From [Mycobacterium] nativiensis (lineage in GTDB: Bacteria > Actinomycetota > Actinomycetes > Mycobacteriales > Mycobacteriaceae), in assembly GCF_020172685.1 (NCBI RefSeq), contig NZ_CP083986.1:3174895-3238894 (forward strand): DNA of 64,000 nt. The letters run 5' to 3'. Shown in pieces: positions 1 to 64,000 of the stretch. The position numbers and the translations under genes were made by a program. Under the pieces are notes generated by a model. It ran no database searches, was not told the origin of the DNA, and worked only from the letters and a program-made list of their open reading frames with translations. Position 1 is the stretch's first letter. The number at the start of each line of letters is the position of its first letter.

Positions 1-168
1 GTCCTTCACACCCGGTGCCGACAAAACGCATGAACGCCAACCCGAAGGCAGCACGCACGATACGAGCCAGACACCAGGTGATCAGGATCCAACCACCGCA
101 ACAAGCGGCACTTCACCCTGACACTGAACTCCACGATAGGTACCCATTTCACGGTCTACGGTGAGGCG
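1..168. other. Unassigned left edge upstream of echA-like gene
   Basis: No gene can be assigned. Two forward frames stay open from the window edge, to stops near 121 and 164. One encodes a hydrophilic, threonine-rich tail and could be the end of a gene that begins outside the window. Nothing in either frame is recognisable. A TANNNT hexamer (TACGGT, 157-162) lies six bases before the GTG of the next gene and could be a -10 element for a leaderless transcript, but I see no convincing -35 element. Confidence 0.3.
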
Positions 169-924
169 GTGAGCGACGACATCCTGCTGGTCCGAACCGA
201 GGACCGCATCCGCACCCTGACCCTCAACCGCCCACAGTCCCGCAACGCGCTGTCCCGCGCCCTGTGCGAGGCCACCTTCGCCGCGCTGGTCGAGGCCGAC
301 ACCGACAACGACGTCGACGTCGTGATCCTCACCGGTACCGATCCGGTGTTCTGCGCCGGCGTGGACCTCAAAGAGCTCAGCGCTTCCACCACGCAACTCG
401 GCGGCTCACCGCAATGGCCGGCGCTGAGCAAGCCGGTTATCGGCGCGATCAACGGCGCCGCGGTAACGGGCGGTTTGGAGCTGGCGCTGAGCTGCGACAT
501 CCTGATCGCCTCGGAGCAGGCCCGGTTCGCCGACACCCACGCCCGGGTCGGGATCCTGCCCGGATGGGGACTCACGGTGCGGCTGCCCCAACGCGTCGGG
601 GTGGGCCTGGCCCGCCGGATGAGCCTCACCGGTGACTACCTGTCGGCGACCGACGCGTTGCGGGCCGGCCTGGTGACCGAGGTGGTGCCGCACACCGACC
701 TGCTGGCGGTGGCACGAAGGACCGCCGCGGCGATCGCCGGCAACAACCAGTCCGCGGTGCGCGCCCTGCTGGACACCTATCACCGCATCGACGAATCGCA
801 GACCGCAACCGGAATGTGGATCGAGGCGCAGGCTTCCAAACAGTGGTTGCGCCACGTGAGCGGCGCCGACGTCGCCGCGAGCCGGGAGGCCGTGCTGGAA
901 CGCGGTCGCGCGCAGGTGCGTTGA
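169..924 (+). CDS. echA16: Enoyl-CoA hydratase/isomerase family protein (EchA16-like)
   Basis: Crotonase-fold protein of 251 residues that probably acts on an acyl-CoA thioester in fatty-acid or side-chain degradation. The oxyanion-hole segments are visible (FCAGVDLKEL near residue 65 and the GGLELALSCD block near 103). The first catalytic glutamate of the hydratase pair is kept in GGLE. The second, normally in a QPE-type motif, is replaced in FADTHARVG, so simple hydratase activity is doubtful and isomerase or another crotonase chemistry is possible. The GTG start follows GAGGCG. From memory the protein closely resembles M. tuberculosis EchA16, which also precedes the dinF-infB region. It converges with the acetyltransferase gene after a 16-base gap. 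Confidence 0.85.
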   Translation: MSDDILLVRTEDRIRTLTLNRPQSRNALSRALCEATFAALVEADTDNDVDVVILTGTDPVFCAGVDLKELSASTTQLGGSPQWPALSKPVIGAINGAAVTGGLELALSCDILIASEQARFADTHARVGILPGWGLTVRLPQRVGVGLARRMSLTGDYLSATDALRAGLVTEVVPHTDLLAVARRTAAAIAGNNQSAVRALLDTYHRIDESQTATGMWIEAQASKQWLRHVSGADVAASREAVLERGRAQVR

Positions 925-940
925 CACCCCGGGGGCCTGC

Positions 941-1501
941 CTACCGCAATGATCTGATGACCCGGCAGGGGTTGCCCGCCGCGAGCACGCCCGCGGGAAG
1001 GTCGCGGGTCACCACGCTGCCGGCCCCGACAACCGTGTCGGCGCCGATCGACACCCCGGGGCAGACGATCACCCCGGAGGCCAGCCAGACGTTGTCGCCG
1101 ACGGTGATCGGCGCCGCCGACTCCCAACCCTGACGCCTGGCGTGCACGTCGTCGATCGGATGCAGGGCGGTGACCAGCTGGGCACGCGGGCCGATCGACA
1201 CGTTGTCGCCGATGATGATGGGCGCGCAGTCCAGCAGGACCGCGTCGTAGTTGATGAAGCAGTTGGCGCCGATGCTGATGTGTTTTCCGTAGTCGCAACA
1301 GAATCGGGGTTCAATGACCGAGTCCGCCCCGAATGCTCCGAGCAGCTCACCCAGCACGTCCCGGCGCCGGTCATCATCGTCGGCCGCCGTGCCGTTGAAC
1401 GCAGCCAGCAGACGCCGGCAGGCTCGACGGTCGGCGACCAGGTCGGGGTCATCAGGGCGATAACGCTCCCCACTGAGCATCCGATCCCGCTGACCGCTCA
1501 T
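941..1501 (-). CDS. Maltose/galactoside O-acetyltransferase family protein
   Basis: 186 residues of the left-handed parallel beta-helix (hexapeptide repeat) acetyltransferase family. These enzymes move acetyl from acetyl-CoA to a sugar hydroxyl. The N-terminal Maa/NodL signature is clear (ML-GERYRPDDPDL from residue 8). Hexapeptide repeats follow (isoleucine/valine-G-x-x motifs such as ISIGANCF, VSIGPRAQ, VSIGADTVVGAGSVV), and the family C-terminal motif AGNPCRVIR is present. The ATG at 1501 was chosen because the Maa signature begins right after it; the frame upstream lacks family similarity. It lies 11 bases downstream of the MATE gene on the same strand. The acceptor sugar cannot be told from sequence. 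Confidence 0.85.
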   Translation of the reverse strand: MSGQRDRMLSGERYRPDDPDLVADRRACRRLLAAFNGTAADDDDRRRDVLGELLGAFGADSVIEPRFCCDYGKHISIGANCFINYDAVLLDCAPIIIGDNVSIGPRAQLVTALHPIDDVHARRQGWESAAPITVGDNVWLASGVIVCPGVSIGADTVVGAGSVVTRDLPAGVLAAGNPCRVIRSLR

Positions 1502-1512
1502 GCCGGCTGATC

Positions 1513-2826
1513 CTACGGGCGGGCAGCCTGCACCCATCGCCCCGAGTAGGCGCGCCACCCGACGAACACCAACCGCAGCACGATGAACGTGGTCAGCCCC
1601 GACCAGATTCCGGCCAATCCCCAATCCAGAATCAGCGCCAACCAGGTCAGCGGGAGGAAGCCGGCCAGCGCGCTGATCACGGTGGCGGTGCGCATGAACG
1701 CGGCATCGCCGGCCCCCAGCAGCACTCCGTCCAGGGCGAAAACGGCGCCCGCGATGGGCAATTGAGCGATCAAGAACCACCACGGCACCATCACCGCGGC
1801 CAGCACCGCGGGATCCGCGGTGAACAGGCCCGGGATCACGAAGGCGCCGGCCGCCAGCAGCGCGGCCAGCACCACGGCAGCCACCGTGGAGAACACCGTC
1901 ACCCGTGCGGCCACCGACTTGGCACGTGCGGCATCACCGGCGCCCAGCGCCGCTCCGACCAGAGCCTGCGCGGCAATGGCGAGCGAATCGAGCACCAGGG
2001 CCAGAAACGTCCACAGCTGCAGCACAATCTGGTGGGCGGCCAGTGCTGCGGCCCCGAATCGGGCGGCGACCGCCGCCGCCGAGACGAAGCAGGCCTGAAA
2101 GGCCAGTGACCGCACGATCAGATCGCGCCCCATAGTCAGTTGCGCACGCAACACCGCTCTGTCGAACGTCAGGGGTGACCGTTCGGAGCGCAGTGCACCC
2201 AGGAACAGCAGCGCGGCCAGCCACTGACCCACGCAGTTGGCCACCGCCGAGCCGGTCAGACCCCAGCGCGGCATTCCCAGGAGGCCGAAAACCAGCAGCG
2301 GGCACAGCAGCGCCGACAGCGCGAAACCCGCCACGGCGTAACGCGGCGGCCGCGCCGTGTCCTGCACCCCGCGCAGCCATCCGTTGCCGGCCAGCGACAC
2401 CAGGATCGCCGGGGCGCCCAGCACCGCGACCCGCAACCACGGCAGCGCGGCCCGTGCTATGTCGTCGCGGCCGGCGATGACCGAGACCAGGGGCGCCGCC
2501 CCGAGTTGCACCGCGACGACGATCAGCGCACCGAGACCCAGCGCCAGCCAGGTCGCCTGGACACCTTCGGCGACCGCGGCACGACGATCACCGGCGCCGA
2601 AATGGCGGGCCGAGCGCGCGGTGGTTCCGTAGGACAGGAAGGTGGCCTGCGAGGCGACCAGGCCCAGAATCAGCCCGCCGATGGCCAGCCCGGCCAGCCC
2701 CTCGGCGCCCAGTCGGCCGACGACCGCGGTGTCGAACAGCAGATACAGCGGCTCGGCGGCCAGCACCACCAGCGCCGGCAGGGCCAACGCCGCGATCTGG
2801 CGTCCACCGGCGGGCCGCTCAGCCAT
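1513..2826 (-). CDS. dinF: MATE family efflux transporter (DinF-like)
   Basis: 437-residue integral membrane protein of the MATE (multidrug and toxic compound extrusion) family, DinF branch, which exports cationic compounds in exchange for H+ or Na+. About twelve hydrophobic segments run through the protein. The N-terminal helix carries the family pattern LYLLFDTAVVGRLG, and its internal duplicate reads LDSLAIAAQALVGAALG near the middle. The ATG at 2826 is chosen because it opens the first helix; an upstream extension would be arginine-rich and non-conserved. The gene starts 13 bases after the stop of the DHH phosphoesterase gene, so it is probably the last or next-to-last gene of the rimP-nusA-infB run. 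The substrate is unknown. Confidence 0.88.
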   Translation of the reverse strand: MAERPAGGRQIAALALPALVVLAAEPLYLLFDTAVVGRLGAEGLAGLAIGGLILGLVASQATFLSYGTTARSARHFGAGDRRAAVAEGVQATWLALGLGALIVVAVQLGAAPLVSVIAGRDDIARAALPWLRVAVLGAPAILVSLAGNGWLRGVQDTARPPRYAVAGFALSALLCPLLVFGLLGMPRWGLTGSAVANCVGQWLAALLFLGALRSERSPLTFDRAVLRAQLTMGRDLIVRSLAFQACFVSAAAVAARFGAAALAAHQIVLQLWTFLALVLDSLAIAAQALVGAALGAGDAARAKSVAARVTVFSTVAAVVLAALLAAGAFVIPGLFTADPAVLAAVMVPWWFLIAQLPIAGAVFALDGVLLGAGDAAFMRTATVISALAGFLPLTWLALILDWGLAGIWSGLTTFIVLRLVFVGWRAYSGRWVQAARP

Positions 2827-2839
2827 TGCACCCCCTGGA

Positions 2840-4292
<1,453 letters not shown>

Positions 4293-4294
4293 GA

Positions 4295-7060
<2,766 letters not shown>

Positions 7061-7137
7061 TACATCTCCTGTCTATGAGGCGACAGCGGTGGTGGGCCGC
7101 GCCTCGGGTTTAGCTATGACGCATTGTCATCGGGACT

Positions 7138-7509
7138 TCACGGTGTGCTCATGTTCTTCGCTACCTGTTCTGTTTCCCGGGGCGGTGAGCCGATCTCCAG
7201 ACGATCGAAGTACTCCTCCACCCCGGATACATCCGGGGAACCGCTGATCCGCAGCGCGCGAGAGAACGCTCGTCGCCGGATCGCCGCTTGCAGGCATTCC
7301 GGCGCGGGATGCAGCCATGCACCCCGTCCCGGCTGGTTGCCTGCCCGGTCTACGACCACGGCACCGTTGCCGTTCGTCGTTGACACAGCGACCACCCGAA
7401 GCAATTCGACGGCCAACTCGCGTTTCCGGCATCCGACACACGTGCGCACCGGTCCCCGAGGGGAGCGGTGCGTCCGCGAGCCGGTCGACGGAATCTCGCG
7501 CTGGATCAC
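7138..7509 (-). CDS. ylxR: YlxR family (DUF448) RNA-binding protein
   Basis: 123-residue protein with the YlxR signature RTCVGCRKRE near residues 22-31, then the VDRAGNQPGRGAWLHP block and a C-terminal helical segment. The family has a small basic RNA/DNA-binding fold and is nearly always encoded between nusA and infB, as here. Work in other bacteria links it to regulation of transcription or RNase P; its role in mycobacteria is not settled. The start is GTG at 7509. A perfect 8-bp hairpin lies in the 69-base gap between nusA and this gene, so expression may be attenuated relative to nusA. Confidence 0.88.
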   Translation of the reverse strand: MIQREIPSTGSRTHRSPRGPVRTCVGCRKRELAVELLRVVAVSTTNGNGAVVVDRAGNQPGRGAWLHPAPECLQAAIRRRAFSRALRISGSPDVSGVEEYFDRLEIGSPPRETEQVAKNMSTP

Positions 7510-7543
7510 GGCTCAGTCTACCCATACGAAGGCGATGTCCCGA

Positions 7544-7568
7544 ACCACCTGAATTCTCACCAGGTGGT
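7544..7568 (-). terminator. Hairpin between nusA and ylxR (attenuator or terminator)
   Basis: Perfect 8-bp inverted repeat ACCACCTG/CAGGTGGT with a 9-base loop, starting about 10 bases after the nusA stop. No run of U follows, which is usual for mycobacterial hairpin terminators. It could partly stop transcription between nusA and ylxR-infB, or be an RNA-processing or binding site. Confidence 0.45.
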
Positions 7569-7578
7569 CGCGCCCCGC

Positions 7579-8634
7579 TCAGTGTCCTTGCGCCACGCCC
7601 CGGTCGGACCCACGCTCGGCAATGCCTCCCCCGGGGTCCGCCCCGGGCTCCGGGGTGTCACTGCGGATATCGATGCGCCACCCGGTCAATCGGGCCGCCA
7701 GCCGGGCATTCTGGCCCTCCTTGCCGATGGCCAGTGACAGTTGGAAATCCGGAACCACCACCCGGGCGGCACGCGACGCCTGGTCGATCACTGTCACCGA
7801 CATCACCTTGGCCGGCGACAGCGCATTGCCCACGAACCGCGCCGGGTCCTCATCGAAATCGATGATGTCGATCTTCTCGCCGGCCAACTCACTCATCACG
7901 TTGCGTACGCGCTGGCCCATCGGGCCGATGCAGGCGCCCTTGGCGTTCAGTCCGGGGACCGCAGAGGCCACCGCGATCTTGGAGCGGTGACCTGCTTCGC
8001 GGGCCACCGCGACGATCTCCACCGACCCGTCGGCGATCTCAGGCACTTCCAGGGCGAACAGCTTGCGAACCAGGTTCGGGTGCGTGCGGGACAGTTCGAT
8101 GCGCGGCTCGCGGAGCCCGCGGGTGACGCCGATGACGTAGCAGCGCAGCCGGTCACCGTGCTCGTAGCCTTCGCCGGGCGCCTGCTCGGCGGGCCGGATC
8201 ACGCCGTCGAAGCCCTTGGCCTCGGTGCCCAGCCGCACCACGATGACACCGCGGGCATTCTCCCGGGCATCGCGCTGCACGACGCCGGCGACGATGTCAC
8301 CTTCCCGCGCCGAGAATTCACCGTAGGCCTTCTCGTTCTCGGCATCCCGCAGCCGCTGCAGGATGACCTGGCGGGCGGTGGTCGCCGCGATCCGGCCGAA
8401 ACCCTCGGGGGTGTCGTCGTACTCGCTGATGACGTTGCCGTCCTCGTCGGTCTCGCGGGCCAGCACGCGCACCACGCCGGTCTTGCGGTCGACGTCGATG
8501 ACCGCGTCGGCCTGGTGCCCCTCGGTATGCCGGTACGCGGTGAGCAGCGCCGACTTGATCGTGTCCACCACCACATCGACCGGAATGCCCTTGTCGGCCT
8601 CGATCGCATGCAGCGCGGCCATGTCGATGTTCAT
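7579..8634 (-). CDS. nusA: Transcription termination/antitermination factor NusA
   Basis: 351-residue NusA, an RNA polymerase-binding elongation factor controlling pausing, termination and rRNA antitermination. Domain order is: N-terminal polymerase-binding domain (DMAALHAIE at the start), S1 domain ([13 protein letters not shown] near residue 107), and two KH domains ([14 protein letters not shown] near 230 and [19 protein letters not shown] near 305). The E. coli-type acidic repeats are absent, as in other Actinobacteria. The ATG at 8634 overlaps the rimP stop as TAATG, with GAGGAGG upstream. A GTG three codons earlier sits directly on that ribosome-binding site and is unlikely to be the start. 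Confidence 0.96.
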
Positions 8635-9218
8635 TAGCGCCACTCCTCCTCGTCGCTACGCTCCGCATTGTCGTCGGCGCGGTTCATCGCTCCGGCGTCC
8701 ATTCCCGCATCTTTGGCCTGGCGGCCGATCAACTCCAACTCACGTTCACTCGGCGGCGAGAACTCGACTTGCACAACCGCTTGGCCGATATCGCTCAGCG
8801 GTAGCTTTCGCCGGTTGAAGTCCCGTCCCGCGCGCACCACCAGGATCAGCACGTCATCGTCGAGGGCGCCGACCCGTCCGGTCAGGCCGGATCCGTCGGT
8901 CAGCGTCACCTCGACCTTGCGGCCGTGAGCGCGCCTGAAGTGCTTGGCTGTGGTCAGCGGGCGCTGCACACCCGGTGAGCTGACCTCCAGAACGTATTGG
9001 TCGTCGAATTCCAGCGCGTCGAGCAAAGCCGACGCCGAGCGCGACAGCGCCGCGGCGGTGTCCAGGTCCAGCGGGGTGTCGCCGTCGGCGACCACCGTGA
9101 TACGCGGCAATTGCGCGTCGGTGTCGACGACGACGTCTTCGATCTCGTATCCGGCGCGCGTGAACTCCGCGTCGAGCAGCTCGATCACCTGTGTCTGGGA
9201 AGGTAGCCCGGTGGCCAC
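8634..9218 (-). CDS. rimP: Ribosome maturation factor RimP
   Basis: 194-residue RimP, needed for 30S maturation around the central pseudoknot. The N-terminal domain is recognised by [20 protein letters not shown] followed by [18 protein letters not shown]. The hallmark [20 protein letters not shown] lies near residue 87, then the SH3-like C-terminal domain with a highly charged tail. The GTG at 9218 was chosen because GAGGAG lies about seven bases upstream and family alignment begins there. It is the first gene of the rimP-nusA-ylxR-infB-rbfA-nrnA run and is divergent from the lipoprotein gene. The 195-base gap upstream must hold both promoters. Confidence 0.93.
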
Positions 9219-9413
9219 GGCGAGCTCCTCATCTTGAGTTATCCGGTCAGCGCGCGTTCCCACGCGCCAGGCGCAGCCGGGAATCAGCTATCAACGATAC
9301 GCCGTGGGTTGCACGGTCACCGCAAAGCGGCAAAAGCGCTCAGTCACTCCACAGCGACCCACAGCGGCCACGTCACATTCGTCCGCCGGGGTCGCAATGG
9401 CAGGATGTTTCAG

Positions 9414-9923
9414 ATGTCCGGCCCCCTGACCGCCATCGACCGGCGGCGTGTACTGACCGGCGCCGGGATTCTCGCTCTGCTCGCCGTGACGGCACCGGCG
9501 TGCGGCTCGAAGCCGACCCCGCCGGCGGTGGACGACCTCGAAGCCCAACGCCAGCTCGCGCAGCGCGACAGTGATCTGGCTGCCGCGGCCGGAGCCGCGG
9601 CCGGCGGACCGGAATCCAAGGCGCTCGCCGCGGCACTGGAACAGGTTTCGCTGGAGCGCGCCGAACACGCCCGGGCGCTGGCCACCGAAATCGCCCGAGC
9701 CGCCGGTAAGCCCCTCCCCGAGGCGCCCGAGACCACCACGCCGACAACGGTGCCCGATGCCCCGGCTCCCACGGTGTCCCAGGTGGTCAACGCACTGCGC
9801 GCCGCGGCCGACAGCGCCGGGAAGCTGGCGATCTCCTCGTCGGGTTACCGGGCCGGGCTGCTGGCCTCCATCGCGGCGTCCTGCACAGCCTCCTACGCGG
9901 TCGCATTGGTGGCGCAGTCATGA
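9414..9923 (+). CDS. Putative Tat/lipoprotein, alanine-rich, helical (Rv2843-like)
   Basis: 169 residues with an N-terminal RRR followed by a hydrophobic stretch and the lipobox-like TAPAC, so it is probably an exported lipoprotein, perhaps via Tat. The mature part is predicted to be all helical: LEAQRQLAQRDSD, then LEQVSLERAEHARALATEI, a Thr/Pro linker, then a long alanine-rich helix. The E-x-x-x-H spacing in the second helix recalls ferritin-like bundles, and the next gene is a ferritin-like protein with a 4-base overlap. The start at 9414 is chosen for an AGG about nine bases upstream; an ATG at 9405 is possible. By position it matches M. tuberculosis Rv2843. Function unknown. Confidence 0.7.
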   Translation: MSGPLTAIDRRRVLTGAGILALLAVTAPACGSKPTPPAVDDLEAQRQLAQRDSDLAAAAGAAAGGPESKALAAALEQVSLERAEHARALATEIARAAGKPLPEAPETTTPTTVPDAPAPTVSQVVNALRAAADSAGKLAISSSGYRAGLLASIAASCTASYAVALVAQS

Positions 9924-10372
9924 CGTCCGCCGAACCCGTCAGCGGTCCCGATGCCGCCCTGTGCGATGCGCTGGCCACCGAATACGGAGTGGTCTACGGC
10001 TACGGGCTGGTGTCGGCCTATTCCCTGCCGGAGTTCAATGACCTGGTGGTGACCACCATCCGCCAGCATCGCGAGCGCCGGGACCGCACCATCGCGATGC
10101 TGACCGGCCGTTCGGTCGAGGTCCCGCTCGCCGCGGCCGGCTACCAGGTGCCGATCCCGGTGACCACGTCCAACGACGCACTGCGGCTGGCAGTTCGGAT
10201 GGAGAACGACACCGCGACGGCGTGGCGCGCCGTGGTCGAGCAGGCCCAGGAGTCCTCCGATCGCGAATTCGCGGCGACCGCACTCGGCCAGAGCGCGGTG
10301 CTGGCCGCGCACTGGAACCAGGCCTTGGGCAACTGGCCGATCACCCGGGCTTTCCCGGGCGGCGAGGACTGA
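9920..10372 (+). CDS. Ferritin-like DUF4439 domain protein (Rv2844-like)
   Basis: 150-residue helical protein matching the actinobacterial DUF4439 ferritin-like family. Features are ALATEYGVVYGYGLV in helix 1, a QHRERRDRTIAML helix with E/H spacing, YQVPIPV in the crossover, and a second helix pair containing WRAVVEQA and LAAHWNQALG. It has no signal peptide. Its ATG overlaps the stop of the upstream lipoprotein gene (ATGA), so the two are translated together and may form a heteromeric four-helix assembly. Metal binding is not shown: the paired E-x-x-H ligands of true ferritins are not obvious. Function unknown. Confidence 0.7.
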   Translation: MTSAEPVSGPDAALCDALATEYGVVYGYGLVSAYSLPEFNDLVVTTIRQHRERRDRTIAMLTGRSVEVPLAAAGYQVPIPVTTSNDALRLAVRMENDTATAWRAVVEQAQESSDREFAATALGQSAVLAAHWNQALGNWPITRAFPGGED

Positions 10373-10391
10373 GCGAAAGGCAGGCGGGTTG

Positions 10392-10721
10392 ATGTCGATG
10401 TGGAAACGGGGCGTACGCCTCGTCGTATTCACCGCTGCGGCCTGGGCTGCGCTGGGGATCGCCGCCGGACCGGCCGCCGCCTGGCCCATCCCCTACACCG
10501 CCGAGGACATCAGATACCTCGACGCGACCCGCGGCAATTTCCCCGGTGACGACGATCAGCTGCTGCTGGCCGGCAAACAGGTCTGCCGGCTGCTCTACAC
10601 CGGCCAGCCGTCGGCTGCGGTGATCGACCAGATCGCCGCACAGTACGGCGCCGGCCCAGAGCAGGCCGGAATCGTGGTGCGTGCGGCACGCGGCACGATG
10701 TGCACGCAGGCTCCGGGCTGA
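10392..10721 (+). CDS. Secreted DUF732 protein
   Basis: 109 residues with a clear signal peptide: a basic start, a hydrophobic stretch (LVVFTAAAWAALGIAAG) and an AAA-W cleavage region. The mature part carries the mycobacterial DUF732 pattern: DIRYLDATRGNF, then a cysteine in GKQVCRLL and a second in TMCTQ, likely disulfide-bonded. Family members are small exported proteins of unknown role, common in mycobacteria. AAAGGCAGG precedes the ATG. A TTG one codon earlier is possible. It lies 19 bases after the DUF4439 gene and converges with proS, with only six bases between the stops. Confidence 0.75.
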   Translation: MSMWKRGVRLVVFTAAAWAALGIAAGPAAAWPIPYTAEDIRYLDATRGNFPGDDDQLLLAGKQVCRLLYTGQPSAAVIDQIAAQYGAGPEQAGIVVRAARGTMCTQAPG

Positions 10722-10727
10722 CCGAGC

Positions 10728-12482
10728 CTAACGAGCGCCGGCGCGGACCGCGTCGAGGATCTGTGCGGCCAGGCCGTCACCGACGGCGAGTTCCCGCTTC
10801 TCCCCAGCGAAGCGGTCCCGCAGTTCCACCGCCCCTTCGGCCCAGCCGCGGCCGACCACCACCACCAGTGGCATGCCGAGCAGTTCGGCGTCCTTGAACT
10901 TGACCCCGGGCGACGCAGTGCGGTCATCCAGCAGCACCTCGACCCCGAGACGGTCCAGTTCGGCGGCCAGCTCGCCTGCGCCGGCCCGCGCCGCGTCGTC
11001 CTTGTTGGCGATCACCAGGTGCACGTCGAACGGGGCGACCTGCGCCGGCCAGCGCAGCCCCATCTCGTCGTGATGCTGCTCGGCGATCACGGCCACCAGT
11101 CGCGACACCCCGATCCCGTAGGAACCCATGGTGAGGCGTACCGGCCGGCCGTCCTCGCCGAGCACGTCGGCGGCGAACGCATCGGTGTATTTGCGGCCCA
11201 GCGAGAAGATGTGGCCGATCTCGATCCCGCGAGCGCTGACCAGCGGGCCGGCGCCGTCCGGCGACGCGTCGCCGTCGCGCACCTCGGCGGCCTCGATGGT
11301 GCCGTCGGCGGTGAAGTCCCGGCCGGCCACCAGTCCCACCACGTGCTTGCCGGGCTGATCAGCCCCGGTGATCCAGCTGGTGCCGTCCACCACCCGCGGG
11401 TCCACGAGGTAGCGGACCCCGTTGTCCTGCAAAGCCTTCGGGCCGATGTAGCCCTTCACCAGGAACGGGTGCTTGGCGAAGTCACCGTCACCGAGCAGTG
11501 CGTATTCCGAGGGCTCCAGCGCGGCGCCCAGCCGCTTGTCGTCGACCTCCCGATCACCGGGGACCCCGATGCCGAGCAGTTCCCACTCCCCGCCGGGCTC
11601 GCGAACCTTGACCATGACGTTCTTGAGCGTGTCGGCGGCGGTGACAGGGCGGTCCAGAGCGCCGTTGGCCCAGTCCACCAGGGTGGCGATGGTCGGGGTG
11701 TCCCCGGTGTCGTGCACGGTCGCCTCGGGCTGCCCGCTGATCGGTGTGGGCTCGGGGCGCGCGGTGACGACGGCTTCGACGTTGGCGGCGTACCCGGACT
11801 CCACGCACCGCACGAAGGTGTCCTCGCCGATCTCACTCTCGGCCAGGAACTCCTCGGAGGCCGAGCCGCCCATCGCCCCGGACGTCGCCGCGACGATCAC
11901 GTAGCGCAGCGCCAGCCGGTCGAAGATCTTCTGGTAGGCCGCCCGGTGGGCGTCGTAGGCGGCGGAGAGCCCGGAGTCGTCGACGTCGAAGGAGTAGGAG
12001 TCCTTCATCACGAACTCCCGGCCGCGCAGGATCCCGGCACGCGGCCGCGCCTCATCACGGTACTTGCTCTGGATCTGGTAGAGCACCACCGGAAAGTCCT
12101 TGTAGGAGTTGTATTCACCCTTGACCGTCAGGGTGAACATCTCCTCGTGGGTGGGCGCCAGCAGGTAGTCGTTGTCCCGGCGGTCCTGGAGGCGGAACAG
12201 CCCGTCGCCGTACTCGGTCCAGCGGTTGGTCGTCTCGTACGGGGCACGCGGCAGCAACGCGGGGAACAGGATCTCCTGCCCGCCGATGGCGTTCATCTCC
12301 TCACGCACCACGCGTTCGATGTTGCGCAGCACCCGCAGGCCCAGCGGCAGCCAGCTGTACAGGCCGGGCGCGATGGGCCGGACGTAGCCGGCCCGGATCA
12401 GCAGCTTGTGGCTGGGGACCTCGGCATCGGCGGGGTCGTCGCGCAGGGTACGAAGGAACAGCTGGGACATCCGGGTGATCAC
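10728..12482 (-). CDS. proS: Prolyl-tRNA synthetase (bacterial type, with editing domain)
   Basis: 584-residue class II aminoacyl-tRNA synthetase that charges tRNA-Pro. Motif 2 reads [20 protein letters not shown] and motif 3 [13 protein letters not shown]. Between them lies the INS domain that hydrolyses mischarged Ala-tRNA-Pro (about residues 220-400, with [16 protein letters not shown]). The C-terminal anticodon-binding domain contains the [18 protein letters not shown] block. The GTG at 12482 gives the mycobacterial N-terminus ([19 protein letters not shown]); an ATG four codons in is an alternative. The upstream frame overlaps ureA and is not real. It is divergent from the urease operon with a 66-base gap. 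Confidence 0.96.
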
Positions 12483-12548
12483 GGGGCGCCAGCTTATCGG
12501 GTCCGATACCCGAAACCTCCCCGCCGGCGCGTGGCATGATCGCGTGAT

Positions 12549-12851
12549 ATGCGCATCACCCCGCATGAGCAGGAACGTCTGCTGTTGTCCTACGCCGCGG
12601 AGCTGTCGCGGCGGCGTCGCGCCCGGGGGCTGCGGCTCAACCATCCCGAAGCCGTGGCGATCATCACCGACCACATTCTCGAGGGTGCGCGTGACGGACG
12701 AACCGTAGCCGAGTTGATGGCCAGCGCCCGCGAAGTACTCGGACGCGACGACGTCATGGAGGGCGTTCCCGAGATGCTGAACCTGGTGCAGGCCGAGGCC
12801 ACGTTCCCGGACGGCACCAAGCTGGTCTCCGTGCACCATCCGATCGGCTGA
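12549..12851 (+). CDS. ureA: Urease gamma subunit
   Basis: 100-residue gamma subunit of urease, which hydrolyses urea to ammonia and carbamate. Family blocks: [13 protein letters not shown] at the start, [21 protein letters not shown] in the middle and [18 protein letters not shown] near the end. It is the first gene of the ureABCFGD operon; ureB begins two bases after its stop. The short 66-base gap to the divergent proS must hold the promoter. Separate gamma, beta and alpha subunits are the arrangement of soil bacteria and mycobacteria. Confidence 0.95.
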
Positions 12852-12853
12852 CG

Positions 12854-13165
12854 GTGATCCCCGGAGAGATCCTGTTCGGCAACGGCGAGATCGAGATCAA
12901 CGCCGGTGCCGAGCGGTTGGAGATGCAGATCGTCAACGCCGGCGACCGCCCGGTCCAGGTCGGCAGCCACGTCCACCTGCCGCAGGCCAACACGGCGCTG
13001 TCGTTCGACCGGGCCGCGGCCCACGGCCGCCGGCTGGACATCCCGGCGGGCACCTCGGTTCGCTTCGAACCGGGGGTGCCGCGCACCGTTTGGCTGATAC
13101 CGCTGGGCGGACGTCGTGAGGTGCCCGGCCTCACGCTGGATCCGCCGGGAAGGCTGGACGACTGA
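12854..13165 (+). CDS. ureB: Urease beta subunit
   Basis: 103-residue urease beta subunit starting with GTG ([17 protein letters not shown]). Other conserved blocks are [18 protein letters not shown] and the C-terminal [19 protein letters not shown]. The family more often has FHF-E-N in the middle segment; here it reads [12 protein letters not shown], the mycobacterial form. The last base of its stop codon is the first base of the ureC ATG, so the two are translationally coupled. Confidence 0.94.
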
Positions 13166-14886
13166 TGGCTCGGCTGTCCCGAGAGCACTATGCGCAATTG
13201 TTCGGTCCGACCACCGGTGACCGGATCAGGCTGGCCGACACCGATCTGCTGGTGGAGATCACCGAAGACCGCAGCGGGGGGCCCGGGCACGCCGGCGACG
13301 AGGCGATCTTCGGCGGCGGCAAGGTGCTGCGCGAGTCGATGGGCCAGGGTCGCGCGACCCGGGCCGACGGCGCTCCCGACACCGTCATCACCGGCGCGGT
13401 CATCATCGACTATTGGGGAATCATCAAGGCCGACATCGGGATCCGCGACGGGCGCATCGTCGCGATCGGTAAGGCCGGAAACCCCGACACGATGGACGGC
13501 ATCCACCCGGACCTGGTGGTCGGGCCATCTACCGAGATCGTCAGCGGCAACGGCTACCTTGTCACCGCCGGCGCCGTGGACTGTCACGTCCACCTGATCT
13601 GCCCCCAGCAGATCCCCGAGGCGCTCGGTTCGGGGATCACGACCCTCATCGGTGGCGGCACCGGGCCCGCCGAAGGAACCAAGGCCACGACGGTCACCCC
13701 CGGCGGCTGGCACCTGGCCCGGATGCTGGAGGCGTTGGACTCGTGGCCGGTCAACGTCGCGCTGCTCGGCAGGGGCAGCACCGTCAACCCAGCCTCGTTG
13801 TGGGAGCAGTTGCGTGACGGCGCTTCGGGTTTCAAGCTGCACGAGGACTGGGGCGCGACGCCGGCGGCAATCGACGCCTGCCTGACCGTCGCGCAGGCCG
13901 CCGGGGTGCAGGTGGCGCTGCACACCGACACCCTCAACGAGATGGGGTTCGTGGAGGACACCCTTGCCGCCATCGCCGGCCGGCCGATCCACACCTACCA
14001 CACCGAGGGGGCCGGCGGCGGGCACGCGCCCGACATCATCACCGTCGCAGGACAACCCAACGTGTTGCCCAGTTCCACCAATCCGACCCGCCCCCACACG
14101 GTCAACACCCTCGACGAGCATCTGGACATGCTGATGGTCTGCCATCACCTCAATCCCGCGGTGCCCGAAGACCTGGCATTCGCCGAGAGCCGGATCCGGC
14201 CGTCGACCATCGCCGCCGAGGACCTGCTGCACGACATGGGTGCGATCTCGATGATCGGCAGCGACTCCCAGGCGATGGGCCGCATCGGCGAGGTGGTGCT
14301 GCGCACCTGGCAGACCGCCCATGTGATGAAGCGCCGGCGCGGTGCGCTGCCCGGCGACGGCGCGGCCGACAACACCCGGGTCCGGCGTTACGTCGCGAAA
14401 TACACCATCTGCCCGGCGATCGCCCATGGGCTGCACCACGAGATCGGTTCCGTGGAGGTGGGCAAGCTCGCCGACCTGGTGTTGTGGAAGCCGGCGTTCT
14501 TCGGCGTCCGCCCGCACGCCGTGCTCAAGGGCGGCGCGATCGCCTGGGCCGAGATGGGCGACGCCAACGCGTCGATACCCACCCCGCAGCCGGTGTTTCC
14601 CAGGCCGATGTTCGGCGCCGCGGCAGGCGTGGCCGCAGCCACGTCGGTGCACTTCGTCGCGCCGCAGGCCATCGACGCCGGCCTGGCCGAGAGGCTGGCG
14701 GTCAACCGGCGACTGGTTCCGGTTGCCGATGTCCGCTCGATCGGTAAGGCGCAGATGCCGCTCAATGACGCGCTGCCCGACATCGTCGTGGACCCCGACA
14801 CCTTCACCGTGCGCATCGACGGCGAGGTCTGGGAGGAACAACCGGCGGCTGAACTGCCGATGGCCCAACGCTACTTCCTGTTCTGA
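13165..14886 (+). CDS. ureC: Urease alpha (catalytic) subunit
   Basis: 573-residue catalytic subunit with the di-nickel site. All ligands are visible: HVH at 141-143, the lysine to be carbamylated (K224 in GFKLHEDWG), H253 in [10 protein letters not shown]279 in IHTYHTEG and D367 in GSDSQAMG. The flap region has the cysteine and two histidines of [13 protein letters not shown] (326-328). The protein is full length with no disruption. Activity needs nickel delivery by UreF, UreG and UreD, all encoded immediately downstream. A large open frame on the opposite strand across this gene is a high-GC shadow. Confidence 0.97.
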
Positions 14887-14896
14887 TGGCACCGTG

Positions 14897-15532
14897 ATGT
14901 CTGGATTGGCGACGCTGCTCTCCCTCGCCGATTCACGGCTGCCGGTCGGCGGACACGTGCACTCCGGTGGCCTGGAGGAAGCCGTGACCAGTGGGCTGGT
15001 GACCGACCTGGCCACGCTGGAAGCCTTTCTGGTGCGCCGGATCCGCAGCCACGGTCTGGTGACCGCCTCGATCGCGGCAGCGGTGCACCGGGGCGATCTC
15101 AGCGTCTCCGACGCCGACGCCGAGACCGACGCACGAACCCCGGCTCCGGCTTCCAGGCAGGCGTCTCGCAGCCAGGGACGCGGCCTGGCGCGGCTGGCGC
15201 GGCGAGTCTGGCCCGACCCGTGCTGGGACGGGCTCGACACCCGGCCGCACCTGGCCACCGTCGCCGGTCTGGTGGGCGCGGTCAGCGGCCTGAGCCCCGG
15301 CCAGAACGCGCTGACGCTGGTGTACACCTCGATGACCAGCCCGGCGACCGCCGCGCAACGCCTGCTGGCGCTGGATCCGGCCGATGTCGCCGCCCTGACC
15401 TTCGGCCTGGCCGGCCTGTGCGAGCGCACCGCCGCCGAGGCGACCACCGGTCTGGCCGACCTGTCCGATCCCCTGCTGGACACGCTCGCCCAGCGACACA
15501 CCACCCGCGAGCGCCCGCTGTTTGTTTCGTGA
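14897..15532 (+). CDS. ureF: Urease accessory protein UreF
   Basis: 211-residue UreF, an all-helical accessory protein that joins UreD and UreG in the urease activation complex and controls the fidelity of metal insertion. Family features are [24 protein letters not shown] at the N-terminus, the H and Y/T block [28 protein letters not shown] and the C-terminal [12 protein letters not shown]. The ATG at 14897 lies ten bases after the ureC stop, in the CCGTGATG context; a GTG just before it is possible. Sequence varies widely in this family, so recognition rests on these blocks and on the operon position. Confidence 0.92.
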
Positions 15533-15542
15533 AAGGAGCCTC

Positions 15543-16223
15543 ATGCCACCACATTTCCTCGATGGTGCGCCGCACACCCATGCCGATCGGCCGAAACGAG
15601 TCCGCAAGCCCGGTGAACCGCTGCGCATCGGCGTGGGCGGCCCGGTCGGCTCCGGCAAGACGGCGCTGGTCGCCGCGCTGTGCCGGCAGTTACGGGACGA
15701 GTTGTCACTGGCGGTGCTGACCAACGACATCTACACCACCGAGGACGCCGACTTCCTGCGCAAGCACGCGGTGCTCCCCGATGACCGGATTTCGGCGGTG
15801 CAGACCGGCGGCTGCCCGCACACCGCGATCCGGGACGACATCACCGCGAATCTGGATGCCATCGATGACCTGATGGCCGCGCACAGCGGGCTTGATCTGA
15901 TTCTGGTCGAGTCCGGTGGCGACAATCTGACCGCGACGTTCTCCTCGGGGCTGATCGATGTGCAGATCTTCGTCGTCGATGTGGCCGGTGGCGACAAGGT
16001 GCCGCGCAAGGGCGGTCCCGGAGTCACTTTCTCGGATCTGTTGGTGGTGAACAAGACCGACCTGGCACCGATGGTCGGCGCTGATCTGCAGGTGATGGCA
16101 CGCGATGCCGCCACGGTGCGCGACGGCCGGCCCACGGTGCTGCAGTCGTTGACCGAAGACCCGGCCGCCACCGAGGTCCTGGCCTGGGTCCGGGACCAGT
16201 TGCGCGAGCATTCGAACCTGTGA
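15543..16223 (+). CDS. ureG: Urease accessory GTPase UreG
   Basis: 226-residue SIMIBI-class GTPase that delivers nickel to apo-urease. The P-loop GGPVGSGKT lies near residue 31, the switch/metal motif with the CPH triplet ([11 protein letters not shown]) near 83, and the base-specificity motif NKTDL near 163. The N-terminus has only two or three histidines ([13 protein letters not shown]), a short version of the His-rich tail that stores nickel in some species. The ATG at 15543 is preceded by AAAGGAG; an upstream start in the same frame would overlap ureF. The ureD start overlaps its stop codon. Confidence 0.95.
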
Positions 16224-16867
16224 TGCATTCCCGCCTCACGGTGATCGCCTGCCCGAACCGGCTGCCGCGCATCGAATTCGGTGGCGGCTTGGCGGCCCGC
16301 CGCACCGGACCCGACACGGTGCATCTGGTGTCGGCGGCCGCCACTCCCCTGGGCGGCGACGTCATCGAGGTCCGCCTGATCGTGGAGTCCGGTGCCCGGC
16401 TGATGCTACGCAGCGCGGCCGCCACCGTGGTGCTGCCCGGTGCCGCGACCCTGACCTCGCACGCGGATTGGCAGATCGAGGTGGCCGGCGAACTGGACAT
16501 CGACCTTGAGCCGACCATCGTCGCCGCTGACGCCCGGCATGCCTGCCTCACCGCTTTACACCTCCACGACGGCGGATCGGCGCGGCTGCGGGAGCGAGTG
16601 CAGGTCGGTAGGTCCGGGGAGCGGCAGGGCTTCTGGTCGGGAACACTGCGGGTCGACCGGAACCACCGCCCGCTGCTGCGTCACCGGCTCGATCTCGGGG
16701 CGGGATCGCTCTCCGATGACGTGCTGTACGCGCCGCGGGCAACAGTCAGTGAATTTCGTTATCCCGCCATATGTTCCACCGCGTCAGCCGACCCGCGGTG
16801 GACGGTGCTCGCACTGGCCGGCGGCGGCACCCTGAGCACCCGCCAGGATGACCTGCTGACGCCCTAG
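16223..16867 (+). CDS. ureD: Urease accessory protein UreD
   Basis: 214-residue UreD (UreH) scaffold that binds the urease apoenzyme and recruits UreF and UreG. Recognisable blocks are LVSAAATPLGGDVIEVRLIVESGARLMLRS and the FWSGTLRVDR region near residue 135. It is shorter than the roughly 270-residue proteobacterial protein, which I believe is normal for mycobacteria. The ATG overlaps the ureG stop (TGATG); a GTG one codon before (16220) is an alternative. It is the last gene of the operon. No ureE nickel chaperone is present between or next to these genes. Confidence 0.88.
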   Translation: MHSRLTVIACPNRLPRIEFGGGLAARRTGPDTVHLVSAAATPLGGDVIEVRLIVESGARLMLRSAAATVVLPGAATLTSHADWQIEVAGELDIDLEPTIVAADARHACLTALHLHDGGSARLRERVQVGRSGERQGFWSGTLRVDRNHRPLLRHRLDLGAGSLSDDVLYAPRATVSEFRYPAICSTASADPRWTVLALAGGGTLSTRQDDLLTP

Positions 16868-16912
16868 TCTCGCGCGCTGTTGAATTGGACCTGCTCATTG
16901 ACCTGGTACCGA

Positions 16913-17638
16913 TTACCCACGCGGGTCTTTGGCGGTCGACCCCGACGGTGTCCAATTCTTCGAATCCACAGGAGAAAAGCTGGATTCCTTGCCGTCAAGG
17001 CGTCGGGCACGTTGCGTGGTCAAGGTGGTCAGCACCTCGTCGGGCAGCGGTGTGGTGAAGATGTTGTTGACCGCGGTGTATTCCGCGGCGAGTCGGCCCA
17101 CGGCACCCAGTGCACCCGTGTCGATCCGGCCGCGCGGCAGGTAGAGGTCGTCCCGCACATGAATCTTCTGGACGCGTCCCCACACGACATGGTCGGGCAG
17201 GGGAGGCATCGGAATGATGCGGTCGAGGACGCATTCGAACGAGATGGGGGCTTCGGCGATGCGTGGAACCGATATGGTTTCACACGGAGCCCGTTCGATA
17301 CCCACCTCGTCAAATTCGTCTGCCTCCCAGTGAAATTCGTAGGCCGAGTCGTTGAGGACACCGGCTTGGGCAACAGAGGCGATATTGATGACGAACTCAC
17401 CCGTGTCTCGAATGTTGACGAAGGTGTCTTTGAGCGTGACCCCGTCGGAGCGCGGCAGCAGGGTGATGGACAAAGTGGGGGGCTGCCGCCCGACGACCGT
17501 GAAGAAGGATATCGGCGCGATGTTGCCCACGCCCAGCGCCGAGGAGGTGCTGACCCAGGCGATGGGACGGGGCAGGACGCTGCCGATCAGCAGTTTGTAA
17601 TTCGACGCGACGTCAAGATCGGCGGGATCGATGATCAT
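16913..17638 (-). CDS. Flavin reductase-like (FMN-binding split-barrel) protein
   Basis: 241 residues with the flavin reductase-like domain: VLPRPIAWVST at residues about 21-31, LGVGNIAPISFFTVVGRQPPTL, then KDTFVNIRDTGEFVINI near 80. Such proteins bind FMN and use NAD(P)H to reduce it or act as small flavin-dependent reductases. The substrate is not predictable. The ATG at 17638 begins MIIDPADLD; the upstream frame is non-conserved. It sits 70 bases downstream of a TetR gene on the same strand, and both are probably controlled by the two palindromes before that gene. Confidence 0.82.
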   Translation of the reverse strand: MIIDPADLDVASNYKLLIGSVLPRPIAWVSTSSALGVGNIAPISFFTVVGRQPPTLSITLLPRSDGVTLKDTFVNIRDTGEFVINIASVAQAGVLNDSAYEFHWEADEFDEVGIERAPCETISVPRIAEAPISFECVLDRIIPMPPLPDHVVWGRVQKIHVRDDLYLPRGRIDTGALGAVGRLAAEYTAVNNIFTTPLPDEVLTTLTTQRARRLDGKESSFSPVDSKNWTPSGSTAKDPRG

Positions 17639-17708
17639 GGTGTCCTCAATGTCCAGGGTGGGGATAGGCCTCAGAGTCCGCTGATTCTGCGCGCTTTGCC
17701 GGATGCGG

Positions 17709-18275
17709 TCATCGGGGCAGTAGCACCTCGGCTGCATCCTTCGCCCAGTTCGCGGGCTCCGGCGAGGTCGAAATTGCAGCCGTCACCATTGCGCCCTCCG
17801 CGAGCAGCGCCACCTGCGCGCCAACACTTGCGGTGGCGCCGGCAGCGATGACCAAATCAGTTACGTAGGACTGGAATTCGCTCTTATGCCGTCGGGCGAT
17901 CCCGACGATCTCCGGTGAGGTGGCGCCGGATTCCCCGAACGCATTGATGAACGCGCAGCCGCGGAAACCCGGCGCTTCGAACCAGCACTGCAGCCAGTCG
18001 AAGATGGCCAGAACCTGCCCGCGGGGGCCGGTGTCGACCGCGGATACATGCGCCTTGAGCGAGTCAAGCCAGCGGTCGTTGCGTCGTTCGAGGTAGGCGC
18101 AGACCAACTTCATCTTTGAAGGGAACAGGCGATAGAGACGACGCAGTGCCAGGCCCGACGCGGATCGAACGTCGTCCATGCCGACCGCATGGATGCCGCG
18201 TTCATAGAACAGCCGCTCCGCCGCGTCCAACGCCTGGTCTCGGGCGGGGTCAATTGCCGCTTCTGCGAGAACCAT
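17709..18275 (-). CDS. TetR/AcrR family regulator
   Basis: 188-residue TetR-type repressor. The N-terminal helix-turn-helix lies at about residues 10-55 (ALDAAERLFYERGIHAVGMDDVRSASGLALRRLYRLF, followed by PSKMKLVCAYL). The C-terminal ligand-binding part contains GFRGCAFINAFGE, typical of the YxaF/LmrA-like subgroup. The ATG at 18275 lies inside a perfect 8-bp-arm palindrome, with a TACCCT -10 element just upstream, so the transcript is probably leaderless and the gene autorepressed. It is followed by a flavin reductase gene, the likely target. The effector is unknown, possibly a quinone or other electrophile. Confidence 0.85.
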   Translation of the reverse strand: MVLAEAAIDPARDQALDAAERLFYERGIHAVGMDDVRSASGLALRRLYRLFPSKMKLVCAYLERRNDRWLDSLKAHVSAVDTGPRGQVLAIFDWLQCWFEAPGFRGCAFINAFGESGATSPEIVGIARRHKSEFQSYVTDLVIAAGATASVGAQVALLAEGAMVTAAISTSPEPANWAKDAAEVLLPR

Positions 18276-18284
18276 CGTTCTCGC
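18265..18284. promoter_or_regulatory. Operator 1 of the TetR/flavin reductase pair (perfect palindrome over the start codon)
   Basis: GCGAGAAC-catc-GTTCTCGC is a perfect inverted repeat with 8-bp arms and a 4-base centre. It covers the ATG of the TetR gene (18273-18275) and the expected transcription start. A second, nearly identical site lies 33 bp away, centre to centre (about three helical turns). Binding here would block initiation. Confidence 0.75.
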
Positions 18285-18290
18285 AGGGTA
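18285..18290 (-). promoter_or_regulatory. Candidate -10 element of the TetR gene
   Basis: TACCCT on the minus strand fits the mycobacterial TANNNT -10 pattern and lies nine bases before the ATG, the spacing expected for a leaderless mRNA. It is exactly between the two palindromes, so both operators flank the promoter. Confidence 0.5.
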
Positions 18291-18297
18291 GCACACG

Positions 18298-18317
18298 GCG
18301 AGAACGCTGGTTCTCAC
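18298..18317. promoter_or_regulatory. Operator 2 of the TetR/flavin reductase pair
   Basis: GCGAGAAC-gctg-GTTCTCAC matches operator 1 in both arms except for one base (7 of 8 pairs). It covers the expected -35 region of the TetR promoter. The shared half-site is GCGAGAAC with a 4-base centre. Confidence 0.7.
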
Positions 18318-18356
18318 CATCGTTGAACCCAAGGCACGCCGCTGGAACCGCCGGCC

Positions 18357-19850
18357 CTACAGCTCCCCGGCCTCCACCGCCTCGCGGGTGTGTTGGGCGC
18401 GGGCGATCTGGTCGGCCGAGAACCCGATGAACAGCGCAGCCGCGCCCACCAGCAGCGCGATCGCGGCCACCCACAACAGCGAATAGGTGTAGCCGGCCCC
18501 GAGCGCGTCCAGCTGCGCCGGCGTCATGTTCTTGACCGGACCGCTGGTGCCGCCCAGGTACAGCGTGCGGGAGACCTGGACGGCCTGGATGATGACCAGC
18601 ACCACCGGGCCGCCCAGGTTGTAGACCATCAGCGTGACCGCCGACACCGGGCCGATCTCCCGCGGGCCGACGTCGGTGAGTGCGCACAACGGCAGCACCA
18701 CCGCGATCATCCCGATGCCCAGACCTCCGACGACGATGGGCGCGAACAGGTTCGGGAAGTACGGGATGCTGCGCGTCAGTGTGGAGCCGTAGAGCATGGC
18801 GCCCAGCACCAGTGCCCCACCGCCGATCACCAGCCAGCGCGGCGCGATCAGCACCGCCAGCCGCGCGGCCAGCACGGTGCCCAGGCCGAACGCGATCGCG
18901 AACGGGATGAAGGAGATCCCGGCCCGCAACGCCGAGTAGCCGAGCACGTCCTGCACCAGCAGGGCGATCATCACCGTCAGCGTCAACATCACTCCGCCGG
19001 CCAGGAACAGCGAGACGAACGTCATCACCCGGTTGCGGTTGTCGAACACCGCGGCCGGCACCAGTGGGTTCTGTGCCGCGCGCTCGACCGCCAGGAAGGC
19101 GCCCAAGAACACCAGCGTGGCCAGGCCGGCGGCGAAGACCAGTGGGCCCCTCCAGCCCTGCGGCGGCCCCTGGGTGAAGAACAGCACCGCGGCGCTGCAC
19201 CCGGCCGTGGCCAACAGTGCGCCGGGTAGGTCGAGTCGCAGCCGTTCACGGTGGGTCTCGGTCACCCGGGTCACCGCGATCGCGATGATGACGAGCCCGA
19301 TCGGGATGTTGATCAGGAATGCCAGCCGCCACGACACCACGGTCAGCGCCCCACCGAGCACCAGGCCGAGCACCGAACCGATGCCCTGCATGGCCGCCGA
19401 CACCGCCAGGGCCTGGTTGCGGGCCCGCCCGGGGGTGTACGTGGTCGCGATCAGCGCCAAGCCGGTGGGAGCGGCCACCGCCGCGCCGACGCCCTGCACC
19501 GCCCGCGACACGATCAGCGTGGCCGGATCGGCGGCCACCCCGCACACCAGCGACGCGAGGGTGAACAGCCCGACGCCGGACACGAACGCCCGCTTCTGGC
19601 CGATGGCGTCGCCGACCCGCCCGCCGAGCAGCAGCAGGCCGCCGAAGGTCAGTACGTAGGCGGTGATGACCCAACTCTTGGCGGCGTCCGACAGGTCCAG
19701 GTCGGCCTGCATCCGGGGCAGCGCCACCACGACGATGGTGCCGTCCAGCGTCGACATCAGCTGCATCCCGGTGATCGCCACGATGGCGACACCGAGCACG
19801 CTGGACGACAACGGCTGACCGGCCGACTGGGATCTACCCGGCGCGGCCAT
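18357..19850 (-). CDS. MFS drug exporter, EfpA paralogue (14-TM DHA2 type)
   Basis: 497-residue major facilitator transporter with about 14 hydrophobic segments. Motif A is visible (GGRVGDAIGQKR near residue 77), and motif C-like glycines lie in GSVLGLVLGGALTVVSWR near 158. It resembles the neighbouring EfpA along its whole length, including ITAYVLTFGGLLLLGGR and the late loop RTLYLGGTSGPVKNMT. It lacks the 30-residue N-terminal extension of that protein. The gene lies 53 bases downstream of efpA on the same strand, so a tandem duplication is the simplest origin. It probably exports drugs or lipids by H+ antiport; the substrate is unknown. Confidence 0.85.
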   Translation of the reverse strand: MAAPGRSQSAGQPLSSSVLGVAIVAITGMQLMSTLDGTIVVVALPRMQADLDLSDAAKSWVITAYVLTFGGLLLLGGRVGDAIGQKRAFVSGVGLFTLASLVCGVAADPATLIVSRAVQGVGAAVAAPTGLALIATTYTPGRARNQALAVSAAMQGIGSVLGLVLGGALTVVSWRLAFLINIPIGLVIIAIAVTRVTETHRERLRLDLPGALLATAGCSAAVLFFTQGPPQGWRGPLVFAAGLATLVFLGAFLAVERAAQNPLVPAAVFDNRNRVMTFVSLFLAGGVMLTLTVMIALLVQDVLGYSALRAGISFIPFAIAFGLGTVLAARLAVLIAPRWLVIGGGALVLGAMLYGSTLTRSIPYFPNLFAPIVVGGLGIGMIAVVLPLCALTDVGPREIGPVSAVTLMVYNLGGPVVLVIIQAVQVSRTLYLGGTSGPVKNMTPAQLDALGAGYTYSLLWVAAIALLVGAAALFIGFSADQIARAQHTREAVEAGEL

Positions 19851-19903
19851 AGCTGGCCAGCTTAGCGACGAGGCGCCTCGTCAGCGGGGATGTCCGGGGA
19901 AAG

Positions 19904-21484
19904 TTACAGGTTGCCGGCGCCGAAGGCGTCCTGCGCCTCCTGGGCGTGCGCGACCTGCTTGGCGGTGTACCCGATCAGCAGCGAGATGGCCCCGACCAGC
20001 ACCGCCACCGCGGCCACCCACAGCAGGCCGTAGGTGTAGCCGGCGTCGAGCGCGGCGATCTGCGTGTCATTCATGGTCTTGACCGGCATGTTGGTGCCGC
20101 CCAGGTACAGAGTGCGCGAGGTGATGACGGCCTGGATGATCGCCAGCACGATCGGCCCGCCCAGGTTCTGCAGCATCAGGGCGATGGCCGAGGTCGGGCC
20201 GATCTGGTCGAAGCCGACCCCGGCGATCGCCGACAGCATCAGCGGCACCACGATCATGCCGATCCCGATCCCACCGAGCACGATCAACGTCACGAAGTTC
20301 GGGAAGTACGAGAGGTTCCGGTCGACCGTGGAGCCGTAGATCATCGCCCCCAGCACCACGACGCCGCCGGCGATCACCAGCACCCGCGGCGGCAACAGCC
20401 GCACCAGCTGCGAGGACGCCCCCAGCCCGATGCCCAACCCGATCACGAACGGGATGAACCCGATCCCAGCGCGCAACGCGCTGTAGCCCATCAGGTCCTG
20501 CACGTACAGGCCGATGGTCACAGTGACGGTGAACAGCACCCCGCCGGCCAGGAAGATAGCCGCGAAGGTGGCCAGCCGGTTGCGGTCGCGGAACAGGCTG
20601 AACGGCACCACCGGGTTCTCCGCGGTGCGCTCCACCACCACGAACGCCAACAAGGCGACGACCGCCACCACGGCCGAGCCGATGGTGATGGTGGAGACCC
20701 AGCCCTTCTCCGGACCGATCGTGAACGCGAACACCGCGGCGGTGCACCCCATGGTCGCCAGCAGCGCACCGGCGGCGTCCAGCTTCATCCGCTCTCGGTT
20801 GGTCTCGGTCAGCACGGTACGGGCCAGGTAGATGATCAGCAGGCCGATCGGCACGTTGACGGCGAACGCCAGCCGCCACGACACCTCGGTCAGCGCACCG
20901 CCGATCACCAGGCCCATCACCGAACCGACGGCGGTCATCGCGCCGAACACCGCGGTGGCGGCATTGCGCGCCGGCCCCTTCGGGAAGGTGGTGGCGATGA
21001 GCGCCAACGCGGTCGGAGAGGCGATGGCAGCGCCGACCCCCTGCAGCAGGCGGGCGATCACCAGCGTCGGGGCGTCCCAGGCCACCGCGCACAGGACCGA
21101 GGCGATGGTGAACAGCGCGACGCCGCTGATGAAGGTCCGCTTGCGCCCGATGGTGTCGCCGAGCCGACCGCCCAGCAGCATCAGCCCGCCGAAGGTGAGC
21201 ACGTAGGCACTGATCACCCAGCCGCGACCGGCGTCGGACAGACCCAGCTCGTCCTGGATCTTAGGAAGCGCGACGATTGCCACGGTGCTGTCCATGGTGG
21301 CCAGCAACTGCATGCCACCGATGGCGATCACGGCGTAGATGAACCGGCGAGACGGCAGCCAGGACGACACAAACTTGCTGGTCCGGCTCACGAGATCGGA
21401 GCCGGTACGCACCGGGGGCTCTGACTCGGCGGCTTCCGTCGGCCGCTGCGCGGTCGCCCGTCCTGCATCATCGAGAGCAGTCAT
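19904..21484 (-). CDS. efpA: MFS efflux pump EfpA
   Basis: 526-residue transporter with 14 predicted membrane segments. A cytoplasmic N-terminal extension (about 45 residues) precedes RRFIYAVIAIGGMQLLATMD. Motif A reads GGRLGDTIGRKR and the loop RTLYLGGTNMPVKTM lies near the C-terminus. EfpA is an essential-family mycobacterial exporter linked to drug tolerance and, in structural work I recall, to lipid transport. It is encoded next to cysG and proS in M. tuberculosis; here the urease operon and a TetR pair separate it from proS. A TAGGGT hexamer eight bases before the ATG suggests a leaderless transcript. Confidence 0.92.
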   Translation of the reverse strand: MTALDDAGRATAQRPTEAAESEPPVRTGSDLVSRTSKFVSSWLPSRRFIYAVIAIGGMQLLATMDSTVAIVALPKIQDELGLSDAGRGWVISAYVLTFGGLMLLGGRLGDTIGRKRTFISGVALFTIASVLCAVAWDAPTLVIARLLQGVGAAIASPTALALIATTFPKGPARNAATAVFGAMTAVGSVMGLVIGGALTEVSWRLAFAVNVPIGLLIIYLARTVLTETNRERMKLDAAGALLATMGCTAAVFAFTIGPEKGWVSTITIGSAVVAVVALLAFVVVERTAENPVVPFSLFRDRNRLATFAAIFLAGGVLFTVTVTIGLYVQDLMGYSALRAGIGFIPFVIGLGIGLGASSQLVRLLPPRVLVIAGGVVVLGAMIYGSTVDRNLSYFPNFVTLIVLGGIGIGMIVVPLMLSAIAGVGFDQIGPTSAIALMLQNLGGPIVLAIIQAVITSRTLYLGGTNMPVKTMNDTQIAALDAGYTYGLLWVAAVAVLVGAISLLIGYTAKQVAHAQEAQDAFGAGNL

Positions 21485-21492
21485 AACCGGCT

Positions 21493-21498
21493 ACCCTA
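21493..21498 (-). promoter_or_regulatory. Candidate -10 element of efpA
   Basis: TAGGGT on the minus strand fits TANNNT, is preceded by TG, and ends eight bases before the efpA ATG. The surrounding 30 bases are AT-rich (TTTAAACAGCTCTTAATATT), unusual for this genome. No clear -35 element is visible. Confidence 0.45.
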
Positions 21499-21517
21499 CA
21501 GTAATATTAAGAGCTGT

Positions 21518-22735
21518 TTAAACCCCAAATCCCGCGACAGCGCCGATAACGACGATTGCGGGAGGTCGGATGCCCTCCGCGCGGATCTTCTCGGGCGCGT
21601 CGGCCAGGGTCGCCCGCAGCGTGTGCTGGGCGGGCGTGGTGCCGTGCTGGACCACCAGCACCGGCGTATCCGCAGGTCGGCCGCCTTTTTGCAGAACCGC
21701 GCAGAACTGTTCGATACGTTCGATCGCCATCAGCAGCACGATGGTGCCGCGCATAGCGGCGAGCGCATCCCAATTGACTAACGATTCGGGGTCATCGGGC
21801 GCGATGTGCCCGCTGACCACCACGAACTCGTGGTTCACCGCCCGGTGCGTGACCGGAACCCCGGCCTGGGCCGGCACCGCTATGGCACTGGTCACACCGG
21901 GCACCACCGTCACCGGGATTCCGGCGTCGGCGCAGGCCAGTACCTCTTCGTAGCCCCGGGCGAACACGAACGGATCGCCGCCTTTGAGCCGCACCACGAA
22001 CTTGCCCGCCCGGGCGCGGTCGATCATCAGCGCATTGATGGCGTCCTGGGCCATCGCCCGCCCGTAGGGGATCTTGGCGGCGTCGATGACTTCGACGTGC
22101 GGGGCCAGTTCGGCGAGCAGTTCGGGTGGCGCGAGCCGGTCGGCCACCACGACGTCGGCGTGCGCGAGCATGCGGCGGCCGCGCACCGTGATCAGTTCCG
22201 GGTCACCGGGCCCGCCGCCCACCAGGGCCACCCCGCCGCGCACCACATCGGAGGTCGCCCCTGCTTCCAAGGTGATTGTGCCGTCCTGGAGTGCTTCCCG
22301 GATGGCCGAGCGGATCGCCGCCGACCGGTTGTGCTCGCCACCGGCGAGGACTCCGACCGACAGGCCGGCGTAGCCGAAGGTCGCCGGGGTGACCGCGGAC
22401 CCTTCGACGGCGAGGTCGGCACGCACACAGAAGATCTGGCGCCGATCCGCTTCGGCGACGACGGCGGCGTTGACATCCGAGTCGTCGGTGGCCGCGATGG
22501 CATACCAGGCATCGGCGAGATCCCCGTCGCGGTAGGCCCGCGACACCAGCGTGATGCCGGGCTGGCGCTCCCCCAGCGCCTCGACCGCCGGCGTCGCGCT
22601 CGGCGCGATCACGATCACCTGAGCTCCGCTGTCCACCAGCAGCGGCAGCCGGCGTTGCGCGACGCTGCCCGCACCGACCACGACAACCTTGCGGCCCGCC
22701 AGCCGCAATCCGACCAGGTAAGGGTTCTCGATCAC
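21518..22735 (-). CDS. cysG: Siroheme synthase CysG-like (precorrin-2 dehydrogenase plus uroporphyrinogen-III methyltransferase)
   Basis: 405-residue fusion that makes siroheme, the cofactor of sulfite and nitrite reductases, or precorrin-2 for cobalamin. Residues 1-150 form the NAD-dependent dehydrogenase/ferrochelatase part (GRKVVVVGAGSVAQRRLP near 14-31). The rest is the SAM-dependent SUMT domain (VALVGGGPGDPELITVRG, VVRLKGGDPFVFARGYEE, VPGVTSAIAVPAQAGVPVTHR). The domain order matches the M. tuberculosis gene. In that species cobB and cobO follow directly; here they are absent and mqo is the neighbour, separated by 20 bases. Confidence 0.93.
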   Translation of the reverse strand: MIENPYLVGLRLAGRKVVVVGAGSVAQRRLPLLVDSGAQVIVIAPSATPAVEALGERQPGITLVSRAYRDGDLADAWYAIAATDDSDVNAAVVAEADRRQIFCVRADLAVEGSAVTPATFGYAGLSVGVLAGGEHNRSAAIRSAIREALQDGTITLEAGATSDVVRGGVALVGGGPGDPELITVRGRRMLAHADVVVADRLAPPELLAELAPHVEVIDAAKIPYGRAMAQDAINALMIDRARAGKFVVRLKGGDPFVFARGYEEVLACADAGIPVTVVPGVTSAIAVPAQAGVPVTHRAVNHEFVVVSGHIAPDDPESLVNWDALAAMRGTIVLLMAIERIEQFCAVLQKGGRPADTPVLVVQHGTTPAQHTLRATLADAPEKIRAEGIRPPAIVVIGAVAGFGV

Positions 22736-22755
22736 CCGATAACTCTAGTGGCCCA

Positions 22756-24216
22756 TCAGCTGAGTTGGAGCTGCCGGTTGCCCCACTCCCACACCTGCGC
22801 GAACAGGGCGGGTTCGTCGGACAGCCGGATGCCCAGCGACGGCACCATCTCTCGCAGTGTCGGCATCCAGTCCGCGAGCCGGCCCGGGAAGCAGCGCGCC
22901 AGGACCTCCAGCATGGCCGGTACCGCGGTCGACGCCCCGGGCGAAGCGCCGAGCAGCCCGGCCATGCTGCCGTCGGTGGCACTCACGATCGTGGTCTCGA
23001 ATTCCAGACGCCCATTGCGGATCACCTGCACTCGCTGACCGGCCCGGATCGCCGACCAGTCCCGATCGAGCGCGTCCGGTATGAACTCCCGAAGCTCGTC
23101 GACGCGGGCCGAATGTGTGCGCCGCAGTTGCCCGATCAGATAGCCGACAAGTTCCCGCTCACCCATCCCGGCGCCCAGCATCGACATCACATTGTCGAGG
23201 CGGACCGATCTCGGCAGGTCCATCGCACGGCCATGCTTGAGGAATTTCGGGGACCAGCCGGCGAACGGGCCGAACAGCAGCCATGACGCCCCGTCGACCA
23301 CGCGGGCGTCCAGGTGCGGCGCGGTGGTCGAGGGAGCACCCGGCGCCGGCGCGCCGTAGACCTTGGCGCGGTGCCGGCTGGTGACCTCCGGGTCCCCGCA
23401 GCGTAGGAATCTGCCGCCGATCGGGAATCCGCCGAACCCCCGCGCTTCGCCGATGCCGGATTTCTGCAGCAACCCCAGGGTGCCTCCCCCGGCGCCGAGA
23501 AAGACGAATTTGGCGTTGAGTCTTCGCCTTTGGCCGGTGCGGCGGTTCCGCAGGTCCAGTGTCCAGCCGCCCCCGGGCTCCCGGGACAGGGTGCGCACCT
23601 CGTGGTCGAACAGCACCGTGGTGCCATGCCGTACGCCGTAGCCGATCAGTTGCCTCGTCAGTGCCCCGAAGTCGACGTCTGTCCCGTCCGGCGCCCAGTC
23701 CAGGGCCACCGGGAGATCGGGGTTTCGGCCGGCTGCCATCAGCGGCAGCCGGGCGGCGAATTCGGCGAAGTCGGTGATGAACTCCGCGCCGCCGAACAGC
23801 GGGTGATCGGCCAGCGCGTGGTGGCGGCGTCGCAGATAGTCCACGCCGTCGACGCCGTGCACGAAGCTCACGTGTGGGATCGGGTTCACGAAGTCTCGTG
23901 GTTGCCCCAGCAGGCCGTCCTGCACCGCATACGCCCAGAACTGGCGGGTCACCTGGAACTGTTCGTTGACGCGCACCGCCTTGGCGATATCGATCGAACC
24001 GTCGGGTTTCTGCGGCGTGTAGAACAGCTCGCACAGGCCGGCGTGCCCGGTGCCGGCGTTGTTCCACGGACCGCTGCTTTCTCCCGCCGCGGCGCCGGAT
24101 CGCTCGATGACGGTGATCGTGGCGTCCGGTTCCAGCCGGCGCAGGATGGCCCCCAGGGTGGCGCTCATGATGCCCGCGCCGACCAGTGCGATATCGGTGG
24201 TGGCGGGGGTCGGCAC
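22756..24216 (-). CDS. mqo: Malate:quinone oxidoreductase
   Basis: 486-residue FAD enzyme on the cytoplasmic face of the membrane that oxidises malate to oxaloacetate and passes electrons to menaquinone. The N-terminal Rossmann motif is [16 protein letters not shown]. Family blocks are [21 protein letters not shown] near residue 48, PHVSFVHG near 114 and the C-terminal [20 protein letters not shown]. It is full length and intact. It is divergent from mtr with a 70-base shared regulatory gap. It lies downstream of nothing else on its own strand, so it has its own promoter and probably reads into cysG. Confidence 0.95.
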
Positions 24217-24286
24217 AGAACTCAGGCTAATCGGCGCACACCCTTTAGGCTGGCCAAGACGGCGGGCGCGGCGAGGAGAAGCTTCA

Positions 24287-25666
24287 GTGGAAACCTACGA
24301 TCTTGCGATCATCGGAACCGGTTCGGGCAACAGCATTCTCGACGAGCGCTACGCCGACAAGCGAGTGGCGATCTGTGAGCAGGGAACCTTCGGCGGCACC
24401 TGTCTGAACGTCGGGTGCATCCCGACGAAGATGTTCGTCTATGCCGCCGAGGTGGCGCAGACGGTGACCCACGCGGCCCGCTACGGCGTGGATGCCCGCC
24501 TCGAGCGGGTCCGCTGGTCCGACATCGTCGCTCGGGTCTTCGGCCGGATCGATCCGATCGCCGCCGGCGGCGAGGAGTACCGCCGCGGCCTGCCGAACAT
24601 CGACGTGTACGCGGCACACACCCGATTCGGGCCGGTCGCCGCCGACGGTACGTACCTGCTGCGCACCGAAGCCGGTGACGAGTTCACCGCCGAGCAGGTG
24701 GTGATCGCCGCCGGGGCCCGCGCCACCGTCCCGGCCGCGATCGCCGACAGCGGTGTGCGCTTCCACACCAGCGACGATGTGATGCGCATCGCCGAGCTGC
24801 CCGAGTCCATGGTGATCGTCGGCGGTGGATTCGTGGCGGCGGAGTTCGCCCACGTGTTCTCGGCGTTCGGTGTCCGGGTCACCGTGGTGGTCCGGGGCGA
24901 GACGATGCTGCGTCATTGTGATGAGACCGTCGCGCAGCGCTACACCCGGATCGCTGCCGGAAAGTGGGATGTGCGGACGCACCGCACCGTGGCCGGCGCC
25001 CGCAATGTCGGCACGGGCGTCGAGTTGCGGCTCGACGACGGATCGCTGGTGCATGCCGACGCGCTGCTGGTGGCCACCGGGAGGGTGCCCAACGGTGATC
25101 TGCTCGACGCCGGTCAGGCCGGCATCACGGTGACAAGCGGCCGGGTGGTGGTCGACAAGTACCAACGGACCAGTGCGCGCGGGGTTTTCGCGCTCGGTGA
25201 CGTCTCCTCCCCCTACGAGCTCAAGCACGTCGCCAATCACGAAGCCCGGGTGGTGCAGCACAACCTGCTGTGCGGCTGGGACGACACCGCCTCGATGCGG
25301 GTCACCGATCACCGCTTCGTGCCGTTCGCGGTGTTCACCGATCCGCAGATCGCCACCGTCGGACTGACCGAGACGCAGGCCATTGCACAGGGATTCGACA
25401 TATCGGTGAAGATTCAGGACTACGGCGACGTCGCCTACGGCTGGGCCATGGAGGACACCACCGGGTTCACCAAACTGATCGCCGAACGCGGCAGCGGACG
25501 ACTGCTGGGTGCTCACATCATGGGCTACCAGGCGTCGTCACTCATCCAGCCCTTGATCCAGGCGATGAGCTTCGGGTTGACGGCGCCGGAGATGGCGCGC
25601 GGTCAATACTGGATCCACCCGGCTCTGCCGGAGGTTGTCGAGAACGCGCTGCTGGGCCTGGACTGA
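24287..25666 (+). CDS. mtr: Mycothione reductase
   Basis: 459-residue flavoprotein disulfide reductase that reduces mycothione disulfide with NADPH, keeping mycothiol reduced. It has the FAD motif AIIGTGSGN at residues 8-16, the redox-active CxxxxC (GTCLNVGC, C39 and C44), a central NADPH-binding domain ([16 protein letters not shown]) and the C-terminal catalytic HPALPEVVE with the His-Glu pair. GTGSGN instead of GxGxxG is typical of mycothione reductases. The GTG at 24287 is preceded by GAGGAGAAG. Its presence supports an actinobacterial host, since only these bacteria make mycothiol. Confidence 0.95.
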
Positions 25667-25689
25667 GTCCGGACGCGGAAGGGAGCCCC

Positions 25690-27486
25690 ATGAAGTCAAC
25701 CCTGCTGTCGCGGCAAGACCTGGATTTTCTGCTGTTCGACTGGCTGCACGTCGATGAGCTGACCCGGCGCGCCCGGTTCGCCGACCACTCTCGGGAGACG
25801 TTCGCTGCCACGCTGGACCTGTGCGAACAGCTGGCGACCCGCTATTTCGCGCCGCACAACAAGAAGAGCGACGCCAATGAGCCCACCTTCGACGGGGTGA
25901 AGGTCACCATCATCGACGAGGTCAAGGAGGCCTTGGCCGCCTGCGCCGAGGCCGAGCTGATCGGCATGGCGATGGACTACAGCCTCGGCGGGTCGCAACT
26001 GCCGGCAACGGTCGCACAGGCGGGTTTCGCCTGGCTGTTCGCCGCCAACGTCAGCACCGCCGGCTACCCGATGCTGACCATGGCCAATGCGAACCTGGTG
26101 GCCAAGTTCGGCAGTCCCGAACAGATTGAGGCCTTCGTCAAACCGATGATCGCCGGCCGCTTCGCCGGGACGATGTGTCTGTCGGAGACCCAGGCCGGAT
26201 CCTCGCTGGCCGACATCACCACCCGCGCCGAACCGCGCGCCGACGGCACCTACCGGTTGTTCGGATCGAAGATGTGGATCTCCGGTGGCGATCACGAACT
26301 GACCGACAACATCGTGCATCTGGTGCTGGCCAAGATCCCGGGCGGTCCGGCCGGCACCAAGGGCATCTCGCTGTTCGTCGTGCCGAAGTATCTGGTGGAG
26401 TCCGACGGCGTGCTCGGTGAGCGCAACGACGTGGTGCTGGCCGGGCTCAACCACAAGATGGGCTACCGCGGCATCACCAACACCGTGCTCAACTTCGGCG
26501 AGGGCGGCTATCGGCCGGGCGGCGAGCCGGGCGCGGTCGGCTATCTGGTTGGCGAGGCCCACCGCGGGTTGAACTACATGTTCCACATGATGAACGAAGC
26601 CCGGCTGGGAGTGGGCATGGGCGCTATCGCGTTGGGCTACACCGGCTATCTGAAGTCGCTGGACTACGCCCGCAGCCGACCGCAGGGCCGGCCGGCGACA
26701 ACGAAAGACCCAGCGACACCGCAGGTCCCGATCATCGAGCACGCGGACGTCAAACGGATGCTGCTGGCGCAGAAGTCCTACGTCGAGGGGGCGCTGGCGT
26801 TGGCGCTGTACTGCGCGCGACTGGTCGACATCGCGCACACCGCCGAGTCCGACGCCGAAGGCGACCACGCCACCGCGCTGCTGGACATCCTCACCCCGAT
26901 CGCCAAGAGTTGGCCCTCGCAGTGGTGCCTGGCCGCCAACGACCTGGCGATCCAGGTGCACGGTGGCTATGGCTACACCCGCGAGTACGACGTCGAACAG
27001 CATTACCGGGACAACCGGCTCAACCCGATCCATGAGGGCACCCACGGCATCCAGAGCCTGGACCTGTTGGGCCGCAAGGTGGTCCAGCGCGACGGGGCCA
27101 GCCTGGTGGCGCTGCATAGCGCGATGACGGACAGCATCGCCGCAGCGCAGCGGGCCGGCGGCGAATCGGCTCAGGTCGCGACGCAACTCGATGCCGTGGT
27201 CCAGCGACTGGTCGCGGTCACCGCGGGGATGTTCGCTTCCGGGGATATCGATGCCGCGCTGGCCAACAGCGCCATCTACCTGGAGGCCTTCGGCCACATG
27301 GTGATCGCCTGGATGTGGCTGGAACAGCTGTTGGCCGTGGCGGGGCGCACCGGGGACTTCTACGACGGCAAGCGCCAGGCGGCACGGTATTTCTTCCGCT
27401 ACGAGCTGCCCAAGACCGGCCCGCAGCTCGACCTGCTGGAGAGCCTGGACCGCACGACGATGGAGATGCAGCCCGACTGGTTCTGA
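25690..27486 (+). CDS. Acyl-CoA dehydrogenase (long form with C-terminal extension)
   Basis: 598-residue FAD-dependent acyl-CoA dehydrogenase. FAD/substrate motifs: MCLSETQAGSSLADITT near residue 160, LFGSKMWISGGDH near 195, and IQVHGGYGYTREYDVEQHYRD near 420. The catalytic base is probably the glutamate in NPIHEGTHGIQSLDLLGRK, the position used by this class. About 140 residues past the core form the extra C-terminal domain found in AcdA/DmdC-like members that act on long or unusual acyl-CoAs. AAGGGAGC precedes the ATG. The mtr stop lies 23 bases upstream. The substrate is not predictable. Confidence 0.88.
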   Translation: MKSTLLSRQDLDFLLFDWLHVDELTRRARFADHSRETFAATLDLCEQLATRYFAPHNKKSDANEPTFDGVKVTIIDEVKEALAACAEAELIGMAMDYSLGGSQLPATVAQAGFAWLFAANVSTAGYPMLTMANANLVAKFGSPEQIEAFVKPMIAGRFAGTMCLSETQAGSSLADITTRAEPRADGTYRLFGSKMWISGGDHELTDNIVHLVLAKIPGGPAGTKGISLFVVPKYLVESDGVLGERNDVVLAGLNHKMGYRGITNTVLNFGEGGYRPGGEPGAVGYLVGEAHRGLNYMFHMMNEARLGVGMGAIALGYTGYLKSLDYARSRPQGRPATTKDPATPQVPIIEHADVKRMLLAQKSYVEGALALALYCARLVDIAHTAESDAEGDHATALLDILTPIAKSWPSQWCLAANDLAIQVHGGYGYTREYDVEQHYRDNRLNPIHEGTHGIQSLDLLGRKVVQRDGASLVALHSAMTDSIAAAQRAGGESAQVATQLDAVVQRLVAVTAGMFASGDIDAALANSAIYLEAFGHMVIAWMWLEQLLAVAGRTGDFYDGKRQAARYFFRYELPKTGPQLDLLESLDRTTMEMQPDWF

Positions 27487-27576
27487 CCGCGAGATGTCGG
27501 TACCGGTCGCTACAGTCGCGACCATGCCCGTCCACGAGCCCTGCCACTACGCCACTCACGCTGCGGTCCGGGGACG

Positions 27577-28665
27577 ATGAACTCATTCCTACTGCTCATA
27601 ACCCTGATCCTCGCCTACGTCATGGTTAAGCGAAGGGCTGATCAACCAACACCCGCCGATCGAGTAGCAAAGGCAGATATCGACCGTGCCGCTGATAACC
27701 AACAGGGCGGATCAAGCTGGCACACCAAAGCCATGCCCTGGCTCATATTTTTCGGTTGCGCATCAATCTTTGGCTTAGAGGTGTCTGCCGCCATCGTGGC
27801 GGCGGTGTACGCGGTGAGGCTAGGTGTGCGTGTGGCCCGCGAGCGCGCAGCACAGCGAGACAGGCTGATTGCGGACGCAATGAAGCAGCACAATCAAGTC
27901 ATGTCCGGTGATGATGCCGGCATCTATGGCAACTACCCTCCGCCGCATCACCCTGGGGTTCCGCAACGTCAACCACCACATCGTGCGATCCCTGATCCAC
28001 TCCAGCGAACCCCGAGACCGGATCCACGTACTCTGAGCCCCGAGGGGCAAGGAAACTCCCTCCTCATGAATGCCGATGTCTTGACAGCTGATTTCGTCGC
28101 AGAGGAATTCAGGTATGTGACCGCTGCCGGCGTGCAACGGCGGGCCGCGTTCCCCGCAAAGGACTTCGTGCCCGGCCTCAGGGACGACACGGTCCCCGGC
28201 CTCAATGACTTGGCGAACCTTCTTGCCTCGGCCCGCGGCTGGGGAGAGGTCGGTGGGCGGGACGAATGGTGGCGCATCACGTTCGATGAACACATGATCG
28301 AGACCGATGACATGGACATCCCGAACACGATCACCTTCGAGCTGACACATAAGAGTCCGCGTACCGATTTCGATGCATACCTGGCGCTACGTGGTGACGA
28401 CCCGACCTTGTGGATCTACGGTCGCGGCCAGAAAGATCAAGGCGAGGAGCAGCTTTCACACGTCAGTAATGCGATGGTCGGCCTACGCCGGATGTGGGAG
28501 TCGATCACATTGTGCATCGGTCAATGCGAGCCAGAGGGGTTCACGGCAGATACGAGCCGCTGGCTCATGCGCGTGACCTACCGAAGGCATGGCGAGAACG
28601 CGTTCGACTTCATCACCCCCTGCCGGTTCGAGAAACCCGAAGCGTGGGAACCGAATTGGGAATGA
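27577..28665 (+). CDS. Hypothetical membrane-anchored protein, low GC
   Basis: 362-residue protein I do not recognise. Two hydrophobic segments are visible at residues about 3-17 (FLLLITLILAYVMV) and 53-83 (around WLIFFGCASIFGLEVSAAIV). A short basic helix follows, then a proline/histidine-rich linker near 120-150. The last 190 residues form a soluble domain rich in aromatic and acidic residues (DEWWRITFDEHMIETDDMDIPNT region). Base composition stands out: two 60-base lines in it are 48% and 57% GC, against 75% for a line in the preceding gene. This suggests recent acquisition. Flanking housekeeping genes give no hint of function. Confidence 0.6.
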   Translation: MNSFLLLITLILAYVMVKRRADQPTPADRVAKADIDRAADNQQGGSSWHTKAMPWLIFFGCASIFGLEVSAAIVAAVYAVRLGVRVARERAAQRDRLIADAMKQHNQVMSGDDAGIYGNYPPPHHPGVPQRQPPHRAIPDPLQRTPRPDPRTLSPEGQGNSLLMNADVLTADFVAEEFRYVTAAGVQRRAAFPAKDFVPGLRDDTVPGLNDLANLLASARGWGEVGGRDEWWRITFDEHMIETDDMDIPNTITFELTHKSPRTDFDAYLALRGDDPTLWIYGRGQKDQGEEQLSHVSNAMVGLRRMWESITLCIGQCEPEGFTADTSRWLMRVTYRRHGENAFDFITPCRFEKPEAWEPNWE

Positions 28666-28691
28666 CCGTGATGTTCTCTTAGCCGCGAGCT

Positions 28692-28726
28692 ACGGCGGCA
28701 TCACCTAGCCGAGCTGATGCCGCCGT
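28692..28726. terminator. Bidirectional hairpin terminator between convergent genes
   Basis: Perfect 12-bp inverted repeat ACGGCGGCATCA/TGATGCCGCCGT with an 11-base loop. It lies between the stop of the low-GC hypothetical gene and the stop of the fatty-acyl-AMP ligase gene, which converge. No U-run is present on either side, as is common in mycobacteria. Confidence 0.7.
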
Positions 28727-28742
28727 CCACACCCGACCGCCG

Positions 28743-30482
28743 TCAGCCGACGAGCTCCAGTCGCTGGAACTGATCCGATCGATAGCAGTCGACACAGGTC
28801 GACCTGCGGATCTTGCCGCTGGTGGTGATCGGCAACGAGCCGGGAGCCACCAGCATCAGATCGGAGACCCGCACCCCGTGCGCGCGTGATACCGCAGCCG
28901 CCACATCCCGCTTCAGGGCCACGACCCGCTGAGCCTGCTCCTCCGCACTGCCCCGCGGCTTGAGTTCGGCGACGACCACCAGTTGCTCGCGGCCGTCCCC
29001 GGTGATCGGGATCGCCGCGACGCGGCCGCCGGTGATCTCCTGCACCGTGGCCTCGATGTCGTCCGGGTAGTGGTTCCGTCCGTCGACGATCAACAGATCC
29101 TTGATACGGCCGACGACCAGCAGCTCGCCGTCGTGAATGACGCCGAGGTCCCCGGTACGCAGCCACGCACTCGCGGGCGTTCCCGGCGAGGGAGCCTCGA
29201 TGCGGCCACCGAAGGTGCGTTCGGTTGCCTCGGGGTTGTGCCAATACCCGCTGGCGACGTTTTCCCCGTGCACCCAGATCTCCCCGACTTGGCCGTCAGG
29301 GTTCTCCAGTCGCGTCTCGGGGTCGACGATGCGCACCGTGCAGGCACGCGGCGCACCGATGCTGACCAGGTCGGCGCCGACGGGCCCGACTTCGGCAGTG
29401 CCGGCCACCAACTTCTCGTAGTCGAGCCGGACGGCCACCGGCCGGTTCGTGCGCGGCGCCGAGGCCACGTAGACCATCGCCTCGGCCAACCCGTAGGACG
29501 GCGCCAGCGCATTGGCCGGCAGGTTGAAGCGGGCGAACCGCTCGTTGAAGCGGCGGATCGTCGCGGCGTGGATGCGCTCACTGCCGGACAGGATGGTGTG
29601 CACGCCCCCGAGGTCGAGCCCGGCCATGTCCTCATCGGCGGTGCGGCGGGCGGCCAGTTCGAACGCGAAGTTCGGCCCGGCGGTGAACGCCGACGAGTTG
29701 GTGGCCAGCTGCTGTATCCAACGGGCCGGCTTCTGCAGGAACGCGATCGGTGTCATCACCACCGAATGCCGGCCCAGCGTGACGGCCCCCATCACGCCGA
29801 GCAGCAGCCCCATGTCGTGGTAGAAGGGCAGCCAGGACACCAGCGTGGTCTCCGGCGGCGGCGCTCCCCCGTCGCCGCCGAAGTAGTCCGCCATCACCTG
29901 CTCGATGTTGGCGAACACGTTGCGGTGCGAAACCATCACACCGCGCGGGGAGCCGGTCGAGCCGGAGGTGTACTGCAGCAGCGCGGTCTTGGTGGTCAGC
30001 GCACCCGCCCGGTCCCAACCGGACGGCGAGTCGAGGTCGAGCAGGTCGACCTCGATGATCGCCGGCGGAGAGCCGCCGACGGCACCGATGCAGGCTGCAA
30101 TGTCGCCGGACACGGCCGAAGTGGTGAGCACGGCGGTCGGAGCGCAGTCCTTGAGCGCCGCGGTGACCCGCTCGTCGCGGCTGCCGAACATCGGTACCGG
30201 CAACGGCACCACGATGCAGCCGGCCTCCATCGCCCCGAAGAACCCGGCGATGTACTCCAGTCCCTGCGGCGCGAGCAGCGCGACCCGGTCCCCGGGCGAA
30301 GCGACCGCAGCCACCTCCACGGCCACCGATTCGGTGCGACCGGCGATCTGCGACCAGGTCAAGGTCTCGGCATAGCCGGCCTGATCCAGGTCGTAGTCGA
30401 CAAAGGTGAACGCCGGCCGGTCGGGCCACTGCTGCGCTCGCTCACGCAACAGGCCCGGAATCGAATGCCCCCAAGACAACAC
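28743..30482 (-). CDS. fadD: Fatty-acyl-AMP ligase (FadD, FAAL type)
   Basis: 579-residue adenylate-forming enzyme. Core motifs are YTSGSTGSPRGVMVSH near residue 173, SWLPFYHDMGLLLG near 217, PSYGLAEAMVYV near 333, WLRTGDLG near 441, and the FAAL-type hinge GRIKDLLIVDGRNHYPDDIE near 458. The A10 lysine is present in SGKIRRS near the end. FAALs make fatty-acyl adenylates for transfer to polyketide synthases or carrier proteins. None of those is encoded nearby. Two cysteines near the C-terminus (CVDC) are unusual. It lies 57 bases downstream of a hydrolase-fold gene on the same strand. Which numbered FadD it corresponds to is unclear. Confidence 0.85.
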   Translation of the reverse strand: MLSWGHSIPGLLRERAQQWPDRPAFTFVDYDLDQAGYAETLTWSQIAGRTESVAVEVAAVASPGDRVALLAPQGLEYIAGFFGAMEAGCIVVPLPVPMFGSRDERVTAALKDCAPTAVLTTSAVSGDIAACIGAVGGSPPAIIEVDLLDLDSPSGWDRAGALTTKTALLQYTSGSTGSPRGVMVSHRNVFANIEQVMADYFGGDGGAPPPETTLVSWLPFYHDMGLLLGVMGAVTLGRHSVVMTPIAFLQKPARWIQQLATNSSAFTAGPNFAFELAARRTADEDMAGLDLGGVHTILSGSERIHAATIRRFNERFARFNLPANALAPSYGLAEAMVYVASAPRTNRPVAVRLDYEKLVAGTAEVGPVGADLVSIGAPRACTVRIVDPETRLENPDGQVGEIWVHGENVASGYWHNPEATERTFGGRIEAPSPGTPASAWLRTGDLGVIHDGELLVVGRIKDLLIVDGRNHYPDDIEATVQEITGGRVAAIPITGDGREQLVVVAELKPRGSAEEQAQRVVALKRDVAAAVSRAHGVRVSDLMLVAPGSLPITTSGKIRRSTCVDCYRSDQFQRLELVG

Positions 30483-30539
30483 GTCAATACCCCCCAGATT
30501 GATTATTCGATTTTCCTGCCGCTCTCCCCCGAGAGCCCC

Positions 30540-31103
30540 TTACCAGGTACTGGCCCGCAACACGATCTCCATCGCGAGCTGCGCGGTGAACTCACTCGCG
30601 CTGCGCCGCCCCGGCAACACCACCAGGCGATGTTCGCCGTAGATGAAGCGCTGGCTGGCTTCGGCCACCGCCGCGGTTGCCCGCGAACTGACCAGAACGG
30701 TGGTGTTGATCTCCACCGGCGGGCATCGTTCGTCACGGATCGCGCCGCTGAGATCCGGCGCCCGCGGATGTCCGCGGTCGAGCACCACCAGGCCGGTGAA
30801 CCGGTCCGGGCGCGTCGCCGCGAGTTCCCATGCGTTGTCCCCGCCGGTTCGGTCGCCGACCAGCACGCCGCACTGCACGCCCAACGAGTCGAGGATGCCC
30901 ACCACGGACTTGGGTGTCAGCCGCGGGTCGGCGCCGATCACGATGGTTCGCAGCGACGCGGTGTGCAGTCGCTGGCAGACCGCGTCGTAGGCGGTCAGCG
31001 GATGCTGCGCGGCTGCGAGCACGACAACGACGGGCCCGTTCTCCGGGCCGTTCACATCGACCGGGATCGGAAACCCGTCGATGGTCATCATCGTGCCAGG
31101 CAT
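30540..31103 (-). CDS. Alpha/beta-hydrolase-fold protein without an obvious nucleophile
   Basis: 187 residues with an alpha/beta-hydrolase-like pattern: strand VVVVLAAAQHPLTAYD near residue 26, TIVIGADPRL, then the elbow GVLVGDRTGGDNAWELAATRPDRF near 79, and strand GLVVLDRGHPR. At the nucleophile elbow the expected G-x-S-x-G reads G-D-R-T-G, so the serine is replaced by arginine. The protein is also shorter than a typical esterase. It may be a non-catalytic binding protein. The ATG at 31103 is used; ATGs at 31091 and 31088 are alternatives and no start has a strong ribosome-binding site. It lies between mapB and the FAAL gene. Confidence 0.6.
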   Translation of the reverse strand: MPGTMMTIDGFPIPVDVNGPENGPVVVVLAAAQHPLTAYDAVCQRLHTASLRTIVIGADPRLTPKSVVGILDSLGVQCGVLVGDRTGGDNAWELAATRPDRFTGLVVLDRGHPRAPDLSGAIRDERCPPVEINTTVLVSSRATAAVAEASQRFIYGEHRLVVLPGRRSASEFTAQLAMEIVLRASTW

Positions 31104-31184
31104 TTGCGCAAGGCTACAGTCAGCAAGGCCTCATCGGGGCTATTTTGGCGGCCCTTCAGCGGCTGTTCAGCCAACGTCCGAAAA

Positions 31185-32042
31185 TCACGGAAGCGTGAGA
31201 ATCTCGGCTCCGTCGTCGGTCACCACCAGGGTGTGCTCGAACTGCGCGGTCCAGCGTCCGTCCGTGGTGACCACGGTCCAGTCGTCGTCCCAGATGTCGT
31301 AGTCCAGCCCGCCGAGGTTGATCATCGGCTCGATGGTGAACGTCATTCCGGCCTCGATGATGGTGTCCACCTCGGGTTGGTCGTAATGCAGGACCACCAG
31401 GCCGTTGTGGAAGGTCTCGCCGATCCCGTGGCCGGTGAAGTCGCGCACCACGTTGTAGCCGAACCGATTCGCGTATGCCTCGATGACCCGTCCGATCACC
31501 GACAGCGCGCGTCCCGGTTTAACCGCCTTGATGGCGCGCGCCGTCGCCTCCTGGGTGCGCTCGACGAGCAGCCGGTGCTCCTCGGAGACATCGCCGGCCA
31601 GAAACGTCGCATTGGTGTCGCCGTGGACGCCATCGATGTAGGCGGTGACGTCGATGTTGACGATGTCGCCGTCGGCGATCACCGTCGAGTCCGGGATTCC
31701 GTGGCAGATGACCTCGTTGAGCGAGGTGCAGCATGACTTGGGAAAGCCCTTGTAGCCCAGCGTGGACGGGTAGGCGCCGTGGTCCACCATGTACTCATGC
31801 GCGATGCGGTCGAGCGCGTCAGTGGTCACCCCGGGTGCGACGGCCTTGCCGGCCTCGGCCAGCGCGCCCGCCGCGATCCGGCCCGCGACCCGCATCTTCT
31901 CGATCACCTCGGGTGTCTGCACCCACGGCTCACTGCCCTCGGCAGCAGTTGACCTGCCCACGTATTCGGGGCGCGGAATCGAGCGGGGCACCGGAAGCGT
32001 CGGCGACACCACGCCGGGGGAAAGTGGGGCACGAACGGGCAT
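31185..32042 (-). CDS. map: Methionine aminopeptidase MapB (type Ic)
   Basis: 285-residue methionine aminopeptidase that removes N-terminal methionine from nascent proteins. Dimetal ligands are present in [17 protein letters not shown] (two Asp), [12 protein letters not shown] (His), TIEPM (Glu) and AQFEHTL (Glu). The first 40 residues form the proline-rich extension ([13 protein letters not shown]) of actinobacterial MapB, with P-x-x-P motifs thought to contact the ribosome. The upstream gene cannot overlap because the DUF1707 gene stops 23 bases before. The start is ATG. Confidence 0.95.
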
Positions 32043-32064
32043 CAGGCCAGCTTAACCGAGCTGG

Positions 32065-32646
32065 TCAGTGCCGCCAGCGCAGCTTCCGTCGGGGGCCTCT
32101 GATGTCCACCGACCCACACACCACGCGTCCGGCCAGGACCACATGCGGGTTGCCTTCGGCCGGGGCGTCCTTGCGGCGGTCTTTGGCGCTGCCCCCGTAG
32201 ACCTCGACATCGTCGATCGAGGCGCTGGCACCGTCGGGCAGCCGGATGTCGACCGACCCGAACCGCATGTCGAGTTCGATGACCACGACCGGCCCGGCGA
32301 AACGCGCCCTGGTGAGGTCAAGGTCCACCGACCCGAGGCGCCGCACCAGCGCCAGCCGGGTCGGCACGATCCATTCGCCGTGGCGTTTGAGGGAACCGGC
32401 CCAGCCGCGCAGCTCGACCCGGTCGGCGGCCGACGTGACGATGGCGCGTGGCCCGGGCAGATCGTCGATCAGGGTGTCGAGCTCCGCGCGCATCCTGGCC
32501 TGCGACACCTGGGTGGCGCGCTCCTCGAACTCGCCGATGTCGATCAGCCCGAGAGAGACGGCGTTGTGCAGACGACGCAGCGTGCCGTTGCGGTCCGCGT
32601 CGGAGACCCGCAGCGCGGCCAGCACATCGTCATCGAGCCCCGTCAT
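32065..32646 (-). CDS. DUF1707 domain protein
   Basis: 193-residue cytoplasmic protein. The N-terminal 55 residues are the SHOCT-like DUF1707 domain: RVSDADRNGTLRRLHNAVSLGLIDIGEFEERA. The rest resembles the C-terminal beta-rich 'cell-wall-active antibiotic response' type domain, with repeated GSVDLDL, GSVDIRLPDGA and GSVDIRGP strands. By position it matches M. tuberculosis Rv2862c. It has no membrane segment. Function unknown; domain partners elsewhere suggest envelope-stress sensing. It starts with ATG and ends 23 bases before mapB. Confidence 0.75.
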   Translation of the reverse strand: MTGLDDDVLAALRVSDADRNGTLRRLHNAVSLGLIDIGEFEERATQVSQARMRAELDTLIDDLPGPRAIVTSAADRVELRGWAGSLKRHGEWIVPTRLALVRRLGSVDLDLTRARFAGPVVVIELDMRFGSVDIRLPDGASASIDDVEVYGGSAKDRRKDAPAEGNPHVVLAGRVVCGSVDIRGPRRKLRWRH

Positions 32647-32682
32647 GGCATCCCAACTTACCGCTACCGGCCGATCGGTGCC

Positions 32683-34503
32683 TCAGAGCAGGAAGTTATC
32701 CGGAAGCGAGTCGAACATCACCTTGGTCATCCGGACGGCGTACTCCGAGCTGCCGCCGCCGACGATCAGGGCGGCGAAGGCCATGTCGCCCCGGTAGCCG
32801 GCGAACCAGGAATGCGATCCGCCGCTGAACTCGGCCTCACCGGTCTTGCCGAACACCGGTCCGCAGCCGGCGAGGGCCCGCGCGGTGCCGTCCGTCACCA
32901 CCAGGCGCATCATCTGGCGCAGGCCGTCGAGCATCTCCGCGCTGACCGGCGGGGCCGCTGGGCCGTTGACCACGGTCGGTCGGCCCTCGAGCAGCCGGGG
33001 TACCGGTGTCCTGCCGGCGGCCACCGTGGCCGCGGCGAGCGCGACGCCGAACGGGCTCGCCAGCACCCTGCCCTGGCCGAATCCGTCCTCGGTGAGTTCG
33101 GCCAGGTCCACGGTCGGCGGCACCGAGCCGGTCACCGTGGTGATGCCGTCCACCAGGTAGTCCACCCCGATCCCGTAGCGGGTGGCCGCCTGTGACAGCG
33201 CCCGGGGCGGCATCCGGCTGGCCAGTTCGGCGAATGTGGTGTTGCACGAATTGGCGAACGCCCGCGACATCGACACCAGGCCGAGGTCGAACCCGCCGTA
33301 GTTGGGGATCGTGCGCTGGCCAATGTCGAGTTGGCCGGGACAGCCGACCATCGAATTGGGGGTGACCATGTCCCGTTCGATCGCCGCGCCCGCGGTGACC
33401 ATCTTGAACGTCGAGCCGGGCGGATACAGGCCGGTGGTCGCGACCAGGCCGTCGGCGTCGGCGGCGGCACTCTGCGCGACCGCCAGCAACTCGCCGGTCG
33501 ACGGCTTGATGACCACCATCATCGCCTTGTCGCCGCGGGTGTTGACCGCGTTCTGGGCGGCGCGCTGCACCGCTCGGTCCAGGCTGATGGTCACCGACGG
33601 CGCCGGTGAGGGGTCGACCTCGTGCAGCACCGCGACGTCGACACCATTCTGGTTGACGCTGGCGATGCGCCAGCCGGCCTCACCGTCGAGTTGCGCCGAC
33701 ACGGCCCTCTTGACCTCGCCGATCAGCATCGGCGCGAATCGGTCATCGGTGGGCAGCAGGTCCGGGTGTGGAGTGATCACCACGCCCGGCAGCCGCCCGA
33801 TGGCGGCTTCGACGCGGTCGTGGTCGCTTTTACGCAGCGTGATCAGGCCCATCGGGGTCACCGAGGAGCTGGCCTGCTCGGCGAGTCGTTGCGGGTCGCT
33901 CAGGGTGTCGTCGAACGGGTGCAGCACCTCGACCACGGCCCGCGCGGTGCGCATCAGGTTCTGCCCGGCCCGACTGGCGTCGAGTTGGTAGTGGTAGACG
34001 TACCCGGGCACCAGCACGTCGGTGCCGCCGACCTCGTTGACCGAGGCGCGTCGCGGCGGATCGGCGCGCAACGCGAAGGTCTGGTGTTCCCCCAACCTGG
34101 GGTGCAGGCCGGTGGCCGTCCAGCGGACCGCCCAGTGCCCTTCGCTGCGGACCATCTTGAGCTGGCCGTCGTAGGACCAGGTCCGGTTCTTCGGCAGCTG
34201 CCAGTTGTAGCGGTAGGACACCGTGCCGGTGTCGTCGTTGTAGCGCGAGCCCAGAACTTGGGCATCGAGGTGCTCGGCCTGCAAGCCGGCCCACGCGGCG
34301 TTGAGTGCGCTGCGCGCCGTGGAGGGATCGTCGCTGAGTTCGGCGGCGGCGGCGGTGTCACCGTTGGCCAGCGCCGCGAAGAACCGCTCGGCGACGGGAG
34401 CGGGACCGTCGGGGCGTGGCGTGCAGGCCGCCACACCGACCGCGGTGAGCAGCACGGTGACCAGACCCGTGACTCGTGTGACGAATGAGCTTGCAGTTGT
34501 CAT
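32683..34503 (-). CDS. Penicillin-binding lipoprotein (class B, Rv2864c-like)
   Basis: 606-residue peptidoglycan transpeptidase anchored as a lipoprotein: a signal peptide with VGVAAC, the lipidated cysteine at residue 27. Residues about 35-150 form an NTF2-like MecA N-terminal domain, 155-285 the dimerisation domain, and the remainder the transpeptidase. Catalytic motifs: STFK at 364-367, SCN at 419-421 and KTG at 553-555. It crosslinks cell wall in the periplasm and should bind beta-lactams. M. tuberculosis has the equivalent at this locus. The upstream gap of 195 bases holds a large hairpin. The short gap downstream suggests co-transcription with the DUF1707 gene. Confidence 0.92.
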   Translation of the reverse strand: MTTASSFVTRVTGLVTVLLTAVGVAACTPRPDGPAPVAERFFAALANGDTAAAAELSDDPSTARSALNAAWAGLQAEHLDAQVLGSRYNDDTGTVSYRYNWQLPKNRTWSYDGQLKMVRSEGHWAVRWTATGLHPRLGEHQTFALRADPPRRASVNEVGGTDVLVPGYVYHYQLDASRAGQNLMRTARAVVEVLHPFDDTLSDPQRLAEQASSSVTPMGLITLRKSDHDRVEAAIGRLPGVVITPHPDLLPTDDRFAPMLIGEVKRAVSAQLDGEAGWRIASVNQNGVDVAVLHEVDPSPAPSVTISLDRAVQRAAQNAVNTRGDKAMMVVIKPSTGELLAVAQSAAADADGLVATTGLYPPGSTFKMVTAGAAIERDMVTPNSMVGCPGQLDIGQRTIPNYGGFDLGLVSMSRAFANSCNTTFAELASRMPPRALSQAATRYGIGVDYLVDGITTVTGSVPPTVDLAELTEDGFGQGRVLASPFGVALAAATVAAGRTPVPRLLEGRPTVVNGPAAPPVSAEMLDGLRQMMRLVVTDGTARALAGCGPVFGKTGEAEFSGGSHSWFAGYRGDMAFAALIVGGGSSEYAVRMTKVMFDSLPDNFLL

Positions 34504-34620
34504 TGGGGCTGATGTTACGAAATAGAAACGGTCGCCAGGCGGAGGCGCACCGAGACCACGACCGTTACGTCTTCGACCGGCGGCGACCGGGTCGCTTCGC
34601 CGGCGTGGCCCGCAACGAAC

Positions 34621-34666
34621 GTGTACTCAGCGCGAGAAATCGCGAGATCTTTCGCGCTCAGTGCAC
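34621..34666. repeat. Long imperfect hairpin with TGCACT-GAGCGC core (intergenic palindromic element)
   Basis: A 46-base inverted repeat of two 21-base arms around a 4-base loop, with 17 of 21 positions paired, one of the mismatches being a possible G-U. It lies 33 bases past the GNAT stop and 118 bases before the PBP start, both on the minus strand, so it could end the GNAT transcript. The arm read on the minus strand contains GTGCACTGAGCGCGAAAG, very close to CTGCACTTAGCGCCGAAAC in the element at 42909-42975. The two look like copies of one dispersed element. Confidence 0.6.
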
Positions 34667-34698
34667 GCTCGGCGAGGTGGGCGGCACCCGTCGGGCCC

Positions 34699-35550
34699 TC
34701 AGTCGAGCAGCACCGTCGCGAAAGTGCCGGTCTGGGTGAAGCCGACCCGCTCGTAGGTGGCTCGGGCCACCGCGTTGAAGTCATTGACGTACAGGCTGGC
34801 GACGCGCCCGGTACCGACGATCACGGCGGCCAGCATCGCGGTGCCGCCGGTGCCCAGTCCGTGGCCGCGTCGGTCCGGATGCACCCAGACGCCCTGAATC
34901 TGGCTCACCGTCGGCGACTGGGCACCCACCTCGGCCTTGAAGATCACCTCGCCACGATCGAAGCGCGCCCACGCCCGGCCCGCCGCGATCAGGTTGGACA
35001 CCCGCCGACGGTAGGCACGGCCGCCGTCGCCGACCCGAGGATCCACCCCGACCTCGCCGATGAACATGTCAACGGCGGCCACCAGATAGGCGTCGAGTTC
35101 GTCGGGCCGAACCTGGCGGACCTCGGTGTCCATCGGACAGCCGGGCATAGTGCTCAACGCCATCAGCGGTTGGCTCTCGCGCACGTCGCGGGCCGGCCCC
35201 CAGACGTCGGCGAGCCGCTGCCACATCGGCAGCACCAATTCAGCCCGGCCGACCAGGGACGAGCAGCGGCGGATGGCACTCACCGCCTGATCGGCGAAGG
35301 CGGTCAGGTCAGCCGGCGCCCCGCGCAGCGGGATGAGGTTCGCCCCGGCGTAGCAGAGGGACTCGTCCACGCCGCCGCGCGTCCACAGTTCACCGCCGAT
35401 CGACCGGGGATCGACACCGTAATCGGCCACCCGCGCGGCAACCATGCAGGAGCCGACCGGATCCGCATCGAGCACTCGCCAGACCGCCGTGGGGTCACGC
35501 ACCACCGACACGCGTCGCTGATCGAGGCGAAGATCTGGCGGAGCCGACAT
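34699..35550 (-). CDS. GNAT N-acetyltransferase with N-terminal DUF4081 (Rv2867c-like)
   Basis: 283 residues. The C-terminal half is a GNAT domain: a substrate/CoA motif A QIQGVWVHPDRRGHGLGTGG near residue 218, then VASLYVNDFNAVARATYERVGF, the family's asparagine-tyrosine pattern. The N-terminal half (about 1-130) is a DUF4081-like domain seen in mycobacterial GNATs. The ATG at 35550 begins SAPPDLRLDQRRVSVVRD. It is downstream of ispG with a 112-base gap and ends before the palindromic element. The acetyl acceptor is unknown; relatives in M. tuberculosis are linked to antibiotic or protein acetylation, but that cannot be inferred here. Confidence 0.82.
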   Translation of the reverse strand: MSAPPDLRLDQRRVSVVRDPTAVWRVLDADPVGSCMVAARVADYGVDPRSIGGELWTRGGVDESLCYAGANLIPLRGAPADLTAFADQAVSAIRRCSSLVGRAELVLPMWQRLADVWGPARDVRESQPLMALSTMPGCPMDTEVRQVRPDELDAYLVAAVDMFIGEVGVDPRVGDGGRAYRRRVSNLIAAGRAWARFDRGEVIFKAEVGAQSPTVSQIQGVWVHPDRRGHGLGTGGTAMLAAVIVGTGRVASLYVNDFNAVARATYERVGFTQTGTFATVLLD

Positions 35551-35647
35551 AGTGACTCCTTCTGGCGAACGAAAACCGCCGACGCGGGCGGCGAAGCGGC
35601 TGCGCTTGTGCGGCGGTCCCAGCTTCGCCTCTCCTCCGTCGAGGCTC

Positions 35648-35667
35648 GCTGAACCGCCGGGTTCAGC
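35648..35667 (-). terminator. Hairpin over the ispG stop codon
   Basis: GCTGAACC-gccg-GGTTCAGC is a perfect 8-bp stem with a 4-base loop spanning the ispG stop (35663-35665). There is no U-run. It could act as a weak terminator of the dxr-rip1-ispG transcript or an mRNA 3' stabiliser before the GNAT gene. Confidence 0.35.
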
Positions 35668-36823
35668 TTACGGCGACGGTGGGTGAACCGCCGGAAGATC
35701 CCTCACCCATCGCCCCCATTTCTGCGGCAAGCCGCAGCGCCTCCTCGATCAGGGTCTCGACGATCTGCGCCTCGGGAACGGTCTTGATGACCTCGCCCTT
35801 GACGAAGATCTGGCCCTTGCCGTTGCCGGAAGCCACACCCAGATCCGCTTCGCGGGCCTCACCGGGCCCGTTGACCACACAGCCCATCACCGCAACGCGC
35901 AGCGGGACGTCGAGCCCCTCCAGGCCGGCGCTGACCTCGTTGGCCAGCGTGTAGACGTCGACCTGGGCCCGCCCGCACGACGGACACGAGACGATCTCCA
36001 GGCCCCGCGGCCGCAGGTTCAGCGATTCCAGGATCTGGGTGCCGACCTTCACCTCTTCCACCGGCGGCGCCGACAGCGACACCCGGATGGTGTCGCCGAT
36101 GCCGCGGGACAACAGCGCCCCGAACGCCACGGCGGACTTGATGGTGCCCTGGAATGCCGGGCCGGCTTCGGTGACGCCCAGGTGCAGCGGGTAGTCGCAC
36201 TGCTGCGCCAGCAGCTCATAGGCGGCCACCATCACCACCGGGTCGTTGTGCTTGACGCTGATCTTGATGTCGCCGAAGCCGTGCTCCTCGAACAGCGACG
36301 CCTCCCAGAGCGCGGACTCCACCAGCGCTTCCGGGGTGGCCTTGCCGTACTTGGCCATGAAGCGCTGGTCCAGTGAACCGGCGTTGACGCCGATCCGGAT
36401 CGGGACACCGGCGGCGCCGGCGGCCTTGGCGACTTCGCCGACCCGGCCGTCGAATTCCTTGATGTTGCCCGGGTTGACCCGCACGGCGGCGCACCCGGCG
36501 TCGATCGCGGCGAAGATGTACTTGGGCTGGAAGTGGATGTCGGCGATGACCGGGATCTTGCTCTTTTTGGCGATGGTCGCCAACGCGTCGGCGTCTTCCT
36601 GACGCGGGCAGGCGACCCGCACGATGTTGCAGCCGGCCGTGGTCAGCGCGGCGATCTGCTGGAGTGTTGCGTCGACGTCGTGAGTCTTGGTGGTACACAT
36701 CGACTGCACCGAAATCGGGTGGTCACTGCCCACCCCGACTCCGCCGACCATCAGCTGGCGGGTCTTGCGGCGCGGCGACAGCGTGGGCGCCGGGACCGCC
36801 GGCATACCTAGGCCGACGCTCAT
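35663..36823 (-). CDS. ispG: 4-hydroxy-3-methylbut-2-enyl diphosphate synthase (IspG/GcpE)
   Basis: 386-residue [4Fe-4S] enzyme of the MEP pathway that turns MEcPP into HMBPP. The TIM-barrel part starts with [24 protein letters not shown] near residue 28. The cluster ligands are in [12 protein letters not shown] (two cysteines) and [10 protein letters not shown] (third cysteine), and the fourth ligand is the glutamate in that last block. It is third in the dxr-rip1-ispG run, so two MEP-pathway enzymes sit around the Rip1 protease, as in M. tuberculosis. The start is ATG with 13 bases to the rip1 stop. Confidence 0.97.
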
Positions 36824-36836
36824 GAGGGGTCTCCTA

Positions 36837-38054
36837 TCAAAACAGTCTGATCGGATTGACCAAGTCCGCGGTCACGGTCAACAGCATGTAGCCGACCACC
36901 ACCACCAACACTACGTAGGTGGCCGGCATCAGCTTCAGGTAATTGACCGGCGCCGCGGCGACCTTCCCGCGGGCCGACCGAACCAGATTGCGGAGCTTCT
37001 CATACAGCGCGATCGCGATGTGCCCGCCGTCGAACGGCAGCAGCGGCACCAGGTTGATCACACCCAGGATGAAGTTCAGCTGGGCCAGGAAGAACCAGAA
37101 CGCCACCCACACGCCGTGATCGACCGTGTCGCCGCCGATGATCGAGGCACCGACAACGCTGATCGGGGTCTCCGGATCCCGCTCGCCGCTCGGGTTGCCG
37201 ATCGCGTGCACCAGCGCACCGACCTTGGACGGGATATTGGCCAAGGACTTGGCCAACAACACCGACAGGTCGCCGCTGAATTTGAAGGTGGCCGGAACCG
37301 CGGTGATCGGGTTGTACTGGGTGGGCCCGAACTGGGCGGCCCCCACACCGATCGCCCCGACCGTGCTGGGCACGGCCTGGCTGTCGCGACCTTCGGCGAT
37401 CCAGCGCTGGGTCGGGGTCACGTCGACGTTCTTGGTCAGCGTGGTGCCGTCGCGTTCGACGACGATCGGGGTCACGCCGTGCTGCTTTCGCACCGCGGCG
37501 GCCATCTCCTCGAAGGTCGCCACCGGGGTGTCGCCGACCTTGACCACCACGTCGCCGGCCTGGATTCCGGCCAGCGCCGCCGGACCGGGACCCGTGCAGG
37601 CGCCCAGCTCTCCCCTGACGACTTCCGGTGCCACGCAAGCGGTTTCGCCGATGACCGCGGTGGTCGGGGCGTTCAGGTTGGGCAGGCCCCAGATCACGCC
37701 GATCGAATAGACCAGCACCAGACCGATGATGAAGTTCATGCCGGGGCCGGCGAACAACACCGCCACCCGTTTCCAGGTCTTCTGCTTGTACATGGCGCGG
37801 TCGACCTCGTCGGGCTCCAGCTCCTCCACCGAGGTCATGCCGGCGATGTCGCAGAACCCGCCGGCGGGGATCGCCTTGAGGCCGTATTCGGTCTCGCCGC
37901 GGCGTGTCGACCACAGAGTGGTGCCGAAGCCGACGAAGTAGCGGCGCACCTTCATGCCGGTGGCCCGGGCCACCCACATGTGGCCGCATTCATGCAGTGC
38001 CACCGACACCAGGATGGCCAGCGCGAACAACGCGATGCCGACCGCGAACATCAT
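36837..38054 (-). CDS. rip1: Site-2 protease Rip1 (RseP family)
   Basis: 405-residue intramembrane zinc metalloprotease that cuts anti-sigma factors and other membrane proteins. The active-site HECGH is at residues 21-25 in the first transmembrane helix; the zinc ligand motif LLPFDGGH is near the C-terminus. One PDZ domain lies between ([24 protein letters not shown] near 175). About four membrane segments, including the C-terminal [18 protein letters not shown]. The ATG at 38054 overlaps the dxr stop, indicating translational coupling. Regulated proteolysis by Rip1 in M. tuberculosis controls sigma factors K, L and M, envelope lipids and virulence. Confidence 0.95.
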
Positions 38055-39232
38055 CGGGAGCTTCCGACCTTTCTCATAGCTGTCGCATCGACGGCGCGAG
38101 CCGCCCGTTCCCGGGCCCACCGCTGCGCATCGAGTACCTCATCCACGGTAGCGGGTTGCGCGGCCCATTGGTCTGCGGCGTCCAGCACACCGGCAATGGT
38201 GTCCACGATCGCCGGGAAGCCGATTCGGCCGGAAAGGAAGGCTTCTGCCGCTTCCTCATTGGCGGCGTTGTAGACCGCGGTCATGCACCCGCCGGTCTCG
38301 CCGGCGCGCCGGGCCAGATCCACCGCGGGGAACACCTCGCTGTCCAGCGGCTCGAACTCCCAGGTCGACGCGGTGGTGAAATCGCAGGCCGCGGCCGCAC
38401 CCGGCACCCGGGCCGGCCAGCCCAATGCCAGAGCGATCGGCAAGCGCATGTCGGGCGGGCTGGCCTGGGCGATCGTCGATCCGTCGGTGAAGGTGACCAT
38501 GGAATGCACGATCGACTGCGGGTGCACCACGACGTCGATGCGGTCGTACGGGACGCCGAACAGCAGGTGGGTTTCGATGAGTTCGAGGCCCTTGTTGACC
38601 AGCGACGCCGAGTTCAGGGTGTTCATCGGCCCCATCGACCAGGTCGGATGGGCACCCGCCTGCTCGGGTGTGACGTGCTGCAGATCCGCGGCGCTCCAGC
38701 CGCGGAACGGCCCGCCGGACGCGGTCAGCACCAGCTTGGCGACCTCGTCGGGGGTTCCGCCCCGCAGGCACTGCGCCAGCGCGGAGTGCTCGGAGTCCAC
38801 CGGCACGATCTGCCCCGGCTCGGCGGCCGCCAGCACCAGCGGGCCCCCGGCGATCAGGGATTCCTTGTTGGCCAGTGCCAGCCGGGCACCGGTGGCCAGC
38901 GCGGCCAGCGTGGGCCGCAGTCCCAGCGCACCCACCAGGGCGTTGAGCACCACGTCGGCGTCGGTGTCCTCCACCAGCCGGGTGACGGCGTCGGGTCCGC
39001 GATAGGGGGCCTCGAGCGCCTCGCCGACCTGCGCGTCGGCGACAGCGATGTTGGTGACTCCGGTCGCGGCGCGCTGGTCGGTCAACAGCTGCGCGTTGCC
39101 GCCGCCGGCGGCCAGCCCGACCACCTCGAAACGATCCGGGTTGGCGGCGATGACCTGCAACGCCTGGGTTCCGATCGAGCCGGTCGACCCCAGCAGCAGC
39201 ACTTTGATCCGGCGCGCCGGAGACACACTCAC
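38051..39232 (-). CDS. dxr: 1-deoxy-D-xylulose-5-phosphate reductoisomerase
   Basis: 393-residue NADPH enzyme, the committed step of the MEP isoprenoid pathway and target of fosmidomycin. It has the NADPH motif [13 protein letters not shown] near residue 13, NKESL near 122, the metal-binding D-S-E in [13 protein letters not shown], the catalytic loop [11 protein letters not shown] and [20 protein letters not shown]. The GTG at 39232 ([10 protein letters not shown]) is chosen; a GTG two codons later or a TTG at 39283 overlapping the VOC gene are alternatives. It begins the dxr-rip1-ispG run. A C-terminal tail like that of M. tuberculosis is shortened. Confidence 0.95.
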
Positions 39233-39251
39233 CTGATCATTGTGCCCGAGA

Positions 39252-39647
39252 TCAGCCGCGTTGTTCCCCGGTGTAGTCGCCAAAGCTCCACAGATTGCCC
39301 TCCGGGTCGCGGACGACGAACTCGCGGGCCCCGTAGTCGGTGTCGGCCAACGGCTGCACGACGTCGGCGTTGCGGCTCACTACGCGTTCGTAGCAGCCGC
39401 CGGGGTCGGCGGTGACGACGTAGGCGCCGGCAGTGCCGGGTTCGCGGCACCACGCGGCTCCGGGCCGGTGAGCGCCCAGCATGATGCCGCCGCAACCTTC
39501 CGGCCAGATCAGCTCGGCGTGTTTGACGGTGTCGCCACCGTGCCGGGCGGTCAGGATGAAACCGAAAGTGTCGACGTAGTAGTCGATCAGCGCCAGCGGG
39601 TTACGGGCCTGCAGGGTCACCCAGACGGTCGGATTCTGCTGCGTCAT
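39252..39647 (-). CDS. VOC (glyoxalase/bleomycin-resistance) superfamily protein
   Basis: 131-residue protein with two beta-alpha-beta-beta-beta modules: [23 protein letters not shown], then [16 protein letters not shown] and the C-terminal [16 protein letters not shown], the familiar D-P-x-G-N-x-W/L-x-F motif. Members include glyoxalases, dioxygenases and drug-binding proteins; a metal ligand is not clear. The ATG at 39647 lies inside the 3' end of the AraC gene (47-base overlap), so the two are coupled in one transcript. Its own stop lies 20 bases before dxr, which is on the same strand. Confidence 0.75.
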
Positions 39648-40536
39648 GGCCCCACTGTGATCGATCGGTGTGGCCGCCGTCTTGGATGTTTTGGAACTCT
39701 TCGGCCAGCCAGGCCCGCGGGGAGACACCGGCGAACCGGACGAATTCGCGGGTCAGATGCGCCTGATCGCAGTAGCCGGTGTCCCCCGCGATCCGCGCGA
39801 GATCGACGCGGCCCGCCCGACGGGTATCGCCGGCAATCCGGGCGGTGGCGTGCTCGAAGCGCATCAGCATGGCCACGGCCTTGGGGGTGCGGCCGACTTC
39901 ACGGCGAAACAGCGTGTTCAGGTGCCGCTGGCTCAGCCCGACCCGCTCGGCGACGTGGGCCACCGGCGCCGTACCCCGGCTGCGGTGCAGCAGATGCCAG
40001 GCGTGGGCCACCTCCGGTCGCACCCCGTCGTCGTCGCGTCGCCACCGGGCGTCGGCCAGATAGCACGCGACCAGGTCGAAGGCGTCCGCCCACCGAGGCG
40101 CCTGCACCAGCCGTTCGTGCAGCTCCACCGACCCGCGACCGAGTATCGGGCGGGCGTCGAAGTCGGTCACGCTCAGCTCCGCGCTGGGCATCCCGAACAA
40201 CGCCCGCGAGGCCAGCGGGTGCACCGCGACCTGTACGCCGGCCTGACCCCGGCATTGACGCACATGGCTGGCCTGGACGTGTAGGCCGCCGAGAATGATC
40301 GGATTGGGTTTTGCCGACGGCAACGCCTCGGCGGTGTCGGCGGCCTGGACCCCCTCGTCCAGGCTGACGATGAACGTCAACGTCGACGACGGCATCCCCC
40401 GGTGCACGGCCTGGGGCACATCCAGCGCGCGATAGCCCACCATCGAGCTCACGCCGGGCGCGGTGTGCGGCGGCGCAGCAGCGAAATCCCAGATCCGCAG
40501 AGCTGAGTCGGGATCGGAGCCGCCATCGGAGGCCAT
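39601..40536 (-). CDS. AraC family transcriptional regulator
   Basis: 311-residue regulator. The C-terminal ~110 residues form the double helix-turn-helix AraC domain: VAERVGLSQRHLNTLFRREVGRTPKAV, followed by LARIAGDTGYCDQAHLTREFVRFAGVSPR. The N-terminal ~190 residues are an effector domain of the cupin-like (DUF6597-type) kind, with YRALDVPQAVHRGMPSSTLTFIVSL. A further 25 residues past the HTH overlap the VOC gene. The ATG at 40536 faces the DUF2236 operon across a 122-base gap with strong palindromes. It probably regulates itself and the VOC gene, perhaps also the divergent operon. Confidence 0.8.
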   Translation of the reverse strand: MASDGGSDPDSALRIWDFAAAPPHTAPGVSSMVGYRALDVPQAVHRGMPSSTLTFIVSLDEGVQAADTAEALPSAKPNPIILGGLHVQASHVRQCRGQAGVQVAVHPLASRALFGMPSAELSVTDFDARPILGRGSVELHERLVQAPRWADAFDLVACYLADARWRRDDDGVRPEVAHAWHLLHRSRGTAPVAHVAERVGLSQRHLNTLFRREVGRTPKAVAMLMRFEHATARIAGDTRRAGRVDLARIAGDTGYCDQAHLTREFVRFAGVSPRAWLAEEFQNIQDGGHTDRSQWGHDAAESDRLGDPAGP

Positions 40537-40576
40537 GACGCCCACCGTAATCCCGGGACGCAAGCCCGCAACACCC

Positions 40577-40605
40577 TTGACGGTACCGGCGGTACCGTGC
40601 AAAAT
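40577..40605 (+). promoter_or_regulatory. Candidate sigma-A-type promoter of the DUF2236/TetR operon
   Basis: TTGACG at 40577-40582 and CAAAAT at 40600-40605 are separated by 17 bases. The first palindrome overlaps the end of the -35 element and the spacer; the second begins on the last base of the -10 element. The arrangement suits repression by two bound proteins. Confidence 0.5.
40580..40598. promoter_or_regulatory. Palindrome P1 (operator candidate) in the AraC/DUF2236 intergenic gap
   Basis: ACGGTACCG-g-CGGTACCGT is a perfect 9-bp-arm palindrome with a one-base centre, in which GGTACC itself appears twice. It is unlike P2, so it may bind a different protein, perhaps the divergent AraC regulator or a second repressor. 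Confidence 0.6.
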
Positions 40606-40621
40606 CCTACACAGTGTAGGA
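40605..40621. promoter_or_regulatory. Palindrome P2 (TetR-type operator candidate)
   Basis: TCCTACAC-a-GTGTAGGA is a perfect 8-bp-arm palindrome around one base. TACACxGTGTA-type cores are common TetR-family sites. The TetR gene at 41973-42590 is the third gene of the operon this site controls, so autorepression is the simplest reading. Confidence 0.7.
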
Positions 40622-40658
40622 AAAGAACGAGCCGGGAAATAGCGAAAGGCTGACCAAC

Positions 40659-41735
40659 TTGAGCACTCTGCGCACGTGGCTGTCCCTGCCCGACGTCGAA
40701 CCCGCGGAGGATTACGGCTTCTTCGGCCCCGACTCGGCGACCTGGAAGGTCTGGAGCTACCCGACCTCACTGTCGATCGGCTTCCAGCGCGCCGTGGTCG
40801 TCGAAGAACTCGACCCCGGGCTGATCGCCTCCGTCGATGCCACCCAGGCGATATACGACCGGCCGCGGACCCGTTACGACCGCACCCTGCGCTATTTCGC
40901 GATGGTGGCGTTCGGCGAGAGCCGCACCACCGCAGAGGCTGCCGACATCCTGGTCCGGATCCACTCCAAGGCCATCGGCGTCGATCCGGTCACCGGTGCG
41001 CGCTACGACGCCAACGACCCGGACGCCCAGATGTGGATCCACCTGACGGCCTGGCACTCGATCCTGTACGCCTACGAGAAATACGGTCCCGGACGGCTGT
41101 CGGCGGACGAAGAGGCGTCGTACTGGGCCGATTGCGCCAAGGCGGCCGAACTTCAGACGCTCGACCCGGCCGATGTCCCGCGCACCCGAGAGGGCATCCG
41201 GGCGTACTTCGAGCAGATGCGTCCGCAGCTGATCAACTCCGCCATCGCCCGGCGCGCGATGGCACACCTGCTGCACGCCGAGGTGATCCTTCCCGAATCG
41301 CTGCCGAAGCTGCTGTGGCCGGGGGCGCTGGTCGTCACCGCCTTCCTGCGGCGCGGCACCCTGGCGACCATGCCCCGCTGGATGCGCAAGCTGGGCGGCG
41401 TGGGGACCTCCCGGGTGCTCGACGTACTGATCCTGCCGCCGCTGAGTGCCGCGTTCACGCTGCTGAGCCTGAGCCCGCGCGTGCAGCTGATGCTGCTGCG
41501 GCTGATCTCACCGATGACGCTTCCGATCGGCACCCGGGTGCTGCGCTCGATCCGGCCGGTGAACCCGGTCACCACCACTCCGCGGGAGGCCCAGAAGCGC
41601 TTCGGCTACGCCGTGCCGGCGCAGGCCCACCTGGAATTCCGCGCCAAGCAGGAGAATCGGGTGTTCGGCGAAGGCCTGGCGCCCAGCGACGAGGGGCTCG
41701 TTGAGTCCCAGCCGATCCTGGGGAGCATCCGGTGA
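40659..41735 (+). CDS. DUF2236 oxygenase-like protein (MpaB/rubber-oxygenase family)
   Basis: 358-residue helical protein of the DUF2236 family, which includes latex-clearing rubber oxygenase Lcp and fungal MpaB; characterised members hold a b-type heme. Visible blocks are VWSYPTSLSIGFQRAVVVEELDP near residue 31, RTLRYFAMVAFGES near 74, RIHSKAIGVDP near 99 and MWIHLTAWHSILYAYEKYG near 124, with histidines that could bind heme. A hydrophobic helix lies near 245-280. The start is TTG with AAAGG upstream. It is the first gene of an operon with a small membrane protein and a TetR regulator. The substrate is unknown, perhaps a terpenoid, steroid or lipid. Confidence 0.78.
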   Translation: MSTLRTWLSLPDVEPAEDYGFFGPDSATWKVWSYPTSLSIGFQRAVVVEELDPGLIASVDATQAIYDRPRTRYDRTLRYFAMVAFGESRTTAEAADILVRIHSKAIGVDPVTGARYDANDPDAQMWIHLTAWHSILYAYEKYGPGRLSADEEASYWADCAKAAELQTLDPADVPRTREGIRAYFEQMRPQLINSAIARRAMAHLLHAEVILPESLPKLLWPGALVVTAFLRRGTLATMPRWMRKLGGVGTSRVLDVLILPPLSAAFTLLSLSPRVQLMLLRLISPMTLPIGTRVLRSIRPVNPVTTTPREAQKRFGYAVPAQAHLEFRAKQENRVFGEGLAPSDEGLVESQPILGSIR

Positions 41736-41968
41736 GTCTCGAGGGTCTGCAGCGCCTCCTCGATCGCCGGCTGAGCATCCGCCAGCTCTTCTTCCTCGGT
41801 TTCATGGCCTCGGCGCTGCTCGGCGCCTACCTGGTGATCGGAATCTTCTGGGCCGGCAGCCACTACCAGCACCTTCACGAGGTGCGCGGGCTGGACAAGA
41901 TCTTCTCCATCCTTGGCGAGATCGTGGCCTGGCCGGTGCTGATCATCGCCGACATCCAACTACGCTGA
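41732..41968 (+). CDS. Small membrane protein of unknown function
   Basis: 78 residues with a hydrophobic helix (FFLGFMASALLGAYLVIGIFW, about residues 20-40) and a second one at the C-terminus (IVAWPVLIIADI). The GTG start overlaps the DUF2236 stop by four bases (GTGA), so the two are translated together, and the TetR gene begins four bases after its stop. It may anchor the DUF2236 protein to the membrane. I recognise no family. Confidence 0.6.
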   Translation: MSLEGLQRLLDRRLSIRQLFFLGFMASALLGAYLVIGIFWAGSHYQHLHEVRGLDKIFSILGEIVAWPVLIIADIQLR

Positions 41969-41972
41969 ACCG

Positions 41973-42590
41973 GTGCCGGAACCAGCCGCGAACCGGTCTC
42001 GCGCCGAGCATCTCGGCCCGCAGCGACGTCGTCCGCAGGTGCTGGACGCCGCCCTGCAGATCGCTGCCGAGCACGGCGTCGCCGGGGTGACCATGGCGGC
42101 GATCGCCGAGCGCATCGGCGTCACCCGCCCGGTGGTGTACGCCTGCTACGACGGCCGGGGCGAGGTTCTGGCCGCGCTGCTGGACCGCGAGACCGAGTTG
42201 ATGCTGGCCAGCCTGCTCGGGGCCCTGCCGCCGCAGCGGGCCAGCAGCGTCGAGGACCGGTTCGTCGCAGGGTTCCGCGCGTTCCTTTCCACCGTGCGTG
42301 AGCGGCCGGCGTCCTGGCGGATCATCCTCACCGCCGACCAGGATCCGGTGCTGGCCGCCGCCGTCACCTCGGGCCGGGCCCGGCTCACCGAGCGGGTGGG
42401 CACCGTGATGCGGCCACTGCTGGAGCACCGAGCCCGCACCGAGCACACCCTGGTGGCGCTCACCGAGGTGTTCCTTGCGATCTGCGAAGCCGCCGCACGG
42501 ATGCTGCTCGACGGTGAGCAGCAGTGGACGCCGGAGAGCCTGGCCGCGATCGTCGGCCCCGCCGCCTACCGGACCTTCGAAATCGGCTGA
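41973..42590 (+). CDS. TetR/AcrR family regulator
   Basis: 205-residue TetR-type repressor with a GTG start. The HTH region spans about residues 20-65: VLDAALQIAAEHGVAGVTMAAIAERIGVTRPVVYACY. The C-terminal domain is all-helical and non-specific (FLSTVRERPASWRIILTADQDPVLAAAV). It is the last gene of the DUF2236 operon, four bases after the small membrane protein. The perfect palindrome at 40605-40621 at the operon promoter is its likely operator. Confidence 0.85.
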   Translation: MPEPAANRSRAEHLGPQRRRPQVLDAALQIAAEHGVAGVTMAAIAERIGVTRPVVYACYDGRGEVLAALLDRETELMLASLLGALPPQRASSVEDRFVAGFRAFLSTVRERPASWRIILTADQDPVLAAAVTSGRARLTERVGTVMRPLLEHRARTEHTLVALTEVFLAICEAAARMLLDGEQQWTPESLAAIVGPAAYRTFEIG

Positions 42591-42644
42591 CCTCCAGCCG
42601 TATGCCAGAATGATGCGAACTTGCTGCGAACCTAAGGAGTCGAA

Positions 42645-42899
42645 GTGGCCGGTACCGAGGTGGAGCGCCGCACCGGAGTTGACCCCGCCGATGTTCCGTC
42701 CGTGGGATGGGGCTGGAGCGAGATCAACTACCGCACCTGGCATTTCGTCGGGCTGGGCATCGTCGGATTCCTGCTGCTGATGCTGCGCGGCAACCACATC
42801 GGCCACGTCGAGGACTACTTCGTGGTGGCGTTCGCGGTGCTGACGTTGTTCGTCGTGCTCCGTGACATGATCGGCCGCAAGCGCGGCTCGCTGCGCTAA
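42645..42899 (+). CDS. DUF2631 membrane protein (Rv2876-like)
   Basis: 84-residue protein with the DUF2631 pattern: GVDPADVPSVGWGWSEINYRTWH, then two transmembrane helices (FVGLGIVGFLLLMLRG and DYFVVAFAVLTLFVVLRD) joined by NHIGHVE. A GTG start with AAGGAG upstream. It converges with rlmN, with a palindromic element between their stops. In M. tuberculosis the equivalent follows mpt83-dipZ-mpt70; those genes are missing here. Function unknown. Confidence 0.75.
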   Translation: MAGTEVERRTGVDPADVPSVGWGWSEINYRTWHFVGLGIVGFLLLMLRGNHIGHVEDYFVVAFAVLTLFVVLRDMIGRKRGSLR

Positions 42900-42908
42900 C
42901 CGCGCCTG

Positions 42909-42975
42909 CACTTAGCGCCGAAACCGACGTTTCGCAGAGAAAGTGCGAGACGCAGCCTGCAAAACGTCGGTTTCG
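42909..42975. repeat. Intergenic hairpin element with CGAAACCGACGTTT arms (bidirectional terminator or dispersed repeat)
   Basis: Arms CGAAACCGACGTTTCGCAG (42919-42937) and CTGCAAAACGTCGGTTTCG (42957-42975) pair at 18 of 19 positions, the other being a possible G-U, with a 19-base loop. It lies between the convergent DUF2631 and rlmN stops, where a two-way terminator is expected. The preceding CTGCACTTAGCGC matches the core of the hairpin at 34621-34666, so it is also likely to be a dispersed element. Confidence 0.65.
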
Positions 42976-42995
42976 ATGAAGCAGGGCAAGCAGGA

Positions 42996-44090
42996 CTAGT
43001 CGCGTTCGGCCGCCAGCTGGCCGCACGCGGCGGCAATCTCACGGCCACGGGTGTCTCGCACCGTGCATTCCACGCCTTGGGCCCGCACCCGGCGGACGAA
43101 CTCCCGCTCCACCGGCTTGGGGCTGGCGTCCCAGTCGCTGCCCGGCGTCGGGTTGAGCGGAATCAGATTGACGTGCACCAACTGTCCCAACGCCTTGTGC
43201 AGCTTCTTGCCCAAGAGATCCGCCCGCCAGGGCTGGTCGTTGACGTCGCGGATGAGTGCGTACTCCACTGACACCCGCCGGCCCGTCACGTCGGCGTAGT
43301 AGCGCGCGGCGTCGAGGGCTTCGGACACCTTCCACCGGTTGTTGACCGGCACCAGGGTGTCGCGCAGCTCGTCGTCGGGCGTGTGCAGCGACAGCGCCAA
43401 CGTCACCCCGAGGCGCTCGTCGGCAAGCTTGCGGATCGCCGGAGCCAACCCGACCGTCGACACCGTCACCGAACGCGCCGAGATGCCGAACCCGTGCGGC
43501 GGCGGAGCCGTGATGCGCTGGACGGCGGCCACCACCCGGGCATAGTTGGCCAGCGGCTCGCCCATGCCCATGAACACGATGTTGGACAGTCGACCATGAT
43601 CGCGGTCACGCAACTCGACTGACGCCGCCCGCACCTGCTCGAGGATCTCGGCGGTGGACAGGTTGCGGGTCAGGCCGGCCTGGCCGGTCGCGCAGAACGG
43701 ACAGGCCATTCCGCAGCCGGCCTGCGAGGAGATGCAGACGGTGTTGCGGCGCGGGTAGCGCATCAGCACCGATTCGAACTTGGTCTGGTCGTGCGCCCGC
43801 CACAGCGTCTTGCGGGTCTCACCGGCGTCGCATTCGATCTCACTGGACGCGGTGAGCAGGGTCGGGAACAGCGCGTCGGCGACCGTGGCGCGCACCGCGG
43901 CCGGCAGGTCGGTCATCTGTTGCGGGTCCGCGATCAGCCGGCCGTAGTACTGGTTCGCCAGCTGCTTTGCCCGAAATGCCGGCAGCCCCAGCTCGGCGAC
44001 CGCCGACACCACGCCCTCGGCGTCGAGGTCTGCCAGATGCCGCGGCGGAAGCGCCCGCCGCGGTGCGGTGAACACCAGCTGTTGCGTCAT
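42996..44090 (-). CDS. rlmN: Dual-specificity rRNA/tRNA methyltransferase RlmN
   Basis: 364-residue radical SAM enzyme that methylates C2 of A2503 in 23S rRNA and A37 of some tRNAs. The cluster cysteines are C126, C130 and C133 in [17 protein letters not shown]; the reactive cysteine is in [11 protein letters not shown] near the C-terminus. The SAM-binding [10 protein letters not shown] block is near residue 177. The order pyrH-frr-cdsA-rlmN on one strand suggests an operon. Its 24-base gap to cdsA supports this. The start is ATG. Confidence 0.95.
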
Positions 44091-44114
44091 GATCCGTTCC
44101 AGTATGCCGGTGCC

Positions 44115-44981
44115 TCAGGGCAGCACGGTCAGCACGATCCAGGTCACCACGGCCGACGGCAGCAGCGCATCGAGCCGGTCCATGATCCCGCCGTGGCCGG
44201 GCAGCAGCCGGCCCATGTCCTTGATACCCAGATCGCGTTTGACCTGGGATTCGATCAGGTCGCCGAAGACGCCGGTGAACACCAGCAACAGCCCCAGCGG
44301 CAACCCCACCCACCACGGCCGGTCGAGGAACACCGTCACCGCGAACACCGCAGCGGCAACACCGAGCACCAGTGATCCGGCGAAACCCTCCCAGGACTTC
44401 TTCGGGCTGATCGCCGGCGCCATCGGGTGCTTGCCGAACAGCACACCGACGGCGTACCCGCCGACGTCGGAGAAGACCACCGGGAACAGCAGGCACAACA
44501 CCCGGCCGGGACCGTCGTCGCGAAAGACCAGCAGGGCCGCGAAGCTCATGCACAGCGGCACCCAGACCGCGATCAGGATCATCGCCGACATGTCCCGCAG
44601 GTAGTTGACCGGGGCGTGGTGCAGCCCCTGGTCGACCAGCCGCCACATCATGCAGACCACCACTGTCGCGCCGAACGCGCCCAGCACTCCCCTGGCCCCG
44701 AACGGAAGCGACAACCACAGCATCGCCTGGCCGCCGAGGGCCAGCGGGATGAACGGCACGTCGTAGCCGACTTCACGCAGTCGTCTGGTCACCTCGTGGG
44801 TGGCGATCGGTGTGGCCACCGCCAGAATCAACACCCAGAAGCGCGGGGCGAACAGCAGCGTGTAGACCAAGAGCCCGGCGAGTGCGACACCGACGACGAT
44901 CGCGGCCGGGAGGTTGCGTCCGGCTCGCGATTGCTTCGGCTGCCCAGCCGCGGCGTCTACGCCGATATCCTTGTCTGCCAC
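44115..44981 (-). CDS. cdsA: Phosphatidate cytidylyltransferase
   Basis: 288-residue membrane enzyme that makes CDP-diacylglycerol from phosphatidate and CTP, the precursor of phosphatidylinositol and cardiolipin. About eight membrane segments are visible. The CDP-transferase signature is near the C-terminus: GDLIESQVKRDLGIKDMGRLLPGHGGIMDRLDAL (key D, K, D and G residues present). The N-terminal 25 residues are soluble. The start is ATG, 23 bases after the frr stop. Confidence 0.95.
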   Translation of the reverse strand: MADKDIGVDAAAGQPKQSRAGRNLPAAIVVGVALAGLLVYTLLFAPRFWVLILAVATPIATHEVTRRLREVGYDVPFIPLALGGQAMLWLSLPFGARGVLGAFGATVVVCMMWRLVDQGLHHAPVNYLRDMSAMILIAVWVPLCMSFAALLVFRDDGPGRVLCLLFPVVFSDVGGYAVGVLFGKHPMAPAISPKKSWEGFAGSLVLGVAAAVFAVTVFLDRPWWVGLPLGLLLVFTGVFGDLIESQVKRDLGIKDMGRLLPGHGGIMDRLDALLPSAVVTWIVLTVLP

Positions 44982-45004
44982 GGATTTTTGTCGCTGAGCG
45001 GCCG

Positions 45005-45562
45005 CTAGACCTCCAGCAGCTCGCCTTCTTTGTGCTTGACCAGGTCGTCGATCTGGGTCACGTACTGCGCAGTGGACTTGTCCAGGTCCTTCTCGGCCCG
45101 GCCGACCTCGTCCTCACCGGCGTCGCCGTCTTTGCGGATGCGGTGCAGCTCCTCCATCGCCTTGCGGCGGATGTTGCGCACCGAGACCTTGGCGTCCTCG
45201 CCTTTGCCCTTGGCCTGCTTGACCAGTTCCTTGCGCCGCTCCTCGGTGAGCTGCGGTACCGCCACCCGGATCACCGCGCCGTCGTTGCTCGGGTTCAGGC
45301 CCAGGTCCGAGTTGCGGATCGCCGTCTCGATGGCGCCGAGCTGGTTCGCCTCGTAGGGCTTGATCACCACCAGTCGCGCCTCAGGGACGTTGATGCTGCA
45401 CAGCTGGGTGATCGGCGTCATCGACCCGTAGTAGTCGATGGCGATCCGCGCGAACATGCCCGGGTTGGCCCGGCCGGTGCGGATGGTCGCCAGGTCGTCG
45501 CGGGCCACCGCCACAGCCTTGTCCATCTTCTCTTCGGCATCGAAGAGAGCCTCGTCGATCAT
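45005..45562 (-). CDS. frr: Ribosome recycling factor
   Basis: 185-residue recycling factor that, with EF-G, splits post-termination ribosomes. Conserved blocks: [24 protein letters not shown] near residue 13, [36 protein letters not shown] near 60, the [24 protein letters not shown] block near 105. The protein has the usual L-shaped two-domain length. It starts with ATG, 17 bases after pyrH. A run of As and Ts in the gap (CTTTTT on the plus strand) is not a full terminator. Confidence 0.97.
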
Positions 45563-45579
45563 GTGCGCCTCTCCCCTTT

Positions 45580-46329
45580 TTAGGTGGTGACCAGTGTCCC
45601 GATCTTCTCACCCGCGACCGCCCGCGCGATATTTCCGGACACCAGCAGGTTGAACACCAGGATCGGCATGCCATTGTCCATGCACAGGCTGAACGCGGTG
45701 GCATCGGCCACCTTCAGCCCGCGATCGATGACCTGGCGATGGCTGATCGAGGTGAGCAGTTCGGCGTCCGGGTCGACCCGCGGGTCCGCGGTGAAGATGC
45801 CGTCGACGGCCTTGGCCATCAGCACCACCTGAGCGCCGATCTCCAGCGCCCGCTGGGCGGCGGTGGTGTCGGTGGAGAAGTACGGCAGCCCCATGCCGGC
45901 GCCGAAGATCACCACACGGCCCTTCTCCAGGTGCCGCTGCGCCCGCAGCGGGATGTACGGTTCGGCGACCTGACCCATGGTGATCGCGGTCTGGACCCGG
46001 GTGTCGATGCCTTCCTTCACCAGGAAGTCTTGCAGCGCCAGGCTGTTCATCACGGTGCCGAGCATGCCCATGTAGTCCGAGCGCATCCGGTCCATGCCGC
46101 GTTCCTGCAGCTGGGCGCCACGGAAGAAGTTGCCGCCGCCGATCACCACGGCCACCTGCACCCCGTCACGGACCACCTCGGCGATCTGGCGGGCTACCTG
46201 GGCGACGACATCGGGGTCGAGCCCCACCTGGCCGCCGCCGAACATCTCCCCGCCCAGCTTGAGCAGCACCCGGGAATAGTGGGGGCGACCGGTCGGCTCT
46301 ACTCGGTCGGTACTCGTCGGCTCCGTCAT
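45580..46329 (-). CDS. pyrH: Uridylate kinase
   Basis: 249-residue UMP kinase of the amino-acid kinase family, which phosphorylates UMP to UDP in pyrimidine synthesis. Motifs: [10 protein letters not shown] near residue 23, [14 protein letters not shown] near 61, [17 protein letters not shown] near 85, and [17 protein letters not shown] near 139. The first gene of the pyrH-frr-cdsA-rlmN run, divergent from the ArsR gene across 189 bases, in which two 11-base direct repeats and a palindrome lie. The start is ATG. Confidence 0.96.
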
Positions 46330-46433
46330 CTGGCTCCTCGGGGTCCGCGCATGACAGCGCCATCGCGAAAATCGTCCGCGACGGCATTGTCATCCTGCCC
46401 TATCGGGCTGGTCAAACCGCTCCCGGGGGTCGT

Positions 46434-46457
46434 CGCTTCGAATGTCCGCTTCGAATG
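46434..46457. repeat. Tandem 11-base repeat CGCTTCGAATG between pyrH and the ArsR gene
   Basis: CGCTTCGAATG occurs at 46434-46444 and 46447-46457, period 13. Each copy contains the palindrome TTCGAA. It lies 62 bases before the ArsR start and about 105 bases before that of pyrH, so it could be a protein-binding site for either promoter. Confidence 0.4.
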
Positions 46458-46483
46458 GCGAACCCCCGCAACCTATGAAAACA

Positions 46484-46497
46484 TCTTCAATTGATGA
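46484..46497. promoter_or_regulatory. Near-palindrome upstream of the ArsR/hydrogenase-like operon
   Basis: TCTTCAA-TTGATGA is a 14-bp inverted repeat with 6 of 7 pairs, in an AT-rich tract unlike its surroundings. It ends 22 bases before the GTG of the ArsR gene, a usual place for an autoregulatory operator. Confidence 0.45.
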
Positions 46498-46518
46498 ATC
46501 CCTTGCTAGGGTCGGTCA

Positions 46519-46848
46519 GTGCCCAACTCGCTGCATCAGGTGAAGGCCGAGCTGTTCAAGACTCTTGGACACCCGGCCCGGATCAGGGTGCTCGAACTGC
46601 TGGCCGAACGCGACCGCACGGTCGGCGAGCTGCTGCCCGAGGTCGGGTTGGAGGCCTCCAACCTCTCTCAGCAGCTCGGCGTGCTGCGGCGCGCGGGTGT
46701 TGTGATGGCGACTAAGGAAGGCAACACGGTGGTCTACTCGATCGCCTCACCGGTGATCGGCGAGCTGCTCGCGGTGACCCGCAAAGCACTCGCCGGCCTG
46801 CTCACCGAGCAGGCTGCGATCCTCGACGACCTGCGGGCCGAGCAATGA
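46519..46848 (+). CDS. ArsR/SmtB family regulator (Rv0081-like)
   Basis: 109-residue winged-helix repressor: FKTLGHPARIRVLELLAERDRTVGELLPEVGLEASNLSQQLGVLRRAGVV, then the wing TKEGNTVVYSI. It contains no cysteine and lacks the metal-binding E-L-C-V-C-D motif, so it senses something other than metals through the usual cysteine site. It starts with GTG. Its stop overlaps the ATG of the iron-sulfur subunit gene (ATGA). In M. tuberculosis a regulator of this family heads the equivalent cluster (Rv0081-Rv0087) and belongs to the hypoxia-linked DosR network, as I recall. It probably represses its own operon. Confidence 0.85.
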   Translation: MPNSLHQVKAELFKTLGHPARIRVLELLAERDRTVGELLPEVGLEASNLSQQLGVLRRAGVVMATKEGNTVVYSIASPVIGELLAVTRKALAGLLTEQAAILDDLRAEQ

Positions 46849-47318
46849 GCTGGCTGACCAGGATCTTTTCGCTCGGCCGCGTCACCGAGCCGGCCGGACC
46901 CCAGCCCGCCGCCGCCGCTGCCCCACTGGAGCGCGGATCGGTACAGATCCGCCATGTCGACGCCGGATCGTGCAACGGTTGCGAGATCGAGATCGGCGGG
47001 GCCTTCGGCCCGGTATATGACGCCGAACGGTTCGGCGCCCGGCTCGTCGCATCCCCGCGCCACGCGGATGCCCTGCTGGTCACCGGCGTGGTCACCCGCA
47101 ACATGGCCGAGCCGCTGCGCAACACCCTCGAGGCCACCCCCCAGCCCCGGCGTGTCATCGCCTGCGGTGACTGCGCGCTCAACCGGGGCGTGTTCGCGAA
47201 GGCATACGGAACCGTCGGCGCCGTCAGCGATGTCGTCCCGGTGGACGTCGAGATCCCCGGCTGCCCGCCCACTCCCGAGCAGATCCTCAGCGCACTGCGG
47301 TCGGTGACGGGCAAGTGA
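46845..47318 (+). CDS. Hydrogenase-type small subunit / NuoB-like iron-sulfur protein
   Basis: 157-residue subunit of the NuoB/HycG family, which carries the [4Fe-4S] cluster next to the active-site subunit. The cysteines C43 and C46 (SCNGCEIEIGG), C107 and C110 (ACGDCALNRG) and C140 (PGCPPTPEQIL) are all present, so the cluster is probably intact. The first ~30 residues are an extension rich in alanine and proline. It overlaps the ArsR gene and the next membrane subunit by four bases each. Its partner large subunit, encoded last in the operon, lacks the NiFe ligands. Confidence 0.88.
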   Translation: MSWLTRIFSLGRVTEPAGPQPAAAAAPLERGSVQIRHVDAGSCNGCEIEIGGAFGPVYDAERFGARLVASPRHADALLVTGVVTRNMAEPLRNTLEATPQPRRVIACGDCALNRGVFAKAYGTVGAVSDVVPVDVEIPGCPPTPEQILSALRSVTGK

Positions 47319-49270
47319 GCACGCTGGCCGTCACTCCCCCGGAATCATTGCGCCACAAGGCGCTCGGATCACTACTCAGCGGTGCGGCAACAGCCGGGAT
47401 CGGCTCGGCCGGGATCGGCGTGGGCCTGGCCGGCATGTTCGGCGCCCTACCCGCGATCCGGCTCAGCTGGCTGATTCCGCTGCTGGGTATGCAGCTGCGC
47501 GTCGAGCCGCTCGGTGGCTTCTTCATGGTGCTGACCGGCGCGGTGGCCGTCGCGGCCGGCCTGTACTGGATCGGCTACGCCCGCCACGAGAACTACGGCA
47601 CGGTCCCACTGGTGACACTGCCCCTGTTCGTCGTCTCCCTGCTGGCGGTTCCGGCGGCCGGGTCGGTCACCACGTTCCTGTTCGCGTGGGAGCTGATGGC
47701 GTTGACCTCGCTGGTGCTGGTGCTCACCGAACAACGGCGCAGCGAGGTGCGCTCAGCCGCCCTGGTGTACGCGGTGATGACACACCTGGGCTTCGTGACG
47801 CTGCTGCTGGGGATGGTGGTGCTGGCGGCCACCGCCGGCGATGACTTCGCGGGTATCGGCGCGCTGCCGGACGGCGTGCGCAACACCGTCTTCGTATTGA
47901 CCCTGATCGGTTTCGGTTCCAAGGCCGGCCTGCTGCCGCTGCATGCGTGGCTGCCCCGCGCACATCCGGAGGCACCGAGTCCGATCTCGGCGCTGCTGTC
48001 CGGCGCCATGGTGAACCTCGGCATCTACGGGATCATCCGAATCGACCTACAGCTGCTGGGCCCCGGCCCGCGGTGGTGGGCCTTGACGCTCCTGATCATC
48101 GGCGGCGTATCCGCGGTATACGGGGTACTGCAGGCATCGGTGGCGACCGATCTCAAACGGCTGCTTGCCTATTCGACGACCGAGAACATCGGGCTGATCA
48201 CCCTGGCGCTGGGCACGGCGATGTTGCTGTCCGGCTCGGGATCCCGCCAGGCGGCGGCTGTCGCCATGACTGCGGCACTACTGCACCTGACCGCCCACAG
48301 CGCGTTCAAGAGTCTCGGATTCTTCGCCGCCGGGTCGGTGCTGTCCGCCACCGGCCTGCGCGATCTGGACCGGCTCGGCGGCCTGGCCCGCCGAATGCCG
48401 GTCACCACTGCGCTTTTCGGTGTGGCCGCGCTCGGCGCCGCCGGACTGCCACTGGGTGCGGGCTTCGCCGGCGAGTGGCTACTGCTCCAATCGCTGATGC
48501 ACGCCCAGCCCGACCACGACGCCACGATCGCGCTGCTGACACCGCTGGCGGTGGCCGCGGCGGCCCTGACCGCAGGATTGGGGGTGGCCGCCATGGTCAA
48601 GGCGTTCGGAATCGGCTTCCTGGCGCGTCCGCGCTCGGATGCCGCAGCGGAGGCGCATGAGGCGCCCCGCACGATGATCGCCGGGATGGCGCTGCCCGCG
48701 CTGGCCTGCCTGGTGCTGGCCCTGGCCCCGGGCACCGTCGCGCCGATGCTGAACCGGGTGCTCGACACCCTGCCGATCTCCGGGGAGGCCCCCACTCTCG
48801 GGGTGTTCCTGCGCATTCCGGGACTGCACGGTTCAATGGCCCCGGGCCTGCTGGCCGCTGTGGTGGCCGCCGCCGTGCTGGTGGTGCTGATCGGTTCGCG
48901 CTGGCGCGCGAGCCGGCGTCCCAGCCCGGCCACGGTGCCGTTGTGGGCCTGCGGCGCCGAGGAACTGACCCCCCGCATGCAGTACACCGCGACGTCGTTC
49001 GCCCAGCCGCTGCAGCAGGTCTTCGACGACGTGCTGCGCACCGACACCGACGTCGAGGTGACCCGCCAAGCGTCGTCGAGCTACGTGGTGGAGCGGATCG
49101 ACTATCGGGCGCGGGTCGCCGACGTCATCGAGGACAGCTGGTATACCCCGGTGCTGCGCAGCATCGCCGCGGCCGCGCAGCTGGTCCGCCGCGCCCACAC
49201 CGGAAGCGTGCACCTGTACCTGGCCTACGGCGCCGTCGGTGTACTGATCGCCCTGCTGGTGGCGCGATGA
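47315..49270 (+). CDS. Proton-pumping membrane subunit (HyfB/HycC-like, NuoL family)
   Basis: 651-residue antiporter-like membrane protein with about 16 hydrophobic segments. The core motif block is [44 protein letters not shown] near residue 205, including the conserved lysine and histidine. The loop helix [19 protein letters not shown] near 272 is the broken helix with lysine of proton pumps. The C-terminal part carries the HyfB-type [27 protein letters not shown]. In group 4 hydrogenases and complex I, such subunits move protons or ions. It starts with GTG, overlapping the previous stop (GTGA). Confidence 0.87.
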
Positions 49271-50229
49271 ACGCGATGGCCTACCTGGCCGGTTTCGTGC
49301 AGGTCGCCGGTGTCATCCTCGGCGCCCCACTGGTGATCGGCCTGATGCGCCAGGTCCGGGCACGAGCCGAGGGCCGCGCCGGCGCCGGGGTTCTGCAACC
49401 GTGGCGCGACACCCGCAAGCTGCTGGGCAAGCAGGTACTCAAGCCGCTCGGCACCACCTGGGTGTTCGCCGCGGCCCCGGCCGCGGTGGCCGCCACCACG
49501 CTGGTCATCGTCGCGACCGCGCCGCTGGTGGCCACCGGCTCGCCGCTGGACCCGGTCGCCGACCTGATCACCGTCGTGGGCCTACTGTTCCTGGGCACCG
49601 TGGCGCTCACCCTGGCCGGGATCGACACCGCGACGGCCTTCGGCGGAATGGGCGCCAGCCGGGAGATCACCATCGCCGCCCTGGTCGAGCCGACCATTCT
49701 GCTGGCGGTGTACGCCTTGTCCGTTCCGGCGGGTTCGGCCAACCTGGGCGCCATCGTCGGCAACACCATCGAGCACCCGGGTCAGGTCATCTCGCTGGCC
49801 AGTGCGCTGGCGTTCGTAGCCCTGGTGATCGTGATCGTCGCCGAGACCGGCCGGCTTCCGGTGGACAACCCGTCCACCCACCTGGAGCTGACGATGGTGC
49901 ACGAGGCGATGGTGCTCGAATACGCCGGCCCCAAGCTGGCACTGGTCGAATGGGCCAGCGGCATGCGGTTGACGGTGCTGCTCGCACTGCTGGCGAACCT
50001 GTTCGTCCCGTGGGGCATCGCCGGTGCGGACCCCAGCCTGATCGGCGTGTTCCTCGGCTTCGGCGCGATCGCGATCAAGGTGGCGTTGCTGGCGGTCGCC
50101 CTGGCCGGCATCGAGGTGTTCATCGCCAAGCTGCGACTGTTCCGGGTGCCCGAACTGCTCGCCGGGTCGTTCCTGTTGGCGCTGCTGGCCGTGACGGCGG
50201 CGAACTTCTTCTCGGGGGCAGGCGGATGA
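49267..50229 (+). CDS. Membrane anchor subunit (HycD/HyfC-like, NuoH family)
   Basis: 320-residue NuoH/HycD-type protein with about eight membrane segments, the connector between the hydrophilic arm and the pumps. Family blocks: [26 protein letters not shown] near residue 25 (the site facing the redox arm), [27 protein letters not shown] near 197 with the usual glutamates, and [10 protein letters not shown] near 295. The ATG start overlaps the previous stop (ATGA) and the next start overlaps its own stop. In M. tuberculosis the equivalent is hycD (Rv0084). Confidence 0.9.
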
Positions 50230-50882
50230 CCTACGTCAACATGCTCGATCTCGCCGCCGGCGGGGTGCTGCTGGCCGCGGTGCTGGCGGTCTGGCGCCGG
50301 GACCTGTCGGCTATCGTGCGCCGGCTGCTCGTCGCCCAGGGCATCGCGCTTGCCGCCATCCCGATCATTCGCGGTGTGCAGGACCAGGATCGGGCCCTGA
50401 TCGCGGTCGGGGTCGCGGTACTGGCCATGCGCGCGTTCCTGCTGCCGTGGCTGCTGGCCCGGGCGCTGGGCGCCGAGCGCAAGGAGCGCCGCGAGGCAGC
50501 TCCCCTGGTCAGCAACGCCGCATCCCTGCTGGTGGTCACCGCCCTGGTGGTCGCGGCGTTCACCATCACCCAGCCGGTGATCGCGCTGGCGCCCAGTACC
50601 GCCACGAACGCCGCGCCGGCCGCCATCGCAACCGTGCTGATCGCGCTGTTCATGATGGCGACCCGCCGCAATGCCATCTCGCAGGCGGTCGGACTGTTGA
50701 TGTTGGACAACGGGATTGCCGCCACCGCGTTCCTGCTGACCGCCGGTGTCCCGCTGATCGTCGAACTCGGAGCGTCGCTGGATGTGTTGTTCGTGCTGAT
50801 CGTGCTCGGCGTGCTGACCGGGCAACTGCGCAACGCCTTCGGCGGCGTGGACCTGGACCTGCTGCGGGAGTTGCGGGACTGA
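50226..50882 (+). CDS. Membrane subunit HyfE-like (NuoK-related)
   Basis: 218-residue protein with seven or so hydrophobic segments, of the HyfE/HycP family, whose later half resembles NuoK. Recognisable: [25 protein letters not shown] near residue 77 and the C-terminal [25 protein letters not shown]. It occurs only in hydrogenase-4-like complexes, so it marks this operon as that type rather than a complex I fragment. It starts with ATG inside the previous stop, and its TGA overlaps the next ATG by one base (TGATG). Confidence 0.85.
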
Positions 50883-52348
50883 TGACACCGGTGATCCTGC
50901 TTTCGCTGCTGGCGCCCGTTGCGGCGTCCCTGTTCTGCCTTGCCGTCGGGTGGCGCCGGGTCAGCGCGGTCGCCACGCTGGCCTCAGCACTGACGATTCT
51001 CGGATGCGGTGTGGCCCTGGGGCTTCAAGTCGGCGACCGGGTGCACCTGGGCATGTCCGGCCTGCTGCGCGCCGATGCGCTGTCGGCGACCATGCTGATC
51101 GTCATCGGCGTGGTCGGCAGCCTGGCCACCTGGGCGAGCATCGGTTACCTGGACGCCGAGTTGGCCCGCGGGCACACCGATGCGCGCGGCGCCCGGCTGT
51201 ACGGCATCCTCACCCCGGCGTTCCTCGCGGCCATGGCACTTGCGGTGTCGGCCAACAACATCGGCGTGGTGTGGATCGCGGTGGAGGCCACCACGGTGGT
51301 CACCGCGTTTCTGGTCGGGCATCACCGCAGCCGGTCCGCCCTGGAGGCCACCTGGAAGTACGTCATGGTGTGTTCGGTGGGCATCACCATCGCGTTCCTG
51401 GGGACGGTCCTGCTGCACTTCGCCGCCCGTCACGCCGGTGCCGGCAGCGAGACCGCCCTGCACCTCGACGTGCTGCTCTCCCATGCCGCCGGCCTCGACC
51501 CGGCGGTCACCCGGCTGGCCGGTGCGCTGTTGCTGATCGGGTACGGCGCCAAGATGGGCCTGGCGCCCTTCCACACCTGGCTGGCCGATGCGCACAGCCA
51601 GGCCCCGGCACCGGTGTCGGCGTTGATGAGCGGGGTGCTGCTGTCGGTCGCGTTCTCGGTGCTCATCCGGATCAAGCCGATCATCGACGTCGCGGTGGGC
51701 CCCGGTTTTCTGCGGACCGCGTTGCTGGGCGCCGGGCTGACGACGTTGTTCATCGCCGCGCTGCTGTTGACGGTCACCACCGACCTGAAACGGATGCTGG
51801 CCTATTCATCGATGGAGACCATGGGCCTGATGGCGGTCGCCGCCGCGGCGGGCACCGGCCTGGCGATCGCGGCGCTGCTGCTGCACATCCTGGCCCACGG
51901 CGTCGGCAAGACCGTGTTGTTCCTGGCCGGCGGGCAGCTGCAGGCCGCCCACGATTCGACGGCGATCGGCGAGATCACCGCGGTATTCAGCCGATCACGG
52001 CTGGTCGGTGGCGCGTTCGCAGTCGGGATGGTGGTGTTGCTCGGCCTGCCGCCGTTCGCGATGTTCGCCAGCGAACTGGCCATCGCGATCTCGCTGGCCG
52101 ACGCCCAACTGACGTGGGCGCTGGGTCTGGCACTGGCGGCGCTGGTGGTGGCGTTCGCCGCACTGATCCGCAACTCCGGCCGGATCCTGCTGGGCACACC
52201 GGCCGCCCACAGTCCGGCGATCCGGGTGCCGGCGACTGTCGCCGCGGCCCTGGTCACCGGGGTGCTCGTCTCGATCGCGCTGGGTGTGACCGCCGGCCCA
52301 CTGTCCGACCTGTTCGCCACCGCCGCAAGCCAACTCGGGGCACGCTGA
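50882..52348 (+). CDS. Proton-pumping membrane subunit HyfF-like (NuoN/NuoM family)
   Basis: 488-residue antiporter-like protein with about 14 membrane segments. The pump signature is GYGAKMGLAPFHTWLADAHSQAPAPVSALMSGVLLSVAFSVLIR near residue 220, and the second half has TTDLKRMLAYSSMETMGLMAV with the broken-helix lysine. Together with the 651-residue subunit it gives two pump modules. The one-base overlaps with the genes on both sides show strict coupling. In M. tuberculosis the equivalent is hycQ (Rv0086). Confidence 0.88.
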   Translation: MTPVILLSLLAPVAASLFCLAVGWRRVSAVATLASALTILGCGVALGLQVGDRVHLGMSGLLRADALSATMLIVIGVVGSLATWASIGYLDAELARGHTDARGARLYGILTPAFLAAMALAVSANNIGVVWIAVEATTVVTAFLVGHHRSRSALEATWKYVMVCSVGITIAFLGTVLLHFAARHAGAGSETALHLDVLLSHAAGLDPAVTRLAGALLLIGYGAKMGLAPFHTWLADAHSQAPAPVSALMSGVLLSVAFSVLIRIKPIIDVAVGPGFLRTALLGAGLTTLFIAALLLTVTTDLKRMLAYSSMETMGLMAVAAAAGTGLAIAALLLHILAHGVGKTVLFLAGGQLQAAHDSTAIGEITAVFSRSRLVGGAFAVGMVVLLGLPPFAMFASELAIAISLADAQLTWALGLALAALVVAFAALIRNSGRILLGTPAAHSPAIRVPATVAAALVTGVLVSIALGVTAGPLSDLFATAASQLGAR

Positions 52349-53826
52349 TGAATCCGATCACCCACGCACAGTCGGTCTCCGAGGCCGAGCTGACCGGCGC
52401 CGCGGCGGCCCTGCTGGCCGACGGGTTCCGGCTCGCCCTGGTGGCTGCCCACGACGACGGCGACCGCCTGCGGGTGGTGTACCTGTTCCTCGCGGGCCGC
52501 CCGGATCGGCGCACCGAGTTGACCCTGAGCATTCCGGCGGACAATCCCACCGTCCCCACGCTGGCCCGGCTGTCGTTCCCGTCCGGCCGCTTCGAGCGAG
52601 AGATGATGGACCTCTACGGGATCACCCCGGTCGGTCATCCGCAACCACGCCGCCTGGTGCGGCACGCGCACTGGCCGGAGGACTGGCACCCGATGCGGCG
52701 TGATGCCGGTCCACCCCCGGAATTCGCTGCGGCGGGGCGATTCCCGTTCCTGAACGTGGATGGGGCCGGCGTCTACGAGATCCCGGTCGGGCCGGTGCAC
52801 GCCGGCCTGATCGAGCCCGGCCACTTCCGGTTCTCGGTGGTCGGCGAATCAGTGCTGCGGCTCAAGGCGCGACTGTGGTTCGTGCACCGCGGAATCGAGC
52901 GGCTGTTTCACGGCCGGGCCGCCGACGCCGCGGTCGACCTGGCCGAACGGATCAGCGGTGACACCTCCGCCGGTCATGGGCTCGCCCACGCCCTGGCCGT
53001 CGAAGATGCCCTCGGCGTCGAGCTTCCCGACCAGGCGCACCGGCTGCGTGCGCTGCTGCTCGAACTCGAGCGGCTCTACAACCACGTCACCGACCTGGGC
53101 GCCCTGGCCAACGATGTCGCCTTCGGGCTGGCCAACGCGCACGCCCAACGCGTCCGCGAGCTGCTGCTGCGCATCAACGCCCAAGTGACCGGCCACCGGC
53201 TGCTGCGCGGGGCGATCCGCCCCGGAGGTGTTGCGCTGCAAGCACTGCCCGACCCGAATCGGCTGCAGGAACTGGCCGACGACGTCGCCGAGATCGCCGA
53301 GTTGACGCTGGGCAACTCGGTGATCTATGACCGGTTCGCCGACACGTCGGTGTTGAGCCGGCAGGACGCGCAGGCGCTGGGCACGCTGGGTTACGTGGCG
53401 CGCGCCAGCGGCATCGTCACCGACGCCCGCCTCGACCATCCGACCACCGATCTGCCGGTCTGCGAGGTGAGGGAGACCGCCGGCGATGTGCTCGCCCGCT
53501 ACACCGTCCGCCGCGACGAGTTCGCGGCGTCGGTGGCGCTGTGCCGCAACCTGATCGACGGGCACCACGGCCCCCTCGAGGCCCACGCGGAGCTCCCCGC
53601 CGCGACTCGGGCGTGCAGCGGGGTCGGTATCGCCGAGGGTTGGCGCGGCAGCATCGTGCACCGGGTGGAGATCGGCGCCGACGGGGCCTTCACCCGCGCC
53701 AAGATCGTCGACCCGTCCTGGTTCAACTGGCCCGCCCTGCCGATGTCCATGACCGACACCATCGTTCCGGACTTCCCCCTGACCAACAAGAGCTTCAACC
53801 TGTCCTACGCCGGAAACGACTTATAG
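52348..53826 (+). CDS. Hydrogenase large-subunit-like protein (HycE/NuoCD fold) without NiFe ligands
   Basis: 492 residues. The N-terminal ~120 resemble NuoC (FEREMMDLYGITPVGHP near 82-98). The rest is the NuoD/hydrogenase large-subunit fold: PVGPVHAGLIEPGHFRF near 146-162 and FVHRGIERLF near 178-187. In HycE the motif CGIC follows the R of RVCGIC; here residues 201-210 read RISGDTSAGH. The C-terminal CxxC of HycE is replaced by LSYA in FNLSYAGNDL (residues 483-492). Only three cysteines exist and none pair as CxxC. It therefore cannot hold a NiFe centre and may be a quinone-site or regulatory remnant. It is the operon's last gene. Confidence 0.85.
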   Translation: MNPITHAQSVSEAELTGAAAALLADGFRLALVAAHDDGDRLRVVYLFLAGRPDRRTELTLSIPADNPTVPTLARLSFPSGRFEREMMDLYGITPVGHPQPRRLVRHAHWPEDWHPMRRDAGPPPEFAAAGRFPFLNVDGAGVYEIPVGPVHAGLIEPGHFRFSVVGESVLRLKARLWFVHRGIERLFHGRAADAAVDLAERISGDTSAGHGLAHALAVEDALGVELPDQAHRLRALLLELERLYNHVTDLGALANDVAFGLANAHAQRVRELLLRINAQVTGHRLLRGAIRPGGVALQALPDPNRLQELADDVAEIAELTLGNSVIYDRFADTSVLSRQDAQALGTLGYVARASGIVTDARLDHPTTDLPVCEVRETAGDVLARYTVRRDEFAASVALCRNLIDGHHGPLEAHAELPAATRACSGVGIAEGWRGSIVHRVEIGADGAFTRAKIVDPSWFNWPALPMSMTDTIVPDFPLTNKSFNLSYAGNDL

Positions 53827-53851
53827 CGCGTCGGCACCGCCGCGCGGTATG

Positions 53852-53864
53852 TCAAGATATTTGA
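53852..53864. promoter_or_regulatory. Imperfect palindrome at the start of the MarR gene
   Basis: TCAAGATATTTGA (TCAA/TTGA ends) overlaps the likely transcription start, two bases before the ATG. It is AT-rich against its surroundings and could be the autoregulatory MarR site. Confidence 0.4.
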
Positions 53865-53865
53865 T

Positions 53866-54285
53866 ATGGGTGACGTGGACGCCGCTCCGCTGGGATATCT
53901 GCTGTACCGGGTGAGTTCGGCGCTGCGTCCGCAGGCGACGGCCGTACTCGGGCCGCTGGGGCTCACACTGCCCGAATTCGTCTGCATGCGAGTGCTTTCG
54001 CTGTATCCCGGGCTGTCCAGCGCCGAGTTGGCGCGTCACACCAGCGTCACCCCGCAGGCCATGAACACCGTGCTGCAACGGCTGCAGAACCGCGGGGCGG
54101 TGGCCCGGCCGGAAACGGTGCCGTCCGGGCGTGCCCTACCGGCCAACCTGACCGAGACCGGTCGCGACCTGCTCAAGCAGGCCGAGGACGCGATCCGGGT
54201 CGCCGACGGGCGTGTGCTGTCCGCCCTGACCTCGGCCGAGCAGCACCAACTGCGGCAGATGCTGGAGCGGATCGGCGTCCAGTGA
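53866..54285 (+). CDS. MarR family regulator (Rv2887-like)
   Basis: 139-residue winged-helix protein: PLGLTLPEFVCMRVLSLYPGLSSAELARHTSVTPQAMNTVLQRLQNRGAV, then the wing and the C-terminal dimer helix. By length, sequence and position before the amidase gene it matches M. tuberculosis Rv2887, which represses a small-molecule methyltransferase gene and whose mutants are drug-tolerant, as I recall. Its regulon here cannot be inferred, as none of those targets is in the window. It starts with ATG near a palindrome and converges with the amidase gene, with a 4-base gap. Confidence 0.82.
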   Translation: MGDVDAAPLGYLLYRVSSALRPQATAVLGPLGLTLPEFVCMRVLSLYPGLSSAELARHTSVTPQAMNTVLQRLQNRGAVARPETVPSGRALPANLTETGRDLLKQAEDAIRVADGRVLSALTSAEQHQLRQMLERIGVQ

Positions 54286-54289
54286 TGCC

Positions 54290-55720
54290 TCAGACCCGGT
54301 CGGCGATGGTGGGCCAGGGCATGGCGGACTCCAGTTCGTAAGCCAACTCCAGCAACCGGGCGTCCTGTCCCAGTGGTGCGCTGAACATCATCCCCACCGG
54401 CAGCCCACCGGCGGATTCGGCCAGCGGCAGCGAGATCGCCGGCTCGCCGGAGACATTCTGCAGCGGGGTGAACGCCACCCAATCCATCAGCCGGTCGATG
54501 ATCTGCTGGTAGTCGGCGGCGGGGTCCAGATGCCCGATCCGCGGTGTGCCATGTGCCAGCGTCGGGGTGAGCACCACGTCGTGGTCGCGGAACAACGGCG
54601 CGGTGTGCCGGCGCCGCACGGCAGCCAGTCGGGCCATCGCGAGCGGCAGCCGGTACAGGTGGCGGGTGGCGTGGCGATCAAGCCCGAGCGTCAGGTTGTC
54701 CAGGCGGCTGCGATCGAAGGTGGGGCCGAACATCCGCTTCCCACCCCGGACCAGTGCGGTCGCCAAAAACGCCCAGTAGAGCAGGAAGTCGTCGGCGAAG
54801 TGCGCCGGCACCGGCGGCCTGTCGAGGTATTCGACGCGGTGGCCCAGTTCTTCGAGAAGCGCGGCGGTCTTCAGCGTCAGCTCGCGCATCTCCGCCGACG
54901 TCTCGCGCAGGATCGACTGGGTGACCACCGCGATGTTCAGTCGCCCCCGCCCCGGCTCCCGGACATCACCGATCGCCGGCAGCTTGGTGTTGCGCCAGAT
55001 CCGTTCGGCCTCGCGGTAGAAGGCGGCGGTGTCGCGCACCGAGCGGGTCACCACCCCGTTGTAGACGATGCGCACCGGCATGGCGCGCATGTCCTTGTCC
55101 AGCGGCAGCCGGCCCCGCGAGGGCTTGAGGCCGACCAAGCCGTTGCATGCCGCGGGGATGCGGATGGACCCGCCGCCGTCGTTGGCGTGTGCGATCGGCA
55201 CCACGCCGGCCGCCACGAACGCCGCCGATCCCGACGACGACGCCGCGGCGGTGTAGTCGGTGTTCCACGGGTTGCGCACCGCGCCAAGTCGCGGGTGCTC
55301 GGCGGAGGCGCTGAACCCGAACTCGCTCAGCTGGGTCTTGCCGAGCGCGATCAGCCCGGTGCCGAGATACACCCGCGCGAAATCACCGTCGGCGGCGGCG
55401 TCGTGCGGCTGCCACGCATCGGTGCCCTGCATGGTGGGCATCCCGGCGACGTCGACGTTGTCCTTGACGTACGTCGGGACGCCCTGGAAGAACCCCGAGT
55501 AGCCGGCCCGTGAGCCCTGTCGAGCGGATGCGCTGTCCCGGGCGCGGTCGAATGCCCGGTAGGCCAGTGCATTCAGCTGCGGGTTGACCGCTTCGCTGCG
55601 TGCGATCGCGGCGTCGACGAGCTCGGCCGGAGAAACGTCGCCCGATCGGATTCGTTCAACCAGACCCACCGCATCGGAGTCGCCGAGCGCGTCGTCGCCG
55701 AAGGCGTGCACATGTTGCAT
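54290..55720 (-). CDS. amiC: Amidase signature family protein (AmiC-like)
   Basis: 476-residue amidase with the Ser-cisSer-Lys triad: the lysine in [13 protein letters not shown] near residue 86, the serines in [15 protein letters not shown] near 158-170 and the [23 protein letters not shown] block near 183. These enzymes hydrolyse a range of linear amides; the substrate is unknown. By position it matches M. tuberculosis amiC (Rv2888c). The ATG at 55720 lies next to GTGCAC repeats. Its upstream side faces the terminator of the rpsB-tsf operon, so it probably has its own promoter. Confidence 0.88.
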
Positions 55721-55738
55721 GCGTGCACGCTAGCAAGA

Positions 55739-55794
55739 ACGCCAACGGCGATCGCGAGCGCGGCAGTGCCGGGCTCAGCGATCGCCGTTGGCGT
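55739..55794 (-). terminator. Terminator hairpin after tsf (perfect 17-bp stem)
   Basis: ACGCCAACGGCGATCGC and GCGATCGCCGTTGGCGT are perfect complements, 17 bp each, with a 22-base loop. It begins 12 bases after the tsf stop, on the minus strand, and is followed by TTCTTGCT. It is a strong end for the rpsB-tsf transcript, before amiC. Confidence 0.8.
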
Positions 55795-55805
55795 ATTTAG
55801 AGCTG

Positions 55806-56621
55806 TTAGGCCTGGCCGACCTCGAACCGCACGAAGCGGGTCACGGTCACGCCGGCCTCGTCCAGGAGCGCCTTGACGCTCTTCTTCGAGTCGGACACCG
55901 ACGACTGCTCCAGCAGCACGACGTCCTTGAAGAAGCCGGTCACCCGGCCCTCGACGATCTTGGGCAGCGCAGCCTCGGGCTTGCCCTCTTCCTTGGCCGT
56001 CTCCTCGGCGATGCGCCGCTCGTTGGCAACCAGATCGGCGGGCACGTCGTCGCGGGTCAGGTACTTGGCCTTGAGCGCGGCGATCTGCAGCGCGGCCGCG
56101 TGCGCCGCCTCGGTGTTGTCGCCGCTGTACTCGACCAACACGCCGACGGCCGGCGGCAGGTCGGAGGCCCGCTTGTGCAGGTAGGTCTCCACGGTGCCGC
56201 CGAAGTAGGCGACCCGACGCAGTTCCAGCTTCTCGCCGATCTTGGCCGACAGCGCCGCGATGGCCTCCGCGACCGTGCCGTCCCCGGCCTTGGCAGCCTT
56301 GAGCGTCTCGACGTCGTCGATCTTGCCGGCCGCGGCGGCCGCCACGATCTCATCCGCCAGCGCCTTGAACTCGTCGTTCTTGGCGACGAAGTCGGTCTCG
56401 GAGTTGATCTCGATCAGCGCGCCGTCCTTGGCTGCCACCAGACCTTCGGCGGTAGCGCGCTCAGCACGCTTGCCGACGTCCTTGGCGCCCTTGATACGCA
56501 GCACCTCGACGGCCTTGTCGAAGTCGCCGTCACTCTCGGTCAGCGCGTTCTTGCAGTCCAACATGCCTGCGCCGGTGAGCTCCCGAAGCCGCTTTACGTC
56601 GGCAGCGGTGTAGTTCGCCAC
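55806..56621 (-). CDS. tsf: Elongation factor Ts
   Basis: 271-residue guanine-nucleotide exchange factor of EF-Tu. Motifs: [24 protein letters not shown] near residue 9, [27 protein letters not shown] (the tdf motif, with two aspartates) near 63, and the dimerisation core with the [12 protein letters not shown] repeat. It lies 15 bases after rpsB and forms the universal rpsB-tsf operon. The start is ATG. It ends before a strong hairpin. Confidence 0.97.
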
Positions 56622-56636
56622 TGTGGTGTGCCTTTC

Positions 56637-57455
56637 CTACGATGCGTCGGTGGTGGGGGTTTCGGTGCCGGCCGCAGCCTCAGGCGCCGAAGTGGTGGCA
56701 CCTGCGAGCAGCTCCTGCTCCCATTCGGCCAGCGGCTCGACGGCCTGAGCTTCCGCCTTACCGGCACCGGCCCGGGCCTGCAGGCCCTCGGCGACCGCGG
56801 AGGCGATCACCTTGGTCAGCAGCGCCGCGGAGCGGATCGCGTCGTCGTTGCCCGGGATCGGGTAGTCGACCAGGTCCGGGTCGCAGTTGGTGTCCAGGAT
56901 CGCGATGACCGGGATACCCAGCTTGCGCGCCTCGCCGACGGCGATGTGCTCCTTGTTGGTGTCGACGACCCACACGGCCGACGGCACCTTGGCCATGTCA
57001 CGGATACCGCCGAGGCTGCGCTCCAGCTTGTTCTTCTCGCGGGTCAGCATCAAGATTTCCTTCTTGGTGCGCCCCTCGAAGCCGCCGGTCTGCTCCATGG
57101 CCTCAAGTTCCTTGAGCCGCTGCAGACGCTTGTGAACGGTGGAGAAGTTGGTCAGCATGCCGCCCAGCCAGCGCTGGTTGACGTACGGCATCCCGACGCG
57201 GGTGGCCTCGGCCGCAACCGATTCCTGCGCCTGCTTCTTGGTGCCGACGAACATGATGGAGCCACCGTGGGCGACGGTCTCCTTGACGAACTCGTACGCC
57301 TTGTCGATGAAGGTCAGCGTCTGCTGCAGGTCGATGATGTAGATGCCGTTGCGGTCGGTGAAGATGAACCGCTTCATCTTGGGATTCCAACGACGGGTCT
57401 GATGCCCGAAGTGGGCGCCGCTGTCGAGCAGCTGCTTCATGGTCACTACGGCCAT
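56637..57455 (-). CDS. rpsB: 30S ribosomal protein S2
   Basis: 272-residue S2, which binds the head/body hinge of the 30S subunit. The N-terminus reads [31 protein letters not shown]; later blocks are [19 protein letters not shown] near 125 and [21 protein letters not shown] near 200. The C-terminal 40 residues are an acidic, alanine-rich tail. The ATG at 57455 is chosen because the conserved N-terminus begins there; the upstream frame is non-conserved leader. The 150-base untranslated leader upstream is probably structured. Confidence 0.97.
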
Positions 57456-57619
57456 GGTCCTACCCAGCTTTCTTAGTGTCGGTTGTCGCCCGGCGTCGGG
57501 TGAGGCCGGGCCCTGGTGCCTGCTGAGATGTCGGACCCCTGTTGGGGACCACCCGGCATCCGGTTGTGGTGCAGACACGCGAAGTCAGTCCGCATACGCG
57601 AACTGCGCGGATGAGTTTA
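57456..57619 (-). promoter_or_regulatory. rpsB promoter and structured leader
   Basis: On the minus strand TAAACT (57614-57619) fits a mycobacterial -10 element. Transcription from it would give a leader of about 150 bases. The leader contains a perfect 7-bp stem GCCCGGC/GCCGGGC (57488-57494 with 57505-57511) and a second stem around GGTCCCC/GGGGTCC (57533-57550, one mismatch). In other bacteria S2 autoregulates rpsB through its leader; the same is plausible here. No clear -35 element was found. Confidence 0.4.
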
Positions 57620-57690
57620 CACGGTGCAAGCAGGTGCTTTGTCCACAGCGGTGACTGGCCGGGCCTGCGGAGCTGCGATCCACTGGGCAG

Positions 57691-58182
57691 ATGCGATGGA
57701 CAGCGCTGATGACAGCGTTGATGCTGGTCACGGCCACACCCGCGCGGGCCGACGAATTCCGGCTGGATTGGCCGCTGCGCCCGCGCCCAGCAGTGGTGCG
57801 GGGATTCGACGCGCCGAGCCCGGATTGGCAGCGCGGGCATCGCGGGGTGGATCTGGCCGGCGCCGCCGGTCAGGCGGTATATGCCGCGGCCGGCGCGACG
57901 GTGGTATTCGCGGGACTCGCCGGTGGACGCCCGGTGGTGTCGCTGGCCCATCTAGGCGGGTTGCGTACCAGCTACGAGCCGGTGCGGGCCGTGGTGCGGC
58001 CCGGTCAGCAGGTGACGGCGAAGACGGTGATCGGCGCGCTGGAACCGGGCCATCCGGGCTGCGGCGCGGCGGCCTGCCTGCACTGGGGCGCGATGTGGGG
58101 CCCGGCGTCGCGCGCCGACTACGTCGATCCGCTGGGCCTGCTGGCCTCGACGCCGATCCGGCTCAAGCCGCTGGGTGGATAA
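57691..58182 (+). CDS. Secreted M23 (LytM-type) peptidase domain protein (Rv2891-like)
   Basis: 163 residues. A signal peptide (ALMTALMLVTATPARA, cut near ADEF) precedes an M23 domain: RGHRGVDLAGAAGQAVYAAAGATVVFAG near residue 48, then LAHLGGLRTSYEPVRAVVRPGQQV near 86 and CLHWGAMWG near 129. The typical zinc ligands are H-x-x-x-D, kept in HRGVDLA, and H-x-H near the end, here reduced to LHWG. One zinc ligand is therefore missing from the classic motif, so catalysis is doubtful. It may be an activator-type LytM domain. It converges with xerC, with 14 bases between stops. Confidence 0.75.
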   Translation: MRWTALMTALMLVTATPARADEFRLDWPLRPRPAVVRGFDAPSPDWQRGHRGVDLAGAAGQAVYAAAGATVVFAGLAGGRPVVSLAHLGGLRTSYEPVRAVVRPGQQVTAKTVIGALEPGHPGCGAAACLHWGAMWGPASRADYVDPLGLLASTPIRLKPLGG

Positions 58183-58196
58183 GCGCGAGCAGACAG

Positions 58197-59096
58197 CTAG
58201 GCCCGGGGGTGGGCCTGGTCGTGGACGGCGCGTAGCCGGGCGACGGTGACATGGGTATAGAGCTGGGTGGTGGCCAGGCTGGAGTGACCGAGCAGTTCCT
58301 GCACGATGCGCAGGTCCGCTCCGCCCTCCAACAGATGGGTGGCCGCGGTGTGACGCAGTCCGTGCGGTCCCATGTCCGGAGCACCGCCGACCGCCGCGAC
58401 GGTCTGGTGCACGACGGTGCGGGCCTGACGCGGGTCCAGACGTCCGCCGCGGGCGCCGAGCAGCAGCGCCGGACCGGATTCCCCGGTCGCCAACGCCGGA
58501 CGCCCGTCGGTCAGCCAGGCGGCCAGCGCCTCGGCGGCCGGTTCGCCGAACGGGACCGTCCGTTGTTTGTTGCCCTTGCCGAGCACCCGCAGCAGTCGGC
58601 GGCCGGTGTCCACATCGTCGATGTCCAGGCCGCACAGTTCGCTGACCCGCACCGCGGTGGCGTACAGCAGTTCGGCGATCAACCGGTCCCGCAATGCGAG
58701 TGGATCGTTTTGCTGTGCACCGGCTTTGGCGGCACACATGGCCTCATGCGCCTGGTCCCGGCGCAATACCGCGGGCAGGGTCCGGTGGGCTTTGGGGAGT
58801 TGCAGGCGCGCGCCGGGATCCGATTCCAGCAGCCCGCGCCGGACCGCCCACGCGGTGAAGGTCTTGACCGCCGAGGTGCGGCGAGCCAGCGTGCTGCGGG
58901 CCGCACCGGCACCGGCCTGCTGGGCCAGCCAACTGCGCAGCAGCGGCAGGCTCAGCCCGGCGACGCCGTGACAGCCCCGTTCTTCGAGGAACCCCCACAG
59001 CGAGCGCAGGTCCCCGAGGTAGGCCCGCCGAGTGTGCTCGGAGCGGCCCCGCTCCAATGCCAAGTACTCGTCGAACTCATCGAGAATCGCGTCCAC
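58197..59096 (-). CDS. xerC: Tyrosine recombinase XerC
   Basis: 299-residue site-specific recombinase that resolves chromosome dimers at dif with XerD. All six catalytic residues are in place: R150 ([10 protein letters not shown]), K174 (LGKGNKQR), H245 and R248 (HGLRH), H271 (LGHSS) and the nucleophile Y280 (TTQLYTHV). The N-terminal SAM-like DNA-binding domain spans about 5-95. The GTG at 59096 was chosen to match the usual start ([12 protein letters not shown]). No phage or integrative element borders it, so this is the housekeeping enzyme. It lies 31 bases after the lactate-monooxygenase-like gene. Confidence 0.94.
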
Positions 59097-59127
59097 CGGC
59101 CCACGGTGGCAGATGATGCCCGCCGGC

Positions 59128-60288
59128 TCAGGTGACGCGCCGCAACGTTTCCGGGGTGAGATCAAGCCGTGACGGATAGCCGTCTACGGCCATGATCAGG
59201 TCGGCTTCGGCCAGCAGCGAGCGCAGCACGTGCACGATGCCGTCGGCTCCGCCCAGTGCCAACCCGTAGGCGTACGGCCGGCCGATCCCGACCGCGGTCG
59301 CACCCAGCGCCAGCGCCTTGATGATGTCGGCGCCGGTGCGGATGCCCGAGTCGAACAGCACCGGCAACCCGTCGGCGGCCGCCACCACATCCGGCAGGCA
59401 GTCCAGGGCCGGCAGCCCGCCGTTGGCCTGGCGGCCGCCGTGGGTGGAGCAGTAGATGCCGTCTACCCCGCCGTCGCGGGCGCGGCGGACGTCGTCGGGG
59501 TGGCAGATGCCCTTGACCACCAGCGGCAGGTCGGTCAACGACCGCAGCCACGGCAGGTCATCCCAGGTCAGTGGGTTGCCGAAGGTCTGTATCCAGGACA
59601 GCACGGCGGCTTGGGGATTCTCCTCGGGTGGCTGGGCCAGGCCCGCGCGGAACACCGGGTCGGAGAAGTAGTTGGCCAGGCAGTGCCCGCGCAGCTGCGG
59701 GAAGTTCGACGTCGCCAGATCCCGGGGACGCCAGCCCGGAATCCAGGTGTCCAGGGTGACGACGATGGCCTGGTAGCCGGCGGCCTCGGCGCGGTTCACC
59801 AGGCTGGCGGCCAGCTCCCGGTTCTTGGGGGTGTACAGCTGGAAAAACCCTGGCGTGTCGCCGAATTGGGCGGCGACATCCTCCAACGGGTCAGCGGTCA
59901 GGGTCGAGACCATCATCGGCACACCGGTGGCCTTGGCCGCACGCGCGCTCGCCAGGTCGCCGTGGCCGTCCTGGGCGCAGATGCCGATGACACCGATCGG
60001 CGCCATGAAGATCGGAGACGGCAGCCGCAACCCGAACAGCTCCACCGACAAGTCGCGCTCGGCGGCCCCGACGAACATCCGCGGAACCAGCCCCCAGCCG
60101 TCGAACGCTGTCACGTTGGCCCGCTGGGTGCGCTCGTCACCGGCACCGCCGGCCACATACGACCACACCGACGGGGAAAGCGCCGCAGCTGCTTTAGCCT
60201 CCAACTCGGTGTAGGTCATCGGCAGCGAGGGCATCACCCCGGCCAGGCCCTGCAGGTAGATCTCGAACTGGTAGTCGCCGTACGCCAT
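59128..60288 (-). CDS. FMN-dependent alpha-hydroxy acid oxidase, L-lactate 2-monooxygenase-like
   Basis: 386-residue (beta/alpha)8-barrel flavoenzyme. Its N-terminus ([20 protein letters not shown]) and full length follow the M. smegmatis lactate 2-monooxygenase, which converts L-lactate to acetate, CO2 and water. The catalytic residues align: Y44 in SYVAGG, Y152 in QLYTP, K259 in VVKG, H283 and R286 in [10 protein letters not shown]. It is smaller than lactate dehydrogenases of the LldD type and soluble. The ATG at 60288 lies eight bases after the viuB stop. From memory, in M. tuberculosis xerC directly follows viuB, so this gene was inserted or lost between them. Confidence 0.85.
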
Positions 60289-60296
60289 GACAGCCC

Positions 60297-61151
60297 CTAT
60301 GCCTTCGCTGCCTCGCCCTCTGATGCGGCGAGCTCCTTCTTCCATTGCCGGAATGTCTCTTCGGTGCGCCCGCGCCGCCAGTAGCCCGAGATCGACGCCC
60401 ATTTGGCGCCGACACCGCGCTCGTTGCGGATGTAGGGCCGCAGGTTGTGCATGACGGTCTGCGCCTCGCCGTGAATGAACACCTGAACCTGGCCCGGCAG
60501 CCACTTGGCGGTGGTGACCGCCTCGATCAGCGGGGCGTTGTCCCCGGCCCGATCGTCGGCGACCAGGTCGGCACGCCCACCGCGGTGCAGCCAGTTCAGC
60601 TCCACCCCTTCGGGAACGGTCAACGCGATCTCGTCCTCTGGGTCGGCGACCTCGATGAACACCTTGCCGACCGCGTCGGCCGGCAGCGCCTCCAGGGCGG
60701 CGGCGATCGCCGGCAGGGCGCTCTCGTCACCGGCCAGCAGGTGCCAGTCGGCTGCGGGGTCGGGCGCGTATGCCCCGCTGGGACCCATCAGGTACACCGA
60801 CTGGCCAGGTTGCGCGTCGACCGCCCACGGCCCGACGACACCGTGGTCGCCGTGCACGGTCACGCCGATGCTGATCTGACGGTTCACCGGGTCGGCGTGG
60901 CGCACGGTCATGGTCCGGATGACCGGCCGTCGTTCGGCGGGCAGTTCGTCGAAGCTGTCCAGAGTCAGCGGCTGCGGCAGGGCGGCCACGTCGACGTCGT
61001 GGGCGACGAAGACGATCTTGACGTAGGAGTCGGTGTACTGGCTGGGGGTGAACGTGTCGAAACCGGTTCCACCCAACACCACTTGAATCAGGTGCGGCGA
61101 ACGTTGCTCGGTACGGACGACTTCGAAGGTGTGCACCGGTCGTCCCGCCAC
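60297..61151 (-). CDS. viuB: Siderophore-interacting protein ViuB-like (FAD/NADPH ferric reductase)
   Basis: 284-residue protein of the SIP family, which releases iron from ferri-siderophores by reduction in the cytoplasm. The FAD-binding part contains [26 protein letters not shown] near residue 77, the second half the SIP NAD(P) domain: [19 protein letters not shown] near 134, [21 protein letters not shown] near 228 and [12 protein letters not shown] near 253. GTG start. The gene is between dprA and the lactate-oxidase gene. M. tuberculosis has the same gene at this locus. No siderophore transport genes adjoin it. Confidence 0.9.
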
Positions 61152-61193
61152 GCTGTCTCCCGTCTGAGCCTGTTCCCCAGCCGACTATACGAG

Positions 61194-62327
61194 CTACCGC
61201 TTGCCGCGGACCATCCCCCAGCTGCCGTCACGCCGCTCGGCAAGCCCGGCCACCTCCAGCAGAGCCAGCGGGCCGAACACCTGGGCCGGGGCCAGCCCCG
61301 ATGCCACCGCGATCTGGTCGACGGTCACCACGCCGCGGCCCGGCAGCGCTTCGTAGACCAGCCGCTCGGCGTCGCTGAGCCCGTCCAGTGGGGTGACCGG
61401 CCGCGGCGGATCCGGGGCCAGCTCCCCTATCCGGCCCGCCAGTTCGAGTACCTCATCGGCCCGCGTGACCAGGTCGGCACCGCCGCGCAGCAATGCGTGA
61501 CAGCCCGCGGACGACGAACTGGTGACCGGCCCGGGAACCGCGGCCACCGGTCGGCCCAGGGCCCGCGCCCACGCTGCGGTGTTGGCCGCGCCGCTGCGCA
61601 GTCCGGCCTCCACCACGACCGTCGCCCCGGCCAGCGCCGCCACCAGCCGGTTGCGGGTCAGGAAGCGGTACCTCGCGGGGTGAACCCCGGGCGGATATTC
61701 GGTGACCAGCAGGCCGTGGGCCGCGATGCGGTGCAACAGTGCGGAATGTCCTGCCGGATAAGGGATGTCGATCCCGCCGGCCAGCACCGCCGCCGTGATG
61801 CCGTCGGCGGCCAGCGCGGCACGGTGGGCGGCGCCGTCGATGCCGTAGGCGCCGCCGGAGACCACCGCCACGTCACGTTCGGCCAGCCCGGCAGCCAGGT
61901 CGGCGGCCACCAGTTCCCCGTAGGCGGTCGCGGCCCGGGTGCCGACGATGGCGGTCGCGCGCTCGGCGGCCTCGTCGAGACGAACCGGGCCGAGCGCCCA
62001 CAGCACCATCGGCGGGCGGCAGTCGGGCTTGGCGGCAGCCGCGGTGCCGTCGAACGCGGCGAACGCCAGCGCCGGCCATTCATCGTCGTCGGGTGCGACG
62101 AGCCGGCCACCGCGGCGGGCCAGCAGTTCCAGATCCTCAACGGCCCGGTCGATCTCGCGGCGGGCCTCGGTGTGGCGGGCCAGATCGGCGTCGACGGCGC
62201 CGCGGCGGATCCGCTCGGCCGCCTCGACCGGCCCGACCCGGCCGACCAGCGCGGCCAAGTCGTCCCGGGGCGGCTCAGCCACCCGGGACAGGTAGGCCCA
62301 GGCCCGCACGGCGGCGTCGGCGCTCAT
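61194..62327 (-). CDS. dprA: DNA-processing protein DprA (Smf)
   Basis: 377-residue DprA, which loads RecA on incoming single-stranded DNA in natural transformation and is widely kept in non-competent species. The Rossmann-like core is at about residues 110-290: ATAIVGTRAATAYGE, VAVVSGGAYGIDGAAHRAAL, FLTRNRLVAALAGATVVVEAGLRSG. The C-terminal ~70 residues form a winged-helix-like domain (LSDAERLVYEALPGRGVVTVDQIA). The N-terminal ~70 residues form the SAM-type helical region. Its ATG overlaps the comM stop by four bases. The start at 62327 is chosen for this overlap. Confidence 0.92.
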   Translation of the reverse strand: MSADAAVRAWAYLSRVAEPPRDDLAALVGRVGPVEAAERIRRGAVDADLARHTEARREIDRAVEDLELLARRGGRLVAPDDDEWPALAFAAFDGTAAAAKPDCRPPMVLWALGPVRLDEAAERATAIVGTRAATAYGELVAADLAAGLAERDVAVVSGGAYGIDGAAHRAALAADGITAAVLAGGIDIPYPAGHSALLHRIAAHGLLVTEYPPGVHPARYRFLTRNRLVAALAGATVVVEAGLRSGAANTAAWARALGRPVAAVPGPVTSSSSAGCHALLRGGADLVTRADEVLELAGRIGELAPDPPRPVTPLDGLSDAERLVYEALPGRGVVTVDQIAVASGLAPAQVFGPLALLEVAGLAERRDGSWGMVRGKR

Positions 62328-63835
62328 CGGTCCGCCCCCGGCTGCCGGAAACTCAGTGCCGCGGCCACCTGATCCAGACCAGGCGATGTCCGGCCCGCCA
62401 GATCCGACAGCGTCCAGGCGACCCGCAGGGTGCGGTTGGCGCCGCGGATCGACAGCAGGCCGCGATCCAGCGCGGTGCGCAGCGGCGCCATCGCCGCGAT
62501 GCTCAGCCGGAACCTGCGACGCAGCAATGCCCCGCTGACCTCGGCATTGGTGTGGAAGCCGTGCGGCCCCCAGCGTTGCGCCGCCGCGGCTCGGGCATCG
62601 GCGACCCGGGCCCGCACCACCGCCGTCGACTCCCCGTCGTCGGCGGAGAACGCGCCCGCCCGCACCGGGTGCATCTGGACGCGCAGGTCCACCCGATCCA
62701 GCAGCGGCCCGGACAGCCGGCCCAGGTAACGCCGCTTCTCCATCGACTTGCAGGTGCAGTCCCGCGGGTCGGCGGGCGCGCACGGGCAGGGATTGGCGGC
62801 CATCACCAGCTGGAAGCGAGCCGGATAGCAGGCCACCCCGTCACGGCGGGCGAGCCGGATCTCCCCGTCTTCCAACGGTGTTCGCAGCGCCTCCAGGGCG
62901 CTCACCCGGATCTCTGCGCACTCGTCGAGGAACAACACCCCGCGGTGCGCCCGGCTCACCGCACCCGGCCGGGCCATGCCGGAGCCGCCGCCGACCAGTG
63001 CCGCGACGCTGGAACTGTGGTGCGGGGCGATGAAGGGCGGGCGGGTGATCAGCGGGGCAGCGCCCGACAGCAGGCCCGCGACGGAGTGGATCGCGGTGAC
63101 CTCCAGCGACTCGGCCTCGGTCAGCGGCGGCAGCAGTCCGGGAAGGCGTTGGGCGAGCATGGTTTTGCCGACGCCGGGCGGGCCGGTCAGTATCAGGTGA
63201 TGCGATCCGGCCGCGGCCACTTCCACGGCGAAGCGGGCCTGGGCCTGACCGACCACCTCGGCCAGATCTGCGGCCGGCTCGACCTCGGGCGCCACGGTGG
63301 TGATCCGGTCCTGCAGCCGGGCCGACCCGTCCAGCCAGCCCAGCAGCTGCGTCAGCGTCGATACCCCGTAGACGTCGATGCCGTCGATCAGGCTGGCTTC
63401 GGCGAGGTTGTCGGTCGGCACCACCGCGGCTGCCCAGCCCTCGCTCTTGGCGGCCAGCACCGCCGGCAGGATGCCGTGCACCGGCCGCACCCGCCCGTCC
63501 AGCGCCAGCTCGCCGAGCAACACCGTCTTCACCAGCCGCGACCACTCCGTTTCGCGGTCGGCCGAGAGCACCGCGCACGCCAGGGCCAGGTCATACACGG
63601 ATCCGCCCTTCGGCAGGGTCGCCGGGGACAGGGCCAGGGTGAGCCGGGCCGCCGGCCAGCGTTGGTCACTGTTGGTGATCGCGGCGCGCACCCGGTCCCG
63701 GGATTCCTGCAGGGCGGCATCGGGCAGCCCCACCAGGTGCACCCCGGGAAGCCCCGAGGTGATGTCGGCCTCGATCTCGACGATCAATCCGTCGAGGCCG
63801 CGTACCGCGACCGAGAATGCCCGCCCCAGCGCCAT
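62324..63835 (-). CDS. comM: Mg chelatase-like AAA ATPase, ComM/YifB family
   Basis: 503-residue AAA+ helicase related to ComM, which in Vibrio and Acinetobacter drives branch migration of DNA during transformation. The N-terminal ~170 residues are the Lon-protease-like domain (SVAVRGLDGLIVEIEADITSGLPGVHLVGLPDAALQES). The ATPase has Walker A TGPPGVGKTMLA, Walker B GVLFLDECAE, and a zinc-like cysteine cluster (NPCPCAPADPRDCTCK). The ATG at 63835 lies on the last base of the preceding yraN stop (TGATG). The string yraN-comM-dprA is conserved in Actinobacteria. Confidence 0.93.
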   Translation of the reverse strand: MALGRAFSVAVRGLDGLIVEIEADITSGLPGVHLVGLPDAALQESRDRVRAAITNSDQRWPAARLTLALSPATLPKGGSVYDLALACAVLSADRETEWSRLVKTVLLGELALDGRVRPVHGILPAVLAAKSEGWAAAVVPTDNLAEASLIDGIDVYGVSTLTQLLGWLDGSARLQDRITTVAPEVEPAADLAEVVGQAQARFAVEVAAAGSHHLILTGPPGVGKTMLAQRLPGLLPPLTEAESLEVTAIHSVAGLLSGAAPLITRPPFIAPHHSSSVAALVGGGSGMARPGAVSRAHRGVLFLDECAEIRVSALEALRTPLEDGEIRLARRDGVACYPARFQLVMAANPCPCAPADPRDCTCKSMEKRRYLGRLSGPLLDRVDLRVQMHPVRAGAFSADDGESTAVVRARVADARAAAAQRWGPHGFHTNAEVSGALLRRRFRLSIAAMAPLRTALDRGLLSIRGANRTLRVAWTLSDLAGRTSPGLDQVAAALSFRQPGADR

Positions 63836-64000
63836 CAGCCCACTCCCCTCAGGTGGCTGATCTCGGGTGTGGCGCTTCGGCCGAGACGCACCCCGATCAC
63901 GTCGAGGCGCACCTGCGGCCAGTGCGCCTCCTGGCGCGCCAGCCACACTCCGGACAGCCGCCGCAGCCGGCGCAGCTTCACCTCCGGGACCGCATAGGCC
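63835..64000 (-). CDS. yraN: UPF0102 family protein YraN (3' part, cut by window edge)
   Basis: Only the C-terminal 54 codons are in the window. Read on the minus strand they give AYAVPEVKLRRLRRLSGVWL, then a tail with RLDVIGVRLG and the stop TGA at 63835-63837. The KLRRLRRL helix and RLDVIGV strand match the end of UPF0102 endonuclease-like proteins. The comM ATG overlaps the stop (TGATG). The start lies beyond position 64000. Function unknown; the fold resembles Holliday-junction resolvases. Confidence 0.8.
   Translation of the reverse strand, partial: AYAVPEVKLRRLRRLSGVWLARQEAHWPQVRLDVIGVRLGRSATPEISHLRGVG

What the first reader, a model, noticed from the sequence alone, without database searches (positions are those of the whole stretch)
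46519..53826. Complete, coupled hydrogenase-4-like membrane complex whose catalytic subunit has lost both NiFe cysteine pairs
The large subunit has RISGDTSAGH where HycE has R-V-C-G-I-C, and FNLSYAGNDL where HycE ends in C-x-x-C. The small subunit keeps all five cysteines (43, 46, 107, 110, 140), and the pump subunits keep their key lysines and histidines. There is no ferredoxin-like HycB/HyfA subunit and no maturation gene. A quinone- or NuoD-like function, a redox-driven ion pump using another donor, or a non-redox ion channel are all possible. The same arrangement exists in M. tuberculosis (Rv0081-Rv0087), as I recall, so an unexplained complex is conserved across mycobacteria.
Basis: partly seen in the sequence, partly recalled or inferred. 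Interest (0 to 1): 0.78.

Follow-up and report, generated by a model that had tools for sequence, protein, structure and literature searches.

The report
Hydrogenase-like membrane complex without hydrogenase site
This mycobacterial operon encodes a complete membrane machine descended from hydrogen enzymes that has lost the metal site needed to handle hydrogen but kept its ion-moving parts; such complexes are already known, and close relatives that have lost even the iron-sulfur site suggest it may move ions without using hydrogen at all.

Summary
Observation confirmed. Six overlapping genes plus an ArsR regulator (46519-53826) encode a group-4-hydrogenase/complex-I-type complex. Its large subunit has Ser203, Thr206, Ser486 and Gly489 at the four NiFe cysteines; the small subunit keeps all four cluster ligands. 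The 5.28 Mb genome has no HypD, no HypF above cut-off and no maturation protease. It is not a hydrogenase. It belongs to the known Ehr class (energy-converting-hydrogenase-related complexes), and print already says so for the tuberculosis complex (PMC6728331).

New here: the replacement site is fixed, not decayed (SGD...NKSFN-SY-GND). The canopy Asp of the superfamily is Asn484, and both complex I quinone ligands are replaced (Ile155, Gly204). In a sister clade (names include Thermoleophilia, Patescibacteria, Syntrophales) the small subunit has also lost three of four cluster ligands (T/S, D, D; 119 of 120 listed homologs, one with A last), yet the large-subunit site and, in both operons read, the pump and E-channel residues persist. 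A conserved ArsR-type operator precedes the operon.

Best reading: an ion-translocating complex gated or driven by a head with one [4Fe-4S] cluster. The driver is unproven. A ferredoxin-type oxidoreductase pump is the main rival.

The parts
46476..46489 (.). ArsR-type operator-like inverted repeat TGAA-N6-TTCA upstream of the operon
   Evidence: TGA[AT]-N6-TTCA in 64 of 72 upstream regions examined, window included; mean 0.1 in 200 base shuffles; the strict form TGAA-N6-TTCA in 17 of 72. The 72 are related sequences, so the contrast is inflated.
46519..46848 (+). ArsR/SmtB-family regulator (Rv0081-like), 109 aa, without any cysteine
   Evidence: Pfam PF01022 3.9e-10, NCBIfam NF033788 1.3e-21; an ArsR match directly upstream in 68 of the 73 complete loci; sequence
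46845..47318 (+). Small subunit (NuoB/HycG/MbhJ-like), 157 aa, with one [4Fe-4S] site C43, C46, C110, C140, plus extra C107
   Evidence: PF01058 1.5e-30; 6cfw_J 1e-34, 7z0s_G 3.5e-34; all five cysteines in 74 of 75 loci among L004-L082 with a hit, one lacks only C107
47315..49270 (+). HyfB-type antiporter-like pump subunit, 651 aa; keeps E126 K203 H210 H217 K332 E387, but N234 at the TM8 lysine position
   Evidence: PF00361 3.8e-53; residue mapping to E. coli HyfB/NuoM
49267..50229 (+). HycD/NuoH-type coupling subunit, 320 aa, with E-channel acids E141 E193 D200 E207 E213 E218
   Evidence: PF00146 1.1e-36; EEDHEEE at seven positions in 77 of 77 loci among L004-L082 with a hit
50226..50882 (+). 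HycP/HyfE-type small membrane subunit, 218 aa
   Evidence: NF008556 6.2e-16, below the model's curated cut-off; no Pfam hit
50882..52348 (+). HyfF-type antiporter-like pump subunit (HycQ), 488 aa; keeps E135 K224 H231 H335 H339 K343 E398
   Evidence: PF00361 1.6e-41
52348..53826 (+). Large subunit (NuoCD/HycE-like), 492 aa, without the NiFe cysteines; no C-terminal extension
52948..52977 (+). Former L1 NiFe motif, residues 201-210 RISGDTSAGH (HycE RVCGIC...)
53794..53823 (+). Former L2 NiFe motif, residues 483-492 FNLSYAGNDL, with N484 at the canopy-Asp position
   Evidence: canopy role from PMC9474812 passages

Best explanation
This is an Ehr complex, a complex-I-superfamily membrane machine that neither makes nor uses H2. 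SHOWN by sequence: NiFe ligands absent; one [4Fe-4S] site left in the small subunit; both quinone-head ligands of complex I replaced; E-channel and nearly all pump residues kept; an ArsR gene in the operon and a conserved operator-like repeat before it. INFERRED: HyfB and HyfF with HycD/HycP still move H+ or another cation, and the small/large head controls or drives them through the E-channel by the state of its single cluster and of a ligand or conformational change at the fixed S203-D205-N484-S486 positions. In mycobacteria this would be a cluster-gated (redox or low-oxygen sensitive) cation/H+ translocator. In the cluster-less sister clade the same machine would run without any redox step.
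For: Not a hydrogenase; no HypD (15), no HypF over cut-off (65), no protease (66). In the genus sample HypD is missing in 13 of 53 genomes with the large subunit and 41 of 145 without it (my count from the lists; Fisher p 0.72), so the complex does not travel with NiFe maturation. Site kept by selection: S203, G204, D205, N484, S486, G489 each 54 of 54 in alignment A3, dN/dS 0.15-0.22. Redox chemistry of the known kinds at the site unlikely: quinone ligands Nqo4 H38 and Y87 align with I155 and G204; the canopy Asp, described as strictly conserved and needed for quinone reduction (PMC9474812 passages), is Asn. Cluster-less sister clade: T/S-C-V/L-D-D/A at the five cysteine positions in 120 of 120 listed homologs, S203 120/120, D205 119/120, S486 120/120, G489 120/120 in 120 listed large subunits, sister to the mycobacterial clade at 99/94, pump and E-channel residues kept in both operons read, L115 and L117.
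Against: Cluster ligands are invariant in the mycobacterial type (75 of 75 at the four ligand positions), and the earliest-branching members (L113, L114, L116) carry two ferredoxin-like cluster motifs in the small subunit (read by eye), so electron transfer was probably the ancestral job and may persist. The canopy Asp is also not Asp in the other Ehr groups and is Glu in the cysteine-keeping group, so its loss is not special to this family. HyfB lacks one pump lysine. No transport, ligand or redox measurement exists here. The pocket is poorly modelled (pLDDT under 50 at 131-181 and 486-492). The tree has long branches and a weak deeper node (81/35).
Confidence: 0.47

Rival explanations
1. A redox-driven ion pump: the small-subunit cluster takes electrons from a soluble donor such as ferredoxin and passes them to an unknown acceptor (quinone, or sulfur as in archaeal MBS), pumping ions as complex I does.
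For: Four cluster ligands invariant in 75 of 75 mycobacterial-type loci; ferredoxin-like motifs in the small subunit of L113, L114, L116; pump and E-channel nearly intact; D256 keeps the complex I Asp139 position.
Against: No electron-input subunit in the mycobacterial operon; quinone His and Tyr replaced by Ile and Gly; canopy Asp replaced by Asn; the same large-subunit site persists in relatives without cluster ligands.
Confidence: 0.38
2. An active NiFe hydrogenase (formate hydrogenlyase), as annotated.
For: Overall homology to HycE and names in print (PMC6901956, PMC11361433, passages).
Against: All four Ni ligands absent; no HypD, HypF (over cut-off) or protease in a one-contig genome; HycB and HycF absent from the operon.
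Confidence: 0.01
3. A decaying relic of a hydrogenase.
For: Cysteines lost; patchy occurrence, 53 of 198 genomes; mostly missing in L078, M. genavense.
Against: Replacement residues fixed in members at 35-40% identity, dN/dS 0.06-0.33 for all seven genes in five pairs, gene order kept in 73 of 79 loci, operator-like repeat in 64 of 72.
Confidence: 0.04
4. A sensor or structural head on an Mrp-like antiporter: the head binds a ligand or metal at S203/D205/N484 and only gates transport, with the cluster structural.
For: Fixed polar replacements at both former metal sites, including Asp at two cluster positions of the relatives; nearly intact pump.
Against: No ligand known; cluster ligands strictly kept in the mycobacterial type.
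Confidence: 0.1

Closest known systems
[quoted passage not shown] Marreiros 2013 seen only as a citation)
   Same: Group-4-like head and antiporter-like subunits, no NiFe cysteines; the M. tuberculosis copy is named EHR in PMC6728331 (passage)
   Different: Subclade with fixed SGD/NKSFN motif and Asn at the canopy Asp; one cluster site only in mycobacteria, ligands lost in the sister clade
E. coli formate hydrogenlyase / Hyf (hydrogenase-4)
   Same: Same six subunit types; best solved match of the large subunit (7z0s_E); E-channel and pump residues
   Different: No HycB/HyfA, HycF/HyfH, HyfD or FdhF in the operon; NiFe ligands, canopy Asp and C-terminal extension absent
Respiratory complex I (NuoB, NuoCD, NuoH, NuoL/M/N)
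   Different: No NADH module or NuoI in the operon; quinone His38 and Tyr87 positions are Ile155 and Gly204; weaker matches elsewhere in the genome are probably its own NuoC and NuoD
Archaeal MBH and MBS complexes
   Same: Small subunit closest to MbhJ (6cfw_J, 1e-34); MBS large subunit among fold matches (6u8y_L)
   Different: MBH keeps the NiFe site; a figure legend of PMC9474812 that covers MbsL calls the canopy Asp strictly conserved (passage), whereas this family has Asn

Membership tests
Group 4 [NiFe] hydrogenase | Two CxxC pairs binding Ni-Fe in the large subunit | tested here: not met
   S203, T206, S486, G489 at the four positions
Group 4 [NiFe] hydrogenase | Maturation genes in the genome (HypD, HypF, protease) | tested here: not met
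   HypD none and TIGR00072 none, E. coli control positive in both; HypF none over cut-off (4 of 14 control genomes over cut-off, not named apart)
Group 4 [NiFe] hydrogenase | H2 turnover | not testable with these tools
   needs an assay
Ehr complex | Homologous to group 4 hydrogenase and complex I head but without the NiFe cysteines | tested here: met
Ehr complex | Antiporter-like (Mrp/NuoL-type) membrane subunits in the same cluster | tested here: met
   PF00361 in two subunits, PF00146 in a third
Complex I (NuoD-type quinone reductase) | Quinone-head ligands His38 and Tyr87 (T. thermophilus Nqo4 numbering; roles recalled) | tested here: not met
   I155 and G204, 54 of 54 each
Complex I | Tandem-cysteine N2 site (recalled) and NADH/NuoI modules | tested here: not met
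   Small subunit has CxxC as in HycG and MbhJ; no such genes in the operon
Formate hydrogenlyase | HycB, HycF and formate dehydrogenase encoded with the complex | tested here: not met
   Absent from the operon; molybdopterin-oxidoreductase matches at four places elsewhere in the genome, not identified further
MBS (sulfane reductase) | Ferredoxin-linked sulfane reduction | not testable with these tools
   cluster ligands present, no activity data
Mrp antiporter | Stand-alone MrpA-G set without a NuoB/NuoD head | tested here: not met
   NuoB- and NuoCD-like genes are part of the operon

The most novel reading that the evidence does not exclude
The SGD/NKSFN family is a complex-I-like ion machine whose head has left redox chemistry. 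Relatives with neither NiFe nor proximal cluster ligands, but with the full pump and E-channel, run on a ligand or conformational step at the old active site, and the mycobacterial complex keeps its one cluster as a gate rather than a wire.
Probability: 0.3. Interest if true: 0.87.

Novelty: new variant of a known kind. Interest (0 to 1): 0.6.

Why it matters
Mycobacteria, the tuberculosis bacterium among them, carry a large energy-type complex still called a purported formate hydrogenlyase in a 2024 paper (PMC11361433, passage). Showing that its site is fixed and not a hydrogenase removes a wrong physiology. The cluster-less relatives are a natural test of an open question in complex I: whether the E-channel and antiporter arms can be driven without electron transfer. 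If they work, they isolate the coupling half of complex I.

Tried and rejected
Displaced CxxC pairs: none; the alignment is ungapped through both motifs and the protein ends with the second. Electron donor from gene neighbourhood: ten chosen neighbours in L070, L113-L116 and L125 gave FtsX/MacB, a helicase, two peptidases, PEPCK, a dynamin-like GTPase, MFS, a histidine kinase and two without family, no dehydrogenase or ferredoxin. Only 30 loci were gene-called, with a crude longest-ORF caller that misses genes in high GC, so this is a thin test. DosR box upstream: 1 of 75 regions within 6 mismatches of a recalled motif. A first inverted-repeat search gave two long imperfect repeats (46351-46393, 46424-46468) and one short palindrome, not tested for conservation; the conserved element is TGA[AT]-N6-TTCA. 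Quinone access from the model: not decidable, pocket loops have pLDDT under 50. The whole six-subunit complex could not be modelled with these tools. PMC13332983 and PMC13284343 were looked into (passages) and gave nothing on Ehr function.

Rows and limits: loci L001-L003 (the window's own copy and weaker matches in its genome) were left out of the motif table. The listed homologs are the best 120 of 8000 scored, so 120 of 120 shows fixation within a clade, not its frequency. Groups overlap. A3 (54 rows) and A4 (36 rows) were chosen by hand for spread. 6 of 79 loci failed the gene-order test, some at contig ends. For short loci L087-L111 the HyfB row can be a hit to the other pump subunit, so only L112-L131 were used there. 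In the genus sample 40 of 53 genomes with the complex do have HypD; whether for other hydrogenases was not tested.

Literature: loss of the small-subunit cluster ligands was not found in searches or in the passages opened; the library holds open-licence papers only. Marreiros 2013, Batista 2013, Coppi 2005 (recalled) and He 2011 were not read.
Full report
WHAT IS THERE. The stretch 46519-53826 holds seven tightly packed plus-strand genes: an ArsR-family regulator, a NuoB-like small subunit, a HyfB-type pump subunit, a HycD/NuoH-like subunit, a HyfE-like subunit, a HyfF-type pump subunit and a NuoCD/HycE-like large subunit, each overlapping the next by 1 or 4 bases. Family scans agree. The genome is one 5.28 Mb contig. 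Its nearest named relatives by this protein are Mycolicibacter and [Mycobacterium] vasticus, so the organism is probably a Mycolicibacter.

THE LOST SITE. Against E. coli HycE the four Ni-binding cysteines (C241, C244, C531, C534) correspond to S203, T206, S486 and G489. All 79 genome loci found with this protein have Ser, Ser, Gly at 203, 486 and 489, and Thr (73) or Ser (6) at 206. The small subunit keeps C43, C46, C110 and C140, plus an extra C107; of the 75 loci among L004-L082 with a hit, 74 keep all five and one lacks only C107. The genome has no HypD match, no maturation-protease match, and only a weak 64-position match to HypF far below cut-off. In 198 genomes of the genus, 53 carry the large subunit and 144 carry HypD. 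Comparing the two lists by eye, HypD is missing in 13 of the 53 and in 41 of the other 145 (Fisher p 0.72). The complex does not travel with NiFe maturation.

A FIXED REPLACEMENT, NOT DECAY. In 54 hand-chosen family members down to 35% identity, S203, G204, D205, S486 and G489 are invariant, as are N480, K481, S482, F483, N484, L485 and Y487. S203, D205, N484, S486 and G489 differ from HycE. The passages of PMC9474812 describe HycE Asp529 as a strictly conserved canopy residue, with Arg478 beside it. Here Arg433 keeps the second role and Asn484 takes the place of the Asp; in a larger set it is Asn in 119 of 120, 117 of 120, 79 of 79 and 8 of 9 rows of four overlapping groups. The SGT and FSGT Ehr groups also lack the Asp, and the cysteine-keeping group has Glu, so the change is not unique to this family. 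The complex I quinone ligands (T. thermophilus His38 and Tyr87; roles recalled) align with Ile155 and Gly204, 54 of 54 each; Asp139 is kept as D256. dN/dS against five close relatives is 0.15-0.22 for the large subunit and 0.06-0.33 over all seven genes.

THE PUMP. HyfB keeps E126, K203, H210, H217, K332 and E387; HyfF keeps E135, K224, H231, H335, H339, K343 and E398; HycD keeps its E-channel acids in 77 of 77 loci among L004-L082 with a hit. One lysine, NuoM K265, is Asn234 in HyfB, and Asn, Ser or Thr in the loci of that set where the position is aligned.

RELATIVES. A sample of 396 genomes of the phylum, 20 fetched stretches and two profile searches show three grades within the family. Mycobacteria, Nocardia and Gordonia have one cluster site. 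Genomes G035, G083 and G360 (L113, L114, L116) carry, by eye, two ferredoxin-like cluster motifs at the start of the small subunit. G282 and G239 (L115, L117) have lost cluster ligands: the five cysteine positions read T, C, L or V, D, D. All 120 listed homologs of that small subunit show T or S, C, V or L, D, and D (119) or A (1). Names given by sources include Thermoleophilia, Candidatus Daviesbacteria, Candidatus Vogelbacteria and Syntrophales; most have no name. In the 120 listed large subunits of that search, S203 is kept in 120, D205 in 119, N484 in 117, S486 and G489 in 120, and the two operons read in full keep the pump and E-channel residues. Cluster-less P0121 is still a NuoB/HycG-type protein by sequence (7z0s_G 1.1e-28) and by model (6cfw_J, TM 0.88 by target length; mean pLDDT 77, pTM 0.72). 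In the tree (53 rows) the family has 96/84 support; mycobacterial and cluster-less clades are sisters at 99/94; the ferredoxin-fused rows branch first. Long branches and the 81/35 node above are caveats. Outside the family, the SGT group also lacks ligands at positions 110 and 140 (L092, L093, L095: P and S; L094: P, second not aligned), and some FSGT rows lack the last (L101/L125 and L131: N; but L096/L120 and L104 keep it). Ligand loss may therefore have happened more than once.

REGULATION AND PLACE. A TGA[AT]-N6-TTCA inverted repeat lies upstream in 64 of 72 regions, mean 0.1 in shuffles; the stricter TGAA form in 17 of 72. In the window it is 46476-46489. The regulator has no cysteine. 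The six genes stand in order in 73 of 79 loci, with an ArsR match directly upstream in 68. Only 15 of 79 loci, L004-L018, share the surroundings; the other 64 share none of the eight flanking genes tested, so the operon sits at different chromosomal places.

LITERATURE. Only passages or listings were seen. PMC6728331 calls the tuberculosis operon an EHR complex and not a functional hydrogenase, because maturation genes are missing. PMC6901956, PMC5484546 and PMC11361433 still use hydrogenase or formate hydrogenlyase names. PMC7304191 reports that CPR Ehr large subunits are monophyletic and lack the metal-binding cysteines. PMC10284858, PMC10432482 and PMC6349859 treat Ehr function as unknown or hypothetical. 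HydDB is trained to exclude Ehr (PMC5037454). None of the passages seen mentions loss of the small-subunit cluster ligands.

HOW IT PROBABLY WORKS. Shown by sequence: not a hydrogenase; one cluster site; no complex I quinone ligands; pump and E-channel residues nearly all kept; site under selection. Inferred: ion translocation controlled or driven by the head. If the old active site served redox chemistry fed by the cluster, it should change when the cluster goes; it does not. That favours a ligand or conformational role for the site. Against this, the cluster ligands are strictly kept in mycobacteria and ferredoxin-like motifs are present in the earliest-branching members, so a redox role cannot be excluded there. 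I commit to a cluster-gated or cluster-driven ion translocator at 0.47, with a conventional oxidoreductase pump at 0.38.

NOVELTY. The class and the verdict 'not a hydrogenase' are known. The fixed motif, canopy Asp to Asn, the operator and above all the cluster-less sister clade are, as far as these searches reach, additions. I therefore file it as a new variant of a known kind.

Noticed in passing
L115 3946-4443, L117 3885-4343; P0121-P0240: Small subunits with T/S, D, D/A in place of three of the four [4Fe-4S] ligands in 120 of 120 listed homologs; the two operons read keep the full pump.
   Followed up: yes
L097-L100, L102, L107, L108 (genomes G338, G186, G078, G347, G111, G320, G218): Large subunits ending in ELCYAC or ELCYSC plus three or four residues, mostly with all four cysteines (L097 has Asp at the second L1 cysteine), yet only G111 of the seven genomes is on the HypD list: cysteines without NiFe maturation, possibly another metal.
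   Followed up: partly
L092-L095, L101, L125, L131: Two further Ehr groups (SGT and FSGT motifs) with partial loss of small-subunit cluster ligands in some members.
   Followed up: partly
L113, L114, L116: Small subunit with N-terminal ferredoxin-like double cluster motif; in L113 and L114 an ArsR gene 42.6% identical to the window's lies beside the operon.
   Followed up: partly
window 45580-57578: The operon and a MarR gene sit between pyrH and amiC/tsf/rpsB homologs; this place is shared by 15 of 79 loci only. The gene names pyrH, amiC, tsf, rpsB, frr, cdsA, rlmN are recalled labels.
   Followed up: yes
window 48014-48016 (HyfB residue 234): The TM8 lysine of pump subunit HyfB is Asn here and Asn/Ser/Thr in mycobacterial-type loci, but Lys in L113, L114, L116, L115 and L117.
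   Followed up: partly
window 46519-46848: The ArsR/SmtB-family regulator has no cysteine, so the usual thiolate metal site cannot form; its signal is unknown (sequence).
   Followed up: no
L037, L067; genome G520: Extra or inverted copies of parts of the operon in M. interjectum and M. palustre loci and two large-subunit copies in G520.
   Followed up: no
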